Source of the DNA: Arthrobacter agilis
GTDB taxonomy: Bacteria > Actinomycetota > Actinomycetes > Actinomycetales > Micrococcaceae
DNA: 64,000 nucleotides
NCBI RefSeq assembly: GCF_002157505.1
Contig: NZ_NFSC01000029.1
Coordinates: 248,001 to 312,000, forward strand
Direction: 5' to 3'
The translations under genes and the position numbers were made by a program. This document shows, piece by piece, positions 1 through 64,000 of the stretch (positions are counted from its first letter, which is position 1; the number at the start of each line of letters is the position of its first letter). The notes beneath the pieces were generated by a model. That model saw only the letters and a program-made list of their open reading frames with translations. It searched no databases and was not told the DNA's origin.

Positions 1-832
1 TCTGCAGGGCGCCCAGGCCCAACGATGCGGCGGTCCCGAACAGGGTGGCGAAGATGGCCAGGATATTGATGAACTTCCCGACCGGCCCTTCGACCGTTCG
101 AACGCCGAAAAGAGACGTGAAGGCCACGGAGATCAGTTGCCTGCGACCCAGCCGGTAGGTTCCGTAGGCCATGGCGATACCCACGACGGCATACATGGCC
201 CACGGGTGCAGGGTCCAGTGGAAGATCGAGGTGGCCATAGCCGTCTGGACTGCTGCGGGTGTCCTTCCATCCACTGTTCCGGGCGGGGGAGAGATGTAGT
301 GGTAGAGCGGTTCGGCCACACCGTAGAACATCAGCCCGATACCCATGCCAGCGGCGAACATCATCGAGACCCAGGAGACAGTACGGAATTCGGGCTTCTC
401 GCCGTCCTTACCCAGCGGGATGTCGCCGAACTTACCCAGGGCCAGCCACAGCACGAAGACCACGAAGAGCGATGCCGTGAGCATGAAGAACCATCCGGTG
501 TACTCCATGACCCAGTTGAGGGCACCTGTGGACGTGCTGGACAGGCTGTCGCGTCCCATGAAGCCCCAGATGACGAAGGCGATGGCGATGGCACCTGTGA
601 TCCCGAAAATAGTCTTGTCGAGAACGAGCTTGTGGCTCCGGCGATCCGCGACCGCCTGCTCGGTCTTGGCATGACGCAGCTCTTCGAGAATCTGTTCGTA
701 CTCGGCGTCGGGCACGGGCGGTGCGCCTCCTTCCTCCGGATCGAGGACAGCAGGGTTCCTGTCTCCTCCGATGCCTTTGTCCGCAGGCGATTCCTCGGGT
801 ACGTGGGATTTCAGGTCACTATCAAAAGCCAT
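1..832 (-). CDS. BCCT-family betaine/carnitine/choline transporter, N-terminal part (cut by window edge)
   Basis: This reading frame stays open from the ATG ending at 832 to the left edge, giving about 277 residues of a larger protein; BCCT proteins usually have 500-700. After a roughly 75-residue acidic cytoplasmic N-terminus come hydrophobic segments and the stretch GMGIGLMFYGVAEPLYHY, a hallmark of betaine/choline/carnitine transporters (Na+- or H+-coupled uptake of trimethylammonium compounds). An AAAGGA ribosome binding site lies 8 nt before the ATG. It is divergent from a GntR regulator, with an operator-like site at its predicted transcript start. The neighbouring demethylation genes make glycine betaine, choline or dimethylglycine the likely cargo (inference). 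The C-terminal half is outside the window. Confidence 0.93.
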   Translation of the reverse strand, partial: MAFDSDLKSHVPEESPADKGIGGDRNPAVLDPEEGGAPPVPDAEYEQILEELRHAKTEQAVADRRSHKLVLDKTIFGITGAIAIAFVIWGFMGRDSLSSTSTGALNWVMEYTGWFFMLTASLFVVFVLWLALGKFGDIPLGKDGEKPEFRTVSWVSMMFAAGMGIGLMFYGVAEPLYHYISPPPGTVDGRTPAAVQTAMATSIFHWTLHPWAMYAVVGIAMAYGTYRLGRRQLISVAFTSLFGVRTVEGPVGKFINILAIFATLFGTAASLGLGALQ

Positions 833-1057
833 GAGCGGGTCCTTTGCTCGGTGAGGCATGAGTGTGCGAGGGGCCGCGGCGCTCGGGAATTGAACCGAGC
901 GGAACGGTGCGGCTTTGGCTGGTGCGACGGTCACGAGTGTGCCGGCGACGATGGAAACTGGGTGGGTTCACCCCTTCCACCTTCGGGAGCTCATGTTTCG
1001 TGAACACGCTTCGTTCGTGTTCAGGGGTTTAACGCTGATATGTTCTGCCCACGATGC

Positions 1058-1071
1058 TTGATATATCAGTG
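1058..1071 (-). promoter_or_regulatory. GntR-type operator copy 1 in the BCCT promoter
   Basis: On the minus strand this reads CACTGATATATCAA. Near-identical sequences lie before purU (8845-8858) and glyA (9683-9696). A plausible promoter for the transporter precedes it on the minus strand (TAGACG, 17 bp, TAGAGT), which places the site at the start of the transcript. The sequence is seen directly; binding by either neighbouring GntR/FCD protein is inference. Confidence 0.6.
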
Positions 1072-1178
1072 GTACTCTAGCGCTTGGCTGGGTCCGCGTC
1101 TATAGCTCAGGCGCGGGAATAGGATGAATGGGGAGCTGGGGCGTCGAGACCCTGGGCTCATCGGGAGGAGACCTGGAG

Positions 1179-1874
1179 ATGGCAGACGCCGGCGGAGCAC
1201 CGACGCAGGCGGGGGTTCCGTCGGCGCCGCTGAGGCAGGACGACGAATCCTTCGCCGACTTCGCCTACCGGATCCTGTGCGACGAACTGATCGTCCTGGA
1301 CATCAAGCCGGGCGAGCCCCTGAACGACGACATCATCTCCCGGCGACTCGGCGTCGGCAGGACGCCGATCCGCGAAGCCATGAAACGGCTCGAGAGCGAC
1401 CATCTGGTGGTGGCCTACCCCCGGCGCGGAACATTCGCCGCCGGCGTGGACATCACGGACCTGGCCGAGATCTCCGAGATCAGACAGCTCCTGGAGCCGG
1501 CGGCAGCTGCGCGGGCTGCGCGACATGCCTCGCCGCAGCTCCGGAGCGAGCTCCGGGACTTCGCACGGGAAGTCGGGCAGCTGTTGCCGGGGATGCAATC
1601 GCAGCAGGATCTCATGCGTCTGGACCTGCGGGTCCATCGCATGATCTACCGGGCCACCGGGAGCAGGCATCTCGAAGACGTCCTGACCCGGTACGACAAC
1701 CTCGCGACGCGGATCTGGAGCCTGGTGCTCGAGAAGCTTCCGCCGGTGTCCGAGCACATCGCCCAGCATATCGAGCTGCTCGAATACATCGCGGCCGGGG
1801 ACTCCGACGCTGCTGCGCGGCTGACCACCCGGCACGTCACTGATTTCGAGAACCACATCAGGGCTGTGCTGTAG
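1179..1874 (+). CDS. GntR/FadR (FCD) family transcriptional regulator 1
   Basis: This encodes 231 residues with an N-terminal winged helix (VGRTPIREAMKRLE recognition region, residues about 65-80) followed by an all-helical FCD ligand-binding domain with conserved metal-site Asp/Arg/His residues. The start was set at 1179 because GGAGGAG lies 8 nt upstream; an in-frame ATG at 1128 lacks a site. It is a paralog of the regulator at 8937, sharing the run RYDNLATRIW near the C-terminus and the same overall layout. It is divergent from the BCCT gene, and its 3' end overlaps the convergent pabB gene by 17 nt. FCD proteins commonly sense small carboxylates; here the effector could be dimethylglycine, sarcosine or betaine (inference). 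Confidence 0.88.
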   Translation: MADAGGAPTQAGVPSAPLRQDDESFADFAYRILCDELIVLDIKPGEPLNDDIISRRLGVGRTPIREAMKRLESDHLVVAYPRRGTFAAGVDITDLAEISEIRQLLEPAAAARAARHASPQLRSELRDFAREVGQLLPGMQSQQDLMRLDLRVHRMIYRATGSRHLEDVLTRYDNLATRIWSLVLEKLPPVSEHIAQHIELLEYIAAGDSDAAARLTTRHVTDFENHIRAVL

Positions 1875-3723
1875 CCCGGGCGGATACCCGCTCGGCGCCG
1901 GCGGATACGGGAAAAGTGGCCCCGAGGACTCCGAGGATGGCAGCGGCCTTGGTGTGGATCTCTGCCAGCTCATCCGCAGGGTCGGAGTCGGCCGTGATGG
2001 CCCCGCCGATACCCACGGACAGCCGCTGGACGTCCCCGGGAGGAGTGGAGAACACGGCGCTACGGATGGTGACGGACAGGTCCGCGGCGCCGCCGGGGGA
2101 GAAGTAGCCCACCACACCCGAATAGGGTCCGCGCGGGAGGGATTCCAATCGGTCGAGGATGTCCATGCTGCTGATCTTGGGAGCCCCTGTCATCGAACCG
2201 GGCGGGTACGCAGCCGCGACGACGGCCGTCCTCGAACCGTCCCGGGCGATGGTGGCTTCAATGGTGCTGACCAGCTGGTGCGACGTCGTGTACGTCTCGA
2301 CGTCGCAGAGCCGCGTCACCGAGACTGTTCCCGGTTCTGCATGCCGGGAGAGGTCGTTCCGCATCAGGTCCACGATCATGATGTTCTCCGCCCGGTCCTT
2401 CGGCGAGGTCTTGAGCTCATGCTTCAGCTGCCTGTCGGCCTGGCGGAACGCACCCCGTCGTCGGGTCCCCTTGATGGGTTCGGCGCGTACGTGGCCCTCG
2501 GCCGTGATGCTGAGGAACCGCTCCGGCGAGGAGCTCGCGATCGCCACCGCGCCGAGCTGGACGAAGCTGGCGAACGGTGCCGGGCTGGCCCGGCGGAGCC
2601 GGCGATAGAAGTCCAGCGGATCCAGGCTCTCGTGGAGATCGTCGAAGATCTGGGTCGTGAGGCACACCTCGTAGGAGTTCCCCTGCACGATCTCGTCCTG
2701 GCATGCAGCGATCTTCCGAAGGTAGAACCCGCTGGAATCCGCTGCGCTGAATTTCACGTCCGGTAGCCGGCTGCTGAGGCGGCGGGGCGCCGAGGGCAGG
2801 CTCCGGATGCGTAGGGCGGCGTTCCTGCACCACTGCAGGCCTTCCGGACCGGCTTCCGCCAGAAGGAACACACACCGTGCTTCGTGGTCGAACACCACGG
2901 CCCGGGTGCAGCGGATCAACGAGGCATCCGGCAGCGGTGACTCCACCGCATTCCCGCCACACTCCCGCTTGAGCTCGTACCCCAGGTAACCCAGCCAGCC
3001 GAGGGCGAACCCCAGCCCGGGAAGACCCTCCGGATCCGGTGCCTGGTCGCTGGACCAGTTCCTTTCCAGCCAGCTGAAGAAGGGACCCGGGATTCGGGTG
3101 ACCACCAGCTTCGATTCCACGGTCGTCACGCCGTTCGCATGCTGTGCCCTCAGTCCACGGCTGCCCGCATCGTCAGCCATGATGCTGTAGCGGTTGCGTC
3201 CGGCCACGGGGTCCGTGGCCGCGTTCGAGCTGTCCAGCCAGACGCGGTGGCTGGAGAGCCCATGGAATTCGAGGAAGGCCGCTTCCGGATCCGGATAGGC
3301 GGCAAGCGGGACACAGTGGAGGGACGGGGGGACGGACAGCTGCCCGAGACCGCGGACCGCGGCGAGGGCGGGAAGCTGCGCCAGGGCCCGAGCAGTGTGC
3401 AGCGGTGCGTCCGGATGCGACGGGTCCAGGACGGTGATCTCCGTCGGAGCGCCTCCCAGGGAGTCCTGCGGCCCGGGAAGGATCCGGAGCATGCAGGGGC
3501 CGGCATCGGCCCGGCCGGTCATGAGGACGACGTCGGGGCATTCGCCGGGCGCGTGCGGCACAGCCCTGTCGGCTTCACGGCCGGAATGAGTCCGTACCGT
3601 GCAGAAGGGTTCCAGCAGTTGCACGAGGGCGGACAGGAAGACCCGCCCTCGAGGTGATTCCAGGCCTTCTGTGGAGATGATGACGGGTTCCGCGGGGTGG
3701 CAGTCGTGCCCGGGATGGATCAT
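1858..3723 (-). CDS. pabB: Aminodeoxychorismate synthase component I (PabB-type chorismate-binding enzyme) with extended N-terminus
   Basis: The 621-residue protein has a chorismate-binding catalytic domain in its C-terminal half. The motif PIKGTRRRG carries the lysine typical of PabB, where anthranilate synthase has PIAGT, and is followed by IMIVDLMRNDL and PPGSMTGAPK. PabB makes 4-amino-4-deoxychorismate for the p-aminobenzoate part of folate, so its place in a tetrahydrofolate-consuming operon makes sense. The first roughly 125 residues precede the usual N-terminal domain and contain no glutaminase Cys-His-Glu triad that I can see. They might be a decayed PabA-like piece, but this is uncertain. 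Its ATG overlaps the folD stop by 4 nt, and its 3' end overlaps the convergent regulator gene. Confidence 0.85.
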   Translation of the reverse strand: MIHPGHDCHPAEPVIISTEGLESPRGRVFLSALVQLLEPFCTVRTHSGREADRAVPHAPGECPDVVLMTGRADAGPCMLRILPGPQDSLGGAPTEITVLDPSHPDAPLHTARALAQLPALAAVRGLGQLSVPPSLHCVPLAAYPDPEAAFLEFHGLSSHRVWLDSSNAATDPVAGRNRYSIMADDAGSRGLRAQHANGVTTVESKLVVTRIPGPFFSWLERNWSSDQAPDPEGLPGLGFALGWLGYLGYELKRECGGNAVESPLPDASLIRCTRAVVFDHEARCVFLLAEAGPEGLQWCRNAALRIRSLPSAPRRLSSRLPDVKFSAADSSGFYLRKIAACQDEIVQGNSYEVCLTTQIFDDLHESLDPLDFYRRLRRASPAPFASFVQLGAVAIASSSPERFLSITAEGHVRAEPIKGTRRRGAFRQADRQLKHELKTSPKDRAENIMIVDLMRNDLSRHAEPGTVSVTRLCDVETYTTSHQLVSTIEATIARDGSRTAVVAAAYPPGSMTGAPKISSMDILDRLESLPRGPYSGVVGYFSPGGAADLSVTIRSAVFSTPPGDVQRLSVGIGGAITADSDPADELAEIHTKAAAILGVLGATFPVSAGAERVSARATAQP

Positions 3724-4595
3724 CCGGCCGATCCGGGGACCAGGGTACGCGCCTGTTCCCGCGCGGCCTCGGTCGTGTGCAGGAGGAGCAGGGATGTGGT
3801 GACGGAGCCGACGCCGCCCGGGACAGGAGTCAGGGCCGCGGCGATGCCCCGCACGCTGTCCTCGTCGACGTCCCCGACGAGGGATCCGTCGGGAAGGACA
3901 TTGGTGCCGACGTCGATCACGACGGCCCCGGACAAGACGTGGCTGCCCTTCAGCAGGCCGGTGCGCCCGGCCGCGACGACCACGACGTCGGCCGTCCTGG
4001 TGTACTTCTCCAGCGGACCCGACCTGGAGTGGCAGACCGTGACCGCGGCGTCGCGCTCCAGCAGCAGCAGGGACAGCGGCTTTCCCACCACGGCGGAACG
4101 GCCGATGACGACCACGTTCCGGCCTGCCAGCGGAATGTCGAAGTGGTCGAGGATCTCGATCACGGCGCGGGCAGTGGCCGGGGCGAACGAAGGACGGCCC
4201 ACAGCAAGACGGCCGAGGCTCAACGGGTTCGCGCCATCGACGTCCTTCTCCGGGGCAATGTGGCCGACCAGTTCATCTGTTCCCACGCCGGGAGGCAGAG
4301 GCGTCTGCAGGATGATGCCGTGGACGGAGGGATCCCCGCTGAGGTCCTGCAGGACCGAGGCCAGGACCTGTTCAGTGGCATCGGGGCCGAGGTCCACGAT
4401 CCGGCACCCGATGCCGGCGCTTCCGGCGGCACGTTCGATGGACCGGACATACCAGTGCGTGGAGCCGTCGTCGGTGGCGACGACCACTGCGAGCGTGGGG
4501 CGGAGCCCGTCGGCTTCGAGCTCCCGGGCCTCCTGGTGGGCCTTCTCCCGAATCGTCTGTGCCAGCTGTTTTCCGGAGAGGAGTACGGCGCTCAA
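3720..4595 (-). CDS. folD: FolD-type methylenetetrahydrofolate dehydrogenase, probably lacking cyclohydrolase activity
   Basis: The 291-residue protein has the two-domain FolD layout: a folate-binding N-terminal part with LQTPLPPG and EKDVDGANP, then a nucleotide-binding part with VVVIGRSAVVGKP and TPVPGGVGSVT. It would oxidise 5,10-methylene- to 5,10-methenyl-THF. In the YxxxK motif that holds the cyclohydrolase lysine of E. coli FolD, this protein reads YVRSI, so the lysine is replaced by isoleucine. The usual PCTP is also altered, to PATA. A dedicated cyclodeaminase/cyclohydrolase-family gene directly upstream could supply the missing step. Translation starts at TTG within a TTGA overlap with the fchA stop, which suggests coupling. 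The reading of the lysine change rests on alignment from memory. Confidence 0.88.
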   Translation of the reverse strand: MSAVLLSGKQLAQTIREKAHQEARELEADGLRPTLAVVVATDDGSTHWYVRSIERAAGSAGIGCRIVDLGPDATEQVLASVLQDLSGDPSVHGIILQTPLPPGVGTDELVGHIAPEKDVDGANPLSLGRLAVGRPSFAPATARAVIEILDHFDIPLAGRNVVVIGRSAVVGKPLSLLLLERDAAVTVCHSRSGPLEKYTRTADVVVVAAGRTGLLKGSHVLSGAVVIDVGTNVLPDGSLVGDVDEDSVRGIAAALTPVPGGVGSVTTSLLLLHTTEAAREQARTLVPGSAG

Positions 4596-5218
4596 CCGAG
4601 AATCCTGTTCCGCACGCGCGCCACGAGGGAGTCTGCCGCGCGAACGACCTTCTCCTCGAGGCCGTCGGTCTGGTCTGCCAACCGCGAACGGGCTGCGGCG
4701 TCCTTGATGGCCACCACGTTGATGTCGATGTTCACCCGGGCGGTGGTTGCGGCTGCGCGGGCTGCGTCGGCGGCAGCAGCGACATCGCTGATCACGGTGG
4801 CATTCGCAACCTCGAAGAGTTCCGTGGCACGATCCACGATGGTGCCGGCGAGCCCGATGAGCTGGGCGGGTGTCTGCGCCGCCAGGATGAGCGCCTCCTG
4901 GATGGACGCCGTCCGTGCGGCTCGGAGTTCGTCCGTACCGGACGGAAGCCGATACGCATCGATGACGCCCTGGAACGCGATCTCGTCGGCATCCGCCAGA
5001 CCCAGGGCCTCGACGACCAGTGAGTCGGCGGCGCTGATGATGCGTCGGACGAGTTCGTCGTGCTGCTCGTATTTGGGGCCTGTGGTGTATCTGGCGACCA
5101 TGGCGACGAGCGCTGCCCCCTGGGCGGCGTGGAGCGCCGCGGCCGCACCACCGCCTGGGGTCGGTTCGCGCGAGGCAAGCCGTGCGAGGTAAGCGTCGAT
5201 CGTTTCTGACCTGATCAT
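4592..5218 (-). CDS. fchA: Cyclodeaminase/cyclohydrolase family protein (methenyl-THF cyclohydrolase, FchA-like)
   Basis: The 208-residue, largely helical protein begins with the family signature SREPTPGGGAAAALHAAQGAA, seen in the C-terminal domain of formiminotransferase-cyclodeaminase and in stand-alone FchA. Members convert formimino- or methenyl-THF; with no formiminotransferase nearby, hydrolysis of 5,10-methenyl-THF to 10-formyl-THF fits best. It sits between dimethylglycine oxidase and folD and overlaps folD by 4 nt, which supports joint action in carrying methyl-derived one-carbon units to formate. AGGAGG lies 5 nt before the ATG at 5218. Cyclodeaminase activity on histidine-derived formimino-THF cannot be excluded by sequence alone. 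Confidence 0.85.
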   Translation of the reverse strand: MIRSETIDAYLARLASREPTPGGGAAAALHAAQGAALVAMVARYTTGPKYEQHDELVRRIISAADSLVVEALGLADADEIAFQGVIDAYRLPSGTDELRAARTASIQEALILAAQTPAQLIGLAGTIVDRATELFEVANATVISDVAAAADAARAAATTARVNIDINVVAIKDAAARSRLADQTDGLEEKVVRAADSLVARVRNRILG

Positions 5219-5280
5219 GTGTCCTCCTGGGCTGAAGCTTGAGTCGACCGGCAGGGTTTGAGGCTGCCCTGGACGAGCAA

Positions 5281-5319
5281 CGGCCCGGACTCTGGTTGCG
5301 AGGGAACGAGTCCGGGCCG
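5281..5319 (-). terminator. Strong intercistronic hairpin between dimethylglycine oxidase and fchA
   Basis: A perfect 12-bp stem (arms 5281-5292 and 5308-5319, CGGCCCGGACTC and its complement) encloses a 15-nt loop, with no clear T-run on either strand. It could attenuate or stabilise the leftward transcript so that the folate genes are made at a different level from the oxidase. Only the hairpin itself is seen. Confidence 0.55.
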
Positions 5320-5348
5320 CGTGCCCGTGGAATGGCCCGGCGGGTGGA

Positions 5349-8811
<3,463 letters not shown>

Positions 8812-8844
8812 GTCCCCTCCTTCTGGATATATTCTCATGCTTAC

Positions 8845-8899
8845 CACTGATATATTAGGACTGGGAGAGAGCGTATACTGGTTCTGCGGGAAGGGTCAA
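8845..8899 (-). promoter_or_regulatory. purU operon promoter with GntR-type operator copy 2
   Basis: On the minus strand TTGACC (8894-8899) and TATACG (8872-8877) are 16 bp apart, giving a start near 8865. The operator-like CACTGATATATTAG (read on the plus strand) occupies 8845-8858, just inside the transcript. A related GGATATATTC at 8825-8834 may be a second half site. On the plus strand TATACT at 8874-8879 could be the -10 of the GntR gene at 8937, so one site may control both directions. Binding is inference. Confidence 0.6.
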
Positions 8900-8936
8900 G
8901 AGCCTTCCCAGGTCGAAGGGGAGAGGGGTTCACGCC

Positions 8937-9614
8937 ATGGCTTTCGAAGTTCTGGCAATCGCTGATGCGGCCAAGAGGTCGTTGGCTGACGTAGCCTACG
9001 AGCGCATCCGGGACCGGCTGCTGATGCTCGACATCAGGCCCGGCGACCTCATCAACGACGACGAGCTCGCCAAGGAGCTGGGCGTCGGCCGGACCCCGGT
9101 GCGTGAAGCCCTGAAGCGGCTGGAGCTGGATCGCCTCGTCGTCTCCTATCCGCGGAGGGGTACTTTTGCCACCCGGGTGGAGGTCACCGATCTCGCGTTC
9201 ATCTCCGAGATCCGTACCCAGCTCGAGCCTCTTGCCGCCTCCCGGGCAGCGCGGGTGGCGTCGGAGTCGATGAAGGAGCAGTTGCGGGCCGTGATCCGCG
9301 CGGTCGAGTCCTTCGACACGAGTGCCGCTTCGGTGGTCGAGACCCTGCGCCTGGACGCCCGCGTGCACCAGGGCATCTACGCGGCCGCCGGCAACCCCCA
9401 CCTCGAAGACGTCCTGATCCGCTACGACAATCTGGCGACGCGGATCTGGTGCATGGTCCTGGACCGCCTTCCCGACCTCTCCCGCCACGTGCATGAGCAT
9501 GTAGACCTGCTGCGCGCGGTCATCGACGGAGACGAGGCCCGGGCCGCGGAGCTCGCGCGGGTCCACGTCAGCGGTTTCGAGCACGCGGTGCGCGAAGCGC
9601 TGTTCGCCGCCTAG
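8937..9614 (+). CDS. GntR/FadR (FCD) family transcriptional regulator 2
   Basis: The 225-residue paralog of the regulator at 1179 has a winged helix (VGRTPVREALKRLE, residues about 50-63) and an FCD effector domain ending with the shared RYDNLATRIW segment. It lies between the divergent purU and glyA operons. Operator-like sites in both promoters, and overlap of one site with its own promoter region, suggest it represses the island and itself until a methylated glycine is present. This is inference; which of the two paralogs binds which site cannot be told from sequence. A purine-rich AAGGGGAGAGGGG stretch precedes the ATG. Confidence 0.9.
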   Translation: MAFEVLAIADAAKRSLADVAYERIRDRLLMLDIRPGDLINDDELAKELGVGRTPVREALKRLELDRLVVSYPRRGTFATRVEVTDLAFISEIRTQLEPLAASRAARVASESMKEQLRAVIRAVESFDTSAASVVETLRLDARVHQGIYAAAGNPHLEDVLIRYDNLATRIWCMVLDRLPDLSRHVHEHVDLLRAVIDGDEARAAELARVHVSGFEHAVREALFAA

Positions 9615-9643
9615 CCCGGATCACCCGAACCGCCCGCCAGCTG

Positions 9644-9708
9644 TTGACACCCTTCGGGGTCGGTAGAATACTTGTGTCCAATCACTAATATATCAACCGG
9701 ATATTAGT
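9644..9708 (+). promoter_or_regulatory. glyA-soxBDAG promoter with GntR-type operator copy 3
   Basis: TTGACA (9644-9649) and AATACT (9667-9672) are separated by 17 bp, giving a start near 9679. Immediately downstream CACTAATATATCAA (9683-9696) matches the other two operators. A larger inverted repeat, ACTAATAT (9684-9691) and ATATTAGT (9701-9708), could bind a second dimer. Placement just past the transcript start fits repression (inference). Confidence 0.65.
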
Positions 9709-9728
9709 TGCAGACTTAGGAGAAAACG

Positions 9729-11027
9729 ATGGTCGACGTTCTGACCCGCTCGCTCGCAGAGACCGATCCGCAGGTCCACGCTGCCGTGCAGCAGGAGCTG
9801 CTACGCCAGCAGGGCACTCTCGAGATGATCGCCTCCGAGAACTTCGCGCCGACCGCGGTCATGGAGGCGCAGGGATCCGTCCTGACCAACAAGTACGCCG
9901 AAGGCTACCCGGGCAAGCGTTATTACGGCGGCTGCGAGCACGTCGACGTCATCGAGCAGCTGGCCATCGACCGCCTCACGTCGTTGTTCGGCGCCGAATT
10001 CGCCAATGTGCAGCCCCACTCAGGTGCCCAGGCCAATGCAGCGGCGATGTTCGCCCTCATCCAGCCCGGCGACACCATCCTGGGACTGAACCTCGCGCAT
10101 GGTGGTCACTTGACACACGGGATGCGCATCAACTTCTCCGGCAAGCTCTACAAGGTCGTCCCGTACGGGGTGCGTGAAGAAGACCACCTGATCGACATGG
10201 CCGAGGTCGAGCGCCTGGCGGTCGAGAACAAGCCGCAGCTGATCGTCGCCGGCTGGTCCGCCTACTCCCGGCAGCTGGACTTCGCCGAGTTCCGCCGCAT
10301 CGCGGACCGGGTAGGTGCCTACCTGATGGTGGACATGGCGCATTTCGCAGGTCTGGTGGCTGCAGGACTCCACCCCAGCCCCGTGCCGCACGCCCACATC
10401 GTCACGAGCACCACCCACAAGACCCTCGGCGGCCCGCGCGGTGGTGTGATCCTGACCAATGACGCCGCCATCGCCAAGAAGGTGAACTCCGCGGTGTTCC
10501 CCGGACAGCAGGGCGGCCCGCTGGAGCACGTCATCGCCGGAAAGGCTGTTGCGTTCAAGCTCGCTGCCGAGCCGGAATTCCGCGACCGCCAGGAACGCAC
10601 CCTGGAAGGTGCACGCATCATCGCGGAACGCATGCTGTCCGCCGACGTTGCAGAGTCCGGTGTAACCGTCGTCAGCGGTGGCACTGACGTGCATCTGGTC
10701 CTGGTTGATCTCCGCAACTCGGAACTGGACGGCCAGCAGGGAGAAGACCGCCTGCACCGGATCGGCATCACGGTCAACCGCAATGCCGTGCCCTTCGACC
10801 CGCGTCCGCCCATGATTTCTTCCGGTCTTCGTATCGGCACGCCGGCGCTGGCCACGCGTGGCTTCGGGAAGGCGGAATTCACCGAGGTCGCGGACATCAT
10901 CGCCGCAGCACTCAAGCGCGAGTTCAGCGACGAGACCGTGGCGGAACTCCGGCAACGTGTCGAGATCCTGGCCGACAAGTTCCCCCTCTACCCCAACCTC
11001 TCCTCCGACGCGACCGAGGTGGCATGA
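9729..11027 (+). CDS. glyA: Serine hydroxymethyltransferase
   Basis: The 432-residue PLP enzyme joins glycine and 5,10-methylene-THF to give serine and THF, or the reverse. The PLP lysine lies in [14 protein letters not shown] (about residue 231), and the N-terminal ASENF and [14 protein letters not shown] motifs bind substrate and folate. Its length is typical of bacterial GlyA. As first gene of the sarcosine oxidase operon it is well placed to turn the two products of sarcosine oxidation directly into serine. AGGAGAAAACG precedes the ATG, and its stop overlaps soxB by 4 nt. It may be a second, pathway-specific glyA copy; a housekeeping copy would lie elsewhere (inference). Confidence 0.97.
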
Positions 11028-12244
11028 TGGCCGATCTGCTTCCGGAGCACCCGGAATTCCTCTGGCACAACCCTGAGCCCAAGAAGAGCTATGACGCCGT
11101 GATCGTCGGGGGCGGCGGGCACGGCCTTGCCACCGCCTACTATCTCGCCAAGAACTTTGGGCTGACCAACATCGCGGTCCTCGAGAAGGGGTGGCTGGCC
11201 GGCGGCAACATGGCCCGGAACACCACCATCATCCGCTCCAACTACCTCTGGGACGAGAGCGCGGCCATCTACGAGCACGCCCTCAAGCTGTGGGAGATCC
11301 TGCCCGAGGAGCTCGACTACGACTTCCTGTTCAGCCAGCGCGGCGTGATGAACCTGGCTCACACCCTGGGGGATGTCCGCGAGAGCATGCGCCGGGTCGG
11401 GGCGAACAAGCTCAACGGCGTGGACGCCGAGTGGCTCGACCCCCAGCAGGTCAAGGAACTGTGTCCCATCCTGAACATCAGCGACAACATCCGCTACCCG
11501 GTCATGGGCGCCACGTACCAGCCGCGCGCCGGCATCGCGAAGCATGATCATGTGGCCTGGGCCTTCGCGCGCAAATGCGACGAGCTCGGCGTGGACATCA
11601 TCCAGAACTGCGAGGTCACGGGTTTCCTGAAGGACGGAAACCGCGTCGTGGGCGTCCAGACCACCCAGGGGACCATCCATACCGAGAAGGTAGGCCTGTG
11701 CGCTGCCGGCCACAGCTCGGTTCTGGCCGAGATGGCCGGCTTCCGGCTCCCCATCCAGTCCCATCCCCTGCAGGCGCTGGTCTCCGAACTCCACGAACCG
11801 GTCCATCCCACCGTGGTGATGTCCAATCACGTCCACGTCTACGTCTCCCAGGCCCACAAGGGCGAACTGGTCATGGGCGCCGGCGTCGACTCCTACAACG
11901 GGTACGGCCAGCGTGGCTCCTTCCACGTGATCGAACACCAGATGGCCGCCGCCGTCGAACTGTTCCCCATCTTTGCGCGGGCACACGTGCTGCGGACCTG
12001 GGGCGGGATCGTCGACACCACGCTTGACGCCTCACCCATCATGGGCACCACCCCGGTGGACAACATGTTCGTGAACTGCGGCTGGGGTACCGGCGGATTC
12101 AAGGGAACCCCCGCGGCCGGGCTCACCTTCGCCCACACCATCGCCACGGGAACGCCGCACGAACTGAACAAGCCGTTCGCGCTGGAGCGGTTCGAGACCG
12201 GCGCCCTGATCGACGAACACGGCGCAGCCGCCGTGGCCCACTAG
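11024..12244 (+). CDS. soxB: Sarcosine oxidase, beta subunit
   Basis: The 406-residue FAD subunit of heterotetrameric sarcosine oxidase has an N-terminal dinucleotide-binding motif ([19 protein letters not shown], residues 24-42) and a DAO fold through to the C-terminus. The segment IAKHDHVAW (residues 171-179) contains the histidine that carries covalent FMN in characterised enzymes. This subunit oxidises sarcosine to an imine; electrons pass through FMN to oxygen in complex with SoxA. The ATG overlaps the glyA stop (ATGA). An alternative ATG three bases on would remove one Met. Confidence 0.97.
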
Positions 12245-12258
12245 AAGAGAGTCCGGAC

Positions 12259-12678
12259 ATGCTCCTCATCTCCTGTCCCAACTGCGGCTCCCGCGACGAG
12301 ACCGAATTCCACTACGGCGGCCAGGCCCACGTGCCCTACCCCGAGAACCCGAACGAACTGGACGACCGCCAATGGGCCGAGTTCCTGTTCTACCGCGACA
12401 ACACCAAGGGTGCCTTCGCCGAACGCTGGCTCCACAGCACCGGCTGCCGCCAGTGGTTCAACATGCTCCGCGACACGGTCACCTACGAGATCCAGGCCGT
12501 CTACCCCATGGGCGCGGCCCGTCCGGACAAGGCTGCCCCGGCACCCGAGTCCGGTACCGCCAGCACCGCCCCGGACAGCACCACCACCGGGACCGCGGCT
12601 CCGGACATCTCCGGCACCAGCACGGCCCCCGCCACTCCAGCAGCCGGCACCATCGCCCCGGAAGGAGCAACCAAGTGA
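12259..12678 (+). CDS. soxD: Sarcosine oxidase, delta subunit, with an unusual low-complexity tail
   Basis: The 139-residue subunit has its zinc ligands in place: Cys6 and Cys9 in CPNCG, His59 and Cys63 in WLHSTGC. SoxD is a small structural subunit of the heterotetramer, normally about 90-100 residues. Here the folded part ends near residue 95 and is followed by about 45 residues rich in Ala, Thr, Pro, Ser and Gly with repeated TAPD/TAP-like units. The tail is in frame up to the soxA junction and looks like a disordered extension. The stop overlaps the soxA GTG. Confidence 0.95.
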
Positions 12679-15644
12679 CTTCCCAGAACGCGCGCCTCGC
12701 CGCCGGTGGACGCATCGACCGCACCATCTCCTGGCGTTTCACCGTGGACGGCGAGGAATTCACCGGCCACCCCGGCGACACCCTCGCCTCGGCACTGCTC
12801 GCCAACGGCCGCATCACCGTCGGCAACTCGCTGTACGAGGACCGCCCCCGAGGGATCATGTCCGCCGGAGTCGAGGAATCGAACGCCCTGGTGAAGGTGC
12901 AGCCACGGTTCCCCGGCCACGTGGCCGAGTCCATGCTCCCGGCCACGACCGTCACCCTGGTGGACGGCCTGAAGGCGGAGCTGCTCAACGGACTGGGCAA
13001 GCTGGACCCGGAAGAGGACCGCGCCGAGTACGACAAGAAGTACGTCCACACCGACGTCCTGGTCATCGGCGGCGGTCCCGCCGGCCTGGCCGCCGCCCGC
13101 GAGGCCGTTCGCACCGGCGCCCGGGTGATCCTGATGGACGACCAGCCCGAGTTGGGCGGCTCGCTCCTGTCAGGGTCCACGGCTCCCGGCCTGGCCGAGA
13201 CCATCGAAGGTAAGCCGGCCCTGGAATGGGTGGCGGACGTCGAAGCCGAACTGGTGTCCGGTGCCGAGTCCACCGTCCTGAACCGCACCACCGCGTTCGG
13301 CGCCTACGACGCCAACTACGTCATCGCCGTCCAGAACCGCACCGACCACCTGTCCAGCCCCGCAGCGCCCGGCGTCTCCCGCCAGCGTATCTGGCACGTG
13401 AGGGCCCAGCAGGTGGTGCTGGCCCCCGGCGCCCACGAACGCCCCCTGGTCTTCGAGAACAACGACCGTCCCGGGATCATGCTGGCCTCCGCCGTCCGCA
13501 GCTACCTCAACCGCTACGCCGTCGCCGCCGGACAGCGCGTGGTCATCAGCACCACCAACGACAGCGCCTACGCCCTCGCCGCGGACCTGCGCGCCGCCGG
13601 CGTCGAGGTGGCGGCCGTCGTCGACGCCCGCCCGAGCCTCACGAAGGTGGCATCCGCCGCCGTCGACGCCGGCACCCGGGTGCTGACCGGCAGCGCGGTG
13701 GCCGACACTGCCGCGAACGACACCGCTGCGACCGGTACGGCCGGCAGCGACGGCCGCCTGACCACCGTGACCGTCCGCGGCATCACGGACGACGGCGAAC
13801 TCACCTCCGCCGTCGAAGAGATCGCCTGTGACCTGCTGGCGGTTTCCGGCGGCTGGAGTCCGCTGGTGCACCTCCACTCCCAGCGGCAGGGCAAGCTGCG
13901 CTGGGACGATGAGCTGGCCGCTTTCGTGCCGAGCAGCGTGGTCCCCAACCAGCAGACCATCGGTTCCGGGCGCGGCAGCTTCGAACTCGCGGACGTACTG
14001 GCCGAAGGCATTTCCGCAGGCGTATCCGCCGCTACCGCAGCCGGTTTCGAGTCAGCCACGCAGCCGTCCGTTCTCGGCGAGCCGAAGTCCTCCGCTCCGA
14101 CCCGCCAGTTGTGGCTGGTCCCGGGCCAGGCCGGCACGCCCGATGACTGGCACTCCCACTTCGTGGACTTCCAGCGCGACCAGTCCGTGGCCGATGTCCT
14201 GCGCTCCACCGGCGCCGGCATGCGCTCGGTGGAACACATCAAGCGCTACACCTCCATCAGCACCGCCAATGACCAGGGAAAGACCTCCGGTGTCAACGCT
14301 ATCGGCGTCATCGCCGCCGCACTTCGCACAGCCGGAGAAGCCTCCCGCGGCATCGGCGACATCGGCACGACGACGTACCGTGCACCGTTCACCCCCGTGG
14401 CCTTCGCGGCCCTCGCCGGGCGCCAGCGCGGCGAACTGTTCGACCCCGCGCGCAGGACGTCCATCCACCCGTGGCACGAGGCGCACGGTGCCCTGTTCGA
14501 GGACGTGGGACAGTGGAAGCGTCCCTGGTACTACCCACAGCCCGGCGAGGACATGGATGCAGCCGTGCTACGCGAGTGCGCGGCCGTCCGGGACTCCGTC
14601 GGCTTCATGGATGCCACCACCCTCGGAAAGATCGAGATCCGCGGCAAGGATGCCGGTGAATTCCTCAACCGGATCTACACCAACGCCTTCAAGAAGCTCG
14701 CCCCGGGTTCAGCCCGCTACGGCGTGATGTGCATGGCGGACGGCATGATCTTCGACGACGGCGTGACCCTCCGTCTCGACGACGACCGCTACTTCATGAC
14801 CACCACCACCGGCGGCGCGGCCAAGGTGCTGGACTGGCTGGAGGAATGGCTCCAGACCGAATGGCCCGAACTCGACGTGTACTGCACCTCGGTGACCGAA
14901 CAGTGGAGCACCATCGCCGTCGTCGGACCCAAGTCCCGGGCGGTCATCGCGAAGCTGGCACCGGACCTGGCAGCGGATGGCGGGCTGGAGGCGGAAGCCT
15001 TCCCGTTCATGACCTTCCGCGAAACCACCCTCGCCTCCGGCGTGCAGGCCCGGGTCTGCCGGATCTCCTTCTCCGGCGAACTGGCCTACGAGATCAACGT
15101 GCCGTCCTGGTACGGGTTCAACACCTGGGAAGCAGTGGCAGCCGCAGGCGCCGAATTCGACATCACCCCCTACGGCACCGAGACCATGCACGTGCTCCGC
15201 GCCGAGAAGGGCTACCCGATCGTCGGCCAGGACACTGACGGCACCGTCACCCCGCAGGACGCGGGCATGGAATGGGTGGTCTCCAAGGCCAAGGACTTCA
15301 TCGGCAAGCGATCCTACGCCCGGGCCGATGCCCAGCGCGAAGACCGCAAGCACCTGGTCAGCGTGCTGCCCGTGGATCGTTCCTTCCGGCTTCCCGAAGG
15401 CACGCAGCTGGTGGAGCAGGGAATCAACGTCAACCCTGCCTTCGGTCCCGTCCCGATGCAGGGCTTCGTCACCTCCAGCTACCGCAGTGCCGCCCTGGAC
15501 CGGACCTTCGCCCTGGCGCTGATCAAGAACGGCCGCAACCGCATCGGTGAGACCCTCGTGGCCGCCGCAGGCGACCAGTGGGTCGACGTCGTCGTCGCCG
15601 AAACCGTACTTTTTGACCCCGAAGGGACCCGCAAAGATGGCTAA
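12675..15644 (+). CDS. soxA: Sarcosine oxidase, alpha subunit
   Basis: The 989-residue subunit has four parts. It starts with a 2Fe-2S-ferredoxin-like N-terminal domain without cluster cysteines. An NAD-binding disulfide-oxidoreductase-like domain follows ([18 protein letters not shown], about residues 125-142). Then come a small linker domain and a C-terminal folate-binding GcvT-like domain, where methylene-THF forms. The GTG at 12675 was chosen because GAAGGAG lies 7 nt upstream and it overlaps the soxD stop (GTGA); the open frame extends upstream to 12372 only as a shadow of soxD. Overlap with soxG by 8 nt supports tight coupling of the four subunits. Confidence 0.96.
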
Positions 15645-16272
15645 CACAGCAGCACTCAACGGCATCAATGGACTTCGGGACATCCGGCGCAGCCCCGCCT
15701 CCCACCTGACCGCCGCGCTGGAAGCCGGCTCCATCGAAGGAACGGTGGTCCTCCAGGAGGGCCCGTTCCAGACCATGGCGGGCATCCGCGTGGACCCCCG
15801 CTCCGAGGAGGGCGCACGGGTCGCCGCCGTGGCCGGCGGCCTGCCTGCCCGCTGCGGTGAAGTGGGCGGCGCCGACGGCGTCAGCGTCCTCTGGCTGGGA
15901 CCATCCGAGTTCCTGGTGGTCGCACCGGAAGAGGCCCACGACTCGCTCGGCGGCAACCTCATCGGTTCCCTCACCGCCGCCCTGGGCGGGGCCCCGGGCC
16001 AAGTGGTGGACCTGTCCGCGAACCGCACCACGTTCGAACTCTCCGGCGCCCGGGCCCGTGCCGTCCTGGAAAAGGGCTGCTCCCTGGACCTGCACCCCCG
16101 CAGTTTCCCCCCGGGAACAGCCCTGAACACCGAGGTGGGCAACATCCCGGTGGTCCTCGAGAAAACCGGGGAGGAAAGCTTCCGGCTCTTCCCCCGCGCC
16201 TCCTTCGCGGACTTCCTGGGCCGGTGGCTCCTCGATGCAATGCGCGAGTACGCCTCGCCGGAGGTCCCCTGA
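15637..16272 (+). CDS. soxG: Sarcosine oxidase, gamma subunit
   Basis: The 211-residue last subunit of the tetramer resembles a shortened GcvT-like fold; [12 protein letters not shown] and [15 protein letters not shown] fit the family. It packs against SoxA near the folate site. The ATG at 15637 lies inside the end of soxA (8-nt overlap), with GAAGGGA upstream. The frame is open to 15547, but only as a shadow. The next gene, sdaA, follows after 130 nt that contain a repeated hairpin, so it may share the transcript or have its own control. Confidence 0.95.
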
Positions 16273-16340
16273 CGGCGCTGGCGTCCAGGATTTCTGCTCG
16301 GTTCTTCCGAATCCTGAGCCGCCGGATCACCCACGCCCTT

Positions 16341-16377
16341 CCGGCAGGACCATCTGCCGGGCCACCATCTGCCGGGC
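16341..16377 (+). repeat. Hairpin plus direct repeat in the sdaA leader
   Basis: CCGGCAG (16341-16347) pairs with CTGCCGG (16354-16360) across a 6-nt loop, and ACCATCTGCCGGGC occurs twice (16349-16362 and 16364-16377). A 25-nt sequence starting at 16341 recurs at 26484-26508 before the third GntR gene with one base changed. Both copies lie 25-60 nt before a start codon, so a regulatory RNA or operator role is possible. Confidence 0.55.
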
Positions 16378-16402
16378 GACTCAGACACGAAGGAACCACA
16401 CC

Positions 16403-17800
16403 ATGGCCGTAGGAGTTTTCGACCTCTTTTCGATCGGGATAGGACCTTCGAGCTCGCACACTGTCGGACCGATGCGGGCCGCGGCGGTGTTCAGTGAGGA
16501 ACTGAAGGCCTCCGGGATCCTTGCCGATGTGGCATCACTGCGGGTCGACCTCTACGGGTCCCTCGCTGCCACGGGGCACGGGCACGGAACGATGACGGCG
16601 ATCCTTCTCGGCCTTGAGGGTTTCCACCCCGAGCTGATCCAGCCCGAGGAGGTGGAGGAGCGGCTGGCAACCATCGCCGGCACCGGCATCCTGCAGCTGG
16701 GTGGAAGCGTGTCCTTGCCCTACGGGGTCAAGGACATGGTCCTGCGCCCACTGACGATCCTGCCGCGGCACACCAACGGCATGACCTTCACCGTCTACGG
16801 CCCGGCCGAGCAGGTTCTTCATACGGCCACGTTCTTCTCGGTCGGCGGAGGTTTCATCGTGCGGGACGGAGAGGAGGACGCCGCCCAGCACGAACTCGAG
16901 TCCTCGAAGAAGGAGCTTCCGCTCCCGTTCCGCACCGCTGCAGAGCTGCTGGAGCACTGCCGTCGGACCTCCCTCGGTATCAGCGACGTGATGCTGACCA
17001 ACGAAAAGGACAGCCGCACGGAGGAGGACATCCGGCAGGGCCTGCTCCACATCTACTCGGTCATGGAAAGCTGTGCGGAGGTCAGCCTCACCCGCGAAGG
17101 ACTGCTGCCAGGCGGGCTCAAGGTCCGTCGGCGCGCCCCCGACTGGCATGATCGCCTGCTGAAGGAAGACAAGGACCACGACCCCGCGTACTGGCAGGAA
17201 TGGGTGAACCTGATAGCCCTTGCCGTCAACGAGGAGAACGCATCCGGGGGCAGGGTGGTCACGGCTCCGACCAACGGAGCGGCGGGCATCATCCCCGCCG
17301 TGCTGTACTACGCCCTGCATTTCGCGCCCGGCATGCAGAACGCCAGCCAGCACGATCGCGACGACGTGGTGGTCAGGTTCCTTCTGACCGCCGGTGCTGT
17401 CGGAGTCCTCTACAAGGAACAGGCCTCGATCTCTGGCGCGGAGATGGGCTGCCAGGGCGAGGTGGGCTCTGCGTCGTCGATGGCTGCCGCCGGCCTGGCC
17501 GAAGTGATGGGCGGCAGCCCGTCGCAGGTCGAGAACGCGGCCGAGATCGCGATGGAACACAACCTCGGTCTGACCTGCGATCCCATCGGTGGCCTGGTCC
17601 AGGTGCCCTGCATCGAACGGAACGCCATCGCGGCGGCGAAAGCGATCAACGCCGCCAAAATGGCGCTCTGGGGAGACGGCGTCCACCGGGTGTCCCTCGA
17701 CGAAGTCATCATCACCATGCGGGAAACGGGCAAGGACATGAGCTCCAAGTACAAGGAGACGGCCATGGGTGGGCTGGCCGTCAACGTCGTGGAGTGCTGA
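16403..17800 (+). CDS. sdaA: L-serine ammonia-lyase (iron-sulfur type)
   Basis: The 465-residue single-chain enzyme deaminates L-serine to pyruvate. The N-terminal beta domain carries [16 protein letters not shown]. The catalytic alpha domain carries three cysteines in GCQGEVG (about residue 349), CDPIGG (about 392) and VPCIERN (about 403), matching the ligands of the [4Fe-4S] cluster in bacterial SdaA. Downstream of glyA and sarcosine oxidase it completes conversion of methylated glycines to pyruvate. AAGGA precedes the ATG at 16403; the longer open frame from 16235 lacks a site and has no family-like N-terminus. Confidence 0.96.
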
Positions 17801-17806
17801 GCAGCA

Positions 17807-17980
17807 ATGACAAGGCAGCAGAGTTTCGACGGTCGCGGTACACGCTTGAACCCACCTCCAGAAGTCCGCTTGCGGGCACTGCGTGCACGGCAGCAGGTCA
17901 CAGACTGTCTTGTCGCCCTCACCGCTCTTCTGATCATGTCGGTCGTCCTGTACTTCACGTTCCAGTACGACGCCCGGTGA
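17807..17980 (+). CDS. Small single-pass membrane protein (57 residues), unrecognised
   Basis: An ATG 6 nt after the sdaA stop opens a 57-codon frame. The N-terminal 30 residues are Arg/Gln-rich and basic, followed by one hydrophobic helix (CLVALTALLIMSVVLYFTF, residues 34-52) and a short charged tail. The positive charge before the helix suggests an N-in orientation. No clear ribosome site is visible, but coupling to sdaA is possible. I do not recognise the family. It might assist a transporter or the serine dehydratase, which is speculation. Confidence 0.45.
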   Translation: MTRQQSFDGRGTRLNPPPEVRLRALRARQQVTDCLVALTALLIMSVVLYFTFQYDAR

Positions 17981-18103
17981 CCGCTCCGCAGAAAGGTCCT
18001 GGCCGGCCTCGGAAGGCATCAGTCGACCCTGCCCCACCGCATGACGCAGAAGCAGCAAATCATTACTGAAGTAGATCGATCACAATCTCGATGAGGAGAC
18101 AGC

Positions 18104-19303
18104 ATGCAGGAACTCGCGAACCGGCTCGAACGTCTGGGCACCGAAACCGCCTTCAGCGTCGCCCAGGCCGCAGCTGCCTGGAAGTCGAAGGGGAACCTCG
18201 TGTACCCCTTCCATCTCGGTGACATCAACATCCCAACGGCTCCGCATATCATCGAAGCCATGAACCGGGCCATCGCCGACGGCTACACGGGCTATTGCCC
18301 GGGTCCCGGCATCCCGCAGTTGCGCGAGGCACTCGCCGAGGACATCGGGGCCCGCCGAGGTATCGAGTTCACCCCCGACAACGTGGTCGTGATGACGGGC
18401 GGCAAGCCCGTGATCACCAAATTCCTGCAGGCGGTCATGAACCCCGGCCAGGAAGTGCTCTATCCCAACCCCGGCTTCCCGATCTACGAATCGCAGATCG
18501 AGTACCTCGGTGGCACAGCCGTGCCGTACCGCTACCTGCCTACCAGTGCGGGCTTCGCGATCGACCTCGACCAGGTGCGTGCATCGATCACCCCGAACAC
18601 TGTCGCCATCATCTACAACGACCTGCAGAACCCCATTTCGGCTGAATCGACGTCGGCCGAGCGGGAGGCGATCGCACAGCTCGCCCAGGAGCACGACCTC
18701 TGGGTACTCTCCGATGAGGCGTACTTCGAGACGCGCTATGAGGGTGTCTCCAGCTCCATCGCCTCGCTTCCCGGCATGATGGAGCGCACCGTGATCCTCT
18801 ACACGTTCAGCAAGAAGTTCGCCATGACCGGATCCCGTCTGGGCTGCGCCGTCGCCCCGATCGAGATCGCCAGAATTCTCAGCACACTCAACACCAATGA
18901 TGAGTCGTGCACGACGCACTACGTCCAGTGGGCCGGCATCGAGGCCCTCCGTGGCACCCAGGAACCCGTACAGCAGATGCTCGATATCCTGCGCGAGCGA
19001 CGGGATGCCGCCTGCGAACTCGTGAACGACATCTCCGGCGTGCAGGTCGCCGTGCCGAAGTCGACGTTCTACCTCTTCCCCGACGTCACCGAGGCCATGC
19101 AGCGCATGGGGTACACGGCAGTCGGCGACTTCGCCTCCACAGCCCTCCGAGAGACCGGCGTCTCCTTCTGCACCCGTGAGCACTTCGGACGCCGCCAGCC
19201 AGGCGAGGAGCGGCAATACATCCGGCTCGCCTACTCGGGCATCGACGTCGCCGACATCCGCGACGGCCTCGGCCGCCTGCGCAAGTGGATCGAGACGGCA
19301 TGA
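18104..19303 (+). CDS. Class I/II PLP-dependent aminotransferase
   Basis: The 399-residue fold-type I aminotransferase has the PLP lysine in YTFSKKFAMTGSRLG (about residue 236), IIYNDLQNP for cofactor binding and the C-terminal Arg in RQYIRLAYSG for substrate carboxylate. GAGGAGA precedes the ATG. It overlaps the next gene, a D-2-hydroxyacid dehydrogenase, by 4 nt (ATGA), so the two probably act in sequence: transamination of an amino acid to a 2-oxo acid, then reduction. Given the serine and glycine made upstream, serine to hydroxypyruvate or glycine to glyoxylate is possible, but the substrate cannot be fixed from sequence. Confidence 0.9.
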   Translation: MQELANRLERLGTETAFSVAQAAAAWKSKGNLVYPFHLGDINIPTAPHIIEAMNRAIADGYTGYCPGPGIPQLREALAEDIGARRGIEFTPDNVVVMTGGKPVITKFLQAVMNPGQEVLYPNPGFPIYESQIEYLGGTAVPYRYLPTSAGFAIDLDQVRASITPNTVAIIYNDLQNPISAESTSAEREAIAQLAQEHDLWVLSDEAYFETRYEGVSSSIASLPGMMERTVILYTFSKKFAMTGSRLGCAVAPIEIARILSTLNTNDESCTTHYVQWAGIEALRGTQEPVQQMLDILRERRDAACELVNDISGVQVAVPKSTFYLFPDVTEAMQRMGYTAVGDFASTALRETGVSFCTREHFGRRQPGEERQYIRLAYSGIDVADIRDGLGRLRKWIETA

Positions 19304-20259
19304 GCCGGGTCGTCGTCACGGGACGCGTACCCGAAGCCGCTATCGAGAAGCTTCGCACCGAGCACGAGGTCGACGCCTGGCAGGGTCCGGAGTCGATCGG
19401 CCGCGAGGAGCTCCTGCGCCGGGTAGCCGGTGCCGACGCCGTGGTGAGCCTGCTCACCGAACGCATCGACTCCGAGCTGCTCGACGCCGCCGGCCCGCAG
19501 CTCAGAGTGGTCGCGAACGTCGCCGTCGGCTACGACAACATCGACGTGCCGGCCTGCACCGAACGGGGCATCGTAGCCACCAACACCCCTGGCGTCCTCA
19601 CGGACGCCACAGCCGACATCGCGTTCGGCCTGATCCTTCTGGCGACCCGCCGGCTCGGCGAGGGCGAACGGCTCATCCGCTCCGGCCGGCCCTGGAAGTG
19701 GGGCATGTTCTTCCTGCTCGGCACCAGCCTGTCCGGCAAGACCCTCGGCATCGTCGGCATGGGCGGCATCGGCCAGGCCACCGCACGCCGCGCCAAAGCC
19801 TTCGGCATGGACATCGTCTACCAGTCGCGCAGCGAGCTCGATCCGAGGATCGCCGAAGAGCTGGGCGCCCGGCGCGTCGACCTCGACGAGCTGCTGACCG
19901 TCTCCGACGTCGTCTCCCTGCACTGCCCCTACGGGCCCGCCACCCACCACCTGATCGGCGCCGGACAACTTGCGGCCATGAAGGATTCGGCCTACCTCAT
20001 CAACACTGCCCGCGGGCCCATCGTCGACGAAGCAGCCCTCGCTTCCGCCCTTCGCGAGGCACAGATCGCCGGTGCCGGACTCGACGTCTTCGAGAATGAG
20101 CCCCGCGTGCACCCCGGACTGCTCGAGCTCGAGAACGTCGTGCTCGTCCCACACCTCGGCTCCGCCACCGTCGAGACCCGTACCGCCATGGCAATGCTCG
20201 CAGCAGACAACACCCTCGCCGTGCTCAGCGACGAACGACCACCCGCGCCGGTCAATTAG
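19300..20259 (+). CDS. D-2-hydroxyacid dehydrogenase (glyoxylate/hydroxypyruvate reductase type)
   Basis: The 319-residue NAD(P)H-dependent reductase has the Rossmann motif GIVGMGGIGQATARRAKAFG (about residues 150-169) and the NTARGPIVDE strand. The catalytic set is Arg in NTARG, Glu in ENEP and His in VPHLGSAT. This is the pattern of glyoxylate/hydroxypyruvate reductases such as GhrB. The ATG at 19300 sits in the aminotransferase stop (ATGA). It would reduce the 2-oxo acid from the preceding enzyme to a D-hydroxy acid such as glycerate or glycolate (inference). Confidence 0.92.
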   Translation: MSRVVVTGRVPEAAIEKLRTEHEVDAWQGPESIGREELLRRVAGADAVVSLLTERIDSELLDAAGPQLRVVANVAVGYDNIDVPACTERGIVATNTPGVLTDATADIAFGLILLATRRLGEGERLIRSGRPWKWGMFFLLGTSLSGKTLGIVGMGGIGQATARRAKAFGMDIVYQSRSELDPRIAEELGARRVDLDELLTVSDVVSLHCPYGPATHHLIGAGQLAAMKDSAYLINTARGPIVDEAALASALREAQIAGAGLDVFENEPRVHPGLLELENVVLVPHLGSATVETRTAMAMLAADNTLAVLSDERPPAPVN

Positions 20260-20403
20260 GGGTGACCAGCGCACACGCGCGGGACGGCATCGGCAGTCTT
20301 GGATTTCGGGTGGCAACTCCGCCAGCCACCTGGCCACCGCTCCGGAAGCCGGTCGTCCGCATCAGGGTAGGGCGCCCTGCCAGTGGGATGCACCGTCACT
20401 ACT

Positions 20404-20422
20404 TTGGCCATACTCTGGCCAA
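20404..20422 (+). promoter_or_regulatory. Palindromic operator at a probable leaderless promoter of the TetR gene
   Basis: TTGGCCA (20404-20410) and TGGCCAA (20416-20422) form a perfect 7-bp inverted repeat with a TACTC spacer. CATACT within it resembles a -10 whose start would fall at the GTG at 20423, with no ribosome site in between, so the mRNA may be leaderless. Autorepression by the TetR protein is the likely role (inference). Confidence 0.55.
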
Positions 20423-21016
20423 GTGAGTACAAACACCATGAAGTCGGGCCAACAGGGCGAACAGATCGACAGGCAGGCCCGCATTCTCGAAGCGGCGCTC
20501 GAGCTGCTGTCGCGTCACGGCATCTCAGGTGTCAATATGCGCGCGGTGGCCCGGGAAGCCGGCGTCGCTCTCGGGCTGGTGAACTACTACTACGAAGACA
20601 AGATGAGCCTGATCCGTGCGGCCCTGCACAGCGTGGACAAACACGACCTCGCTCTGGTTGCGCCGGATCCGGCGCTGCCCCCGGACGAACAGCTCCGGAA
20701 TGCCCTGCGCCGGGTTGCGGGCCCGGAACTCCTGACCACGCGGTACCTGTCCCTGCGCCTTCATCTGTGGGCGCTCGCCAAGGCGGACGACGATTTCGCC
20801 CTGATCAACGCCGCGGCCTTTGACCGGTACCTGGACGGGCTCGCCGCCCTGATAGGAGAGGCCAAGCCTGAGCTGCCTCCCGAGGAATGCAAAGAGCGGG
20901 CCGCTGACATCGTCGTCCTGCAGAACGGCATGTGGCTGACCGCGCTCCTCGGCGTGGACAAAGAATCCATTCGGCGGAGCATCGCCCGCACCGAAGAGAT
21001 CGCCTTCGCGGCATAG
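20423..21016 (+). CDS. TetR-family regulator, BetI-like
   Basis: The 197-residue protein has an N-terminal TetR helix-turn-helix (RILEAALELLSRHG to MRAVAREAGVALGLVNYYYEDK, residues about 18-60) and a helical effector domain with features of BetI, the choline-sensing repressor. It precedes choline dehydrogenase and betaine aldehyde dehydrogenase on the same strand. The GTG at 20423 is preferred because it abuts a promoter-like palindrome; an ATG at 20438 is the alternative. Choline sensing is inferred from its position and the inverted repeat at 21203-21218. Confidence 0.85.
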   Translation: MSTNTMKSGQQGEQIDRQARILEAALELLSRHGISGVNMRAVAREAGVALGLVNYYYEDKMSLIRAALHSVDKHDLALVAPDPALPPDEQLRNALRRVAGPELLTTRYLSLRLHLWALAKADDDFALINAAAFDRYLDGLAALIGEAKPELPPEECKERAADIVVLQNGMWLTALLGVDKESIRRSIARTEEIAFAA

Positions 21017-21141
21017 CGGCCGCGAACCACCACTCTCCGGCACGGCGGCACCATGCAATCCCTGAGGTTATGCCTGACCCCAGGTCCCGTCACATACCGG
21101 CAGAAGCGCGACACATGGAAAGGGCAAGGGCGCGTTCCCGC

Positions 21142-21162
21142 ACCTCAGCACAGGCCTGAGGT
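21142..21162 (+). terminator. Short hairpin after the TetR gene
   Basis: ACCTCAG (21142-21148) pairs with CTGAGGT (21156-21162) over a 7-nt loop and is followed by a short T stretch. It may end the regulator transcript. The stretch 21017-21366 holds no gene that I can support; it contains this hairpin, the betA promoter region and the betA ribosome site. Confidence 0.4.
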
Positions 21163-21202
21163 TTCGTGCCCGTAAATTTTGAACGTTTGTCCAGTTTTTC
21201 TA

Positions 21203-21231
21203 TTGAACACTCGTTCAAGGTGCACTACTCT
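21203..21231 (+). promoter_or_regulatory. Promoter and TetR-type operator of the choline oxidation genes
   Basis: TTGAACACTCGTTCAA (21203-21218) is a perfect 6-bp inverted repeat. Its left half doubles as a -35, with TACTCT (21226-21231) 17 bp downstream as -10. Another TTGAAC lies at 21179-21184. Operator overlap with the -35 fits repression by the BetI-like protein (inference). Confidence 0.6.
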
Positions 21232-21366
21232 CCCTGAATATGACTTACGCCACACCAGGGGATACCGCGGATTCTCCGGCTGACACGGTCAACCTTTCGC
21301 TTTCGAAAGAACAACGACCCGCCCTGGCCACTGTGACCGGCGCGAGGTAGAAGGAGAGTTTGCAGC

Positions 21367-23070
21367 ATGACAAAAACCAGCTACGACTACGTCATTGTCG
21401 GCGGCGGAAGCGCGGGTTCCGTGCTCGCCAACCGGCTGAGCGACGGCGGCCAGGCCAGCGTCCTGGTCCTCGAGGCCGGACGAAGCGACTACCCCTGGGA
21501 CCTTTTCATCCAGATGCCGGCCGCGCTCACCTTCCCCAGCGGCAACCCGCTCTATGACTGGCGCTACGAGTCGGACCCGGAGCCCCATATGGGCGGCCGC
21601 CGCGTGGCACATGCCCGGGGCAAGGTCCTGGGTGGCTCAAGCTCCATCAACGGCATGATCTTCCAGCGCGGCAACCCTTTGGATTACGAGCGCTGGGGCG
21701 CCGACCCCGGCATGGAGACCTGGGACTTCGCGCACTGCCTGCCGTACTTCAACCGGATGGAAAACGCACTCGCCGCCGACCCGGATGATGAGCTCCGCGG
21801 GCATGACGGCCCGCTGGTCCTGGAACGCGGCCCCGCTACGAACCCCCTCTTCCAGGCCTTCTTCTCCGCCGCTCAGGAAGCCGGTTACCCGCTGACGGAC
21901 GACGTCAACGGGTACCGCCAGGAAGGCTTCGCAGCCTTTGACCGCAACGTGCACAAGGGCCAGCGGCTCTCGGCGTCCCGCGCCTACCTGCGGCCAAACT
22001 TCGGCCGGGACAACCTGACCGTCCTGACCCGGGCACTGGCCACCAAGATCAACTTCACGGGCAACGTAGCCACCGGCGTCACCTACCGCCGCAACGGCAA
22101 AACCCACCAGGTGAACGCGGGCGAAGTGATCCTCGCAGGCGGCGCCATCAACACCCCGCAGCTGCTCCAGCTCTCCGGCGTCGGCGACGCCGCCCACCTG
22201 AACTCCCTGGGCATCAACTCCGTGGCCAACCTGCCCGGCGTCGGGCAAAACCTCCAGGACCACCTCGAGGTCTACATCCAGCACGCCTGCACCCAGCCGG
22301 TGTCCATGCAGCCGGCCCTGGACGTCTGGCGTATGCCATGGATCGGCCTGCAGTGGCTGCTGGGCCGGAAGGGACCGGCCGCCACCAACCACTTCGAGGG
22401 CGGCGGCTTCGTCCGCTCCAACGAGGATGTCGCGTACCCGAACCTGATGTTCCATTTCCTCCCGGTCGCCGTCCGCTACGACGGCCAGAAGGCCGATGCC
22501 AAGCACGGCTACCAGGTGCACATCGGCCCCATGTACTCCGACGCCCGCGGCACCCTCAAGATCACGTCCACCGATCCCACCGTGCACCCGTCCATGGTCT
22601 TCAACTACCTCTCCACGGACCAGGACCGCCGCGAATGGGTTGAGGCTGTCCGTGTGGCTCGGGACATCCTGGGCCAGTCCGCCATGGGCCCCTTCAACGG
22701 GGGCGAGCTCTCCCCGGGGCGGTCCGTCCAGACGGACGCGGAAATCCTCGACTGGGTCGCCCGCGACGCCGAGACAGCGCTGCACCCGTCCTGCACGGCG
22801 AAGATGGGTCCCGAGTCCGATCCCATGGCCGTCGTGAACCCCCTGGACATGACCGTCCACGGCACCAAGGGCCTCCGCGTGGTGGACGCGTCCGCCATGC
22901 CCTACGTCACGAACGGTAACATCTACGCGCCGGTCATGATGCTCGCCGAGAAGGCGGCCGACCTGATCGCCGGCAAGACCCCACTGGCGCCGCAGCACGC
23001 GGAGTTCTACCGGCACGGCGTCAGCCCGCTGGAGCGCACCGGCGACGCCGCCCCTGCGGCCAGGGGCTAG
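21367..23070 (+). CDS. betA: GMC-family oxidoreductase, probable choline dehydrogenase
   Basis: The 567-residue FAD enzyme has the N-terminal dinucleotide motif [20 protein letters not shown], the GMC signature [13 protein letters not shown] (residues about 85-97), a second signature around [15 protein letters not shown], and C-terminal HPSCTAKMG with the active-site His, followed by [10 protein letters not shown]. It would oxidise choline to betaine aldehyde and possibly on to glycine betaine. It is next to a betaine aldehyde dehydrogenase and a BetI-like regulator, so choline is the best substrate guess. Other alcohols are possible for GMC enzymes. GAAGGAGAG precedes the ATG. Confidence 0.88.
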
Positions 23071-23103
23071 GAATGCCGGATGCACACACTAGAAGGAGAA
23101 ACA

Positions 23104-24663
23104 ATGACTGCCACGGCTGAGCACGTCCACCAGGCCGGGACATCGCAGGATCCCATCAAGGGCCTCTACATCGGCGGAACCTGGCAGCAGGCGTCCGACG
23201 GCGGCACCGCATCCGTGCGCTGCCCGGCAGACGGGCGCGAAGTAGCAGTCGTCGCGGCATCCACCGCGGAGGATGCCGAGCGGGCGATCGCCAGCGCGCG
23301 GGCAACATTCGATGGTGGCCCGTGGCGCAGGCTCACGGATATCGAGCGGGGTGCCGTGCTGCTGCGCGTGGCCGACCTGCTCGAGCGGGACAAGGCCGCC
23401 TACGCCCGGGCGGAGGCGCTCGACACCGGCAAACGTCTCGTCGAGGCGGAGTACGACATGGACGACATCGCTGCCTGCTTCCGCTACTACGGAAAGATCG
23501 CCGGCCTCGATGCGGGCAGGGTGATCGACACGGGCCGGCCGAACGCCATCAGCCGCGTGGTCTACGAGCCGCTGGGCGTCTGTGCCCTCATCGCACCGTG
23601 GAACTACCCGCTCCTCCAGGCCGCCTGGAAGGTGGCGCCGGCACTCGTCGCCGGAAACTCGTTCGTGCTGAAGCCCAGCGAGCTCACGCCGTCCACGTCG
23701 ATCCTCCTCATGGAAACCCTTGAAGAGGCAGGCGTCCCTGCCGGCGTCGCCAACCTCGTCACCGGATCCGGCTCGACAGTGGGCGGCCCACTCAGCTCCG
23801 ACCCGCGCGTCGACCTCGTCTCCCTGACCGGAAGCCTGGCCACGGGCCAGACGATCATGGCTGCGGCCGCGGAGACGGTCAAGAACGTCGCCTTCGAACT
23901 CGGTGGAAAGAACCCGAACGTCGTCTTCGCGGACGCGGACTGGGACGCCGCCGTCGACAACGCCCTGACCGCCATCTTCCTGCACTCCGGGCAGGTCTGC
24001 TCGGCAGGGGCACGGCTCGTCGTCGAGGAGTCGATTGCGGACCGTTTCGTGGCCGAGGTCGTGGAACGGGCGCAGAAGATCCGGATGGGCGGGCCGTTCG
24101 ATCCCGACGCCGAGACCGGGCCGCTCATTTCCGCCAAGCACCGGGACCAGGTCCACGCCTACGTCCAGGCCGGCATCGCGGAGGGCGCCGAGCTCCTGTG
24201 TGGGGGCTACATCCCCGACGAGGGACCGCTGGCCGACGGCTATTTCTACCCGCCCACCGTTCTCGGCAACTGCCGCTCCGGCATGAGCGTACTGCGCGAC
24301 GAATCATTCGGCCCCGTGCTGACCGTCGAGACGTTCCGGACCGAGGATCAGGCGATCGCGATCGCCAACGATACGGAGTACGGCCTGGCCGGCGCGGTAT
24401 GGACTTCGGACGCCTCCAAGGCGCAGCGCGTCGCGGGCGCCCTCCGTCATGGAACCGTGTGGATCAACGACTACCACCCGTACGTACCCCAGGCCGAGTG
24501 GGGCGGCTTCGGGAAGTCCGGGGTCGGCCGTGAACTCGGCCGGGCGGGCCTGAACGAGTACCGCGAGGCAAAGCACATCTGGCAGAACATCCAGCCCGCA
24601 CCCAGCGGCTGGTTCGGCTCGGCTCCGGCTCCGAAGGAAACGGGGGAGGGCGCGGCCGAGTAG
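23104..24663 (+). CDS. betB: Betaine aldehyde dehydrogenase
   Basis: The 519-residue aldehyde dehydrogenase has FELGGKNPN with the general-base Glu and LHSGQVCSAGARL with the catalytic Cys (about residue 300), plus the NAD-binding segment around LTGSLATGQ. Next to the choline dehydrogenase it would convert betaine aldehyde to glycine betaine. The ATG at 23104 was chosen for the AGAAGGAG upstream; the open frame begins at 23080. A terminator follows directly. The N-terminus is slightly longer than in E. coli BetB. Confidence 0.9.
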   Translation: MTATAEHVHQAGTSQDPIKGLYIGGTWQQASDGGTASVRCPADGREVAVVAASTAEDAERAIASARATFDGGPWRRLTDIERGAVLLRVADLLERDKAAYARAEALDTGKRLVEAEYDMDDIAACFRYYGKIAGLDAGRVIDTGRPNAISRVVYEPLGVCALIAPWNYPLLQAAWKVAPALVAGNSFVLKPSELTPSTSILLMETLEEAGVPAGVANLVTGSGSTVGGPLSSDPRVDLVSLTGSLATGQTIMAAAAETVKNVAFELGGKNPNVVFADADWDAAVDNALTAIFLHSGQVCSAGARLVVEESIADRFVAEVVERAQKIRMGGPFDPDAETGPLISAKHRDQVHAYVQAGIAEGAELLCGGYIPDEGPLADGYFYPPTVLGNCRSGMSVLRDESFGPVLTVETFRTEDQAIAIANDTEYGLAGAVWTSDASKAQRVAGALRHGTVWINDYHPYVPQAEWGGFGKSGVGRELGRAGLNEYREAKHIWQNIQPAPSGWFGSAPAPKETGEGAAE

Positions 24664-24684
24664 GCAACAGCATTGGGGAAACAG

Positions 24685-24712
24685 CCGGGCGCCGCAACGG
24701 TGCGGCGCCCGG
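24685..24712 (+). terminator. Rho-independent-type terminator after betB
   Basis: A perfect 12-bp GC-rich stem (24685-24696 and 24701-24712) with an ACGG loop is followed by TCTCTT. It should separate the choline genes from the permease, which has its own ribosome site further on. Confidence 0.8.
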
Positions 24713-24782
24713 TCTCTTGGTCACTGCGCCCAAAGGCGGTCGCAGGTCACCACCATCGTGCTTTTCTGACTTAGGAGTTCAA

Positions 24783-26369
24783 TTGACGGAACCCAGCAAG
24801 AGTACTGATTCGAGCGGCATGGACCAGTTCGGCTATGCCCAGACCCTGGACCGAAGCATCGGCAAGTTCGCCAGCTTCGCGGCCGGAGTCAGCTACATCT
24901 CCATCCTCACCGGCGTTTTCCAACTGTTCTACTTCGGTTACGCCATGGCCGGCCCGGCCTACGCCTGGTCCTGGCCGATCGTCTTCGTGGGACAACTGAT
25001 GGTGGCCTTCTGCTTCGCCGAACTGGCAGGGCGTTACCCTGTGGCCGGGTCGGTCTACAACTGGGCCAAAAGGCTCTCCTCCGGCACTTTCTCCTGGCTG
25101 GCCGGGTGGCTGTTGTTGATCTCCTCGATCATGGCCCTGGGTGCCGTGGCGCTGGCCCTCCAGCTCACCCTGCCCCAGATCTGGTCCGGGTTCCAGTTCA
25201 TCGGTGACGGAACCGGCACCTACGACTTCGCCCTCAACGGGGTAATCCTCGCGAGCACCATGATCGGCATCTCCACCCTCATCAACGCCTTCGGCGTGAA
25301 ACTCATGACCAAGATCAACAGCGTGGGCGTCTTCGTCGAACTTGTCGCCGCGGTGCTGCTCATCCTCGCACTGGCATGGCATATCGTCCGCGGACCCGGC
25401 GTCCTCTTCGAAACCACGGGGTTCGGCGAGGACCACCCCTTGGGCTTCTTCGGAGTCTTCATCATCGGCGCCATGGCATCGGGCTACGTGATGTACGGCT
25501 TCGATACTGCCAGCTCCCTCGGCGAAGAGACAAAGGACCCGAAGCGCACGGCACCCAAGGCCATCCTGCGCGCGATCACCGCATCCTTCGTGCTGGGCGG
25601 ACTGATCCTACTCACCGGACTCCTCGCGGCCCCGGACCTGGATGATCCCAAGCTGGGCTCAGCCGACGGCGGCCTGCAATACATCGTGCTCTCCGTGCTG
25701 GGCGGCCCCTTCGGCAAAGCCTTCCTGCTATGCATCGTGGTGGCCGTCATGGTCTGCACGCTGGCCGTCCACGCCGCCGCCATCCGCATGATGTTCGCGA
25801 TGGCCCGGGACAACAACCTTCCGTTCAGCCGTCACCTGGGCAAGGTGCACCCCGTCCGGAAGACCCCGACGGTCGCCGCCATCGTGATCGGAGTCATCGC
25901 AGTCATCCCGCTGATCGTGAACGTCTCCCAGCCCGCCATCTTCACCATCCTCTCCAGCATCAGCATCGTCCTGATCTACCTCTCCTACCTGCTGGTGACC
26001 GTGCCCATGCTGCGGAACCGCCTGACCAGGAAGTGGCCGCTGCCCGATGACGGCACCGAGCCCGGCTTCAGCCTCGGCAAGTGGGGACTGCCGGTGAACA
26101 TCCTCGCGGTCCTGTGGGGCGGCGCCATGACACTGAACCTCATCTGGCCGCGCTCGGAGATCTACAACTCCGTGCCGCCGTTCGAGTGGTACCTGCAGTG
26201 GGGCGGGGTTCTCTTCGTCGCTGCCGTCATCCTTACCGGCGTCCTGATGTACCGCCTGAAGCTCCGGCACCAGACGGGTGTCCTCGCCGGGCATGCAGCC
26301 GCAACTCCAGCACCTCCGTCGCGGGGCTCCGCCGAGACGAGACCCTTGGCCTCCACCGAACTGGTATAG
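24783..26369 (+). CDS. APC-superfamily permease (amino acid/amine/choline transporter)
   Basis: The 528-residue protein has about 12 predicted membrane helices; the first begins around residue 28 (FASFAAGVSYISILTGVFQ). GYVMYGFDTASSLGEETKDP is the mid-protein signature of the amino acid/choline (ACT) group of APC transporters. The start is a TTG with AGGAG 5 nt upstream (24773-24777); an in-frame ATG at 24819 would drop 12 residues. Position after betAB suggests choline or a related amine as substrate (inference). The C-terminal tail of about 40 residues is Ala/Thr/Pro-rich and cytoplasmic. Confidence 0.85.
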   Translation: MTEPSKSTDSSGMDQFGYAQTLDRSIGKFASFAAGVSYISILTGVFQLFYFGYAMAGPAYAWSWPIVFVGQLMVAFCFAELAGRYPVAGSVYNWAKRLSSGTFSWLAGWLLLISSIMALGAVALALQLTLPQIWSGFQFIGDGTGTYDFALNGVILASTMIGISTLINAFGVKLMTKINSVGVFVELVAAVLLILALAWHIVRGPGVLFETTGFGEDHPLGFFGVFIIGAMASGYVMYGFDTASSLGEETKDPKRTAPKAILRAITASFVLGGLILLTGLLAAPDLDDPKLGSADGGLQYIVLSVLGGPFGKAFLLCIVVAVMVCTLAVHAAAIRMMFAMARDNNLPFSRHLGKVHPVRKTPTVAAIVIGVIAVIPLIVNVSQPAIFTILSSISIVLIYLSYLLVTVPMLRNRLTRKWPLPDDGTEPGFSLGKWGLPVNILAVLWGGAMTLNLIWPRSEIYNSVPPFEWYLQWGGVLFVAAVILTGVLMYRLKLRHQTGVLAGHAAATPAPPSRGSAETRPLASTELV

Positions 26370-26377
26370 GCCCGCTG

Positions 26378-26422
26378 TCCACCCCGGATTGTCCAGACAC
26401 TGTCTGGACAATTCGGGGTGGA
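26378..26422. repeat. Long near-perfect inverted repeat (22-bp arms) between permease and GntR gene
   Basis: Arms 26378-26399 and 26401-26422 are complementary over 22 positions, with one G-T pair and a single central base. The inner part contains TGTCCAGACA and TGTCTGGACA, each nearly palindromic itself. It could act as a terminator for the permease gene, as a double operator for the following GntR/FCD protein, or both. Confidence 0.6.
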
Positions 26423-26428
26423 GCCCGT

Positions 26429-26469
26429 GATCCGCCTGGCGGTTCTCGTGACTCCTGGTCAGGCGGATC
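26429..26469. repeat. Second inverted repeat upstream of the third GntR gene
   Basis: GATCCGCCTG (26429-26438) is the exact complement of CAGGCGGATC (26460-26469), with 21 nt between. With the repeats at 26378-26422 and 26484-26508 it makes three consecutive hairpins in a 166-nt intergenic stretch. Confidence 0.45.
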
Positions 26470-26483
26470 GCCTATGCACTTTT

Positions 26484-26508
26484 CCGGCAGGATCATCTGC
26501 CGGGCCAC
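26484..26508 (+). repeat. Second copy of the sdaA-leader hairpin
   Basis: This 25-nt sequence matches 16341-16365 except for one loop base, including the CCGGCAG/CTGCCGG stem. It ends 27 nt before the GntR start codon. Two copies 10 kb apart, both in gene leaders, suggest shared control rather than chance. Confidence 0.5.
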
Positions 26509-26535
26509 GCCCCGGTCCCGGATTCGGAGCGTGAG

Positions 26536-27237
26536 ATGAGCACCACGAACGTCTTTTCCAGCAAGGGCAGTCTCGCGTACAACGAACTCCGCCAACTGAT
26601 CCTCTCCGGTGGCCTTGCTCCGGGTTCACGCATCTCGCAGTACGAGCTGGCCGACAATATGCACATGAGCATCACCCCCCTGCGCGAAGCGATCCGCCGG
26701 CTTTCGAGCGAGGGCCTGATCATCATGGACACGCACCGGGATTCCAGGGTGGCCACCATGAGTGCCTCCGAAGCGCGGGAACTCCTGGAAGTCCGTCTCT
26801 CAATCGAATCATCGGCAACAGAACTGGCAGCCTCCCGCCGGACGGACGCCGACATAGCAGCCATGCGCGCAGCCGCCGAGAAGCTCCTGCCTGTCACGCG
26901 GGTCTGGGGCGAGGAGGCGATCACGGTGCACCGGGAATTCCACCGGGCCGTCTACGCCGCCTCGCACAATCACGTCCTGATCAGGCTCCTGGACGACCTG
27001 TGGGACAAGTCCGATCGCTACCGCCGGAGCGGCCTGGAACTCCCCTCCGGGGATGAGCCCCGAACGATCGACCTGAACCAGCACCACCAGATACTCGAGC
27101 TCGTCGTTGCCGGGGACGGCGCCGGCGCTGCCGGACTCGCCCGCACCCACATCGCCAACAGCCTTACGGCCTCGGTCACCGGAGCTCTGGAGGAACGCGA
27201 GACCGTCCAGTCAGCACCCCTGGAGCAGACTGCCTAG
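26536..27237 (+). CDS. GntR/FadR (FCD) family transcriptional regulator 3
   Basis: The 233-residue regulator has a winged-helix N-terminus (MSITPLREAIRRLSSEG, residues about 43-59) and an FCD domain with the acidic/His metal-site pattern (EEAITVHREFHRAVYAAS, and NQHHQILELV). It is more distant from the other two GntR proteins here and lacks their shared RYDNLATRIW segment. Its long hairpin-rich leader suggests complex control. It may regulate the upstream permease or choline genes or itself; the convergent monooxygenase gene belongs to another unit. Effector unknown. Confidence 0.88.
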   Translation: MSTTNVFSSKGSLAYNELRQLILSGGLAPGSRISQYELADNMHMSITPLREAIRRLSSEGLIIMDTHRDSRVATMSASEARELLEVRLSIESSATELAASRRTDADIAAMRAAAEKLLPVTRVWGEEAITVHREFHRAVYAASHNHVLIRLLDDLWDKSDRYRRSGLELPSGDEPRTIDLNQHHQILELVVAGDGAGAAGLARTHIANSLTASVTGALEERETVQSAPLEQTA

Positions 27238-27308
27238 TATCCGTCGGTTCTCTTTCTTCGGGATCTGTTGCCCGAGGAGTGGCAGGTCCGCCGCGGAGCT
27301 GGGTGTTG

Positions 27309-28640
27309 TCATCGGTCTGGGTTCGCGAGGCGTGGGTCGAGCCCGTACTGTGCGGGGGCGCCGAGGTGGTCGCGGAGGGTGGAGCCTTCGTAGTCGTGGT
27401 GGTAGAGGCCGCGTTCCTGAAGTAGGGGGACGACTTCGTCGACGAAGGTGTCGATGCCGTCTTCGTTGACGTCGATGGATACCCAGAATCCGTCGCAGGC
27501 GCCGGCCTCGAACCATTCCTGCATGTGGTCCGCTGTGACGGAGGCGGTGCCGACGGGGGTGGGGTGGTAGTCGATGACTCCATGGGCGAGGACGTCGCGG
27601 ATCGTCCATCCTTCCCGCGCGACTTCCAGGGCACGCGCGGAGCGGGGGTCGAAAGGGCTCGGGTACGCGTTGGCCAGCTGGGCGGTCGTCAGTGGCCGGT
27701 CGAGCTGGCTGACATCCAGTTGCAGGTTCAGCATGGATCCCAGGTAGGGGACTCGGGACGGTGCGGTGAGCTCGCCCAGGGCGACGCGCCGGTCCAGGGC
27801 GGCGCGTTTGGTGGAGGCGATGGCCGGCATCACTCCGGCGAAGAACTTGATCTCGTCCGGGTTCCGTCCCGCCCGGCGGGCTGCTTCGCGGTATGCCTGG
27901 CGCTGGTTGCGGGCGTCCTCGATGGTGAATACGGCACCGATTGCTCCGTTGGCGTAGCGACCGGCCAGTTCCATCCCGTTCTCTCCGCCGCCGGCGGAGA
28001 AAATGACCGGTTGGCCCTGTTCGGAGGGTGGTATGGGCAGCGGCCCGCGGGAAGCGACGTGCTCACCCTGCAGGTTGATGGGCTGAATCCTGGCGGCGTC
28101 CGCGAAACGTCCGGTGGCGGCGTCCTTTACCCACGCATCCTGCTGCCAGCTACCCCACAGGGCCTGGGCGATCTGGATGGTCTCGTGGGCGCGCTGGTAG
28201 CGCTGCGGGCGTGGGGCGATGGCTTGCCCGTAATTGGCAGCGGACCCTGGGTCACTGGTGGTCACGGCGTTCCACCCGGCACGACCGTGGCTCATCACAT
28301 CGAGGGCCTTGAACTGCCGGGCGATGGTGAAGGGCTCGTTGAAGGTCGTGGAGCCGGTAGCAACGAGGCCGATGCGTTCGGTTTCCCTGGCGATCGCCGC
28401 CAGCGTCATCATTGGGTCGAGGGTGATCATGGGCGACTCGCGTTCCACGTCCGCCTGCAGGGCCAGGAAGTCCGGGAGGAACAGGAATGCGAACTTGCCG
28501 CGCTCGGCGGCTCGGGCGTAGCGCACCTGCGCATCGAAGCTGGTGTAGTTGGTGGGGTCGACGCCGGGGAAACGCCAGGCGGATCCTTGCGATCCGTACC
28601 CGTTGCCAAGGTGCATACCGAGGATCATCTGGGAAGTCAT
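27309..28640 (-). CDS. LLM-class flavin-dependent monooxygenase (NtaA/SnaA/DszA family)
   Basis: The 443-residue TIM-barrel enzyme belongs to the bacterial-luciferase-like group that uses FMNH2 from a separate reductase. GNGYGSQGSAWRFPGVDP near the N-terminus, PDFLALQADVER and VMSHGRAGWNAVTT (conserved FMN/phosphate region) fit the NtaA/SnaA/DszA clade. That clade includes nitrilotriacetate, dibenzothiophene sulfone and dimethyl sulfide monooxygenases. A flavin reductase gene at 34618 could be its partner. The ATG at 28640 is preferred; an ATG 12 nt later is possible. MerR lies directly upstream on the same strand. A sulfur substrate is suggested by the metY/metB/metE-like neighbours (inference). 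Confidence 0.88.
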   Translation of the reverse strand: MTSQMILGMHLGNGYGSQGSAWRFPGVDPTNYTSFDAQVRYARAAERGKFAFLFLPDFLALQADVERESPMITLDPMMTLAAIARETERIGLVATGSTTFNEPFTIARQFKALDVMSHGRAGWNAVTTSDPGSAANYGQAIAPRPQRYQRAHETIQIAQALWGSWQQDAWVKDAATGRFADAARIQPINLQGEHVASRGPLPIPPSEQGQPVIFSAGGGENGMELAGRYANGAIGAVFTIEDARNQRQAYREAARRAGRNPDEIKFFAGVMPAIASTKRAALDRRVALGELTAPSRVPYLGSMLNLQLDVSQLDRPLTTAQLANAYPSPFDPRSARALEVAREGWTIRDVLAHGVIDYHPTPVGTASVTADHMQEWFEAGACDGFWVSIDVNEDGIDTFVDEVVPLLQERGLYHHDYEGSTLRDHLGAPAQYGLDPRLANPDR

Positions 28641-28703
28641 ACCCCCATAGTGCAACGTCCACATTTATGAGAAGGTCAAATCCTTGTCGCCGTGCGGCGG
28701 TCC

Positions 28704-29093
28704 TCACGTGCCCATTTGCCCGTCCGGGGAGCTGTCGGCTACATCCATGGCCTGGATGTATTGGGTAATGGAATCACGATTCTGGGTCAGTACATCGATC
28801 TTGCGGGTCATCCGCTCGCGTTCCTCGAGCAGGATCTCGCGTAGCCCGGGATCCGGATCAGCGACAACGATGACCTGCGGCTGCCCGAGGCAGGGCAGAA
28901 TATCGCCGATGATGCGTGTCGGTATGCCGGCATCGATCAGGCTCCGGATCTTACCCACGCGGTCCACGAGGTGTTCGTCGTACTCCCGGTAGCCATTGTC
29001 GAGACGACGCGGGGTCATCAGGCCCTGCTCCTCGTAGTACCGCAGCATCCGGGCCGGCACGCCCGATCTCCGCGCCAGCTCGCCTATACGCAT
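28704..29093 (-). CDS. MerR-family transcriptional regulator
   Basis: The 129-residue protein starts MRIGELARRSGVPARMLRYYEEQGL, the classic MerR winged-helix, followed by a dimerisation coiled coil (about residues 78-115). The short C-terminus has a single Cys, so a metal sensor is unlikely; it resembles small-molecule sensing members. It is 63 bp upstream of the flavin monooxygenase on the same strand, so the pair may be an operon. A palindrome in a 19-bp promoter spacer lies just upstream. Confidence 0.88.
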   Translation of the reverse strand: MRIGELARRSGVPARMLRYYEEQGLMTPRRLDNGYREYDEHLVDRVGKIRSLIDAGIPTRIIGDILPCLGQPQVIVVADPDPGLREILLEERERMTRKIDVLTQNRDSITQYIQAMDVADSSPDGQMGT

Positions 29094-29343
29094 GGCGATT
29101 CTCCTCGAACTCCGCCGTGGGCCGGACGCCCACCGATTTGACCTTCACACTAGTGGAAAGGTTCACACTGGAGGTGCCCACACTGGGCTCCAGGACCTGA
29201 TCGATGCCCTCGAAAAGGCCACCAAGAATCTGATCCCAGAACGCAGGGACCGTGCAATGGCCGCTATCGGGAAAAAGCTCGAAGACAACGAGACCCTGAC
29301 CTCGCACGACCTCGTGAAGCTCAACCGGGCCATCTACTTCTGA
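29092..29343 (+). CDS. Possible small hypothetical protein or gene remnant
   Basis: An 83-codon frame starts on the base next to the divergent merR start and runs through the MerR operator. Its second half (from about residue 33, GLQDLIDALEKATKNL to HDLVKLNRAIYF) has coding-like third-position GC and an amphipathic helical look. Its first half is poor and operator-bearing, so the true start is unclear or the gene is a fragment. I do not recognise it. A terminator hairpin follows, which favours real transcription. Confidence 0.3.
   Translation: MAILLELRRGPDAHRFDLHTSGKVHTGGAHTGLQDLIDALEKATKNLIPERRDRAMAAIGKKLEDNETLTSHDLVKLNRAIYF
29136..29166 (-). promoter_or_regulatory. MerR-type promoter with operator in a 19-bp spacer
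   Basis: On the minus strand GTGAAC (29161-29166) and TCAAAT (29136-29141) are separated by 19 bp, the overlong spacing typical of MerR-activated promoters. A 22-bp imperfect palindrome centred on CACTAGTG fills 29141-29162, with ACCTT and AAGGT ends. It probably drives merR and the monooxygenase. A weaker plus-strand reading (TTGACC at 29138) exists. Confidence 0.6.
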
Positions 29344-29373
29344 GACGTGCGTCCGGCCCCGGCGCAGAGCGAC

Positions 29374-29416
29374 TCCAGCTCGGGTGTCCAGAGATCATCC
29401 GGACAACCGAGCTGGA
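29374..29416. terminator. Bidirectional terminator
   Basis: Arms 29374-29389 and 29401-29416 pair over 16 positions with one mismatch and an 11-nt loop, followed by GTTATA on the plus strand. It lies between convergent reading frames and can serve both. Confidence 0.7.
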
Positions 29417-29455
29417 GTTATACCGTCACCCTGCCGGGAGGGTAACCACTGGGGG

Positions 29456-30694
29456 CTAGACGAGTGTTGCGGAGCGGGCGAAGAGCCTGTCCGAGGCGAT
29501 CTGTGCGCCGCGTCCCAGGGACTCGAGCTTCGCGGCGGCGATCTGCGGGTGGATCCTTCCGCCCAGCCCGCAGTCGGTGGAGGCCACGACATTCTCCCGA
29601 CCTACGAGTGCGGCGAACCGCTCGATGCGCTGGGCGACCAGCTCCGGGTGCTCGACGACGTTGGTCGCGTGCGAGACGACGCCCGGAACCAGCACCTTCC
29701 CGGCAGGAAGGTCGACGTCCTGCCAGAGGGTCCATTCGTGTTCGTGGCGCGCGTTGGCTGCCTCAAAGGAGTACGAACCGGCGTTGATGCCCAGCACGAG
29801 GTCCACGATGTGGCGGAACTCGATGTCCGTGGTGTGCGGGCCGTGCCAGGATCCCCAGCAGACGTGGAACCGGACCTGTTCCTCGGGTAGTCCCCGCAGC
29901 GCATAGTTCAGAGCCTCGACCCGGATCCGCGTGAACTTCTGGTAGTCCTCGATGGTGGGCTCGGGGTTGATCTGGTCCCAGTTCTCCGCGATGGACGGAT
30001 CGTCGATCTGCACGATCAGGCCTGCTTCGACGATGGCCTTGTACTCCTCGCGCAGGACATCGGCCCAGGCGTAGATGAACTCTTCCTCCGTGGCGTAGAA
30101 GTCGTTGCCGATCCTGCTCGCGGACCCCGGTGAGAGGGCCGTGATAAATCCTGTCGGAATACCCGCAGCGCCCAGCCCCGCTTTGAGGTTCGTGATGTCG
30201 CTGGCCAGTGCGGCGTGCCCGGTGTAGGAGATCGGTCCGGTCGCGGAAGGAAAGGCCGTGGCGTTCTTGCCGATCTGGATGCCGCTCTCGGGATCCTGGT
30301 AGGCCGCCGCAAACCGGGTCCAGTCACGCCGGTCAGCGAACGAGGTCAGCCTGACGGCGCCGGGCTCGCTACGGACAGGCTCGGCGAGGATCGGGTTGAA
30401 ATCCGTCAGTTCCAGGCCGGAGGTGCGCTGGAAGCTGTAGGTCCACCAGGCGCCGTAATCGACCGGGTTGGACATCGCCTTGCCGTACTCGCCATCGCCC
30501 GGGATCGTGATCCCGAACTCCTTCTGGCGTTGGACGAGGTCCACCACGGCAGTCGTGAGCAGTCCCTCGAATTCGGGTGTCCGTTCCAGGGTGAAGCCGT
30601 CCTCGGCAAACGTGCGGGCGGCGTTGGCGGCGATCAGTTCCGGTGTGCGAGGCAGCGAGCCGGCGTGGCTGGTGGAGATGCGATCGAGTGTCAT
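29456..30694 (-). CDS. Cobalamin-independent methionine synthase II family protein (MetE C-terminal-like methyltransferase)
   Basis: The 412-residue single-domain TIM-barrel protein corresponds to the catalytic half of MetE. HVCWGSWHGPH and the late ASTDCGLGGR supply the His/Cys zinc ligands that activate a thiol, and the N-terminal ISTSHAGSLPR fits the short MetE-like group. Such proteins transfer methyl groups from methyl-folate or a small methyl donor to homocysteine or another thiol; short forms often do not use polyglutamyl methyl-THF. An S-box-like RNA element ends at its ribosome site (AAAGGA), so S-adenosylmethionine control is plausible. Neighbouring metY and metB support a role in methionine or methylated sulfur metabolism. 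Confidence 0.85.
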   Translation of the reverse strand: MTLDRISTSHAGSLPRTPELIAANAARTFAEDGFTLERTPEFEGLLTTAVVDLVQRQKEFGITIPGDGEYGKAMSNPVDYGAWWTYSFQRTSGLELTDFNPILAEPVRSEPGAVRLTSFADRRDWTRFAAAYQDPESGIQIGKNATAFPSATGPISYTGHAALASDITNLKAGLGAAGIPTGFITALSPGSASRIGNDFYATEEEFIYAWADVLREEYKAIVEAGLIVQIDDPSIAENWDQINPEPTIEDYQKFTRIRVEALNYALRGLPEEQVRFHVCWGSWHGPHTTDIEFRHIVDLVLGINAGSYSFEAANARHEHEWTLWQDVDLPAGKVLVPGVVSHATNVVEHPELVAQRIERFAALVGRENVVASTDCGLGGRIHPQIAAAKLESLGRGAQIASDRLFARSATLV

Positions 30695-30707
30695 GATGCT
30701 TTCCTTT

Positions 30708-30798
30708 CCATCGGTCCTGCCATTAGCACCTTTCCGGACAGGGAATCCGGGGGAAGCTGCAGCGTCACGGAGGCAGGTCTCTCAGCTGCTCTGGATGG
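30708..30798 (-). ncRNA. S-box-superfamily-like riboswitch candidate upstream of the MetE-like gene
   Basis: Read on the minus strand, CCATC and GATGG close an outer stem (30794-30798 with 30708-30712). CAGAG and GAGAGACC follow, then a P2-like stem GCAGC/GCTGC (30785-30789 with 30759-30763). A P3-like CCGGA...TCCGG hairpin and the hallmark AAAGGTGCTAA (about 30723-30733) come next. CCTGCC in the P2 region (30772-30777) can pair with GGCAGG after the hallmark (30716-30721), as the S-box pseudoknot does. A separate P4 is missing, as in SAM-I/IV forms, and the usual GCAACC reads GCTTCC. The outer stem abuts the ribosome site, which fits translational control. Pairings were made by eye. Confidence 0.55.
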
Positions 30799-31181
30799 TG
30801 TGGCTTAGGGCTCTAAATCCACCGGTGACGCAGGCACGTCCCCTCCACAGTTCAAAGACTGAGCACCAATCGGAGGGGCTGGCCCCATCATGGACGACGA
30901 TCAGGGCGCTGGGAAAACCAGGAGCGTAATATTCCGGAGCAATTTGTGGTGTGAGGCCCCCTGTCGAGCGTTATGGCCCGAAATGTTTACTTCGAGCATC
31001 ATGCCGTGGTTATACTTCCAACAGCTTCATGAATTGTGGCCGCCAAGCTCCGACTTGGCCACATACCAACCCCGCGCTCGGTGGGTGGTTCGGATGACGA
31101 AGCGGTCCGCATTCGCCCCTTCTCGGGGTACCTGGTGCGGGCAAGAGCTCCCGAAAGGACGCGGCCACGTGCCGCCCGCCC
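30799..31181. other. Intergenic stretch without a supported gene
   Basis: Lower GC than its surroundings. It contains an inverted repeat TGTGGCC (31035-31041) / GGCCACA (31057-31063) that might be an operator for the toxin-antitoxin pair, and AAAGGA (31154-31159) before the next small ORF. The open frames here look like noise. Confidence 0.4.
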
Positions 31182-31358
31182 ATGACTGCTACCTCCTCAA
31201 TTGCTGCGTCCTCCTCCCCGGTTCCCCTGTCCGTCGTGAGCATCCACGACTACGAGGCACTGATGGCTCCACGCGAAGCGTTCGTGGACTTCCTCCTCAG
31301 ACCGCATGCGGTCACCAGTCGCATGGAGGACGCTGGTCTGCCTGCGCTGGCAGTCTGA
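31182..31358 (+). CDS. Putative antitoxin-like small protein (58 residues) upstream of the PIN toxin
   Basis: A 58-codon frame ends 3 nt before the PIN-domain start, the spacing expected for an antitoxin-toxin pair. The sequence (Ser-rich N-terminus, then SIHDYEALMAPREAFVDFLLRP and an acidic/hydrophobic tail) does not show a clear Phd, RHH or AbrB DNA-binding domain. An AAAGGA element lies about 22 nt upstream. It may be an unusual antitoxin, the C-terminal toxin-neutralising part of one, or a decayed gene. The antitoxin assignment rests on position only. Confidence 0.4.
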   Translation: MTATSSIAASSSPVPLSVVSIHDYEALMAPREAFVDFLLRPHAVTSRMEDAGLPALAV

Positions 31359-31361
31359 GGA

Positions 31362-31841
31362 ATGGCACCTACAAGCGGCCTCCTTCTGGATACCGACGTC
31401 ATCGTGGAGTTGCGGAGCCCACGCCCTTCTGCGGCTGTCGTCGACTTTCTCCAGCGGAGGCGACACTTTCGGATATTCGTCTCCGCTCTGACAATCGGAG
31501 AGCTGCACCTGGTCAGCCGGGAGAACCAGCAATACCGGTCCGTCGGTGCCTGGGTGCAGGAGTTCGTGGACTCCTACAGCTCGAACATTCTTCCTGTTGA
31601 CGTCGATATCGCGGCTGTCTGGGGTCCCATGCTGAGTGACTCCGAGGTGTCCGCAGTCGATTCCCTCATTGCTGCGACTGCCATTCATAAGAGCCTCTCC
31701 ATTGTGTCGGGAAATGTGGAGGTCTACCGGAAATTCGCGGTGTCGGCCATCAATCCCTGGATTCCAGAAGCCCATCCCACCGCGGATGAGGCACCGCCGC
31801 TCCCGCGTTCCCGGACAGGACCGGCGACCCAGGCACTTTAG
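31362..31841 (+). CDS. vapC: PIN-domain ribonuclease, VapC-like toxin
   Basis: The 159-residue protein has the PIN acidic residues: Asp in LLLDTDVIVELRSPRP (about residues 8-23), Glu in SALTIGELHLV (about 47) and Asp in SAVDSLIAATAI (about 99). Such proteins cleave RNA with Mg2+ and are usually neutralised by an upstream antitoxin. The C-terminal 25 residues beyond the fold are Pro-rich. Location between a MetE-like gene and metY suggests an inserted module rather than part of the sulfur pathway. Activity is plausible because all acidic positions are kept. Confidence 0.8.
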   Translation: MAPTSGLLLDTDVIVELRSPRPSAAVVDFLQRRRHFRIFVSALTIGELHLVSRENQQYRSVGAWVQEFVDSYSSNILPVDVDIAAVWGPMLSDSEVSAVDSLIAATAIHKSLSIVSGNVEVYRKFAVSAINPWIPEAHPTADEAPPLPRSRTGPATQAL

Positions 31842-31890
31842 ACCGATTCGACCTCAAGCCCTAACTACTTCTGCCGAAGGAGCATCTTCG

Positions 31891-33252
31891 ATGAGTACCG
31901 GTGACGCTGGCTGTACGGCCACTTCCCAGATCCATGCAGGTTATGAACCGCAAGCCCCCTACCGGCCGGTGGCGGTTCCCATCTATCAGACCGCGGCGTA
32001 TGAATTCCCGGATTACGCGTCGGCCCGGCGGATGTTCGCGCTGAAGGAGCCGGGCTTCACCTACACGCGGACCGGCAATCCGACGGTGGCGGTGCTGGAG
32101 CAGCGGATCGCTGCGCTCGACGGTGGAGTGGCCGCGCTGGCCACGGCGACCGGACAGGCGGCGGTCGCCGTCGCCCTGTTGTCGCTGGTCCGCGGCGGGC
32201 AGCACATCGTGGCGTCGTCGAAGCTGTACGGGGGGACGGTGGACCTGCTCACGGACACCTTCGACGATTTCGGGATCGAGGTCAGCTTCGCCGACCCGGC
32301 GCACCCCGGTGCCTGGCAGGCCGCTGTGCGCCCGGCGACGCGGGCCTTCCTGACCGAATCCATCGGCAATCCACTGGCCACGCTGCAGGACCTGCCGGCG
32401 ATTGCCGCGGTTGCCCATGCCGCCGGGGTGCCGCTGGTGGTGGACAACACTTTGGCGACCCCGGCCCTGTTCCGGCCCCTGGATCACGGGGCCGACATCG
32501 TGGTGTATTCGGCCACGAAGTTCCTCGGCGGGCACGGGAGCACCCTCGCAGGTGCCGTGGTGGACGGCGGGCGCTTCGATTTCTCCGCCTACCCGGACCG
32601 GTGGCCGCAGCTCACCCGGCCCAAGCGCCGCTACGGCGGGGAGATCCTGTGGGAACGCCACGGCCACGGCGCGTACCTGGCCCTCGCGCGCAGCAAGTAC
32701 CTGCACGACCTGGGCCCCTCGCTGGCACCGGGCAGTGCCGCGCAGATCCTGCAGGGGCTGGAGACCCTCGACATCCGGGTCGCCCGGCACGCCCAGAACA
32801 CCGGGGAGGTCATCCGGTTCCTGGCGGGCCACCCGGCCGTCGCCGCGGTGCACCACCCCTCCGTTCCGGGCCACCCGCAGGCCGGACTCGCGGCCCGCGA
32901 CTTCCCGCAAGGGGCCGGCAGCGTGTTCTCCTTCGACCTGGCCGCCGAGCCAGGGCAGGTGGGGGCCTTCATCGACCGGCTCCGGCTGTTCAAGCTCGTC
33001 GCCAATGTGGGGGACACCCGGTCCCTGGTCGCACACCCGGCGGCGATGACGCACTGTCGGCTCACCCCCGAACAGCGCGCCGCCGCCGGGATCGCGGAGA
33101 CCACCATCCGGCTCTCCGTGGGCCTGGAAACCGCGGCGGACCTCGTCGCGGATCTGGACCTGGCACTGGCCCCGCTGGTGGGCACCGCGGACCTCACAGC
33201 CACTTCTCCGGCGGCAGGTGCCGTCGTCGTCCACGCAGGAACAGGGGTCTGA
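31891..33252 (+). CDS. metY: O-acetylhomoserine sulfhydrylase (MetY-type PLP enzyme)
   Basis: The 453-residue Cys/Met-metabolism PLP enzyme has the cofactor lysine in VYSATKFLGGHGSTLAG (about residue 210), a segment characteristic of MetY. FTYTRTGNPTVAVLEQRIAALDGG is the substrate/PLP phosphate region. It condenses O-acetylhomoserine with sulfide, or with methanethiol to give methionine directly. GAAGGAG lies 8 nt before the ATG at 31891; the longer open frame overlaps the PIN gene and was rejected. metB follows after one base. Confidence 0.9.
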   Translation: MSTGDAGCTATSQIHAGYEPQAPYRPVAVPIYQTAAYEFPDYASARRMFALKEPGFTYTRTGNPTVAVLEQRIAALDGGVAALATATGQAAVAVALLSLVRGGQHIVASSKLYGGTVDLLTDTFDDFGIEVSFADPAHPGAWQAAVRPATRAFLTESIGNPLATLQDLPAIAAVAHAAGVPLVVDNTLATPALFRPLDHGADIVVYSATKFLGGHGSTLAGAVVDGGRFDFSAYPDRWPQLTRPKRRYGGEILWERHGHGAYLALARSKYLHDLGPSLAPGSAAQILQGLETLDIRVARHAQNTGEVIRFLAGHPAVAAVHHPSVPGHPQAGLAARDFPQGAGSVFSFDLAAEPGQVGAFIDRLRLFKLVANVGDTRSLVAHPAAMTHCRLTPEQRAAAGIAETTIRLSVGLETAADLVADLDLALAPLVGTADLTATSPAAGAVVVHAGTGV

Positions 33253-33253
33253 G

Positions 33254-34459
33254 ATGACGAAGTACTCGGGTTTCAACACGACAGCCGTCCACGCCGGGCA
33301 GGAGCCTGATCCGTTCACCGGTGCGGTGATCCCGCCGATCTACCAGACCTCCACCTTCGTGCAGGACGGGATCAACGTGCTGCGCGCCGGGCACGAATAC
33401 AGCCGGGGCTCCAACCCGACCCGTAACGGGTTCGAAGCCCAGTTGGCCGCCCTTGAGCACGGGGCGGCGGCCTTCGCTTTCGCCTCCGGGCTGGCGGCCG
33501 AGGATGCGCTGCTGCGGGCACTGCTGCGCCCGGGCGATCACATCGTCCTCGGCGGGGACGGCTACGGCGGTACCAACCGGCTGATCAACGGGCTACTGGG
33601 CCCGTGGGGCGTGTCGAACACGGCCGTGGACATCACCGACCTGGCGGCGGTGGCCGCCGCAGTCCGGCCGGGCTCCACCGCACTGCTGTGGGTGGAGACG
33701 CCGTCGAACCCGCTGCTGGGCATCGCGGACCTGGTCGGCTGGGCGACGCTGGCACACGACGCCGGAGCCCTGCTCGTGGTGGACAACACGTTCGCCTCGC
33801 CCTACCTGCAGCGGCCGCTGGGCCTCGGCGCGGACGTGGTGGTGCACTCCACCACCAAGTACATCGGCGGGCACTCGGACGTGCTCGGCGGGGCCGTGGT
33901 CGTGGCGGACCGTTCCTTCCGCGGCACGGCGCTGGCCGAGACCATCGGATACCAGCAGTTCGCCGGCGGCGCGGTCGCCGGGCCGCAGGACTGCTTCCTG
34001 GCCGCCCGCGGCCTGAAGACCCTCGGCCTGCGCATGGAGCGGCACACCTCCAATGCCCAGGCCCTCGCCGAATGGCTTCGGGACCAGCCCGGCGTCGCGG
34101 AAGTGCTCTACCCCGGCCTGCCCGAGCACCCGGGCCATGCTTTGGCGGCGCGGCAGATGTCAGGCTTCGGGGGGATCGTCTCGCTGCGCTTCAGCGCCGG
34201 AGAGGCCGCCGCACGGGCATTCGCCGAATCGACCCGGCTGTTCGCGCTCTCCGTGAGCCTGGGCGGGGTGGAATCACTGGTCTGCTACTGCTCCGAGATG
34301 ACCCACGCCTCGGTACGCGGGACCCCGCTGGCCGTGCCCACCGACCTGGTCCGGCTGTCCGTCGGCGTCGAGGACCTGGCAGACCTGCAGGAGGACCTGG
34401 CCGCTGCGCTGGAGAAGACACATCGGGCTTCCAGGAGCATCGTGGCTCTCAGCGCCTGA
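33254..34459 (+). CDS. metB: Cystathionine gamma-synthase/lyase family protein (MetB-type)
   Basis: The 401-residue trans-sulfuration PLP enzyme has the lysine in VVHSTTKYIGGHSDVLGG (about residue 205) and EYSRGSNPTRNGFEAQLA near the N-terminus. It could synthesise cystathionine from an acylhomoserine and cysteine, or act as a lyase releasing thiol from cystathionine or methionine; sequence alone does not decide. Its start lies directly after the metY stop, so the two are co-transcribed. The paired sulfhydrylase and synthase/lyase suggest recycling of sulfur from an organosulfur compound. Confidence 0.87.
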   Translation: MTKYSGFNTTAVHAGQEPDPFTGAVIPPIYQTSTFVQDGINVLRAGHEYSRGSNPTRNGFEAQLAALEHGAAAFAFASGLAAEDALLRALLRPGDHIVLGGDGYGGTNRLINGLLGPWGVSNTAVDITDLAAVAAAVRPGSTALLWVETPSNPLLGIADLVGWATLAHDAGALLVVDNTFASPYLQRPLGLGADVVVHSTTKYIGGHSDVLGGAVVVADRSFRGTALAETIGYQQFAGGAVAGPQDCFLAARGLKTLGLRMERHTSNAQALAEWLRDQPGVAEVLYPGLPEHPGHALAARQMSGFGGIVSLRFSAGEAAARAFAESTRLFALSVSLGGVESLVCYCSEMTHASVRGTPLAVPTDLVRLSVGVEDLADLQEDLAAALEKTHRASRSIVALSA

Positions 34460-34617
34460 CCCACGTCCAGCAGCACGCCCCTGTTTCAGGCCTGTTCACT
34501 ACACAATACGACGGGCGATGACCCCGTGTTTCTCCGTACGACAGCTCGCTTCCCCGGCTCTTGGGTGCGAGCACAAACGGTGATTGATTGAATTCATACG
34601 CTACGAAAGGACCCATC

Positions 34618-35133
34618 ATGACGGACATCTCGGACCTCAACCCACAGCGCCTTCGGCATGTGCTGGGACACTTCGCCACTGGGCTGACGGTGATCACAGC
34701 GGCGACGCCCACGGGTCCGGCTGGGTTCACCTGCCAGTCCTTCGCTTCCCTCTCGCTCAACCCGGCGCTGGTCACCTTCAGTCCGGCCCGTTCCTCCAGC
34801 ACCTGGCCTCTGCTGCGTGCAGCCGGACGCTTCACCGTGAACATCCTGTCGGCAGAGCACCAGCACCTGGCCGGCCAGTTCGCACGCTCCGGCACGGACA
34901 AGTTCGCCGGCGTCGACTACACCACGTCCCCGCTGGGCAACCCGGTCCTGGATGAGGCACTCGCCTGGGTGGACTGTGAACTGCACCAGGAGTACGACGG
35001 CGGCGACCACACCATTGTGGTGGGCAGCGTCCGGTCCCTGAGCGCGCGGCTTGACGCCGAACCCCTGCTGTTCTTCAAGGGCGCCTACGTCGGAGTGCAG
35101 TCCCGGGCAGCAGTGCTGGAAAGGACTGCATGA
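34618..35133 (+). CDS. Flavin reductase family protein (FMN-binding split barrel)
   Basis: The 171-residue NAD(P)H:flavin oxidoreductase has LRHVLGHFATGLTVITA near the N-terminus, the FTCQSFASLSLNPALVTFSP flavin-binding segment and a C-terminal GAYVGV. It would supply reduced flavin to a two-component monooxygenase, most likely the LLM enzyme at 27309, the only such enzyme in the window. The ATG at 34618 follows GAAAGGA; the frame opens at 34588. It is 158 nt after metB, with AT-rich promoter-like sequence between, so it may be transcribed separately. Confidence 0.88.
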   Translation: MTDISDLNPQRLRHVLGHFATGLTVITAATPTGPAGFTCQSFASLSLNPALVTFSPARSSSTWPLLRAAGRFTVNILSAEHQHLAGQFARSGTDKFAGVDYTTSPLGNPVLDEALAWVDCELHQEYDGGDHTIVVGSVRSLSARLDAEPLLFFKGAYVGVQSRAAVLERTA

Positions 35134-35165
35134 CTTTTGCCGGGTCCCGTCCCGGCGTCGTGGCC

Positions 35166-35197
35166 GCTGCCCCGGACCTTTCACGGTCCAGGGCAGC
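35166..35197. terminator. Terminator hairpin between flavin reductase and acetyltransferase genes
   Basis: GCTGCCCCGGACC (35166-35178) pairs with GGTCCAGGGCAGC (35185-35197) with one mismatch and a 6-nt loop. It sits between convergent genes. Confidence 0.65.
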
Positions 35198-35275
35198 GCC
35201 TTGGCAGGCAGCGCACGACTGACGGCGCATTCCCCTGGGAAGCTCGGTCAGCGCGGAGTTCGGCGCCGGCCATCC

Positions 35276-35830
35276 CTATGCTGAGCGTTCAGCCCTCACG
35301 CCCTGCTCGTCGAGCCCTTTTCGGAAGCAGACGCTGACATCGTCGCCCGCGTAGGGACCGAACGCACAAATGCGATTCCAGCCCTGGCGCGAGTAGAGCG
35401 CTATGGCTTCCGGCTGCAGGATCCCGGTCTGCAGGACCAGCTCCTGCGCGCCGAGGGAGCGAGCGACTTCCTCGACGTTAGCCAGTGCCTGCTGAGCGAG
35501 AGCCCTTCGCCGGAAGTCGGGTGAGACGTAGACGCGTTTGACTTCCCAGTAATCCGGGGTTCGCAGCAGGGCGGCAGTTGCGGCTGGTCGGTCGCCGATC
35601 ACAGCCACCCACACTGTCGCGATGTCCTCGGTCCTGGGCGGCAGCGGCCTCCGGTGGCACTGCTCGACAAATGCTCTGTAGCGGGGCCCCAGCTCGGCGT
35701 CCATCTGCCCGCGCAGATCTGCTGCCCAGCGGTGGTCCCAGCTGGTTTGCAACCAGACGGGGGTCGATCCGTCTCCGAACGGAGCGGCTACCCCGGCGCT
35801 CTGCTGCTGAGCGGGCGATACATGAGTCAC
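35276..35830 (-). CDS. GNAT-family N-acetyltransferase
   Basis: The 184-residue protein has the GNAT core in order: a beta-strand with VWVAVIGDRPAATAAL, YWEVKRVYVSPDFRRRALAQQAL for acetyl-CoA pyrophosphate binding (a variant of RxxGxG/A, about residues 95-117), then LVLQTGILQPEAIALYSRQGW as the C-terminal motif. It would acetylate an amine on a small molecule or protein; the substrate is unknown. The start codon is GTG with TAAGG upstream. It is convergent with the flavin reductase gene. Confidence 0.85.
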   Translation of the reverse strand: MTHVSPAQQQSAGVAAPFGDGSTPVWLQTSWDHRWAADLRGQMDAELGPRYRAFVEQCHRRPLPPRTEDIATVWVAVIGDRPAATAALLRTPDYWEVKRVYVSPDFRRRALAQQALANVEEVARSLGAQELVLQTGILQPEAIALYSRQGWNRICAFGPYAGDDVSVCFRKGLDEQGVRAERSA

Positions 35831-35965
35831 GCTGATGCCTTACGTCGTGGCAGTGTGCGAACTGCCAATTGTCTTGACCAGTCACTGTAGGCGCAGCGGA
35901 AATCCCGGGCCAAATAACATCCCTATTCCTTCACCATCTGGAACCCGGCGTAAGTTGGCGCAACA

Positions 35966-36010
35966 GGGCGTAATGCAGGGCAATAACGATGCCCTGCAGG
36001 CGCCACGCCC
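35966..36010. repeat. Nested inverted repeat in the gap before the FAD oxidase gene
   Basis: TGCAGGGCA (35974-35982) pairs perfectly with TGCCCTGCA (35990-35998), enclosed by GGGCGT (35966-35971) and ACGCCC (36005-36010). The surrounding gap (35831-36242) otherwise shows only AT-rich promoter-like sequence near 36120-36200. The role is unknown: a cruciform, protein-binding site or transcript end. Confidence 0.45.
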
Positions 36011-36242
36011 GTGGGAAATCGGCGGTCCAGGCAGAAGATCTCTGTCCGATTGCACCGAATATCTTCACCCAGGCCGACATTTCTTTTTATGACCTCTCGT
36101 GATGAACCGGGAAGTCCCGTTACCTTCGATTAACCTTTATGTGGCTCGTGGTCATCAGACTTGGTATCGGCATTTCTGGAGCAAATACTCTTCACAAGCA
36201 GTGAGTTCCCGAACTCGCGCCTGACGAAGAAAGTGACCCAAA

Positions 36243-37667
36243 GTGACAGTAGAACTTGGAGCAACCGCGCAGACCAGCCACTTACTCGTGGCTGACCTGG
36301 CGGCCCGGCACCCCGAGATCGAGGTTTGGTCGGCATCGGCCGCCACAATTCCTTACGGCCATGATGCGGCGACGGCGGTCCACGCTGTGACACGGGAGGG
36401 CCGCCTCGACCAACCCGGTCCCACCGTTGCCTTCCCTGCCACGGTGCAAGAAGTGCAGGCTGTTGTGCGTGCCGCGGCCAGGAGTGGTGTTTCGGTGGTG
36501 CCTCGTGGTGCCGGGTCCGGCCTGTCCGGCGGTGCAACTGCCGCTGGAAGCCAGCTTGTCGTTTCAACCGAGCGGTTGAACCGCATTATCGAAGTCTCGC
36601 CGCTGGACGGTGTCGCGGTGGTCGAGCCCGGCGTCATCAATGCGGAACTCAATTCGCACCTCGAGCCTTACGGCCTGTTCTACGCGCCAGACCCGGCGAG
36701 CTTTGAAATCTCATCAATCGGCGGGAATATCGCCACTAATGCGGGCGGATTGCGTTGCGCCAAATACGGCGTCACCCGGGAGTCGGTTCTTGCACTCGAC
36801 GTGGTGCTGGCCGACGGCAGCCTCATCAGCGTCGGTCATCGCTCTATCAAGGGCGTGACGGGCCTTGACCTGACTTCGTTGTTCGTTGGTTCCGAGGGCG
36901 TGCTTGGAATCGTGGTGGGGGCCACCCTTCGGCTGCACCCTATCCCGGTGGCACGCAAGACACTCACCGCGTTCTTCGACAGCACCGCTGAAGGCGCGGA
37001 AGGCCTGGCGGCCATCACCTTGTCACCCGTTCGGCCGGCCGCCGTCGAGTTTTTCGACACACCCAGCCTGGCGAACATCGACGAACATTCCGGAACCGCG
37101 CTGCGCCAGCGCGGCGCGGCGCTGATCCTGATAGAGATCGATGGTTACGGTATCGACGAGCAGGCTGCTGATCTCAGCTCGGCCCTGGCTCTAGCGGGAG
37201 CTCGCGTCACAACAGAGACAGAAGCGGAGGCCATCCGGTTCTGGGAACTGCGCAGGCATGGCCGTGGGTTGCCGCACGGGCACTGGTTCATCGGTGAGGA
37301 CATTGCTGTACCGAAATCGCAGCTACTGAAGGTCTACGAAGCCTTCCCTTCGCTGGAGGAGCGCTTCGGTGTCGAAGTATCGGCCGTTTCGCATGCCGGC
37401 GACGGTAACCTCCACCCACTCCTCACCCAGGAGATCGGTTCTGGCGGAGACCCCGCCCACCCCCCGGCTTCCCTGCGTGATGCCGCCACAGAACTGGTCC
37501 GCATCGCCCTCGCGCTTGGCGGGACGGTGACCGGCGAGCACGGAGTAGGCACCATCAAACGCGATTGGGCGGCACTGGAGCTTTCCTCACGGAGCCTGCA
37601 GGCCCAGAGGGCCATCAAAGCCTCCCTCGACCCCAATCAACTGCTGAATCCCGGTAAGGCCTTCTAG
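36243..37667 (+). CDS. FAD-linked 2-hydroxyacid oxidase/dehydrogenase (GlcD type)
   Basis: The 474-residue protein has an N-terminal PCMH-type FAD domain (VVPRGAGSGLSGGATAAGS, about residues 83-101; SIGGNIATNAGGLRCAKYGVTRESV, about 158-182) and the C-terminal FAD-oxidase domain with SHAGDGNLHPLL and GTVTGEHGVGTIKR. This is the pattern of glycolate oxidase GlcD and D-lactate dehydrogenases. It would oxidise a D-2-hydroxy acid; no GlcE/GlcF partners are seen, so it may work as a single subunit. The start is GTG with GAAGAAAG upstream. It opens a run of genes for uptake and breakdown of an unknown compound. Confidence 0.85.
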   Translation: MTVELGATAQTSHLLVADLAARHPEIEVWSASAATIPYGHDAATAVHAVTREGRLDQPGPTVAFPATVQEVQAVVRAAARSGVSVVPRGAGSGLSGGATAAGSQLVVSTERLNRIIEVSPLDGVAVVEPGVINAELNSHLEPYGLFYAPDPASFEISSIGGNIATNAGGLRCAKYGVTRESVLALDVVLADGSLISVGHRSIKGVTGLDLTSLFVGSEGVLGIVVGATLRLHPIPVARKTLTAFFDSTAEGAEGLAAITLSPVRPAAVEFFDTPSLANIDEHSGTALRQRGAALILIEIDGYGIDEQAADLSSALALAGARVTTETEAEAIRFWELRRHGRGLPHGHWFIGEDIAVPKSQLLKVYEAFPSLEERFGVEVSAVSHAGDGNLHPLLTQEIGSGGDPAHPPASLRDAATELVRIALALGGTVTGEHGVGTIKRDWAALELSSRSLQAQRAIKASLDPNQLLNPGKAF

Positions 37668-37729
37668 CCGCCCAGGGCAGCGCCCCCTTCAGCCACAGCA
37701 TCCCCTCATTTCTTCCAAGGAGAATTTCC

Positions 37730-39376
37730 ATGTATCCACCGAAACCACGGCGACGTGCCTTCCTCGCCGGCGGCATCGCCATCATCCTTTCTGGCCTGCT
37801 GACTGCCTGCGGCGGCGGCGGCGCGACTTCCACCTCGAACAAGTCCGGAACGCCCGTTGATGGCGGCAACATCACCTTCCTGATCCAGGGCTACGACACC
37901 GGCTGGGTTTCCAGTAAAACCTCGATCTCCAGCTATGAGGGCAATCTTTGGGGACAAATCACCGACAAGCTGGTCTACGTCGACGAGAAGGGCGCACTGA
38001 GCCCGTGGATCGCCGAAAGCTGGGAGGAACTCAACGGCGCCCGGGAGTTCGTGCTTCACCTGAAGAAGGGTGTGACGTTCTCGGACGGTACCCCGCTGGA
38101 CGCGGCCGCTGTGGTGGCGAACCTCAACGCATGGGCCAAAGGGGACCCGGCCCGCGGCGTCAGCAAGGTAGGGCTCTTCCCCTCCAGCAACTTCGTCGGT
38201 GCCGTGGCGTCAGATGACAGCACCGTCCGGGTGTCCTTCTCCTCGCCCGCGTTGGGCTTCATCGCCACCCTTGGGTACCACGGCTGCATCCTGCTCTCAC
38301 CCAAGACACTGGCCCTCCCGGTCGAAGCGCAGGCAGACCTCAGCCAGGAGATCGGCAGCGGCCCCTTCAAGGTCAAGTCCTGGAAACAGGGGGACAGTTA
38401 CGTGCTGGAGAAGCGCCAGGACTATAACTGGGGGCCGGCCGCCCTCGGCCACACCGGCCCGGCCCACCTGGACACCATCACCTACAAAGTCATCAAGGAC
38501 ACCTCTGTCCGAACATCGACCGTCGCGTCCGGCCAGGCCGAGGTTGCCTATAACGTCGAGCCCCAAGAAATTGAATCCCTGAAGTCCCAGGGCTTCACCG
38601 TCGGCACGCCCCGCTATCTCGGGTTCGTCGACGGCTTCCAGGTCAACACCGAATCCTTTCCCACGAACGAACTGCCTGTCCGGCAGGCGATCCAGCATGG
38701 CATCGACCGCGAGGAAATCCGCAACACGGTTTACACCAGCGACTGGGACGCGGCGACGACCTTCATTCAGGGCAATGTCCCCGAAGCCGGTGACTACAGC
38801 AGCTTCTTTGCCTATGACCCCGACCGCGCACAGAAGCTGCTTGACGACGCCGGCTGGAAGGCAGGTGCGGACGGCTACCGTGTGAAGGACGGAAAAACCC
38901 TCGAGTTCACCTTGTCCCCGAACCCCTATGTACCGTCCACCGCTGCCGAGGACGAACTCATCGCCCAGCAACTGAAGCGTATCGGCATCAAGGTCGATCT
39001 GAAGGTGGTGGACGTGGCAGGCTACTCGGCCATCCAGGCCAGCCGCCCGCCGCTGTTCCAGACCTCCAGAAGCTTCGTCGATGTTGGCACGATCGCAGGG
39101 GTCCTGACCAGCCAGAACAACGGCGAGAACTGGTTCAACCTTGGCACCAGCGACCAGAAGCTCAACGACCTCTCCACCGCCATCGCCAGCGCTTCCGACC
39201 GTGAGTCCCGGGAAAAGACTGCGGGGGAACTCCAGCAATATGTTCTGGAACAGGGCTACTTCATCCCACTGAACCAGCTGGTGCAGCGTCTCTACCTCAT
39301 CTCGCCCAAGGTCCAGGGTGTGAGCTACAACGGCCTGGCCTACGCCAACTTCTACACCGCCTGGATAGCGGAATGA
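37730..39376 (+). CDS. ABC importer substrate-binding lipoprotein (family 5, dipeptide/oligopeptide type)
   Basis: The 548-residue protein starts with a basic n-region, a hydrophobic stretch and the lipobox LLTAC (Cys about residue 25), then Gly-rich linker sequence, so it should be a lipid-anchored extracellular protein. The rest matches the large bilobed family-5 binding proteins (VDEKGALSPWIAESWE, LHLKKGVTFSDGTPLDAAAV), which bind peptides, nickel or other solutes. AAGGAG precedes the ATG. It is followed by two permeases and a fused ATPase. Two nearby 2-hydroxyacid oxidases, an aminotransferase and an amidohydrolase suggest an N-acyl or peptide-like substrate (inference). Confidence 0.93.
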   Translation: MYPPKPRRRAFLAGGIAIILSGLLTACGGGGATSTSNKSGTPVDGGNITFLIQGYDTGWVSSKTSISSYEGNLWGQITDKLVYVDEKGALSPWIAESWEELNGAREFVLHLKKGVTFSDGTPLDAAAVVANLNAWAKGDPARGVSKVGLFPSSNFVGAVASDDSTVRVSFSSPALGFIATLGYHGCILLSPKTLALPVEAQADLSQEIGSGPFKVKSWKQGDSYVLEKRQDYNWGPAALGHTGPAHLDTITYKVIKDTSVRTSTVASGQAEVAYNVEPQEIESLKSQGFTVGTPRYLGFVDGFQVNTESFPTNELPVRQAIQHGIDREEIRNTVYTSDWDAATTFIQGNVPEAGDYSSFFAYDPDRAQKLLDDAGWKAGADGYRVKDGKTLEFTLSPNPYVPSTAAEDELIAQQLKRIGIKVDLKVVDVAGYSAIQASRPPLFQTSRSFVDVGTIAGVLTSQNNGENWFNLGTSDQKLNDLSTAIASASDRESREKTAGELQQYVLEQGYFIPLNQLVQRLYLISPKVQGVSYNGLAYANFYTAWIAE

Positions 39377-39419
39377 CGGCCGCCAGAATGTCCGTGAGGG
39401 CGGAACGGGGGAGTGGCGG

Positions 39420-40373
39420 TTGAAGAACCAATACCAGCGGTTTGTCCTCACCCGCGCAGGGCAGGCCGTCGTGGTGGTCCTGCTGGCGTACGTGCTCACC
39501 TTCCTCGTGATCAGCGTGCTTCCCGGGGACTCGATCACCAACTCTCTCCGGGACCCCCAGCGCGGCCTCAGCGAGGAAGAGATCCAGCGGATCGTAGCCT
39601 TCTACGGGCTGGACAAGCCTGTGGTGGTGCAGCTTGTTCTGTCATTGGGCCGGTTTCTGTCAGGGGATCTCGGTTTCTCCCTGCAGTCGAACCTGCCGGT
39701 TGCCCAGCTGATCGGTGACGCCCTGCCATCCACCCTCGCCCTGGCGTCCAGTGCGCTCGCCCTTGCAGTGATTTTCGCTGTTGCCATCGCCTATGGCGCA
39801 CATTACCTGCCGGGAAAATGGGCTTCGCTGTTGCGTTCCGTTCCGTCCCTGTTCCTGTCCGTGCCCAACTTCGTCATCGGCCTGGTCCTGATCGAGCTGT
39901 TCGCATTCCGCCTCCATGCCTTCACCACCATCGATACGAACAGTGCGGCGGCGACGGTCTTCGCCGCGGTTACCTTGGCAATCCCTGTGTCCGCGCCATT
40001 GGCCGAAGTGTTCATCGCAAGCCTGGACCACGAATCGCGGCAGGAATACGCGGTGGTGGCCAGGTCTCGTGGACTGTCCGAGGCCCGACTATTCGTCCAG
40101 CATCTGGCGAAGCCTTCGGCACTGCCCGCGGTGGCCATGGTGGCCCTGATCGTCGGCGAACTCCTGGGCGGGGCTGTCATCACCGAGACGATCTTCGGCC
40201 GTGACGGCATTGGCACGCTCGTTCAGAAGGCGGTTACCGGGGAGGATCAGCCGGTGCTTCAGGCCGTGGTGTCCCTCTCGGCCATTGTCTTCGTAGCCGT
40301 GAATCTGGTCGCTGACCTGGCCTCACCCCTGGTGGATCCGCGCATCGAACTCCGGGAAGTGGTGGACGCATGA
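39420..40373 (+). CDS. ABC importer permease, DppB type
   Basis: The 317-residue permease has six predicted helices, the N-terminal RFVLTRAGQAVVVVLLAYVLTF segment typical of DppB/OppB, and a coupling loop with EYAVVARSRGLSEARLFVQHLAKPSALP. It forms the channel with the next gene. The start is TTG with GGGGGAG 6 nt upstream. The stop overlaps the next ATG (ATGA). Confidence 0.92.
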   Translation: MKNQYQRFVLTRAGQAVVVVLLAYVLTFLVISVLPGDSITNSLRDPQRGLSEEEIQRIVAFYGLDKPVVVQLVLSLGRFLSGDLGFSLQSNLPVAQLIGDALPSTLALASSALALAVIFAVAIAYGAHYLPGKWASLLRSVPSLFLSVPNFVIGLVLIELFAFRLHAFTTIDTNSAAATVFAAVTLAIPVSAPLAEVFIASLDHESRQEYAVVARSRGLSEARLFVQHLAKPSALPAVAMVALIVGELLGGAVITETIFGRDGIGTLVQKAVTGEDQPVLQAVVSLSAIVFVAVNLVADLASPLVDPRIELREVVDA

Positions 40374-41221
40374 CCAGCACTCTTGCAATAACGCCTTTCC
40401 GCCGGGCAGGAGCGGGCGCCCGCCGGACCACCGTCGGTATCCCGCCCACTGTGGTGTTGTCCTTCCTGGTGGTCCTGGTCATGGTGTTGTGGTCGCTGCT
40501 GCCAGGCATGTTCACTTCCTTCAGCCCCGTCGAAGGTGCCACCGCAGGCAAGCTTGAAGCACCGAGCTCCGCCCATTGGTTCGGAACCGACTATCTGGGC
40601 CGGGACCTCTACTCCCGGGTGGTGTTCGGTACGGCATCGTCGGTCAGCAGTGCGCTGGTGGCGGTCCTCATCGGTCTCGTTGTGGGCAGCGCGATCGGTT
40701 TGGCCAGCGGGTTCGGCGGCGGTTGGGTGGATGCCGTGCTGGGTCGATTCGTCGATGTACTCCTGGCTATCCCGGGTTTCCTCCTGGCCGTGGTGATCGT
40801 GAGTTCGCTGGGATTCCAGACCATCAACGCTGCGATTGCAACAGGTGTATCCGCCGTCGCCGTGTTCGCCAGGCTGATGCGTGCCGAAGTCCTGAGGATC
40901 CGTGGCGCAGCGTTCGTCGAGGCTTCGTACCTCGAAGGAGGGACCCTGCTGCACGCGCTGCTGAAGCATATTCTGCCCAATGCCTACCGCCCCGTGCTGG
41001 TGCTGGCAGTACTGCAATTCGGGACCTCCATCCTCGTTATCGCATCGCTGGCCTTCCTCGGCTACGGCGATCCGCCGCCGGCGTCGGACTGGGGGCTGCT
41101 GGTGGCATCAGGCAAGACCTATCCGACAGCGCCGTGGCTCGTGTATGCACCCGCCCTGGTCATCGTGATCACCGTCCTCGCCGTGAATCGGATCAGCCGC
41201 TGGCTTCGGAAGGTCAAGTGA
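40370..41221 (+). CDS. ABC importer permease, DppC type
   Basis: The 283-residue second permease has the DppC landmarks GTDYLGRDLYSRVVFGTASSV and a coupling loop AVFARLMRAEVLRIRGAAFVEAS. It pairs with the DppB-like subunit and with the fused ATPase, whose GTG overlaps this stop. The first helix is preceded by a short basic cytoplasmic tail. Confidence 0.92.
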   Translation: MTSTLAITPFRRAGAGARRTTVGIPPTVVLSFLVVLVMVLWSLLPGMFTSFSPVEGATAGKLEAPSSAHWFGTDYLGRDLYSRVVFGTASSVSSALVAVLIGLVVGSAIGLASGFGGGWVDAVLGRFVDVLLAIPGFLLAVVIVSSLGFQTINAAIATGVSAVAVFARLMRAEVLRIRGAAFVEASYLEGGTLLHALLKHILPNAYRPVLVLAVLQFGTSILVIASLAFLGYGDPPPASDWGLLVASGKTYPTAPWLVYAPALVIVITVLAVNRISRWLRKVK

Positions 41222-42924
41222 CGACAGTGATACGCCAATGGAAGGACGTCGAAGTGCCGGAACAGAAGAATGCCCCTCTACTCGATGTGGAGGACCTGTC
41301 GGTGGCCTACGGCCCCAACGACGTTGTACGCGATGTCAGGTTCTCGATCGCCCGCGGCGAGAGCCTTGCACTGATCGGCGAATCCGGCTCGGGCAAGTCA
41401 ACGATCGCCAAGTCCATACTCAAGCTGCTGGGAACCGACGACGCCGAAGTGACAGGCAACGTCTGGTTCGAGGGACGAGAGCTGCTGGGGATGCCCGAAA
41501 GGCAATTCCGGCCTCTTCGCGGGCGGCGGCTCGGCTACATTCCCCAGGACCCGGGCTCAGCCCTGAACCCGGTCCGCACCATCGGTTCGCAGGCGCAGGA
41601 AGCAGCTGCGCTGCTAGGCGAAACCAACCCGGACGCCCGGCGCTCCCACATTTTGAGCGTCCTAGCGGATGTGGGCCTGGCAGACCCTGTCCGCGTCTAT
41701 GACTCCTACCCGCACCAGCTGTCCGGCGGTATGCTCCAACGCGTCCTCATCGGACTGACGGTGCTCCCGCGGCCCGCGTTGATCGTGGCGGATGAACCGA
41801 CGTCCGCCCTGGACGTCACCGTGCAGAAACTGACCCTGGACCTACTGGCCGACCTCCGGCAGGAACTGGATATCAGCCTGCTGCTGATCACCCACGACCT
41901 CGCCATTGCCGCTGAACGGGCCGACACACTCGTCGTGCTGAGGGATGGCACAGTTCAGGAAACCGGAGCAGCAAGGGAAGTGTTCAAGGCACCGCGATCG
42001 GAGTACGCACGCAGCCTGTACTCCGACGTCCCTGCCCTCAACCCGGACCGCTACCGAAGCCAGCGGCTCCTCCCGGACAATCGCCGCAGGGAAAGCACCG
42101 CGAACCCGCCTCGGATTGAGATGCAGGGCGTCGAGAAGAGCTTCACCACGGCCGGCAAGCGGGTTCTAGCCCTGGATGGCGTGTCCTTCTCTGTGAGCCC
42201 AGGAACCACGCACGCCCTGGTGGGCGAGTCGGGGTCCGGTAAAACCACCGCAGCGCGGCTGCTGCTTGGACTGGAACAGCCAAGCGCGGGTGAGATCAGG
42301 GTGAACGGTGATCCTCTACAGGGCCGCCGCCGCAGCGAACTCCGGGACGTCCGCAGGCACCTGCAACTCGTCTACCAGAACCCGTTCACCTCCCTGGACC
42401 CCACGTGGCGCGTGAGCCGCATCGTGGGCGAGCCGCTCGACCGGTTCGGCGTCGGTGGCAACAGGTCCCGGCGCGCAGCGCAGGTGCGTGAGGCACTGGA
42501 GGCGGTGGGCCTTCCGGAATCCTTCCTCGCACGCCGGCCTGCGCACCTCTCCGGTGGTCAGCGTCAGCGCGTGGCCATAGCGCGCGCACTGGTGCTGCAC
42601 CCCGACATCGTGGTGCTCGACGAACCGACGTCAGCCCTGGATGTAAGCGTTCAGGCCGGGATCCTTGAGCTCCTGGCCAGACTGCAGCGCGAACGGGGAC
42701 TCACCTATCTGTTCGTCTCCCATGACCTGGCACTGGTCAGGCAGATTGCCGACACCGTTTCTGTGTTGCAGCACGGCAAAGTGGTCGAAGACGGACCGGT
42801 GCAACGCATCTTCGAGCAGCCCCAACATGCCTACACCCGCGCGCTCCTGGCGGCGATTCCTAGGGTCACGGCATCCGAAACACCCACGACAACAATCCCC
42901 GCACTTTCGGAGGCGACGTTATGA
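41218..42924 (+). CDS. ABC importer ATPase with two fused nucleotide-binding domains (DppD-DppF type)
   Basis: The 568-residue protein carries two complete ATPase domains: Walker A GESGSGKST (about residue 58) with signature LSGGML and Walker B LIVADEPTSALD, then Walker A GESGSGKTTA (about residue 340) with LSGGQRQRVAIARAL and VVLDEPTSALD. The C-terminal oligopeptide-transporter extension follows each. One chain thus replaces the separate DppD and DppF. The GTG at 41218 overlaps the DppC stop; a GTG at 41254 is an alternative. The stop overlaps the next ATG. Confidence 0.93.
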   Translation: MTTVIRQWKDVEVPEQKNAPLLDVEDLSVAYGPNDVVRDVRFSIARGESLALIGESGSGKSTIAKSILKLLGTDDAEVTGNVWFEGRELLGMPERQFRPLRGRRLGYIPQDPGSALNPVRTIGSQAQEAAALLGETNPDARRSHILSVLADVGLADPVRVYDSYPHQLSGGMLQRVLIGLTVLPRPALIVADEPTSALDVTVQKLTLDLLADLRQELDISLLLITHDLAIAAERADTLVVLRDGTVQETGAAREVFKAPRSEYARSLYSDVPALNPDRYRSQRLLPDNRRRESTANPPRIEMQGVEKSFTTAGKRVLALDGVSFSVSPGTTHALVGESGSGKTTAARLLLGLEQPSAGEIRVNGDPLQGRRRSELRDVRRHLQLVYQNPFTSLDPTWRVSRIVGEPLDRFGVGGNRSRRAAQVREALEAVGLPESFLARRPAHLSGGQRQRVAIARALVLHPDIVVLDEPTSALDVSVQAGILELLARLQRERGLTYLFVSHDLALVRQIADTVSVLQHGKVVEDGPVQRIFEQPQHAYTRALLAAIPRVTASETPTTTIPALSEATL

Positions 42925-44141
42925 CCATGAACCTGACCGCCCCGGCTAACACGACGACACGCGCCCAAAAGCCTGCCCTGATCACAGCGTTCAGCGCCCC
43001 CAAAGGGTTCGGTGACGCCACGTTGCGGGACCAGCGCCCCGATGCGATCGAAATGCTGGGTGGAATACCTGATCCGGGAGTGCTCCCTACAGACGAGCTC
43101 GCCGCTGCCACGGCGCGGGTTCTGGCCCGTCCCGGAGTCCCAGCCCTCCAGTACTCCCGCACCGAGGGCATCTCGCCCCTCCGGGAGTGGATTGCAGAAC
43201 GTGAAGGCGTCCCGGTCAGCCGCGTGGTGATAACAAACGGTGGCTTCCACGGACTGGCACTTGCCATCCAGGCCGTGGTGGAGCGCGGGGACCTGGTGGC
43301 CGTGGACAACCCGATCTTCCCGCTGTTCCTCCGGGGACTGGAATTGTCAGCGGCAAGGATCCTGCCCATCCGGGTGGGTCGCCACGGGCTGGATGTGGAG
43401 GAGCTTGCAGACCGGCTGCGGAACGGAGCCCGGCCCTCCGCGCTGTACACAGTCCCGGACTTCCACAACCCCACTCAAGGCACGCTTCCGGCAGAGGCAC
43501 GGATCGAACTGGTACGGCTTGCCGAGCACTATGGCTTCATGATCCTGGCCGACAACCCCTACCGCGAGCTGTGGTACTCCACCGCACCTGAGAGCGTGGA
43601 AGCATTCAACGCCTCCGACCACGTGATCCACGTCAACACTTTTACCAAGACCCTCGGGCCCGGGCTGCGACTGGGCTGGGCAGTGGTGCCGGAGCAGCTG
43701 ACAGATGACTTCGTTGCTCTGCGCAGCAGGCAGGACTCGCACAGTTCCACCTTCGTCCAGGCGGCTGTCGGGGAACTACTGACAGCGCAGACGGGGCTTT
43801 TCGATGCAACACTCGATCGGGCCCGGAATATCTACCGGTCACGCGCGGAAACGCTCGTGGCAGGGCTGGAACGTGAAGCGCCGGGCGCCTTCGACGCCGC
43901 CGTACCTCAGGGAGGCCTGTTCCTATGGCCCCGCCTGCGGGACGCAGCAATTGACACCGACCAACTCGCTGCTGACGCCAGCGCCGAGGGTGTCGAGTAT
44001 CAGCGGGGATCGTTCTTCCCGTCGGGCCCCGGCACCGATGCCCACCGCCACCTGCGCCTCGCTTACGGCCACATCAGTGAGCCCCAGCTGGAAGAAGCAG
44101 CCGCCCGCCTCGGGCGTGCACTGCGAAAGCAAACCACGTAA
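42921..44141 (+). CDS. PLP-dependent aminotransferase (class I, MocR/2-aminoadipate-like)
   Basis: The 406-residue stand-alone aminotransferase resembles the catalytic part of MocR/LysN-type proteins: LQYSRTEGISPLREWIAER, YTVPDFHNPTQGTLP, LADNPYRELWY, and PLP lysine in NTFTKTLGPGLRLGW (about residue 240). No helix-turn-helix domain is present, so it acts as an enzyme. It is translationally coupled to the ABC ATPase (ATGA overlap), so it almost surely works on what the importer brings in or on a product of it. It would remove the amino group to give a 2-oxo acid. Confidence 0.88.
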   Translation: MTMNLTAPANTTTRAQKPALITAFSAPKGFGDATLRDQRPDAIEMLGGIPDPGVLPTDELAAATARVLARPGVPALQYSRTEGISPLREWIAEREGVPVSRVVITNGGFHGLALAIQAVVERGDLVAVDNPIFPLFLRGLELSAARILPIRVGRHGLDVEELADRLRNGARPSALYTVPDFHNPTQGTLPAEARIELVRLAEHYGFMILADNPYRELWYSTAPESVEAFNASDHVIHVNTFTKTLGPGLRLGWAVVPEQLTDDFVALRSRQDSHSSTFVQAAVGELLTAQTGLFDATLDRARNIYRSRAETLVAGLEREAPGAFDAAVPQGGLFLWPRLRDAAIDTDQLAADASAEGVEYQRGSFFPSGPGTDAHRHLRLAYGHISEPQLEEAAARLGRALRKQTT

Positions 44142-44205
44142 ATACGCTCGACCGCTGGTTCGCATAGATGGAGGTGGCCTTTCTTGATAGAGTGCGGGGA
44201 CTACT

Positions 44206-44251
44206 TTGAATCGTTTCAACCCTGCGGTACCCGACGGCGGGTACCGCAGGG
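44206..44251 (+). promoter_or_regulatory. LacI-type operator followed by a leader hairpin before the FMN oxidase gene
   Basis: TTGAATCGTTTCAA (44206-44219) is a near palindrome with a central CG, the form favoured by LacI-family regulators. Directly after it CCCTGCGGTACCC (44220-44232) pairs perfectly with 44239-44251 over a 6-nt loop. The next gene starts 48 nt on. No LacI-type gene is present in the window. Confidence 0.5.
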
Positions 44252-44299
44252 CGAGGCGATCCACCCTCAGCGCAATGCTGCAATTGGAAGGACCATCCA

Positions 44300-45562
44300 G
44301 TGACCAAGCGCCAACTTCCGGTTCCCGCGGAAATGCTCGAACTGATGCAGTTCAAGAAGATCGAACTCAACGGCAAGAAGCGGCGCCTGGACGCCGCGCT
44401 CACGATCGGGGACCTGCGGACGATTGCCAAGCGGCGCACCCCGAAGGCCGCCTTCGATTACACCGATGGGGGCGCCGAAGGCGAGCTGTCGCTGGCCCGG
44501 GCCCGCCAGGCGTTCGAGGACATCGAGTTCCACCCGTCGATCCTCCGCCCTGCCGAGCACGTCGACACCTCGGTGGAGATCCTCGGTGGACCGAGTGCCC
44601 TGCCCTTCGGCATCGCACCCACCGGGTTCACGCGGCTCATGCAGACCGAGGGTGAGACCGCCGGCGCGGGCGCTGCGGCTGCCGCCGGCATCCCCTTCAC
44701 CCTGTCGACCCTCGGAACGACCTCGATCGAGGGCGTGAAGGCAGCGAACCCGAACGGCCGCAACTGGTTCCAGCTGTATGTGATGCGGCAGCGGGAGATC
44801 TCCTACGACCTCGTAAAACGGGCCGGCGAAGCGGGGTTCGACACGCTCATGTTCACCGTCGACACCCCCGTCGCCGGCGCCCGTCTACGGGACAAGCGCA
44901 ACGGGTTCTCGATCCCGCCCCAGCTGTCCATCGGAACCGTCCTCAATGCGATCCCGCGGCCGTGGTGGTGGGTCGATTTCCTGACCACCCCGAAACTGGA
45001 ATTCGCGTCCCTGAGTGACACCGGTGGCACGGTGGGTGACCTGCTGAACGCGGCGATGGACCCGACGATCAGCTATGACGATCTCGCCATCATCCGCGAC
45101 CTGTGGCCCGGCAAGATCCTCATCAAGGGTGTCCAGAACGTCGAGGACTCCGTGCGCCTCGTGGACATGGGGGTCGACGGGATCATCCTGTCCAACCACG
45201 GCGGCCGCCAGCTCGACCGCGCACCCATCCCGTTCCACCTGCTGCCGCAGGTCGTCCGCGAAGTCGGAGCCGACGCCACGATCATGGTCGACACGGGCAT
45301 CATGAACGGAGCCGACATCGTCGCCTGCATGGCGCTCGGCGCGAAATTCACCCTCATCGGCCGGGCCTACCTCTACGGACTCATGGCAGGCGGACGCGAA
45401 GGCGTGGACAAGACCATCGCGATCCTGCGGGACGAGATCGAGCGCACCATGCGACTCCTCGGCGTCTCCCACCTCGGCGAACTCGAGCCTAGGCACGTCA
45501 CGCAGCTCACCCGCCTCGTACCGGTCGCCCAGGCACCCAGCGAGGTGTCAAGGCTCATCTGA
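44300..45562 (+). CDS. FMN-dependent alpha-hydroxy-acid oxidase/dehydrogenase (LldD family)
   Basis: The 420-residue TIM-barrel enzyme carries [13 protein letters not shown] near the N-terminus, [23 protein letters not shown] and the signature [19 protein letters not shown] (about residues 297-315) with the active-site His and Arg, then [18 protein letters not shown]. It oxidises an L-2-hydroxy acid such as lactate, glycolate or mandelate; the substrate is not set by sequence. It starts at GTG with GGAAGGA 7 nt upstream. Together with the FAD-linked oxidase at 36243 the locus covers both stereoisomers of a hydroxy acid (inference). Confidence 0.92.
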
Positions 45563-45621
45563 GAGAAGTGACCGAGAAACTCGAAGGGCTGAAAGCCTCC
45601 TTCAGGCCCTCCGACGCGAGA

Positions 45622-45655
45622 GGATCCTGCCTGCCGCTACGAGCGGGCAGGATCC
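45622..45655. terminator. Terminator between convergent genes
   Basis: GGATCCTGCC (45622-45631) pairs perfectly with GGCAGGATCC (45646-45655) over a loop that can itself pair further. It separates the hydroxyacid oxidase gene from the convergent amidohydrolase. Confidence 0.7.
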
Positions 45656-45672
45656 GGGCCGGTACACCCGCG

Positions 45673-46923
45673 TCAACCGCGCGCCGCTTCCCGCCGCGCG
45701 GACGCGGAGAACAACCGGGAGATCGCGAGCTGTGCGTAGAGCGCAGCACCGTCGGTGAGGACGCTGTCGTCGAAGACGGCATAGGGGGAGTGGTTGAACG
45801 GCGCCGTCACGGGCTCGACGCCGGGAGGTACCGCCGAGAGGAAGAGGAAGCTGCCGGGCACCGCGTCGAGGATCCGCGAGAAGTCCTCCGACCCGCTCAT
45901 CGGCTGCGGCATGGTGACGTACCGTTCGGCGCCCAGCAGTTCGGCGACCTGGGCCTCGACATGCGCCGTCTCGTCGAGGTCGGTGATGGTGACGGGGTAT
46001 TCGTGGAGGTACTCGATCTCGGCATCCAGCCCGTGGGCGGCTGCGATGTGCCGCACCAGCCGAGGGGCGACCTCCGTCATCCTGTCCCGGTTCGCCGTCG
46101 AGAAGGTCCGGACGGTCGCCTCGATCCTCGCCGTCTCCGGGATGATGTTGCGCTGCGTGCCCGCCTTCAGGACTCCGACGGACAGCACCACGGGGTCGAA
46201 CATGTTGAACTGCCGCGTGATCAGAACCTGCAGTTGGGTGACGATCTCCGCGGCGACGGTCACCGGGTCCTTCGCGGAGTGCGGTGAGGACCCGTGCCCA
46301 CCGGCCCCACGCACTGTCACCATCAGGGCGTCCGACGCCGACATCAGGGGACCGCCGCGGCTGGTGAACATGCCGTTCGGCATCAGCGACGACGTCACGT
46401 GCAGCCCGTACGCCGCGTCCGGCGTCCTGCCGGCCGCGTCCAGGACTCCTTCCCGGATCATGACGCCCGCGCCGTCGTGGCCCTCTTCGCCGGGTTGGAA
46501 CATGAGGACGACGTCGCCCGGCAGTTCCGTGCGGCGCTCGGCGAGCAGCGTAGCGGCACCCGCGAGCATTGCCGTGTGGAGGTCGTGGCCGCAGGCGTGC
46601 ATGACGCCGTCGACCTGGGAGGTGTACGGGACTCCGGTCGTTTCCTGCACCGGGAGCGCATCCATGTCCCCGCGCAGGAGCACCACGGGTGCGCTGCCCT
46701 CCGTGCTGGACGCTCCACCACGCAGGACGGCGGTTACCGACGTCGTGTCCGTGCCCAGGGTCACCTCGTAGGGGAGTCCGTCGAGGGCTGCGAGCACCTT
46801 CTCCTGGGTACGCGGCAGGTGCAGGCCCAGTTCCGGCTCACGGTGCAGGCGGTGCCGGAGATCAGCGATGTCTCCGGTGAGCGACCGGGCATCCTCGAGA
46901 AGTGCCGCTGGGGACAGGGTCAT
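45673..46923 (-). CDS. M20D-family amidohydrolase (N-acyl amino acid/hippurate hydrolase type)
   Basis: The 416-residue metallopeptidase-fold hydrolase has RGDMDALPVQE, MHACGHDLHTAMLAGAA (metal-binding Cys and His) and MFQPGEEGHDGAG with the catalytic Glu pair, as in IAA-amino-acid and hippurate hydrolases. It removes an acyl group from an amino acid amide bond in the cytoplasm. AGGAGG lies 6 nt before the ATG at 46923. It is convergent with the importer genes but may act on the imported compound. No signal peptide is seen. Confidence 0.9.
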   Translation of the reverse strand: MTLSPAALLEDARSLTGDIADLRHRLHREPELGLHLPRTQEKVLAALDGLPYEVTLGTDTTSVTAVLRGGASSTEGSAPVVLLRGDMDALPVQETTGVPYTSQVDGVMHACGHDLHTAMLAGAATLLAERRTELPGDVVLMFQPGEEGHDGAGVMIREGVLDAAGRTPDAAYGLHVTSSLMPNGMFTSRGGPLMSASDALMVTVRGAGGHGSSPHSAKDPVTVAAEIVTQLQVLITRQFNMFDPVVLSVGVLKAGTQRNIIPETARIEATVRTFSTANRDRMTEVAPRLVRHIAAAHGLDAEIEYLHEYPVTITDLDETAHVEAQVAELLGAERYVTMPQPMSGSEDFSRILDAVPGSFLFLSAVPPGVEPVTAPFNHSPYAVFDDSVLTDGAALYAQLAISRLFSASARREAARG

Positions 46924-47071
46924 GGATTCCTCCTGGCAGGGACCGGGCTGTTGTCCCACCCTCGCAGAAGAACTCCGAAGAGGCGAGGACGCCAGGCGGA
47001 CGGGGCCTGCATATGACCAGGCAACGGGACCGGCGGAATCATGCCCGTCCAGACAGATTTGTCAGCCGGAA

Positions 47072-47085
47072 GGGACTTATGGCCC
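47072..47085 (+). promoter_or_regulatory. DevR-box-like site 1
   Basis: GGGACTTATGGCCC fits the DevR/DosR core GGGACTTNNGNCCC known from mycobacteria. It lies 97 bp before the small protein at 47182. Assigned by eye. Confidence 0.6.
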
Positions 47086-47181
47086 TAGTGCAAATCCGAA
47101 GTGCCCCGTGGAATGGGGACCGATTCGCCGTCGGCTTTTACGGCAGCTCCGCGGATCACCGACGATTGAGGAGCTTTCATC

Positions 47182-47460
47182 ATGACCAGTATCAGCATTA
47201 TCTGGGACCGACTCGACCCGACAGTGCGGCAGTGGCTCCTGCAGAACCCAGGGTCTATCGTCCTCCCACGGACCATGGCCAACCGTGTCACCGGAGCGGG
47301 CGAGGAGTTGCGCGTCGACGAGCACGGGGAGCACTGGTTCTCGCCGGAGGACATCACGTTCCTGAAGGCCCGACGACGGGCGATGGACGCGGACGAATCC
47401 ACGGCGTCGACCGGTGGAGCGGTGCGCCCTGATGTTCATGAAGAAGCACTGCGCCGCTAA
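47182..47460 (+). CDS. Small hypothetical protein (92 residues), probable DevR regulon member
   Basis: The protein is soluble-looking, with an N-terminal part around WDRLDPTVRQWLLQNPG, a middle segment EHGEHWFSPEDITFLKARRRAM and an acidic/Ala-rich tail. I do not recognise a family. GAGGAG lies 9 nt before the ATG. A DevR-box-like site upstream and two DevR-type neighbours suggest induction under oxygen limitation or dormancy (inference). Confidence 0.7.
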   Translation: MTSISIIWDRLDPTVRQWLLQNPGSIVLPRTMANRVTGAGEELRVDEHGEHWFSPEDITFLKARRRAMDADESTASTGGAVRPDVHEEALRR

Positions 47461-47538
47461 GAGGCCCCCCACGCCATGGATGTGCACCATCGGGTGCACC
47501 CTGTCGTAAACGCTACGGAGTGCCGTGCCTGGTTTTCA

Positions 47539-47552
47539 GGGCCGAAAGGCCC
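47539..47552 (+). promoter_or_regulatory. DevR-box-like site 2
   Basis: GGGCCGAAAGGCCC reads as GGGCCTTTCGGCCC on the other strand, close to the DevR core, and lies 158 bp before the universal stress protein at 47710. The same bases (47536-47555) can form a hairpin with a GAAA loop, so a terminator is an alternative reading. Confidence 0.5.
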
Positions 47553-47709
47553 TGATCAGCAGGCACAGTGTCTGGAATGGTTGGAGGTGGTTGCTTGCAC
47601 GGGCGGCCCGATGAAGCGGGCTCGAGCTGGGACGCCGCGTATCAGTCTGGGGAAGGACACGGATGAAGGCTCTCCCGCCGTTCTGCGACGACGACCAGGA
47701 GGGCCTGTC

Positions 47710-48684
47710 GTGACGGCTTCGTGGGACGGTCCGGTAACTGCCCCCCGGTCGGACAAGCGGAACCGGCCTATCGTGGTGGCGGTCCGCGACACTGCGACGG
47801 GCGGGCCGGCCGTCCTGTGGGCTGCACGCCGCGCGGAGTCGCTCGGTGTTCCCCTGACCCTCGTCCATGCCGTGCCGGATCCCGCCCTGATGCCGCCGGG
47901 CAGCCCGTACGGAGACGTCGTCGTCGGCGGCCGTGAGGTGCTCCGGGCGGAAGCGAACCGCATCTCTGCCGACTTTCCCGCGCTGCACGTCGGGACATAC
48001 CTCCACTGCGGTGATGTCGTGGAGGCGCTGCTGGGACTCGCCGCCGAGTCACCGCTGCTCATCCTGGGCTCGGACCGGATGGACGCGGTCAGCGGTGAGT
48101 TCCGGGGCTCGGTGTCCCTGCAGGTCGCCCTCGGATCACGTGTGCCCGTCGTCGTCGTACCTTCCGATTACGGGAGGGTGCCCGACGCCGAGCGGACCAT
48201 CGACGCGACCATCGAAGGGACCACGGACGCGACCACCGGGGGAGTGGTCGTCGGCGTCGACGGATCCTCGCTGGCCGGCATCGCCCTGCTCCGGGCAGCC
48301 GATGAGGCTCACGCGATGGGTACCACCCTGACGGTCGTCTCGGCGCCCGTTCACGGATCGGGCGTGCAGCAGGCCCAGGTGATGCAGGAGGGTTCGTCGG
48401 CACTGCTGCTCGACGTGCGCGCGCGCTACCCTCACCTCGGGGTGCGCCAGGTCCTCGACGAGGTGCACGACGCCGCACAGGCGCTCGCGCATCACGGCGC
48501 GGGCGCGGACCTCCTGGTGATCGGACGCCACGGGAGGGGAGCCCGGACGGGTATGTATCTGGGCTCGGTCACCCACACGCTGCTGCTGCACCCACCATGC
48601 CCGACCCTGATCGTCCCTGATCCCGGGCCCGTGCCACCGTTCGACGGAAAGCTCCAGGAGCCGGAGCGGACTCCCGTCCGCTGA
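47710..48684 (+). CDS. Universal stress protein with two tandem UspA domains
   Basis: The 324-residue protein has a first domain at about residues 15-160 (PIVVAVRDTATGGPAVLWAARRAESLGVPLTLVHAV) and a second at about 170-310, which keeps the ATP-binding pattern GRHGRGARTGMYLGSVTHTLLLHPPCPTLIV. Tandem UspA proteins are typical of DevR regulons in actinobacteria. The GTG at 47710 follows AGGAGGG with a 6-nt gap; upstream in-frame sequence to 47476 lacks family character. It pairs with a second tandem protein at 51961 across the DevRS genes. Confidence 0.87.
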   Translation: MTASWDGPVTAPRSDKRNRPIVVAVRDTATGGPAVLWAARRAESLGVPLTLVHAVPDPALMPPGSPYGDVVVGGREVLRAEANRISADFPALHVGTYLHCGDVVEALLGLAAESPLLILGSDRMDAVSGEFRGSVSLQVALGSRVPVVVVPSDYGRVPDAERTIDATIEGTTDATTGGVVVGVDGSSLAGIALLRAADEAHAMGTTLTVVSAPVHGSGVQQAQVMQEGSSALLLDVRARYPHLGVRQVLDEVHDAAQALAHHGAGADLLVIGRHGRGARTGMYLGSVTHTLLLHPPCPTLIVPDPGPVPPFDGKLQEPERTPVR

Positions 48685-48737
48685 TCGTTCAGGCACGAGC
48701 GCCGTCCATCGAACGGCACGGACTGCTCCCGCTGGGA

Positions 48738-48944
48738 TCACTCCGTGTGGGCGAGAGGGTGGGTCTCCCGATACTGCTGGATGTGAAGCGCGAGTTTTCG
48801 CTCTGTCTCCCGGCGGCGTTCGCCTCGTCGCTGGAGAAGGATCTTCGGGTCCGTTTCGTTTCCATGGTTCGGATGTTCCCTGCCCGCGGGCGGCGCCGCA
48901 TGGGGAACAGCAGGAAGGGTGGACGGGGTCTGGTCGGTGCTCAC
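48738..48944 (-). CDS. Small basic hypothetical protein (68 residues)
   Basis: A GTG start at 48944 follows AGAGGA. The protein has a Pro/Ala-rich first half and a basic helical second half (LLQRRGERRRETERKLALHIQQYRETHP), which looks like a real amphipathic, possibly nucleic-acid-binding, segment. The family is not recognised. A DevR-box-like palindrome lies 127 bp upstream, shared with the divergent sensor kinase gene. The coding call is moderate because it rests on a ribosome site and composition only. Confidence 0.45.
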   Translation of the reverse strand: MSTDQTPSTLPAVPHAAPPAGREHPNHGNETDPKILLQRRGERRRETERKLALHIQQYRETHPLAHTE

Positions 48945-49071
48945 GGTGACGTCCTCTGCTCGCCTGCGCCTGGAGTGGCGCCGGCCCACGGTTCGGCCGA
49001 CCGCATGCGGCGGCACGTCCTTTCCCCACGGGCCCGTATCCAATGATCCGTCCAGGAGGTGCTGCCCCCTA

Positions 49072-49085
49072 GGGTCTTAAGGCTC
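49072..49085. promoter_or_regulatory. DevR-box-like site 3
   Basis: GGGTCTTAAGGCTC departs from the DevR core at two positions. It lies between the small leftward gene (48944) and the rightward sensor kinase (49364). The rest of 48945-49363 shows no supported gene. Confidence 0.4.
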
Positions 49086-49363
49086 GATTACGGCGGGGAT
49101 CGGACGTTGCGTCGTCGGACGCCCTCCCCGTCATTTGTCGAGGGCCTGCATCGGCGATTTCCGTTCGCCGTGGACGCATAGAGCGAGGCGCCCGGAAGCC
49201 GCTGCCCACAACAGGTCCCAGCATTTGTGTCCCGGCAGGATCGTCGTCCGTTTACTCTCGGTTTCGATGCAGCAAGACTATGGAGGGGGCCGCATGGCTG
49301 CTAAGGTCCTGGGACCCTGTCCCCGCCGGGAATGTCACCTGCTGCAACCGTCTGGAGAGTCGC

Positions 49364-51040
49364 GTGGGCAATCATCCTGAAGAACTCTTGTCGGCTCCAC
49401 CGGAGTCCCCGATGGCGGCGGCCGGTATCCAGAACCTCCTGGCCGCCTTCGGTGCGATCGCGGAGGATCTCGGGCTGGAGGCGGTCCTCGAGCGGGTCGC
49501 TGCCGCGGCATGCCAGCTGGCCGATGCCCGTTTCGGGGCGTTGGGCGTCATCGGACCGGACCAGAGGCTCAGCCATTTCATCACGGTCGGACTCGACGGT
49601 GGCGAGATCCGCAGGATCGGACCACTGCCCACGGGCCATGGCGTGCTCGGCCTCCTGATCACCGAGCCGCAGCCGCTCCGGCTGGCCGACCTGCGACGGC
49701 ACCCGCTCGCTTTCGGGTTCCCTGCGTACCACCCCCAGATGACATCGTTCCTGGGTGTACCCATCCGCGTCCATGACAGGGTGTTCGGAAACCTGTATCT
49801 GACCGAGAAGAACGGGGAAGTGGACTTCTCGGACACCGACGAGCAACTGATGGTCGCCCTCGCGTCCGCGGCCGGCGTCGCTATCGAGAACTCGCGCCTG
49901 TTCGATGAATCGACGCGGAGGACGCGGTGGCTCGAGGGTGGGCTGGACGCCGTCCAGGAATTATTGGGACAGCACGACGACGCCCGGAACGAGCTCGAAC
50001 TCCTCGCCCAGAACGCCCTGCATGCCTCCCAAAGCATCGTGGCGGTAGTGCTCCGGGACTTCGACCATCACCGCGGGCTCATCTGTGAAGCTGCGGAAGG
50101 CATCGAAGCGGCCGCGTTCCTGGGGCGGCGGAGCACTGATGATTCCGCGCTCCGAGAGCTCACCGCGTCGGCGAAACCGGTCCTGCTGACCGGTGACGAC
50201 GTGGCACGGATCCTCCCGGGTGCCCCGGCCGGGATGATCGGCAGCGCACTGTGCAGCAGGTTCCCCGATCAGGGGGACCGGCGTTTCCTCGTCGTCGGCC
50301 GCGCCCCGGGAGGAACGTCCTTCTCCGAGGTCGACCACGGGATGATGCGGGCCTTCACCTCCCAGGTGTCACTCGCCCTCGAACTGCTGCGGGTCCACCG
50401 CCAGCGGGAGCAGGAGGCCGTCTTCGGCGACCGCGACCGCATCGCACGGGATCTGCACGACCTCGTCATCCAGCGGTTGTTCGCCGCCGGATTGAGCATC
50501 CAGAGCCTGCGCAAGTACACGACGGACCCGGAACCGCTCGAACGCATCGCGACGGTGACCCGCGAGCTCGATGCAACGATCAGGGAGCTGCGTGACACGA
50601 TCTACTCGCTGCGCTCCATCCCGCAGGCTTCACCCACCTTCACGTCCAGTGTCTTCACTTTGGTGGCCGATGCCTTCGACGGGCATGACCTCGAGCCGGT
50701 GATCCAGCTCTCCGGCCCCTTGGACGGAGCCCTGGACGGTGAGAAAGCGGACCATGTGCGCGCGGTGCTGCTCGAAGGGCTGTCCAACGCGCTCCGGCAC
50801 GCCGACGCATGCCGCATCACCGTGACGCTGCGCGCCCTCCAGGAGCACCTGGAATTGCGGATCACCGACGACGGCCGCGGGTTCGAACGCACCGGCCGCA
50901 GCAGCGGGCTGGCGAACATGCAGCGCCGCGCAGAACTCTGCAAAGGCCGCTTCTCGATCACCAGTCGGCGTGGCGGCGGGACGGAGATCGCCCTCGATGT
51001 TCCCCTGGATGTCCCCCCGGGTGGGCGGCGGGCTGACTAG
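49364..51040 (+). CDS. devS: DevS/DosS-type sensor histidine kinase (two GAF domains)
   Basis: The 558-residue kinase has GAF-A at about residues 30-170, GAF-B at about 190-340, a HisKA_3 dimerisation domain with phospho-accepting His in DRDRIARDLHDLVIQRLF (about residue 367), and a C-terminal ATPase with EGLSNALRHADA and DDGRGF. GAF-A keeps PAYHPQMTSFLGVPIRV; in mycobacterial DosS the corresponding HHPPM segment holds the haem histidine. A haem-based oxygen, NO or CO or redox sensor is therefore likely. The GTG at 49364 has GGAGAG upstream; the open frame from 49280 is an alternative. It is convergent with its response regulator and overlaps it by 4 nt. Confidence 0.9.
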   Translation: MGNHPEELLSAPPESPMAAAGIQNLLAAFGAIAEDLGLEAVLERVAAAACQLADARFGALGVIGPDQRLSHFITVGLDGGEIRRIGPLPTGHGVLGLLITEPQPLRLADLRRHPLAFGFPAYHPQMTSFLGVPIRVHDRVFGNLYLTEKNGEVDFSDTDEQLMVALASAAGVAIENSRLFDESTRRTRWLEGGLDAVQELLGQHDDARNELELLAQNALHASQSIVAVVLRDFDHHRGLICEAAEGIEAAAFLGRRSTDDSALRELTASAKPVLLTGDDVARILPGAPAGMIGSALCSRFPDQGDRRFLVVGRAPGGTSFSEVDHGMMRAFTSQVSLALELLRVHRQREQEAVFGDRDRIARDLHDLVIQRLFAAGLSIQSLRKYTTDPEPLERIATVTRELDATIRELRDTIYSLRSIPQASPTFTSSVFTLVADAFDGHDLEPVIQLSGPLDGALDGEKADHVRAVLLEGLSNALRHADACRITVTLRALQEHLELRITDDGRGFERTGRSSGLANMQRRAELCKGRFSITSRRGGGTEIALDVPLDVPPGGRRAD

Positions 51041-51696
51041 CTGAAGGGCCTGCTGATGAAGACGGCGGCCTGCGTGCGGCGCTGGAAACCCAGCTTCGAC
51101 AGCAGCGATGACACGTAGTTCTTCACCGTCTTCTCGGCGAGGAACAGCTCCCCGGCGATGTCCCTGTTCGTCAGGCCGGCTCCGATGAGCGCGAGGACCT
51201 TCTTCTCCTGACTGGTCAGCCCCACGAGGCGCGGATCCTCCACCGGGGCAGCACTGAGGCCGGCAACAATGCGTTCCTTCAGGCCCGCATCGAAGAGGGA
51301 TGCCCCGCGAGCGGCGCGATGCAGCTTGTCGATCAGGTCGGAACCGAGAATCTCCTTCAGGATGTACCCGGAGGCGCCGGCGAGGACGGCTCCGCGCACG
51401 GCCTGGTCGTCGTCGTAGCTGGTCAGGATGACGCATGACAGCGAGGGATCGATGGAGCGCACGTCGCGGCACACCTCGATGCCCGTACCGTCGGGGAGCC
51501 TGGCGTCGAGGATCGACACGTCCGGGGACAGGGCGGGGATCCGCCGCGTGGCCTCCTCGGCGGAGTCCGATTCCCCGACGACCACGAAGCCCTCGCCCTC
51601 GAGCAGCTCCCGCAGACCCCGCCGCACCAACTCGTGATCGTCGAGAAGGAAAACCGTCGATCTCTCCGCCTGCCCGTCCACCATGGCGCCTGTCAT
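51037..51696 (-). CDS. devR: DevR/DosR-type response regulator (NarL/LuxR family)
   Basis: The 219-residue regulator has a receiver domain (VFLLDDHELVRRGLRELL; phospho-acceptor Asp in SILDARLPDGTGIE; ILTSYDDDQA; Lys in GYILKEI) and a C-terminal LuxR-type helix-turn-helix (LTSQEKKVLALIGAGLTNRDIA to LAEKTVKNYVSSLLSKLG). The C-terminal RRTQAAVF matches DevR closely from memory. The ATG at 51696 follows GAAGGAAG; an ATG at 51684 is possible. The gene is convergent with devS instead of co-linear. A DevR-box-like palindrome lies 99 bp upstream, suggesting autoregulation. Confidence 0.92.
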   Translation of the reverse strand: MTGAMVDGQAERSTVFLLDDHELVRRGLRELLEGEGFVVVGESDSAEEATRRIPALSPDVSILDARLPDGTGIEVCRDVRSIDPSLSCVILTSYDDDQAVRGAVLAGASGYILKEILGSDLIDKLHRAARGASLFDAGLKERIVAGLSAAPVEDPRLVGLTSQEKKVLALIGAGLTNRDIAGELFLAEKTVKNYVSSLLSKLGFQRRTQAAVFISRPFS

Positions 51697-51794
51697 CCTC
51701 TTCCTTCTGTCTGGACATCCGCACATCCCGCTCGAGTACCATCATGGCCCGTCCCGGCAGACCTCGGGCAGGGCCGAAAGTCACCTTCGACCGC

Positions 51795-51808
51795 GGGTCT
51801 TTCGACCC
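51795..51808. promoter_or_regulatory. DevR-box-like site 4
   Basis: GGGTCTTTCGACCC is a near-perfect palindrome (GGGTC/GACCC arms) in the divergent region between devR and the second universal stress protein, so it could serve both. Confidence 0.6.
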
Positions 51809-51960
51809 TGTCGTACCCCTCGCATCCGGGCAACCATGAAGATGTACGCATTCCTGCTTGCCAGGACCAGGAATCCACCAGACCATCGTCCCGCCCCGCC
51901 GTCGTTTCGTCGTCGGAGTGGACGCCGACCCGAATTGGAGCAGACAGTGGGTGTATCGGC

Positions 51961-52797
51961 GTGAACCCGACCAGCACGGGAAGCAAGCCGGTGGTCGCCG
52001 GGTACGACGGCTCGGACGGTGCGAAAGGTGCCGTGCTCTGGGCGGCCCGGTACGCGGCAGCGGCAGGCCTGCCGCTCGTCGTCGCCCACTGCTGGCCCTG
52101 GCCCCTCTTCACCCGGGACCTCGGCCCCGTGCCAGGTGTCGAGGACAGCGGCCTGCGCCGGCAGGCCGAGATGACGGCAGAGGAAGGACGCGCGCTCGCG
52201 GCAGGTTCCGAGCCCGGTCTCGACGTCGGCGAGCGCATCGTCATCGGATTCCCTGCCGAAGCGATGACGCGGATCTCCACCGAAGCATCTCTCCTCGTCA
52301 CCGGGACGCGAGGCCTCGGTGGCTTCTCCGGGCTGCTGGTCGGATCGGTCAGCCTCCACCTCGCGTCGAGCGCGGCGTGTCCCATCGTGGTGGTCCGGGA
52401 AGCGCGGCCCCTGTCCGACGCCGTCCTGGTTCCCGTGGACGGGTCTCCCGAGAGCGACCGCGCAGTGGCGACGGCAGCTGATCTCGCGGTGGCCCTGCGC
52501 AAGTCCATGCACCTCCTCCACGTCGAGCAGTCCCGACGGCGCCACCCCATCGAGACCGTCCCTGATCCCGATCCTGTCCTGGAGCGGGCCGCCCTGCTGG
52601 CGGCACGTCCGGGCATCACCGTCACGACGGAACACGTGACCGCTCCCTCGATCCCCGGACTGATCCTGCAGCGCGCCCGCAGCGCAGCCGGTGTGGTCAT
52701 CGGCGCCAAGGGGCACAGCACGCTCGGCGTGCGACTGGGCTCGACGGTCCACGCGGTTCTTCATCACGCCGAGGGAAACGTCGTCGTCGTCCGCTGA
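51961..52797 (+). CDS. Universal stress protein with two tandem UspA domains
   Basis: The 278-residue protein has domain 1 with VVAGYDGSDGAKGAVLWAARYAAAAGLP and an ATP-binding stretch GTRGLGGFSGLLVGSVSLHLASSAACPIVVVRE (about residues 117-149), then domain 2 with VLVPVDGSPESDRAVATAADL and GAKGHSTLGVRLGSTVHAVL. Both glycine-rich loops look able to bind ATP. It is divergent from devR across a DevR-box-like site. The GTG at 51961 is the best family start, although its ribosome site is weak. Confidence 0.88.
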   Translation: MNPTSTGSKPVVAGYDGSDGAKGAVLWAARYAAAAGLPLVVAHCWPWPLFTRDLGPVPGVEDSGLRRQAEMTAEEGRALAAGSEPGLDVGERIVIGFPAEAMTRISTEASLLVTGTRGLGGFSGLLVGSVSLHLASSAACPIVVVREARPLSDAVLVPVDGSPESDRAVATAADLAVALRKSMHLLHVEQSRRRHPIETVPDPDPVLERAALLAARPGITVTTEHVTAPSIPGLILQRARSAAGVVIGAKGHSTLGVRLGSTVHAVLHHAEGNVVVVR

Positions 52798-52830
52798 CCG
52801 GCCCGGCCGCCGTTGCCGGCCGACTGTCCG

Positions 52831-53640
52831 TCAGCGGATGTCGCGGCGGGAGAGCCCGACGGCGGCAACCAGCACGAGGACGCCGCACAGGCCGAGGATG
52901 ACGGCCATGCCGCCCCAGGCACCGTTCCCGAAGCCGTTCGCGAGCGGAGCCGGGTCGAACGCCCAGGTGTACGGGGAGAAGTGCCTGAGCCATCGCGTCG
53001 CCTCTGCCTGGTGGCCGAGGGCATTGAAGGCGTACCCCAGGACGGCGATGCCCGCCCCCGCCGCCACGGACCCGGTCCTCGAACCGGTTCCTGCTCCTGC
53101 CGCGACAGCCGCAAGACCGCTCAGGAGGCTCAGCAGGTACAGCGCGACCGTGCCCGCGGCCACGTGGCTGGGCGTCAGCCCGAGCTGGGAGGGACCGTTC
53201 AGCACGAGGACGGTCACCAGCAGCATGCCGCAGACGGCGGCGAGGCGCAGAGCCAGCGCGAGGGCCGCTTCGAGAGCGACCTGGAGGCGTGTGACGCCAT
53301 GCGCCAGGGTGAGCTCCAGGGCACCGCTCTCTTCCTCGCCGCCGATCGCGGCCGCCCCCCACCCCACAGCCGCGATGGTCAGCAGTACGAAACCGAGCAA
53401 CCCGAAGAGGGTCGCCTGGGCATAGCCCGCACCCGTGGAGATCGAGGCGAAGCCGAGGGTCGTGACCAGTTCCGACGGCAGGGACGAGACGACGGCCTCG
53501 AGGTCGCCGGTCGCCCCCATCGACGGATAGATCGGGAGGTAGAGCAGACTCGCCGCGATGAGCCCGACAGACCAGCCGGCCATCCCCACGCGGGAGCGGC
53601 GCAATGTGTGCCGGACGACCGGCAGTGCACTACCGGCCAT
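52831..53640 (-). CDS. ABC-2-type exporter permease
   Basis: The 269-residue membrane protein has about six hydrophobic segments, the first around WSVGLIAASLLYLPIY. It overlaps the upstream ATPase gene by 11 nt on the same strand, so the two form an exporter. GGEEESGALELTLAHGVTRLQV is a segment often seen in ABC-2 permeases of actinobacterial multidrug or antibiotic exporters. The ATG at 53640 is preferred over the frame start at 53724, which is inside the ATPase. Substrate unknown. Confidence 0.83.
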   Translation of the reverse strand: MAGSALPVVRHTLRRSRVGMAGWSVGLIAASLLYLPIYPSMGATGDLEAVVSSLPSELVTTLGFASISTGAGYAQATLFGLLGFVLLTIAAVGWGAAAIGGEEESGALELTLAHGVTRLQVALEAALALALRLAAVCGMLLVTVLVLNGPSQLGLTPSHVAAGTVALYLLSLLSGLAAVAAGAGTGSRTGSVAAGAGIAVLGYAFNALGHQAEATRWLRHFSPYTWAFDPAPLANGFGNGAWGGMAVILGLCGVLVLVAAVGLSRRDIR

Positions 53641-54589
53641 GATGCCCGCCCTCCGCCACGGGTGCCGCCTGCCCGTACAGCCCGAGGACCGCCTGTTCGA
53701 GGTCCGGTTCCTCGATGACGACATCCACCAGCCCGAGGCGGGACAGGACGCCTAGTAGCGCGACGGGGGAACCTGACACCTGGCCCTCCACGACCGTGAC
53801 GGCATCGCCCGGGCGGAGGGGACCGGGCGGATCATCGGCCGCCCGGAACGCCAGGCCCGCCTGCCGGAGGGCTTCCGCCTGCCCCGCCGTCAGCGGGGCG
53901 TCCAGCTCGAGCCGGACGCTGCGGGGTGCTTCGTCCCGCAGTTCGGCCACGCGTGCGGAGCGGACGAGATGGCCCTGTCGGATCACGGCGACGTGGTCCG
54001 CGCAGTGCTGCACCTCGGAGATCACGTGGGACGAGAGGAAGACGGCCTGGCCGGCTGCTTTCGCTTCGCGCACGAGGGCGAGGAATTCGCGCTGCATCAG
54101 GGGGTCGAGGCCGGACGTCGGCTCGTCCAGGACGAGCAGCTCGGGCCGGTGCATGAGCGCCTGGACAAGCCCGAGCTTCTGCTTGTTGCCCTTCGAGAGC
54201 GTCCTCACACGGCGTGACGGGTCGAACTCCAGCCGTTCGACGAGTTCGTTCCGGAAGCGCTCGTCGACGGGACCGGAGATGAGGCCGAAGTACCGCAGCG
54301 TATCGCGCCCCGTGGCGCCGCCGTCGAGCTTGAGGTCCCCGGGCAGATAGCCCACGCGCCTGCGGAGGGAGGGTCCGCTCCGCCAGGCCTCGGTACCCAG
54401 GACGACGGCCGTACCGCCGCTCGGCCTGATCAGGCCGAGGATCAGGCGCATGGTCGTCGACTTGCCCGCGCCGTTCGGGCCGATCACGCCCACGACGCTG
54501 CCCGGCGGTACGGAGAGCGAGACCCTGTCCAGCGCTGTCAGGGACCCGTACACCTTGGTCAGGTCCCGCAGTTCGAGTGCGTCCTCCAT
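53630..54589 (-). CDS. ABC exporter ATPase (ABC-2 type)
   Basis: The 319-residue protein has Walker A GPNGAGKST (about residue 37), signature LSKGNKQKLGLVQAL and Walker B LLVLDEPTSGLD, then a C-terminal extension of about 90 residues as in DrrA-like drug-export ATPases. GGAGGAAGC precedes the ATG at 54589; the 39 residues upstream in frame are not family-like. It energises the permease at 52831. Confidence 0.92.
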   Translation of the reverse strand: MEDALELRDLTKVYGSLTALDRVSLSVPPGSVVGVIGPNGAGKSTTMRLILGLIRPSGGTAVVLGTEAWRSGPSLRRRVGYLPGDLKLDGGATGRDTLRYFGLISGPVDERFRNELVERLEFDPSRRVRTLSKGNKQKLGLVQALMHRPELLVLDEPTSGLDPLMQREFLALVREAKAAGQAVFLSSHVISEVQHCADHVAVIRQGHLVRSARVAELRDEAPRSVRLELDAPLTAGQAEALRQAGLAFRAADDPPGPLRPGDAVTVVEGQVSGSPVALLGVLSRLGLVDVVIEEPDLEQAVLGLYGQAAPVAEGGHHGR

Positions 54590-54956
54590 GCTTCCTCCGT
54601 GGGACGGACAGCCGATGGGCCGCCCCGTGCTCCGACTCTCCGATGCGCGGGCCTGGGAGAATACAACCACGCCCGGGCCTGCTGCGGACATGCCAGAATC
54701 CTGCAATCTGCCCGCCGCGCTCCTGCCGCCGATGCGGGGATCCGGGCGACCTGCTGGTAAACTGGGAGTACTTGCCTGCGCACGGCGGAAAACTCCAGCC
54801 AGTTGAACGCGCAGCCTGCGTCGATAGAACGCATTCTTTTGTCCCGCATCCAGCTCCGAGGATCGTGAGCGCGGTGGACACTGTCTGACTTTTCTTCGGC
54901 GAACCCCTGCGCCAACCGGTGCCGGGGAAGATGAGAAGAAAGTTCGTGTTAACTAC
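54590..54956. other. Intergenic region with long leader of the DEAD-box helicase gene
   Basis: No gene is supported here. TAAACT at 54758-54763 is a possible -10 for the helicase, giving a leader of about 190 nt, in keeping with the long leaders of cold-induced helicase genes. GAGAAGAAAG lies before the helicase ATG. Confidence 0.35.
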
Positions 54957-56633
54957 ATGACTACTTTTGCCGCCCTTGGTGTGCCCAAAGCGCTGGTCGA
55001 GAACCTCGCCGCGCAGGGAATCACCGAACCATTCCCCATCCAGGTCAAGTCACTTCCCGACTCCCTGGCCGGGCGCGACGTCCTCGGACGCGGCCGCACC
55101 GGCTCGGGCAAGACCCTCGCCTTCACCCTTCCCATGGTCGCGCGCCTCGCCGAGCAGGAAGCGGCGTACCGCCGCAAGCCCGGGCGCCCCCTGGCCCTGG
55201 TCCTCGCACCGACCCGGGAGCTCGCGACCCAGATCAACGCCACCGTCGAGCCCCTGGCCAGGGAGCTCGGACTCAACACCACCGTGATCTACGGCGGCGT
55301 GTCCCAGCAGCGCCAGGAGAAGGCCCTGCGTGCGGGCGTCGACATCGTCATCGCCTGCCCCGGGCGCCTCGAGGACCTGATGCGCCAGAAGCTCATCACG
55401 CTCGAGTCCGTGGAGATCACCATCCTCGACGAGGCCGACCACATGGCCGACCTCGGCTTCCTGCCTGTCGTCAAGAAGCTGCTCGACACCACCCCCGCCG
55501 ACGGTCAGCGCCTGCTGTTCTCGGCGACGCTCGACAACGGCGTGGACAAGGTGGTCAACCGCTACATGACCAACCCCGTCACCCACTCGGTCGACGACCC
55601 GCAGGCCGCGGTCACCACAATGGAGCACCACGTGCTCCTGATCGGCGACCAGACACAGAAGAAGCAGCTCATCGTCCAGCTCGCCTCGGGCACCGGACGC
55701 CGCCTGCTGTTCATGCGGACCAAGCACCACGCACGCAAGCTCGCCAAGACGCTCACCGACGCCGGCATCCCCGCCGTCGACCTGCACGGCAACCTGTCGC
55801 AGAACGCCCGCGACCGGAACCTCGCCGAGTTCTCCACGGGTGACGTCCGCGTCCTCGTGGCCACGGATGTCGCCGCTCGCGGCGTGCACGTGGACGACGT
55901 CGAACTCGTGGTCCACGTCGATCCGCCCACGGAGCACAAGGCATACCTGCACCGCTCAGGCCGTACAGCCCGCGCGGGCTCCTCGGGAACGGTGGTCACG
56001 ATCACCCTGCCCGAGCAGAAGTCCGAGGTGCAGAAGCTCATGAAGGCCGCCGGCGTCGACGTCGCATTCGAGAACGTCAAGGCGACCTCACCGCTCGTCC
56101 TGTCGCTCACCGGTGACGTGGCCGACAAGATCGATCCGCGCACCCGCGCCGCGCTCCTCGCATCGCGTGAGGCATCGCGCGGCGAAGGGACCTCGACGGG
56201 TGCGAACGCCGAGCGCAAGCGCGCCCGCCGTGGCGCCGCAGCTCCGGCTGCCGGAGGCCGTGGCGGCAGGGGTGGACGCGGACGCGTCTCCGCCGAGCCG
56301 CAGGCCCCGCAGGGCAACCGTGCAGAGCGCCGCAAGGACCAGCCGCAGGCCCCGCGCTTCGGCACGGACACCGGTGCTGCCGCCAAGTCCGGCGGTCCCC
56401 GCCGTCGCACGGATGAGCCCCGCACGGCGTCGGAGACGACGACGCGCAGCCGCCGTCCGGCGTCCGGCCAGCGTGTCGGCGACGCCGTACGCCGCCCCGC
56501 CGCGGGTGCTCCCGCAGCAGGCGGCCAGCGGAGCCACGCGCCGTCCTCGGCTCCGCGGGCCGAAGGCGCACGCCGCGCCGGTGGCTCCCGCAGGGCCAGC
56601 GCCCCGGCGTCGAACGACCGACGCACGCGCTAA
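54957..56633 (+). CDS. DEAD-box ATP-dependent RNA helicase
   Basis: The 558-residue helicase has the motifs in order: Q-motif region FPIQVKSLP, Walker A GRTGSGKT (residues about 46-53), APTRELATQ, DEAD in ILDEADHMADLGF, SAT in LLFSATLD, VATDVAARGVHV and HRSGRTARAG. The C-terminal 170 residues are Arg/Gly/Ala/Pro-rich and basic, likely disordered RNA-binding tail. It would remodel ribosomal or messenger RNA, perhaps in the cold like CsdA/RhlE. A strong terminator follows. Confidence 0.95.
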   Translation: MTTFAALGVPKALVENLAAQGITEPFPIQVKSLPDSLAGRDVLGRGRTGSGKTLAFTLPMVARLAEQEAAYRRKPGRPLALVLAPTRELATQINATVEPLARELGLNTTVIYGGVSQQRQEKALRAGVDIVIACPGRLEDLMRQKLITLESVEITILDEADHMADLGFLPVVKKLLDTTPADGQRLLFSATLDNGVDKVVNRYMTNPVTHSVDDPQAAVTTMEHHVLLIGDQTQKKQLIVQLASGTGRRLLFMRTKHHARKLAKTLTDAGIPAVDLHGNLSQNARDRNLAEFSTGDVRVLVATDVAARGVHVDDVELVVHVDPPTEHKAYLHRSGRTARAGSSGTVVTITLPEQKSEVQKLMKAAGVDVAFENVKATSPLVLSLTGDVADKIDPRTRAALLASREASRGEGTSTGANAERKRARRGAAAPAAGGRGGRGGRGRVSAEPQAPQGNRAERRKDQPQAPRFGTDTGAAAKSGGPRRRTDEPRTASETTTRSRRPASGQRVGDAVRRPAAGAPAAGGQRSHAPSSAPRAEGARRAGGSRRASAPASNDRRTR

Positions 56634-56653
56634 GCCGCACACCGGAACGACGA

Positions 56654-56687
56654 AAGGGCTCCCTACCCGGGCGGGTAGGGAGCCCTT
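56654..56687 (+). terminator. Strong terminator after the helicase gene
   Basis: A perfect 15-bp stem (56654-56668 and 56673-56687) with a GGGC loop is followed by CGTCGTC; T-rich sequence is short. Confidence 0.85.
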
Positions 56688-56736
56688 CGTCGTCAAGGGT
56701 GCTGCGGTGCCCGGCGCTGTGGTGAACAATGGGCGG

Positions 56737-57138
56737 ATGAACACGCTCCTGAATGTCATCTGGCTTTTGTTCGGCGGCATCTGGCTCGCCCTCGGCTACT
56801 TCGCGGCGGGCATCATCTGCTGCCTGCTGATCGTGACCATCCCGTTCGGCATCGCCTCGTTTCGGATCGGCGTCTACGCCCTGTGGCCCTTCGGCCAGAC
56901 GGTGGTGAACCGGAGTGGGCCGACAAGCGGCTTCTCGGCGATCGGCAACGTGATCTGGCTGCTCGTCGCGGGCATCTGGATCGCCATCGGCCATGTGCTC
57001 ACGGCCATCCCGATGTTCGCGAGCATCATCGGCATCCCGCTGGGCATCGCCAACCTCAAACTCATCCCGGTGTCGCTCGCGCCCCTGGGCAAGGTGATCG
57101 TCCCCTCATCGGGAACCTACCTGCCCACCTACCGCTGA
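56737..57138 (+). CDS. YccF domain-containing membrane protein
   Basis: The 133-residue protein consists of two similar halves, each with NVIWLLxxGIWxAxGH/Y and IxxPxGIAxxx motifs (first from residue 6, second from about residue 70), the internal duplication that defines YccF. About four membrane helices. Function unknown in the family. The ATG at 56737 gives the family N-terminus (MNTLLNVIWLL); the open frame upstream is a helicase shadow. Confidence 0.92.
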   Translation: MNTLLNVIWLLFGGIWLALGYFAAGIICCLLIVTIPFGIASFRIGVYALWPFGQTVVNRSGPTSGFSAIGNVIWLLVAGIWIAIGHVLTAIPMFASIIGIPLGIANLKLIPVSLAPLGKVIVPSSGTYLPTYR

Positions 57139-57139
57139 A

Positions 57140-57171
57140 GGGCCGCCGCCGGAACCGACCGGCAGCGGCCC
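57140..57171. terminator. Bidirectional terminator between yccF-like and flotillin genes
   Basis: GGGCCGCCGCCGG (57140-57152) pairs with CCGGCAGCGGCCC (57159-57171) with one mismatch and a 6-nt loop, between convergent genes. Confidence 0.7.
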
Positions 57172-57179
57172 CACACCGA

Positions 57180-58685
57180 CTAGTTCGATCCGTTCACAGC
57201 GGCGGACCCGCCCGTGCCGTTCCGGGTGGAGCCGTTCGGGCCGACCTTGTCCGGAGTCTTGAGCAGGTCGCCGAGCAGCGCGATGATGTCGAGCCCGGTG
57301 GTGTCCTTCACCAGCTGCGTCGTCTGGTGGACACCGCTCGAGACATTCCTGCTGAGCTGGCTGGCGCCGTCGTTGGAGACCACCGTCATGGTGTCGATCG
57401 CCGACATCGGTGCGGCGATCTCGCGTGCCATCGCCGGTAGGACCTCGAGGACCTTCGACAGGATGGCGGCCTGGTTGAACTTCTCGTAGGCCTCCGCCTG
57501 GGCGGCGATACCAGCGGCTTCCGCCTTGCCGCGGGCTTCCGTCGACCCGGCCTCGGCGTCACCGCGGGAGGCGATGACGGCGGCCTCGGCCAGGCCCCTG
57601 GCTTCACTGATCGCCGCCTCGGCAGTACCGCGCGCAGTGTTCGCGGCGGCGTCGGCCTCTGCTGCCACCCGGTCGCCCTCGGCGACGAGCTTGCGGCGCG
57701 CGAGGTCGACGCGGGCCTCGATCTCCGCGGCCTCCGAGGCGCGGCGGCGTTCCTCGAGCTTCGCGTCGGCCTGCTGGATGAGGCGGTACTTCTCGGCGTC
57801 GGCCGGCTTGCGCACCTCGGTATCGAGCTCGCGCTCGCGGAGCTCCGCCCGCCGCTGCGCAACCTGCTGCTCGCGGATGATGACCTGCTCCTGCTGTTCG
57901 GCCTGGGCGAGGGGGCCGGCGGCGTCGGCGCGTGCCTGGCGGGCATCGGCCTCTTCCTTCAGCTCGGCCCGGCGGATGATCAGCTGCTGCTGCGCGAGGG
58001 CGACCTGCTCGTCGGACAGGGCGCGGGCCTGCTCGGACTCCTGCATCGAGCGGGCTTCGGCGATCTTCGCGTTGCGCTCTGCAAGGGCAGCCTCGGGCCG
58101 GCCGAGGTTCTTCAGGTAGCCCGAGTCGTCGTCCACGGACTGGATCTGGAACGTGTCGATTTCCAGGCCCTGGTTGTGCATGGAGTGCTCGGCCTCCTCC
58201 TTCACGCTCTTGGCGAAGGTGGCGCGGTCGCGGATGATCGATTCGACGGTCAGGGTTCCCACAATGGAGCGCAGGGAACCCGAGAGGGTCTCCTGCGTGT
58301 AGTGGTCGATCGCGTCCTGCTGGTTGAGGAAGCGCTGGGCCGCCTTGCGGACGGCGTCGGCGTCGCCGCCCACCTTGACCTGGGCGACACCCGTCAGGTG
58401 GAGCTTGATGCCGTTCTTGGAGATGCCCTCGATGCGGAGCGAGACCTGGCGCGATGCCAGGGACAACGGGTAGGCCCGCTGGGAGAACGGGTTGATGAAG
58501 ATGCGGCCGAAGACGACACGCTGGCTGTCGGGATCCGGCTGCCCCTTGCTGTCCTTCGAGGAGATGATGAGCGCCTGGTCCGGACTGGCGATGTGCAGGG
58601 CCATACGGGCGAGCACGATGGCGGCGATGATGGCGACGAGCAGCACCACCGCGCCGATGATGAGCGGGATGAACGTGAGATCCAC
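57180..58685 (-). CDS. Flotillin-family SPFH protein
   Basis: The 501-residue protein has one N-terminal membrane helix (FIPLIIGAVVLLVAIIAAIVL, residues 5-25), an SPFH domain (about 30-200) and a long Ala/Glu/Arg-rich coiled coil (about 200-400) with several EARG/AEAA repeats, then a Gly/Asn-rich tail. Flotillins scaffold membrane microdomains. The start is GTG with AAAGGG upstream. A transmembrane segment instead of a hairpin anchor is typical for bacterial forms. An NfeD partner is not seen next to it. Confidence 0.93.
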   Translation of the reverse strand: MDLTFIPLIIGAVVLLVAIIAAIVLARMALHIASPDQALIISSKDSKGQPDPDSQRVVFGRIFINPFSQRAYPLSLASRQVSLRIEGISKNGIKLHLTGVAQVKVGGDADAVRKAAQRFLNQQDAIDHYTQETLSGSLRSIVGTLTVESIIRDRATFAKSVKEEAEHSMHNQGLEIDTFQIQSVDDDSGYLKNLGRPEAALAERNAKIAEARSMQESEQARALSDEQVALAQQQLIIRRAELKEEADARQARADAAGPLAQAEQQEQVIIREQQVAQRRAELRERELDTEVRKPADAEKYRLIQQADAKLEERRRASEAAEIEARVDLARRKLVAEGDRVAAEADAAANTARGTAEAAISEARGLAEAAVIASRGDAEAGSTEARGKAEAAGIAAQAEAYEKFNQAAILSKVLEVLPAMAREIAAPMSAIDTMTVVSNDGASQLSRNVSSGVHQTTQLVKDTTGLDIIALLGDLLKTPDKVGPNGSTRNGTGGSAAVNGSN

Positions 58686-58822
58686 TGGAACCCTTTCAAC
58701 GGGCTTCGAATTGCTCCGCCGCAGCGAGTGCGCGCCGGAGGATGAGCAAGCTACTGCGTGCTGACCTGACCCCCCATGTCATTCGAAGTGGACCCGCGGA
58801 CTGGCCGGCGGGCGCTGGACGT

Positions 58823-60817
58823 CTACGAAGCGGCACCCGTCAGGAAGGCCTGCATGAGGGGCCCGCCGGAGGTGGAACCCAGCTCGCCTTCCTCGACGAA
58901 GACCGCGACGGCGAGGTCGCCCTGGAGCGCGACGACCCATGCGTGCGTCCGAGGGGGAGTCTCGCTGCCGAATTCGGCGGTACCGGTCTTGGCCAGGACG
59001 GGCTCGCCCGGCACGTCCTGCAGGAGCTGGGCGCCGCCCTGCCCGACGACGGCGGCCATGAGCGTCTTCAGGGTCGCGGATTCCCCGGCGGTGAATGCGC
59101 TCGGCGGAGCCTCGGACGGCGCTTCGGCATCCTCCCCGGCGGACGCCGACGCCGTCGCCTCGTTTGACGGCGCGTCGGTGGCCGCAGCGCTCTCCGAACC
59201 CGGATCGAGTTCGGCGGACTCGCCCGGGGCCAGGAGTGTCGGCGTGACCCGCGATCCGGCGCCGACGGAGGCGGCCATGGTGGCCAGTGAGAGGGGTGAG
59301 ACGAGCACTTCGCCCTGGCCGATCATCGCGGCGGCGTGTGCCGTGCCCTCCGCCTCGGTCGGCACGGAGCCGAAGAACGCCGGGGTTCCGATGGCCGACT
59401 CGACCCCGATACCGAGGTCGGCGGCCGCGCTCGCGAGGTCGGCCTGCGTGATCTCATCCCGCGTCGAGATGAATCCGGTGTTGCAGGACTGTGCGAAGGT
59501 CTCCAGGAGGGGGATCGTGCCGAGGAACTGTGCGGGATACGTGCTCGCGTTGTTGAATTTCCGGCCGTCCACGGTCACCTCGTCGGTGCACTCCGTGGGA
59601 GTCTGCGGCGTGAAGCCTTTCCTCAGGAGTGCGAGGCTCGTGGCGATCTTGAACGTGGACCCGGGCGGGTACTGGCCCAGGAGCGCCGTCTGCAGGCCCT
59701 CGCTGCCGGGACCGTTGGCTGCGGCGAGGATCTCCCCCGTGCTGGGGCGGATCGCCACGATGGACGACGCCGAGGGCTCGTCCGCGAGCACCTTCTCGCC
59801 GAGGCCCTGCAGCCGGGCATCGATCGTGGTGGCGAGGTCCGTGCCGTCCACCGCGGGGGTGGCGAAGAGCTGCCGGGTGGGCTTGTCCGGGGCATCCACC
59901 GGCACGGCGTAGACCTGGAGGCCGGGCGTGCCGCCGAGCTGGGCATTGTGCTGCAGCTGGAGCCCCCCGAGCCCTGTGACGTCTCCGGCCCGGACGGCGC
60001 CGTCGGACTGCGCCACGAGCTCTTCCGTCGCTTCGCCTACACTCCCGAGGAGTTCCCGGGCGAAGGTGCGGGTCGGGCCGAGTTCGAGGGTGTCCGCCTG
60101 TCGCAGTGCTCCCGGGACGGCATCGATCTGCGCGTCCGTCACCGTCCGGGTGGCGTCGTCCCGCAGCACGAGGGCCACCACGAACGCGTCCGCACCGGCC
60201 GTCGTGACCTGCTCCTCGTAGGCGGCCGGATCCAGGTCGAGCAGCGCCGCGAGCGCGCGGGCCGAGGCAGCCTGCTGCGCCTCGGGGACAAGCGTCTTGT
60301 CGATGCCCACGCGGATCACCGGCCGTTCGGTGACGAGGACCTCTCCGCCCGCGCCGGTGATGTCCCCGCGGTCTCCGGGTACACGTGTGAGGGTGAGCTT
60401 CTCGTTCGGCAGGAGGTCCGGGACGACCACGTCCGGCTCCCACGCGGTCTGCCACACGTCCTCGACACGCGTGAGCTCCGCGGTCGTGCTGTAGGTCCAG
60501 TCGGAGTCGGTCTCGTCGAGGTCCCACACGTAGTCGAGGGTCGCCGTGGCGCTGTCCTCCCCGGTCTCCTCGACGTCCGCGACGCTGACCTGCGGCATGT
60601 CCGGCGCAAGGCCCTCGGTGATGGTGGCGAGTTGAGCTGTCACCTCGGCCGGTTCCGCCGACGTGAAGGCGGACTGCCCGACGTCGAGCCGGGCCAGTCC
60701 CTCCGCCAGGGTCCCGGCCGCGTCCTCCGCCGTCGGGCGATCGTCGGTGCATGCCGCGAGGCTCACCGCGAGGACGGCGGTGGTCAGGACGGTCGTGGCG
60801 CGGCGGAGTTTCCCCAT
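58823..60817 (-). CDS. Lipoprotein penicillin-binding protein with MecA-like N-terminal domain
   Basis: The 664-residue protein has a lipoprotein signal ([12 protein letters not shown], Cys about residue 23), an NTF2-like MecA_N domain (about 30-145), a PBP dimerisation region and a transpeptidase domain. The transpeptidase has the catalytic Ser in GSTFK, SCN and KTGTAEF. It should cross-link peptidoglycan at the outer membrane face; the layout recalls the mycobacterial PBP-lipo. An insertion of about 50 residues rich in Ala, Glu, Ser and Pro (about 540-590) interrupts the transpeptidase region before the KTG box. CATAAT lies just before the ATG at 60817, so a leaderless start is possible. 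Confidence 0.9.
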
Positions 60818-60941
60818 ACGGTCATTATGACCGAGCCGCGCAACCATCCGAGGGGAGCGGCGTGTGCCCGTCGCTCGCGTGCACGAAGTGCGCCCGTGGG
60901 CTGTGCCGGCGGGCCGGGGAATATCTTGCCCACAGCCAAAG

Positions 60942-60960
60942 TTGAGTCAAGTACACTCAA
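60942..60960 (+). promoter_or_regulatory. HAIR element (HspR-binding site) of clpB
   Basis: TTGAGT (60942-60947), 7 nt, ACTCAA (60955-60960) matches the HAIR consensus CTTGAGT-N7-ACTCAAG except for the outermost pair. HspR, a MerR-like repressor, is known to control clpB and dnaK through such sites in actinobacteria. It lies 50 nt before the clpB start. Confidence 0.85.
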
Positions 60961-61009
60961 TGTGAACGCCACAGGGACTTCCCCTCCTCGGACCAGAAAG
61001 GAACCGCGC

Positions 61010-63634
61010 GTGGACACCAACTTCACCACCAAGAGCCGTGAGGTGCTTTCAGCCGCTGCCATGAACGCATCCACGGCGGGCAACGCCCAGATCGAGGCGC
61101 CGCACTTCCTCAAGGCGCTCCTGGACCAGCGCGACGGGATCGCCGTCGCGCTCCTCAAGGCAGCGGGCGCGGACCCCGACAGCGTGAGCGTGCAGGCGAG
61201 CTCCGCGATCAAGGCGCTGCCGTCGTCGTCGGGCTCCTCCGTCGCACAGCCCCAGTTCTCCCGTGGCGCCCTCCAGGTGATCAACGCGGCGAAGCAGGAA
61301 GCGGAGACCCTCGGTGACCAGTTCGTCTCCACCGAGCACCTCCTGCTGGCCCTCGCAGCCGACAGCGGTGCCGCCGGCACCATCCTGCGCTCCCTGGGCC
61401 TCACGCGCGAAGCCCTCGCCTCCGCACTGCCCGGGGTGCGTGGAGACCGGCGGGTGACCACTCCCGATCCGGAGAACACCTTCCAGGCGCTCGAGAAGTT
61501 TGGCGTGGACCTCACCGAGGTGGCCCGCAGCGGCAAGCTCGATCCCGTCATCGGGCGCGATGCCGAGATCCGCCGCGTGGTGCAGGTGCTCAGTCGCCGC
61601 ACGAAGAACAACCCGGTCCTGATCGGCGAGCCCGGCGTGGGCAAGACCGCCGTCGTCGAGGGCCTGGCCCAGCGCATGGTCGCCGGGGACGTCCCCGAGT
61701 CGCTCCGCGGCAAGACGCTGATCAGCCTCGACCTCGGGTCCATGATCGCCGGCGCCAAGTACCGCGGCGAGTTCGAGGAGCGGCTGAAGGCGGTGCTCGA
61801 GGAGATCAAGGGCTCCAACGGGCAGGTCGTCACGTTCATCGACGAGCTCCACACGGTCGTGGGCGCGGGCGCCTCCGAGGGCTCGATGGATGCCGGCAAC
61901 ATGCTCAAGCCGATGCTCGCGCGCGGCGAGCTCCGGCTCATCGGCGCGACGACGCTGGACGAGTACCGCGAGAACGTCGAGAAGGATCCGGCCCTGGAGC
62001 GCAGGTTCCAGCAGGTCTACGTGGGGGAGCCCTCCGTGCCGGACACGATCGGCATCCTGCGCGGCCTGAAGGAGCGCTACGAGGCGCACCACAAGGTATC
62101 GATCGCCGACTCGGCGCTCGTCGCCGCTGCCACGCTGTCCCACCGGTACATCCCTGGCCGTCAGCTGCCCGACAAGGCCATCGACCTCGTGGACGAGGCC
62201 GCGTCGCGCCTGCGGATGGAGATCGATTCCGCGCCCGTGGAGATCGACGAGCTGCGCCGGTCCCTCGAGCGGATGCGCATGGAGGAGATGGCGCTCTCCC
62301 GCGAGAAGGACGAGGCGTCCCTCGAGCGGCTGCAGACCCTGCGCGCCGAGATGGCCGACCGCCAGGAGGAGCTCGACGGGCTGAACGCACGGTGGGAGGC
62401 CGAGAAGGCGGGCCTCAACCGCGTCGGCGACCTGAAGGCATCCCTCGACGAGCTGCGCTCGCAGGCCGACCGGGCCCAGCGCGAGGGGGACCTCGAGACG
62501 GCGTCCCGCATCCTCTACGGCCAGATTCCGCAGGTGGAGCGCGAGCTCCGCGAGGCGCAGGCCGCCGAGGAGCAGACCGTGAACTCTCCCGAGCTGATGG
62601 TCGCCGAGGAGGTCACCGCGAATGACATCGCGGAGGTCATCTCCGCCTGGACGGGTATCCCGGCCGGACGGATGCTCCAGGGCGAGAGTGAGAAGCTCCT
62701 CCATATGGAGGAGGTCATCGGCGCGCGGCTGATCGGCCAGCAGCGGGCGGTGTCCGCGGTGTCCGACGCCGTCCGGCGCGCCCGGGCCGGCGTGTCGGAC
62801 CCGAACCGCCCGACGGGTTCCTTCCTGTTCCTCGGACCCACCGGCGTGGGCAAGACGGAGCTCGCCAAGGCGCTCGCCGACTTCCTGTTCGACGACGAGC
62901 GCGCGATGATCCGGATAGACATGTCCGAGTACTCGGAGAAGCATTCGGTCGCGCGCCTCGTGGGTGCCCCTCCGGGATACGTGGGCTACGAGGAGGGCGG
63001 CCAGCTCACCGAGGCCGTGCGGCGCCGCCCCTACAGCGTGGTGCTGCTCGACGAGGTGGAGAAGGCGCACCCGGAAGTGTTCGACCTGCTCCTGCAGGTG
63101 CTGGACGACGGGCGCCTCACGGACGGCCAGGGCCGCACCGTGGACTTCCGCAACGTCATCCTCGTGCTGACGTCGAACCTCGGGTCGCAGTTCCTCGTGG
63201 ACCCCTCGCTCGACGACGCCGCGAAGCGCTCCGCCGTGATGTCCGCCGTGAACGCGAACTTCCGGCCGGAGTTCCTCAACCGGCTCGACGACGTGGTGAT
63301 CTTCGATCCGTTGAGCCTCGACGAGCTCTCCCGGATCGTGGAGCTGCAGGTCAAGTCGCTCGGTGAGAGGCTGCACGACCGCCGGCTCGAGCTGGACGTC
63401 AGCGCCGCGGCCAGCGAATGGCTTGCGCTCACCGGATTCGACCCGGCGTACGGCGCCCGTCCGCTGCGCCGGCTCGTCCAGCGCGAGATCGGCGACCGGC
63501 TGGCGAAGGGCATCCTCGCCGGCGAGATCGTCGACGGCGACACCGTCGTCGTCGACCGGCAGGAACCGGACCCTGACGCGGCCGGCGACGTCGGCCTCGA
63601 CGTGGGCGGACTGCTGGTACACGCCGCGCGGTAG
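61010..63634 (+). CDS. clpB: ATP-dependent disaggregase ClpB
   Basis: The 874-residue chaperone has an N-terminal Clp_N repeat domain (about 1-150), a first AAA+ module with Walker A GEPGVGKT (about residue 206), a middle coiled coil (about 400-535, many Arg/Glu/Leu), and a second AAA+ module with GPTGVGKT (about residue 606) and [15 protein letters not shown]. It works with DnaK to extract proteins from aggregates. The GTG at 61010 has AAAGGA 7 nt upstream and gives the family start; the frame remains open upstream to 59336 as a shadow of the PBP gene. Confidence 0.96.
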
Positions 63635-63654
63635 CCGCGAGGATCACGCAAGCG

Positions 63655-63687
63655 CGAAGGGGAGGAACCACCGGTTCCTCCCCTTCG
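63655..63687. terminator. Terminator after clpB
   Basis: A perfect 15-bp stem (63655-63669 and 63673-63687) with a 3-nt loop lies between convergent genes and can act in both directions. Confidence 0.85.
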
Positions 63688-63704
63688 TGCATCTACGCGC
63701 TGCG

Positions 63705-64000
63705 TCAGGGGTTGAGCAGGCTCTGGCTCACAGTGCCGCTGTTCCCGATCACCGCGAAGCAGTCGACCCGACGGTCGCCGTCCGCCCAGGTCTTCTCCGT
63801 CGGCGTGGCGCGGAGGAGGGTCACCTGGAGCTCCTCGGTGACGACGTCCGGATTCACGTCGGCCGAGGCGGTCGCGCAGGCGGCCTCGGCGCGGAGGCCG
63901 AGCTGGTCGCGCCCGGGGAACTCCGCATCCTCGGGGTAGTCCTCGCTCGCCAGGAGCTGCGCGTTGTGCGGTTCGCTGCAATCCACGCGCACGGCGTCCT
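63705..64000 (-). CDS. Septum-formation-domain protein, C-terminal part (cut by window edge)
   Basis: The frame is open from the right edge to a stop at 63705, giving about 98 residues. VDCSEPHNAQLLA near its start and the later ATPTEKTWADGDRRVDCFAVI match the actinobacterial septum-formation (Septum_form) domain, with a Cys in each half that could form an extracytoplasmic disulfide. The N-terminus, probably with a signal or membrane segment, lies outside the window. A Met at 63992 follows the codon for VR and is unlikely to be the true start. Confidence 0.75.
   Translation of the reverse strand, partial: DAVRVDCSEPHNAQLLASEDYPEDAEFPGRDQLGLRAEAACATASADVNPDVVTEELQVTLLRATPTEKTWADGDRRVDCFAVIGNSGTVSQSLLNP

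Follow-up and report, generated by a model that had tools for sequence, protein, structure and literature searches.

The MetE-like locus

The window, 64,000 nucleotides of Arthrobacter agilis DNA, contains a leftwards-transcribed gene for a MetE-like protein that is preceded by a variant SAM-I-type aptamer (Table 1). A canonical SAM-IV riboswitch lies divergently in the same intergenic region and is the sole entry from a search of the whole window with Rfam at gathering score. Downstream of it come a PIN-domain (VapC-like) gene (31362–31841, plus strand) and then genes of the metY and metB types; it is odd for a methionine gene cluster to begin with a PIN gene. An NtaA/DmoA-type FMN monooxygenase gene (TIGR03860; 27309–28664, minus strand) close to the methionine genes and a flavin reductase gene (34588–35133, plus strand) make this a likely sulfur-scavenging neighbourhood.

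An earlier reading made from the sequence alone had called the gene behind the aptamer MetE-like, and the Meth_synt_2 match (PF01717) agrees. The nearest solved chains, 3rpd and 1ypx, belong to the methionine synthase family, but the protein reaches no NCBIfam equivalog cut-off (PRK09121, 55.6 bits against 392). By these sequence comparisons it is assigned to the core methionine synthase type, with no named subfamily. The AlphaFold model is poor (mean pLDDT 48.2) and was not used.

Table 1. Features of the variant riboswitch and associated genes. Coordinates refer to the window, except for the last row, which refers to locus L109.
Feature	Coordinates	Strand	Basis
Variant SAM-I-type aptamer (full Rfam match)	30705–30801	minus	RF00162, 44.0 bits, E 4.6e-9 in a 301-base search
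P1, 5′ strand CCAUC, pairing with 30708–30712	30794–30798	minus	5/5 pairs unchanged in 57 leaders
P2, 5′ strand GCAGC	30785–30789	minus	third pair A-U here, G-C in 43 canonical leaders
Pseudoknot, 5′ side CCUGC (P2 loop)	30773–30777	minus	columns 30–134: CG in 14 variants, GC in 43 canonical
P2, 3′ strand GCUGC	30759–30763	minus	leader alignment
P3 base, 5′ side AGC-UU-CC	30752–30758	minus	Rfam match and variant alignment
UU replacing AA (A45 and A46 of the solved SAM-I RNA)	30754–30755	minus	U,U in 22/22 distinct variants; A,A in 43/43 canonical leaders
P3 upper stem and loop, CCGGA...UCCGG	30734–30750	minus	variable part
P3 base, 3′ side GG-U-GCU	30725–30730	minus	Rfam match and variant alignment
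U opposite the changed position (U57), U-U mismatch	30728	minus	columns 48–126: AU 43, no standard pair 14
Pseudoknot, 3′ side GCAGG (between P3 and P1)	30716–30720	minus	leader alignment
P1, 3′ strand GAUGG	30708–30712	minus	Rfam match and leader alignment
Ribosome-binding site AAAGGA, gapless after P1, 7 nt before ATG	30702–30707	minus	AAAGG/AAGG directly after P1 in 15 further copies
MetE-like protein, 412 aa, core methionine synthase type	29456–30694	minus	PF01717, 1.6e-9
Canonical SAM-IV riboswitch, divergent, same intergenic region	31025–31153	plus	RF00634, 60.2 bits; CAACC kept
mesX-mesD behind a variant switch	L109 832–2880	minus	after a 69-codon MetE-like remnant

An S-box aptamer with an altered pocket motif

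The Rfam match runs from 30801 to 30705, and the interval given in the sequence-only reading (30798–30708) extends exactly from P1 to P1. All of the elements described there are present in the window sequence, namely AAAGGTGCTAA, the outer stem P1, P2, P3 and the pseudoknot CCUGCC/GGCAGG, as is P2b (GAG/CUC), and the replacement of GCAACC by GCUUCC is confirmed at 30757–30752 (minus-strand reading). The proposed S-box membership was borne out by covariance-model search, in which the best match within the clan (the search reports the best clan member only) is SAM-I. The score nonetheless lies 0.4 bits below the RF00162 gathering score of 44.4; our own model R1, built partly from this aptamer, gives it 126 bits. 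The P1, P2 and P3 stems and the P2-loop pseudoknot of RF00162 are all found, but the pocket motif GCAACC is replaced by GCUUCC in each of 22 distinct copies. In the alignment, the other named pocket residues are identical to those of SAM-I. The plain minimum free energy of the aptamer is not unusual (z −0.07).

P3 and P1 are separated by 12 nt, pseudoknot strand included, and P4 is missing. This absence had been pointed out from the sequence alone and stands, but the likeness to SAM-I/IV elements drawn from it does not: RF01725 has no match at E≤10 in the window's genome, and SAM-I/IV has a P4 and lacks PK-1 in the available text of PMC6890682. The canonical SAM-I elements of the genus also appear by eye to be without P4, which makes it a weak criterion.

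Probable translational control

The start codon is situated 13 nt downstream of P1, and control should be at translation because this is too close for a terminator. The suggestion that the closing stem sits against the ribosome site in a manner that fits translational control is well founded, in that AAAGGA adjoins P1 and a simple scan of 30690–31250 finds no terminator-like and no promoter-like site. SAM-I switches that sequester the ribosome site carry it on the 3′ side of P1 (PMC2258182, available text). From the arrangement of the sequence, translational control of the MetE-like gene by the variant aptamer appears the simplest option. In folding without pseudoknots the ribosome site is unpaired at 0.68 when free and at 0.52 with the aptamer enforced, with no clear occlusion.

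A pairing against the ribosome site created by the UU itself (CUUCC with GGAAG) was considered and rejected. The tails after P1 are mostly GAUGGAAA or GAUGGAAG in both canonical and variant MetE-like leaders, and since they are alike in the two groups nothing there has changed together with the UU.

Distribution of the variant

A search of the 38 genomes of the genus with RF00162 gives 96 matches in 36 of them (E≤0.1). Among the 59 matches that were read, 47 contain GCAACC and 10 contain GCUUCC, and there is one weak match with GCAAACC (G016, 23.5 bits) and one that is chance-like (G023:C3, 21.3 bits). The Rfam cut-off hides eight of the ten variant copies, including that in the window, and two reach it (44.9 and 44.4 bits). 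The window's genome has five RF00162 matches, this variant and four with GCAACC, three of which reach the cut-off; one of these canonical SAM-I elements precedes metF (PF02219), with metE next on the same strand.

Model R1, built from the ten variant copies of the genus and run on 395 family genomes, gives 21 matches at 106–126 bits, all in the window's genus or a second one (g32); the next score is 83.7. All 21 matches above this gap have GCUUCC, and the 11 loci fetched from below it have GCAACC. A pattern scan with one genome per species returned 17 stretches, of which 16 are the UU variant in Arthrobacter-type DNA and one, from a Clostridia MAG, is unrelated sequence. A GCAACC pattern matched 162 of 226 family genomes, and a pattern with any first pocket base other than A matched 11 of the 226, ten with the UU variant and one (G150) chance-like and unlike the aptamer; as far as this pattern reaches, the first pocket base is not otherwise substituted in these 226 genomes. 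Two class-wide scans (296 genomes each) used GAGNNNCTG, which does not fit GAGAGACCTG and misses both the window copy and its canonical sisters; they are void, and the survey of the first pocket base covers the 226 family genomes, with the narrow one-genome-per-species pattern beyond them. The known range of the UU variant, as far as searched, is two related Arthrobacter-type genera, whose 23 copies (22 distinct) all read GCUUCC.

Conservation and covariation

P1, P2, the G-A of J1/2, both pocket uridines and the uridine opposite are unchanged in the 23 aligned copies. The pseudoknot shows a single G-U among the 22 distinct copies, and variation is located in the P3 upper stem and loop. Within the variants alone, both partners are changed at two pairs, each located in the upper stem of P3, and the first two pairs of this stem are unpaired in three and one copies, respectively (4 cells).

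In 55 pairwise comparisons of 11 variant genes, fourfold sites differ at 0.52 and third positions at 0.46, and the corresponding values are 0.036 for the aptamer core and 0.24 for the top of P3. The core is approximately 15 times less diverged than the fourfold sites (uncorrected). Core divergence is 0.085 among 43 canonical leaders and 0.19 between the canonical and variant groups. GCUUCC is not a product of decay, because it is uniform in 23 copies and the core differs by 3.6% where fourfold sites differ by 52%.

The orthologous leaders covary, as an S-box element should if the proposal made from the sequence alone were right: in the 57 MetE-like leaders, 88 cells are changed on both sides, compared with 23.4±3.6 in shuffles. 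Of all cells in these leaders, 97.4% are paired, in an alignment that was fitted to the model and leans towards structure. In 16 of these 57 leaders, one of the P2b pairs does not form.

Orthologous leaders and the origin of the variant

Of 295 family genomes, 125 contain MetE-like orthologues (137 matches in total), and 110 of the 137 leaders were examined (30 + 80 loci; R1 at E≤0.01). Fourteen contain GCUUCC, 49 contain GCAACC and 47 have no R1 match. All 14 GCUUCC leaders are in the two Arthrobacter-type genera, and none of the 49 GCAACC leaders is. The 57-leader alignment corresponds to the first batch, with the 14 variants and 43 canonical leaders, all of the latter from other genera.

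Six core columns differ completely between the two groups (Table 1). These are a P2 pair that is G-C in canonical leaders and A-U in the variants, a pseudoknot pair that is G-C and C-G, respectively, and the two pocket adenines; J1/2 contains no fixed difference from the 43 canonical leaders. The last two bases of the pseudoknot loop are highly conserved in SAM-I (PMC3764141, available text), and we assign the flipped pseudoknot pair to these two bases.

A protein tree gathers the 11 variant-driven genes into one fork (99/96; 100/98 relative to the canonical group), consistent with a single origin. The tree took 35 of 50 genes; a start and motif filter dropped 15, including three variant-driven genes (L120, L121, L124), L122 and nine canonical ones. 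These sequences suggest that the pocket was probably rebuilt a single time, in the ancestor from which one clade of Arthrobacter-type MetE-like genes descends. The sister group of this fork consists of MetE-like genes whose leaders have no R1 match, and one such leader (L133, 1150–1530) matches no Rfam family at E≤1.

Other orthologues are arranged differently. A SAM-IV element stands directly before the MetE-like gene in three of 20 scanned loci (L141, L142 and L174). In genome G031, of the window's genus, the MetE-like gene is 90% identical to that of the window and has no variant switch by R1; it follows a gene whose product has a tail resembling a Cys/Met-metabolism PLP enzyme (by eye), and a SAM-IV is located at the far edge of the locus.

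An apparent gene replacement and damaged copies

A MetE-like coding start is found behind all 23 variant copies, although some are truncated and one is followed by mesX-mesD. In the latter (genome G025, locus L109) the switch differs from that of the window by one base, and the MetE-like gene stops after 69 codons; mesX (PF08908) starts 6 nt after this remnant and is followed by mesD (PRK09121, 642.5 bits). The locus is syntenic with the window, and since much of the upstream DNA aligns it looks like a capture of the locus, with apparent replacement of the gene under a retained riboswitch, as judged from the sequence of a single genome that has 3% estimated contamination and a wrong species title. 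Two contigs (WNZI01000044.1, locus L104, and WNZI01000021.1, locus L109) are titled Vibrio cholerae strain 35D but contain Arthrobacter-type DNA syntenic with the window, and the title is apparently wrong.

MesD and MesX form a folate-independent methionine synthase (PMC7857596, available text). The MetE-like protein shares the core-synthase domain but is only 25% identical to the MesD of L109 over 232 positions. A SAM-I element as a leader of mesX was considered, and one is present at 10 of 26 MesX loci, all in genus g24, but it lies ~1.3 kb away on the opposite strand and is therefore no leader of that gene.

Damaged copies also occur. Both variant copies of genome G007 have damaged genes, and Arthrobacter sp. 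ISL-85 (L116, 3230–3500) has a decayed copy in which the P3 upper stem is broken and the MetE-like gene truncated, with the UU kept.

Methionine synthases in variant-bearing genomes

No metH was found in 14 genomes checked, nine of which bear the variant. Five of the 14 are missing metE, four of them variant-bearing (G001, G018, G200 and G230), and judged by gene content these four may have the MetE-like gene as their principal methionine synthase, mesD not being excluded in all of them. The fifth, G013, is of the window's genus, and none of metH, metE, MesX and the MetE-like gene is matched in it. That genomes lacking metE and metH rely on the MetE-like gene as their sole methionine synthase is therefore an unsafe proposal, and gene absence by these models is weak evidence because G013 is without all four; either some route escapes the models or the strain needs methionine.

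Relation to known SAM riboswitches

The element resembles SAM-I (S box, RF00162) in P1, P2, P2b, P3, the pseudoknot, J1/2 and GGUGCUAA, and in the position of the ribosome site on the 3′ side of P1, and differs in having GCUUCC for GCAACC, a flipped conserved pseudoknot pair (C-G for G-C) and no P4. SAM-IV (RF00634) belongs to the same clan and has a common pocket (PMC6890682), and the window has one ~220 nt away.

Natural changes of ligand are known for few riboswitch scaffolds, and for SAM-I the literature consulted describes a single case, the spermidine riboswitch (PMC10853860, available text). It is likewise a natural descendant of SAM-I with altered pocket bases, rare and of narrow range (13 examples there), but it occurs in Bacillus-type Gram-positive genera such as Bacillus and Trichococcus, is associated with polyamine genes, acts by transcription termination and is changed in both J1/2 and P3. 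The variant described here is set apart by that published description, being Arthrobacter-type, placed before methionine-synthase-type genes, arranged for translational control and altered in the P3 pocket only. No prior description of a GCUUCC variant was seen by title and abstract start among the matches listed from open-licence PubMed Central, and we regard the element as a new SAM-I variant. Rejection of SAM is possible in SAM-I variants whose pocket is changed (PMC10853860, available text), and the spermidine variant is a precedent for it.

Membership of a variant that has already been described (SAM-IV, SAM-I/IV or the spermidine riboswitch) can be set aside as highly improbable. The clan is the same, and the spermidine variant also has changes in the P3 internal loop; however, the genome has no RF01725 match at E≤10, neither the altered J1/2 nor the polyamine genes of the spermidine variant are found here, and SAM-IV, which has no P4 in the available text of PMC6890682, needs P5 and PK-2 after P1, a place that is taken here by the ribosome site and the ATG, with no room left.

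Proposed mechanism and ligand

The fold, its conservation, the clade and the six fixed differences are matters of sequence and are plain from the alignments, and the element is very probably a functional translational switch derived from SAM-I. Ligand binding would stabilise P1, and a stabilised P1, whose 3′ strand adjoins AAAGGA, would block translation of the methionine-synthase-type gene. This predicted OFF logic follows from P1 lying against the ribosome site and from how the class usually behaves.

In SAM-I the residues within 5 Å of SAM are 6–8, 11–12, 44–47, 57–59 and 87 (PMC6890682, available text). G11 together with C44-G58 reads the methionine end, and U7 reads the charged sulfur (PMC3764141, available text). 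Since the equivalents of G11, C44-G58 and U7 are kept, the methionine end and the positive sulfur would still be read, and with A45 and A46 beside the adenine both replaced by uridine, the adenine contact would be lost. A pocket that keeps the first set of contacts and loses both adenines would be expected to take the methionine or sulfonium end but not adenine in the usual manner.

We propose, with a probability of roughly 45%, a new natural riboswitch class on the SAM-I scaffold whose members reject SAM and respond to a different methionine-cycle compound, recognised by its methionine or sulfonium end and with no contact to adenine. The altered-ligand idea of the sequence-only reading is strengthened by the fixed change from AA to UU relative to canonical orthologues, and uniform UU in every copy found suggests a different, or differently measured, metabolite. 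The sequences tilt towards a pocket that no longer reads SAM in the ordinary way; that the ligand is a methionine-cycle metabolite other than SAM has somewhat less than an even chance, and examples of candidates are methionine, S-methylmethionine, SAH and the still unknown methyl donor of folate-independent methionine synthases. A relaxed pocket, for which SAM would be one ligand among several, seems improbable. Most pocket residues are unchanged, which is a counterpoint to a rebuilt pocket, and a founder change that merely accompanied selection on the fold is conceivable since the variant is confined, as far as searched, to two related genera.

It is also conceivable, but rather unlikely, that the switch is still specific for SAM, with a UU pocket that binds it more weakly or faster, such that the MetE-like gene is turned off at a different SAM level from metF-metE and the sulfur-uptake genes. 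The contacts to methionine and sulfonium are kept by alignment with the RNA of PMC3764141, the regulated gene is of the methionine-synthase type, and SAM is still a sensible signal because orthologues stand behind canonical sensors of it (SAM-I in 49 of 110 leaders and SAM-IV in the three loci described above). Against this, A45 belongs to the highly conserved bases of SAM-I (PMC3764141, available text), and a simulation paper (PMC3656099, available text) has the SAM adenine stacking on C46 and places A44, which in its numbering (one lower) is the first of the two pocket adenines, in the hydrogen-bond network of the ligand. Both adenines are changed with no reversion in 22 distinct copies, and a shift in affinity alone needs no fixed UU. 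An element that binds no ligand, acting as a constitutive leader or on mRNA stability or simply decaying, is very unlikely: it would accord with loss of the pocket adenines and with the decayed copy in L116, but not with the low divergence of the core relative to fourfold sites or with an invariant pocket and P1 and a nearly constant pseudoknot beside a variable P3 loop, and loss of function is not expected to keep the same UU together with every other pocket base.

The proposed class with an altered ligand would have arisen by a small change of the core, comprising two pocket bases and two compensated pairs, that is fixed in the copies found. With canonical sisters both elsewhere in the window's genome and upstream of orthologous genes, it offers a clean before-and-after pair for the evolution of RNA specificity. 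The switch stands before core methionine synthases, in one instance including MesX-MesD, for which the methyl donor is unknown, and its ligand might point to that chemistry.
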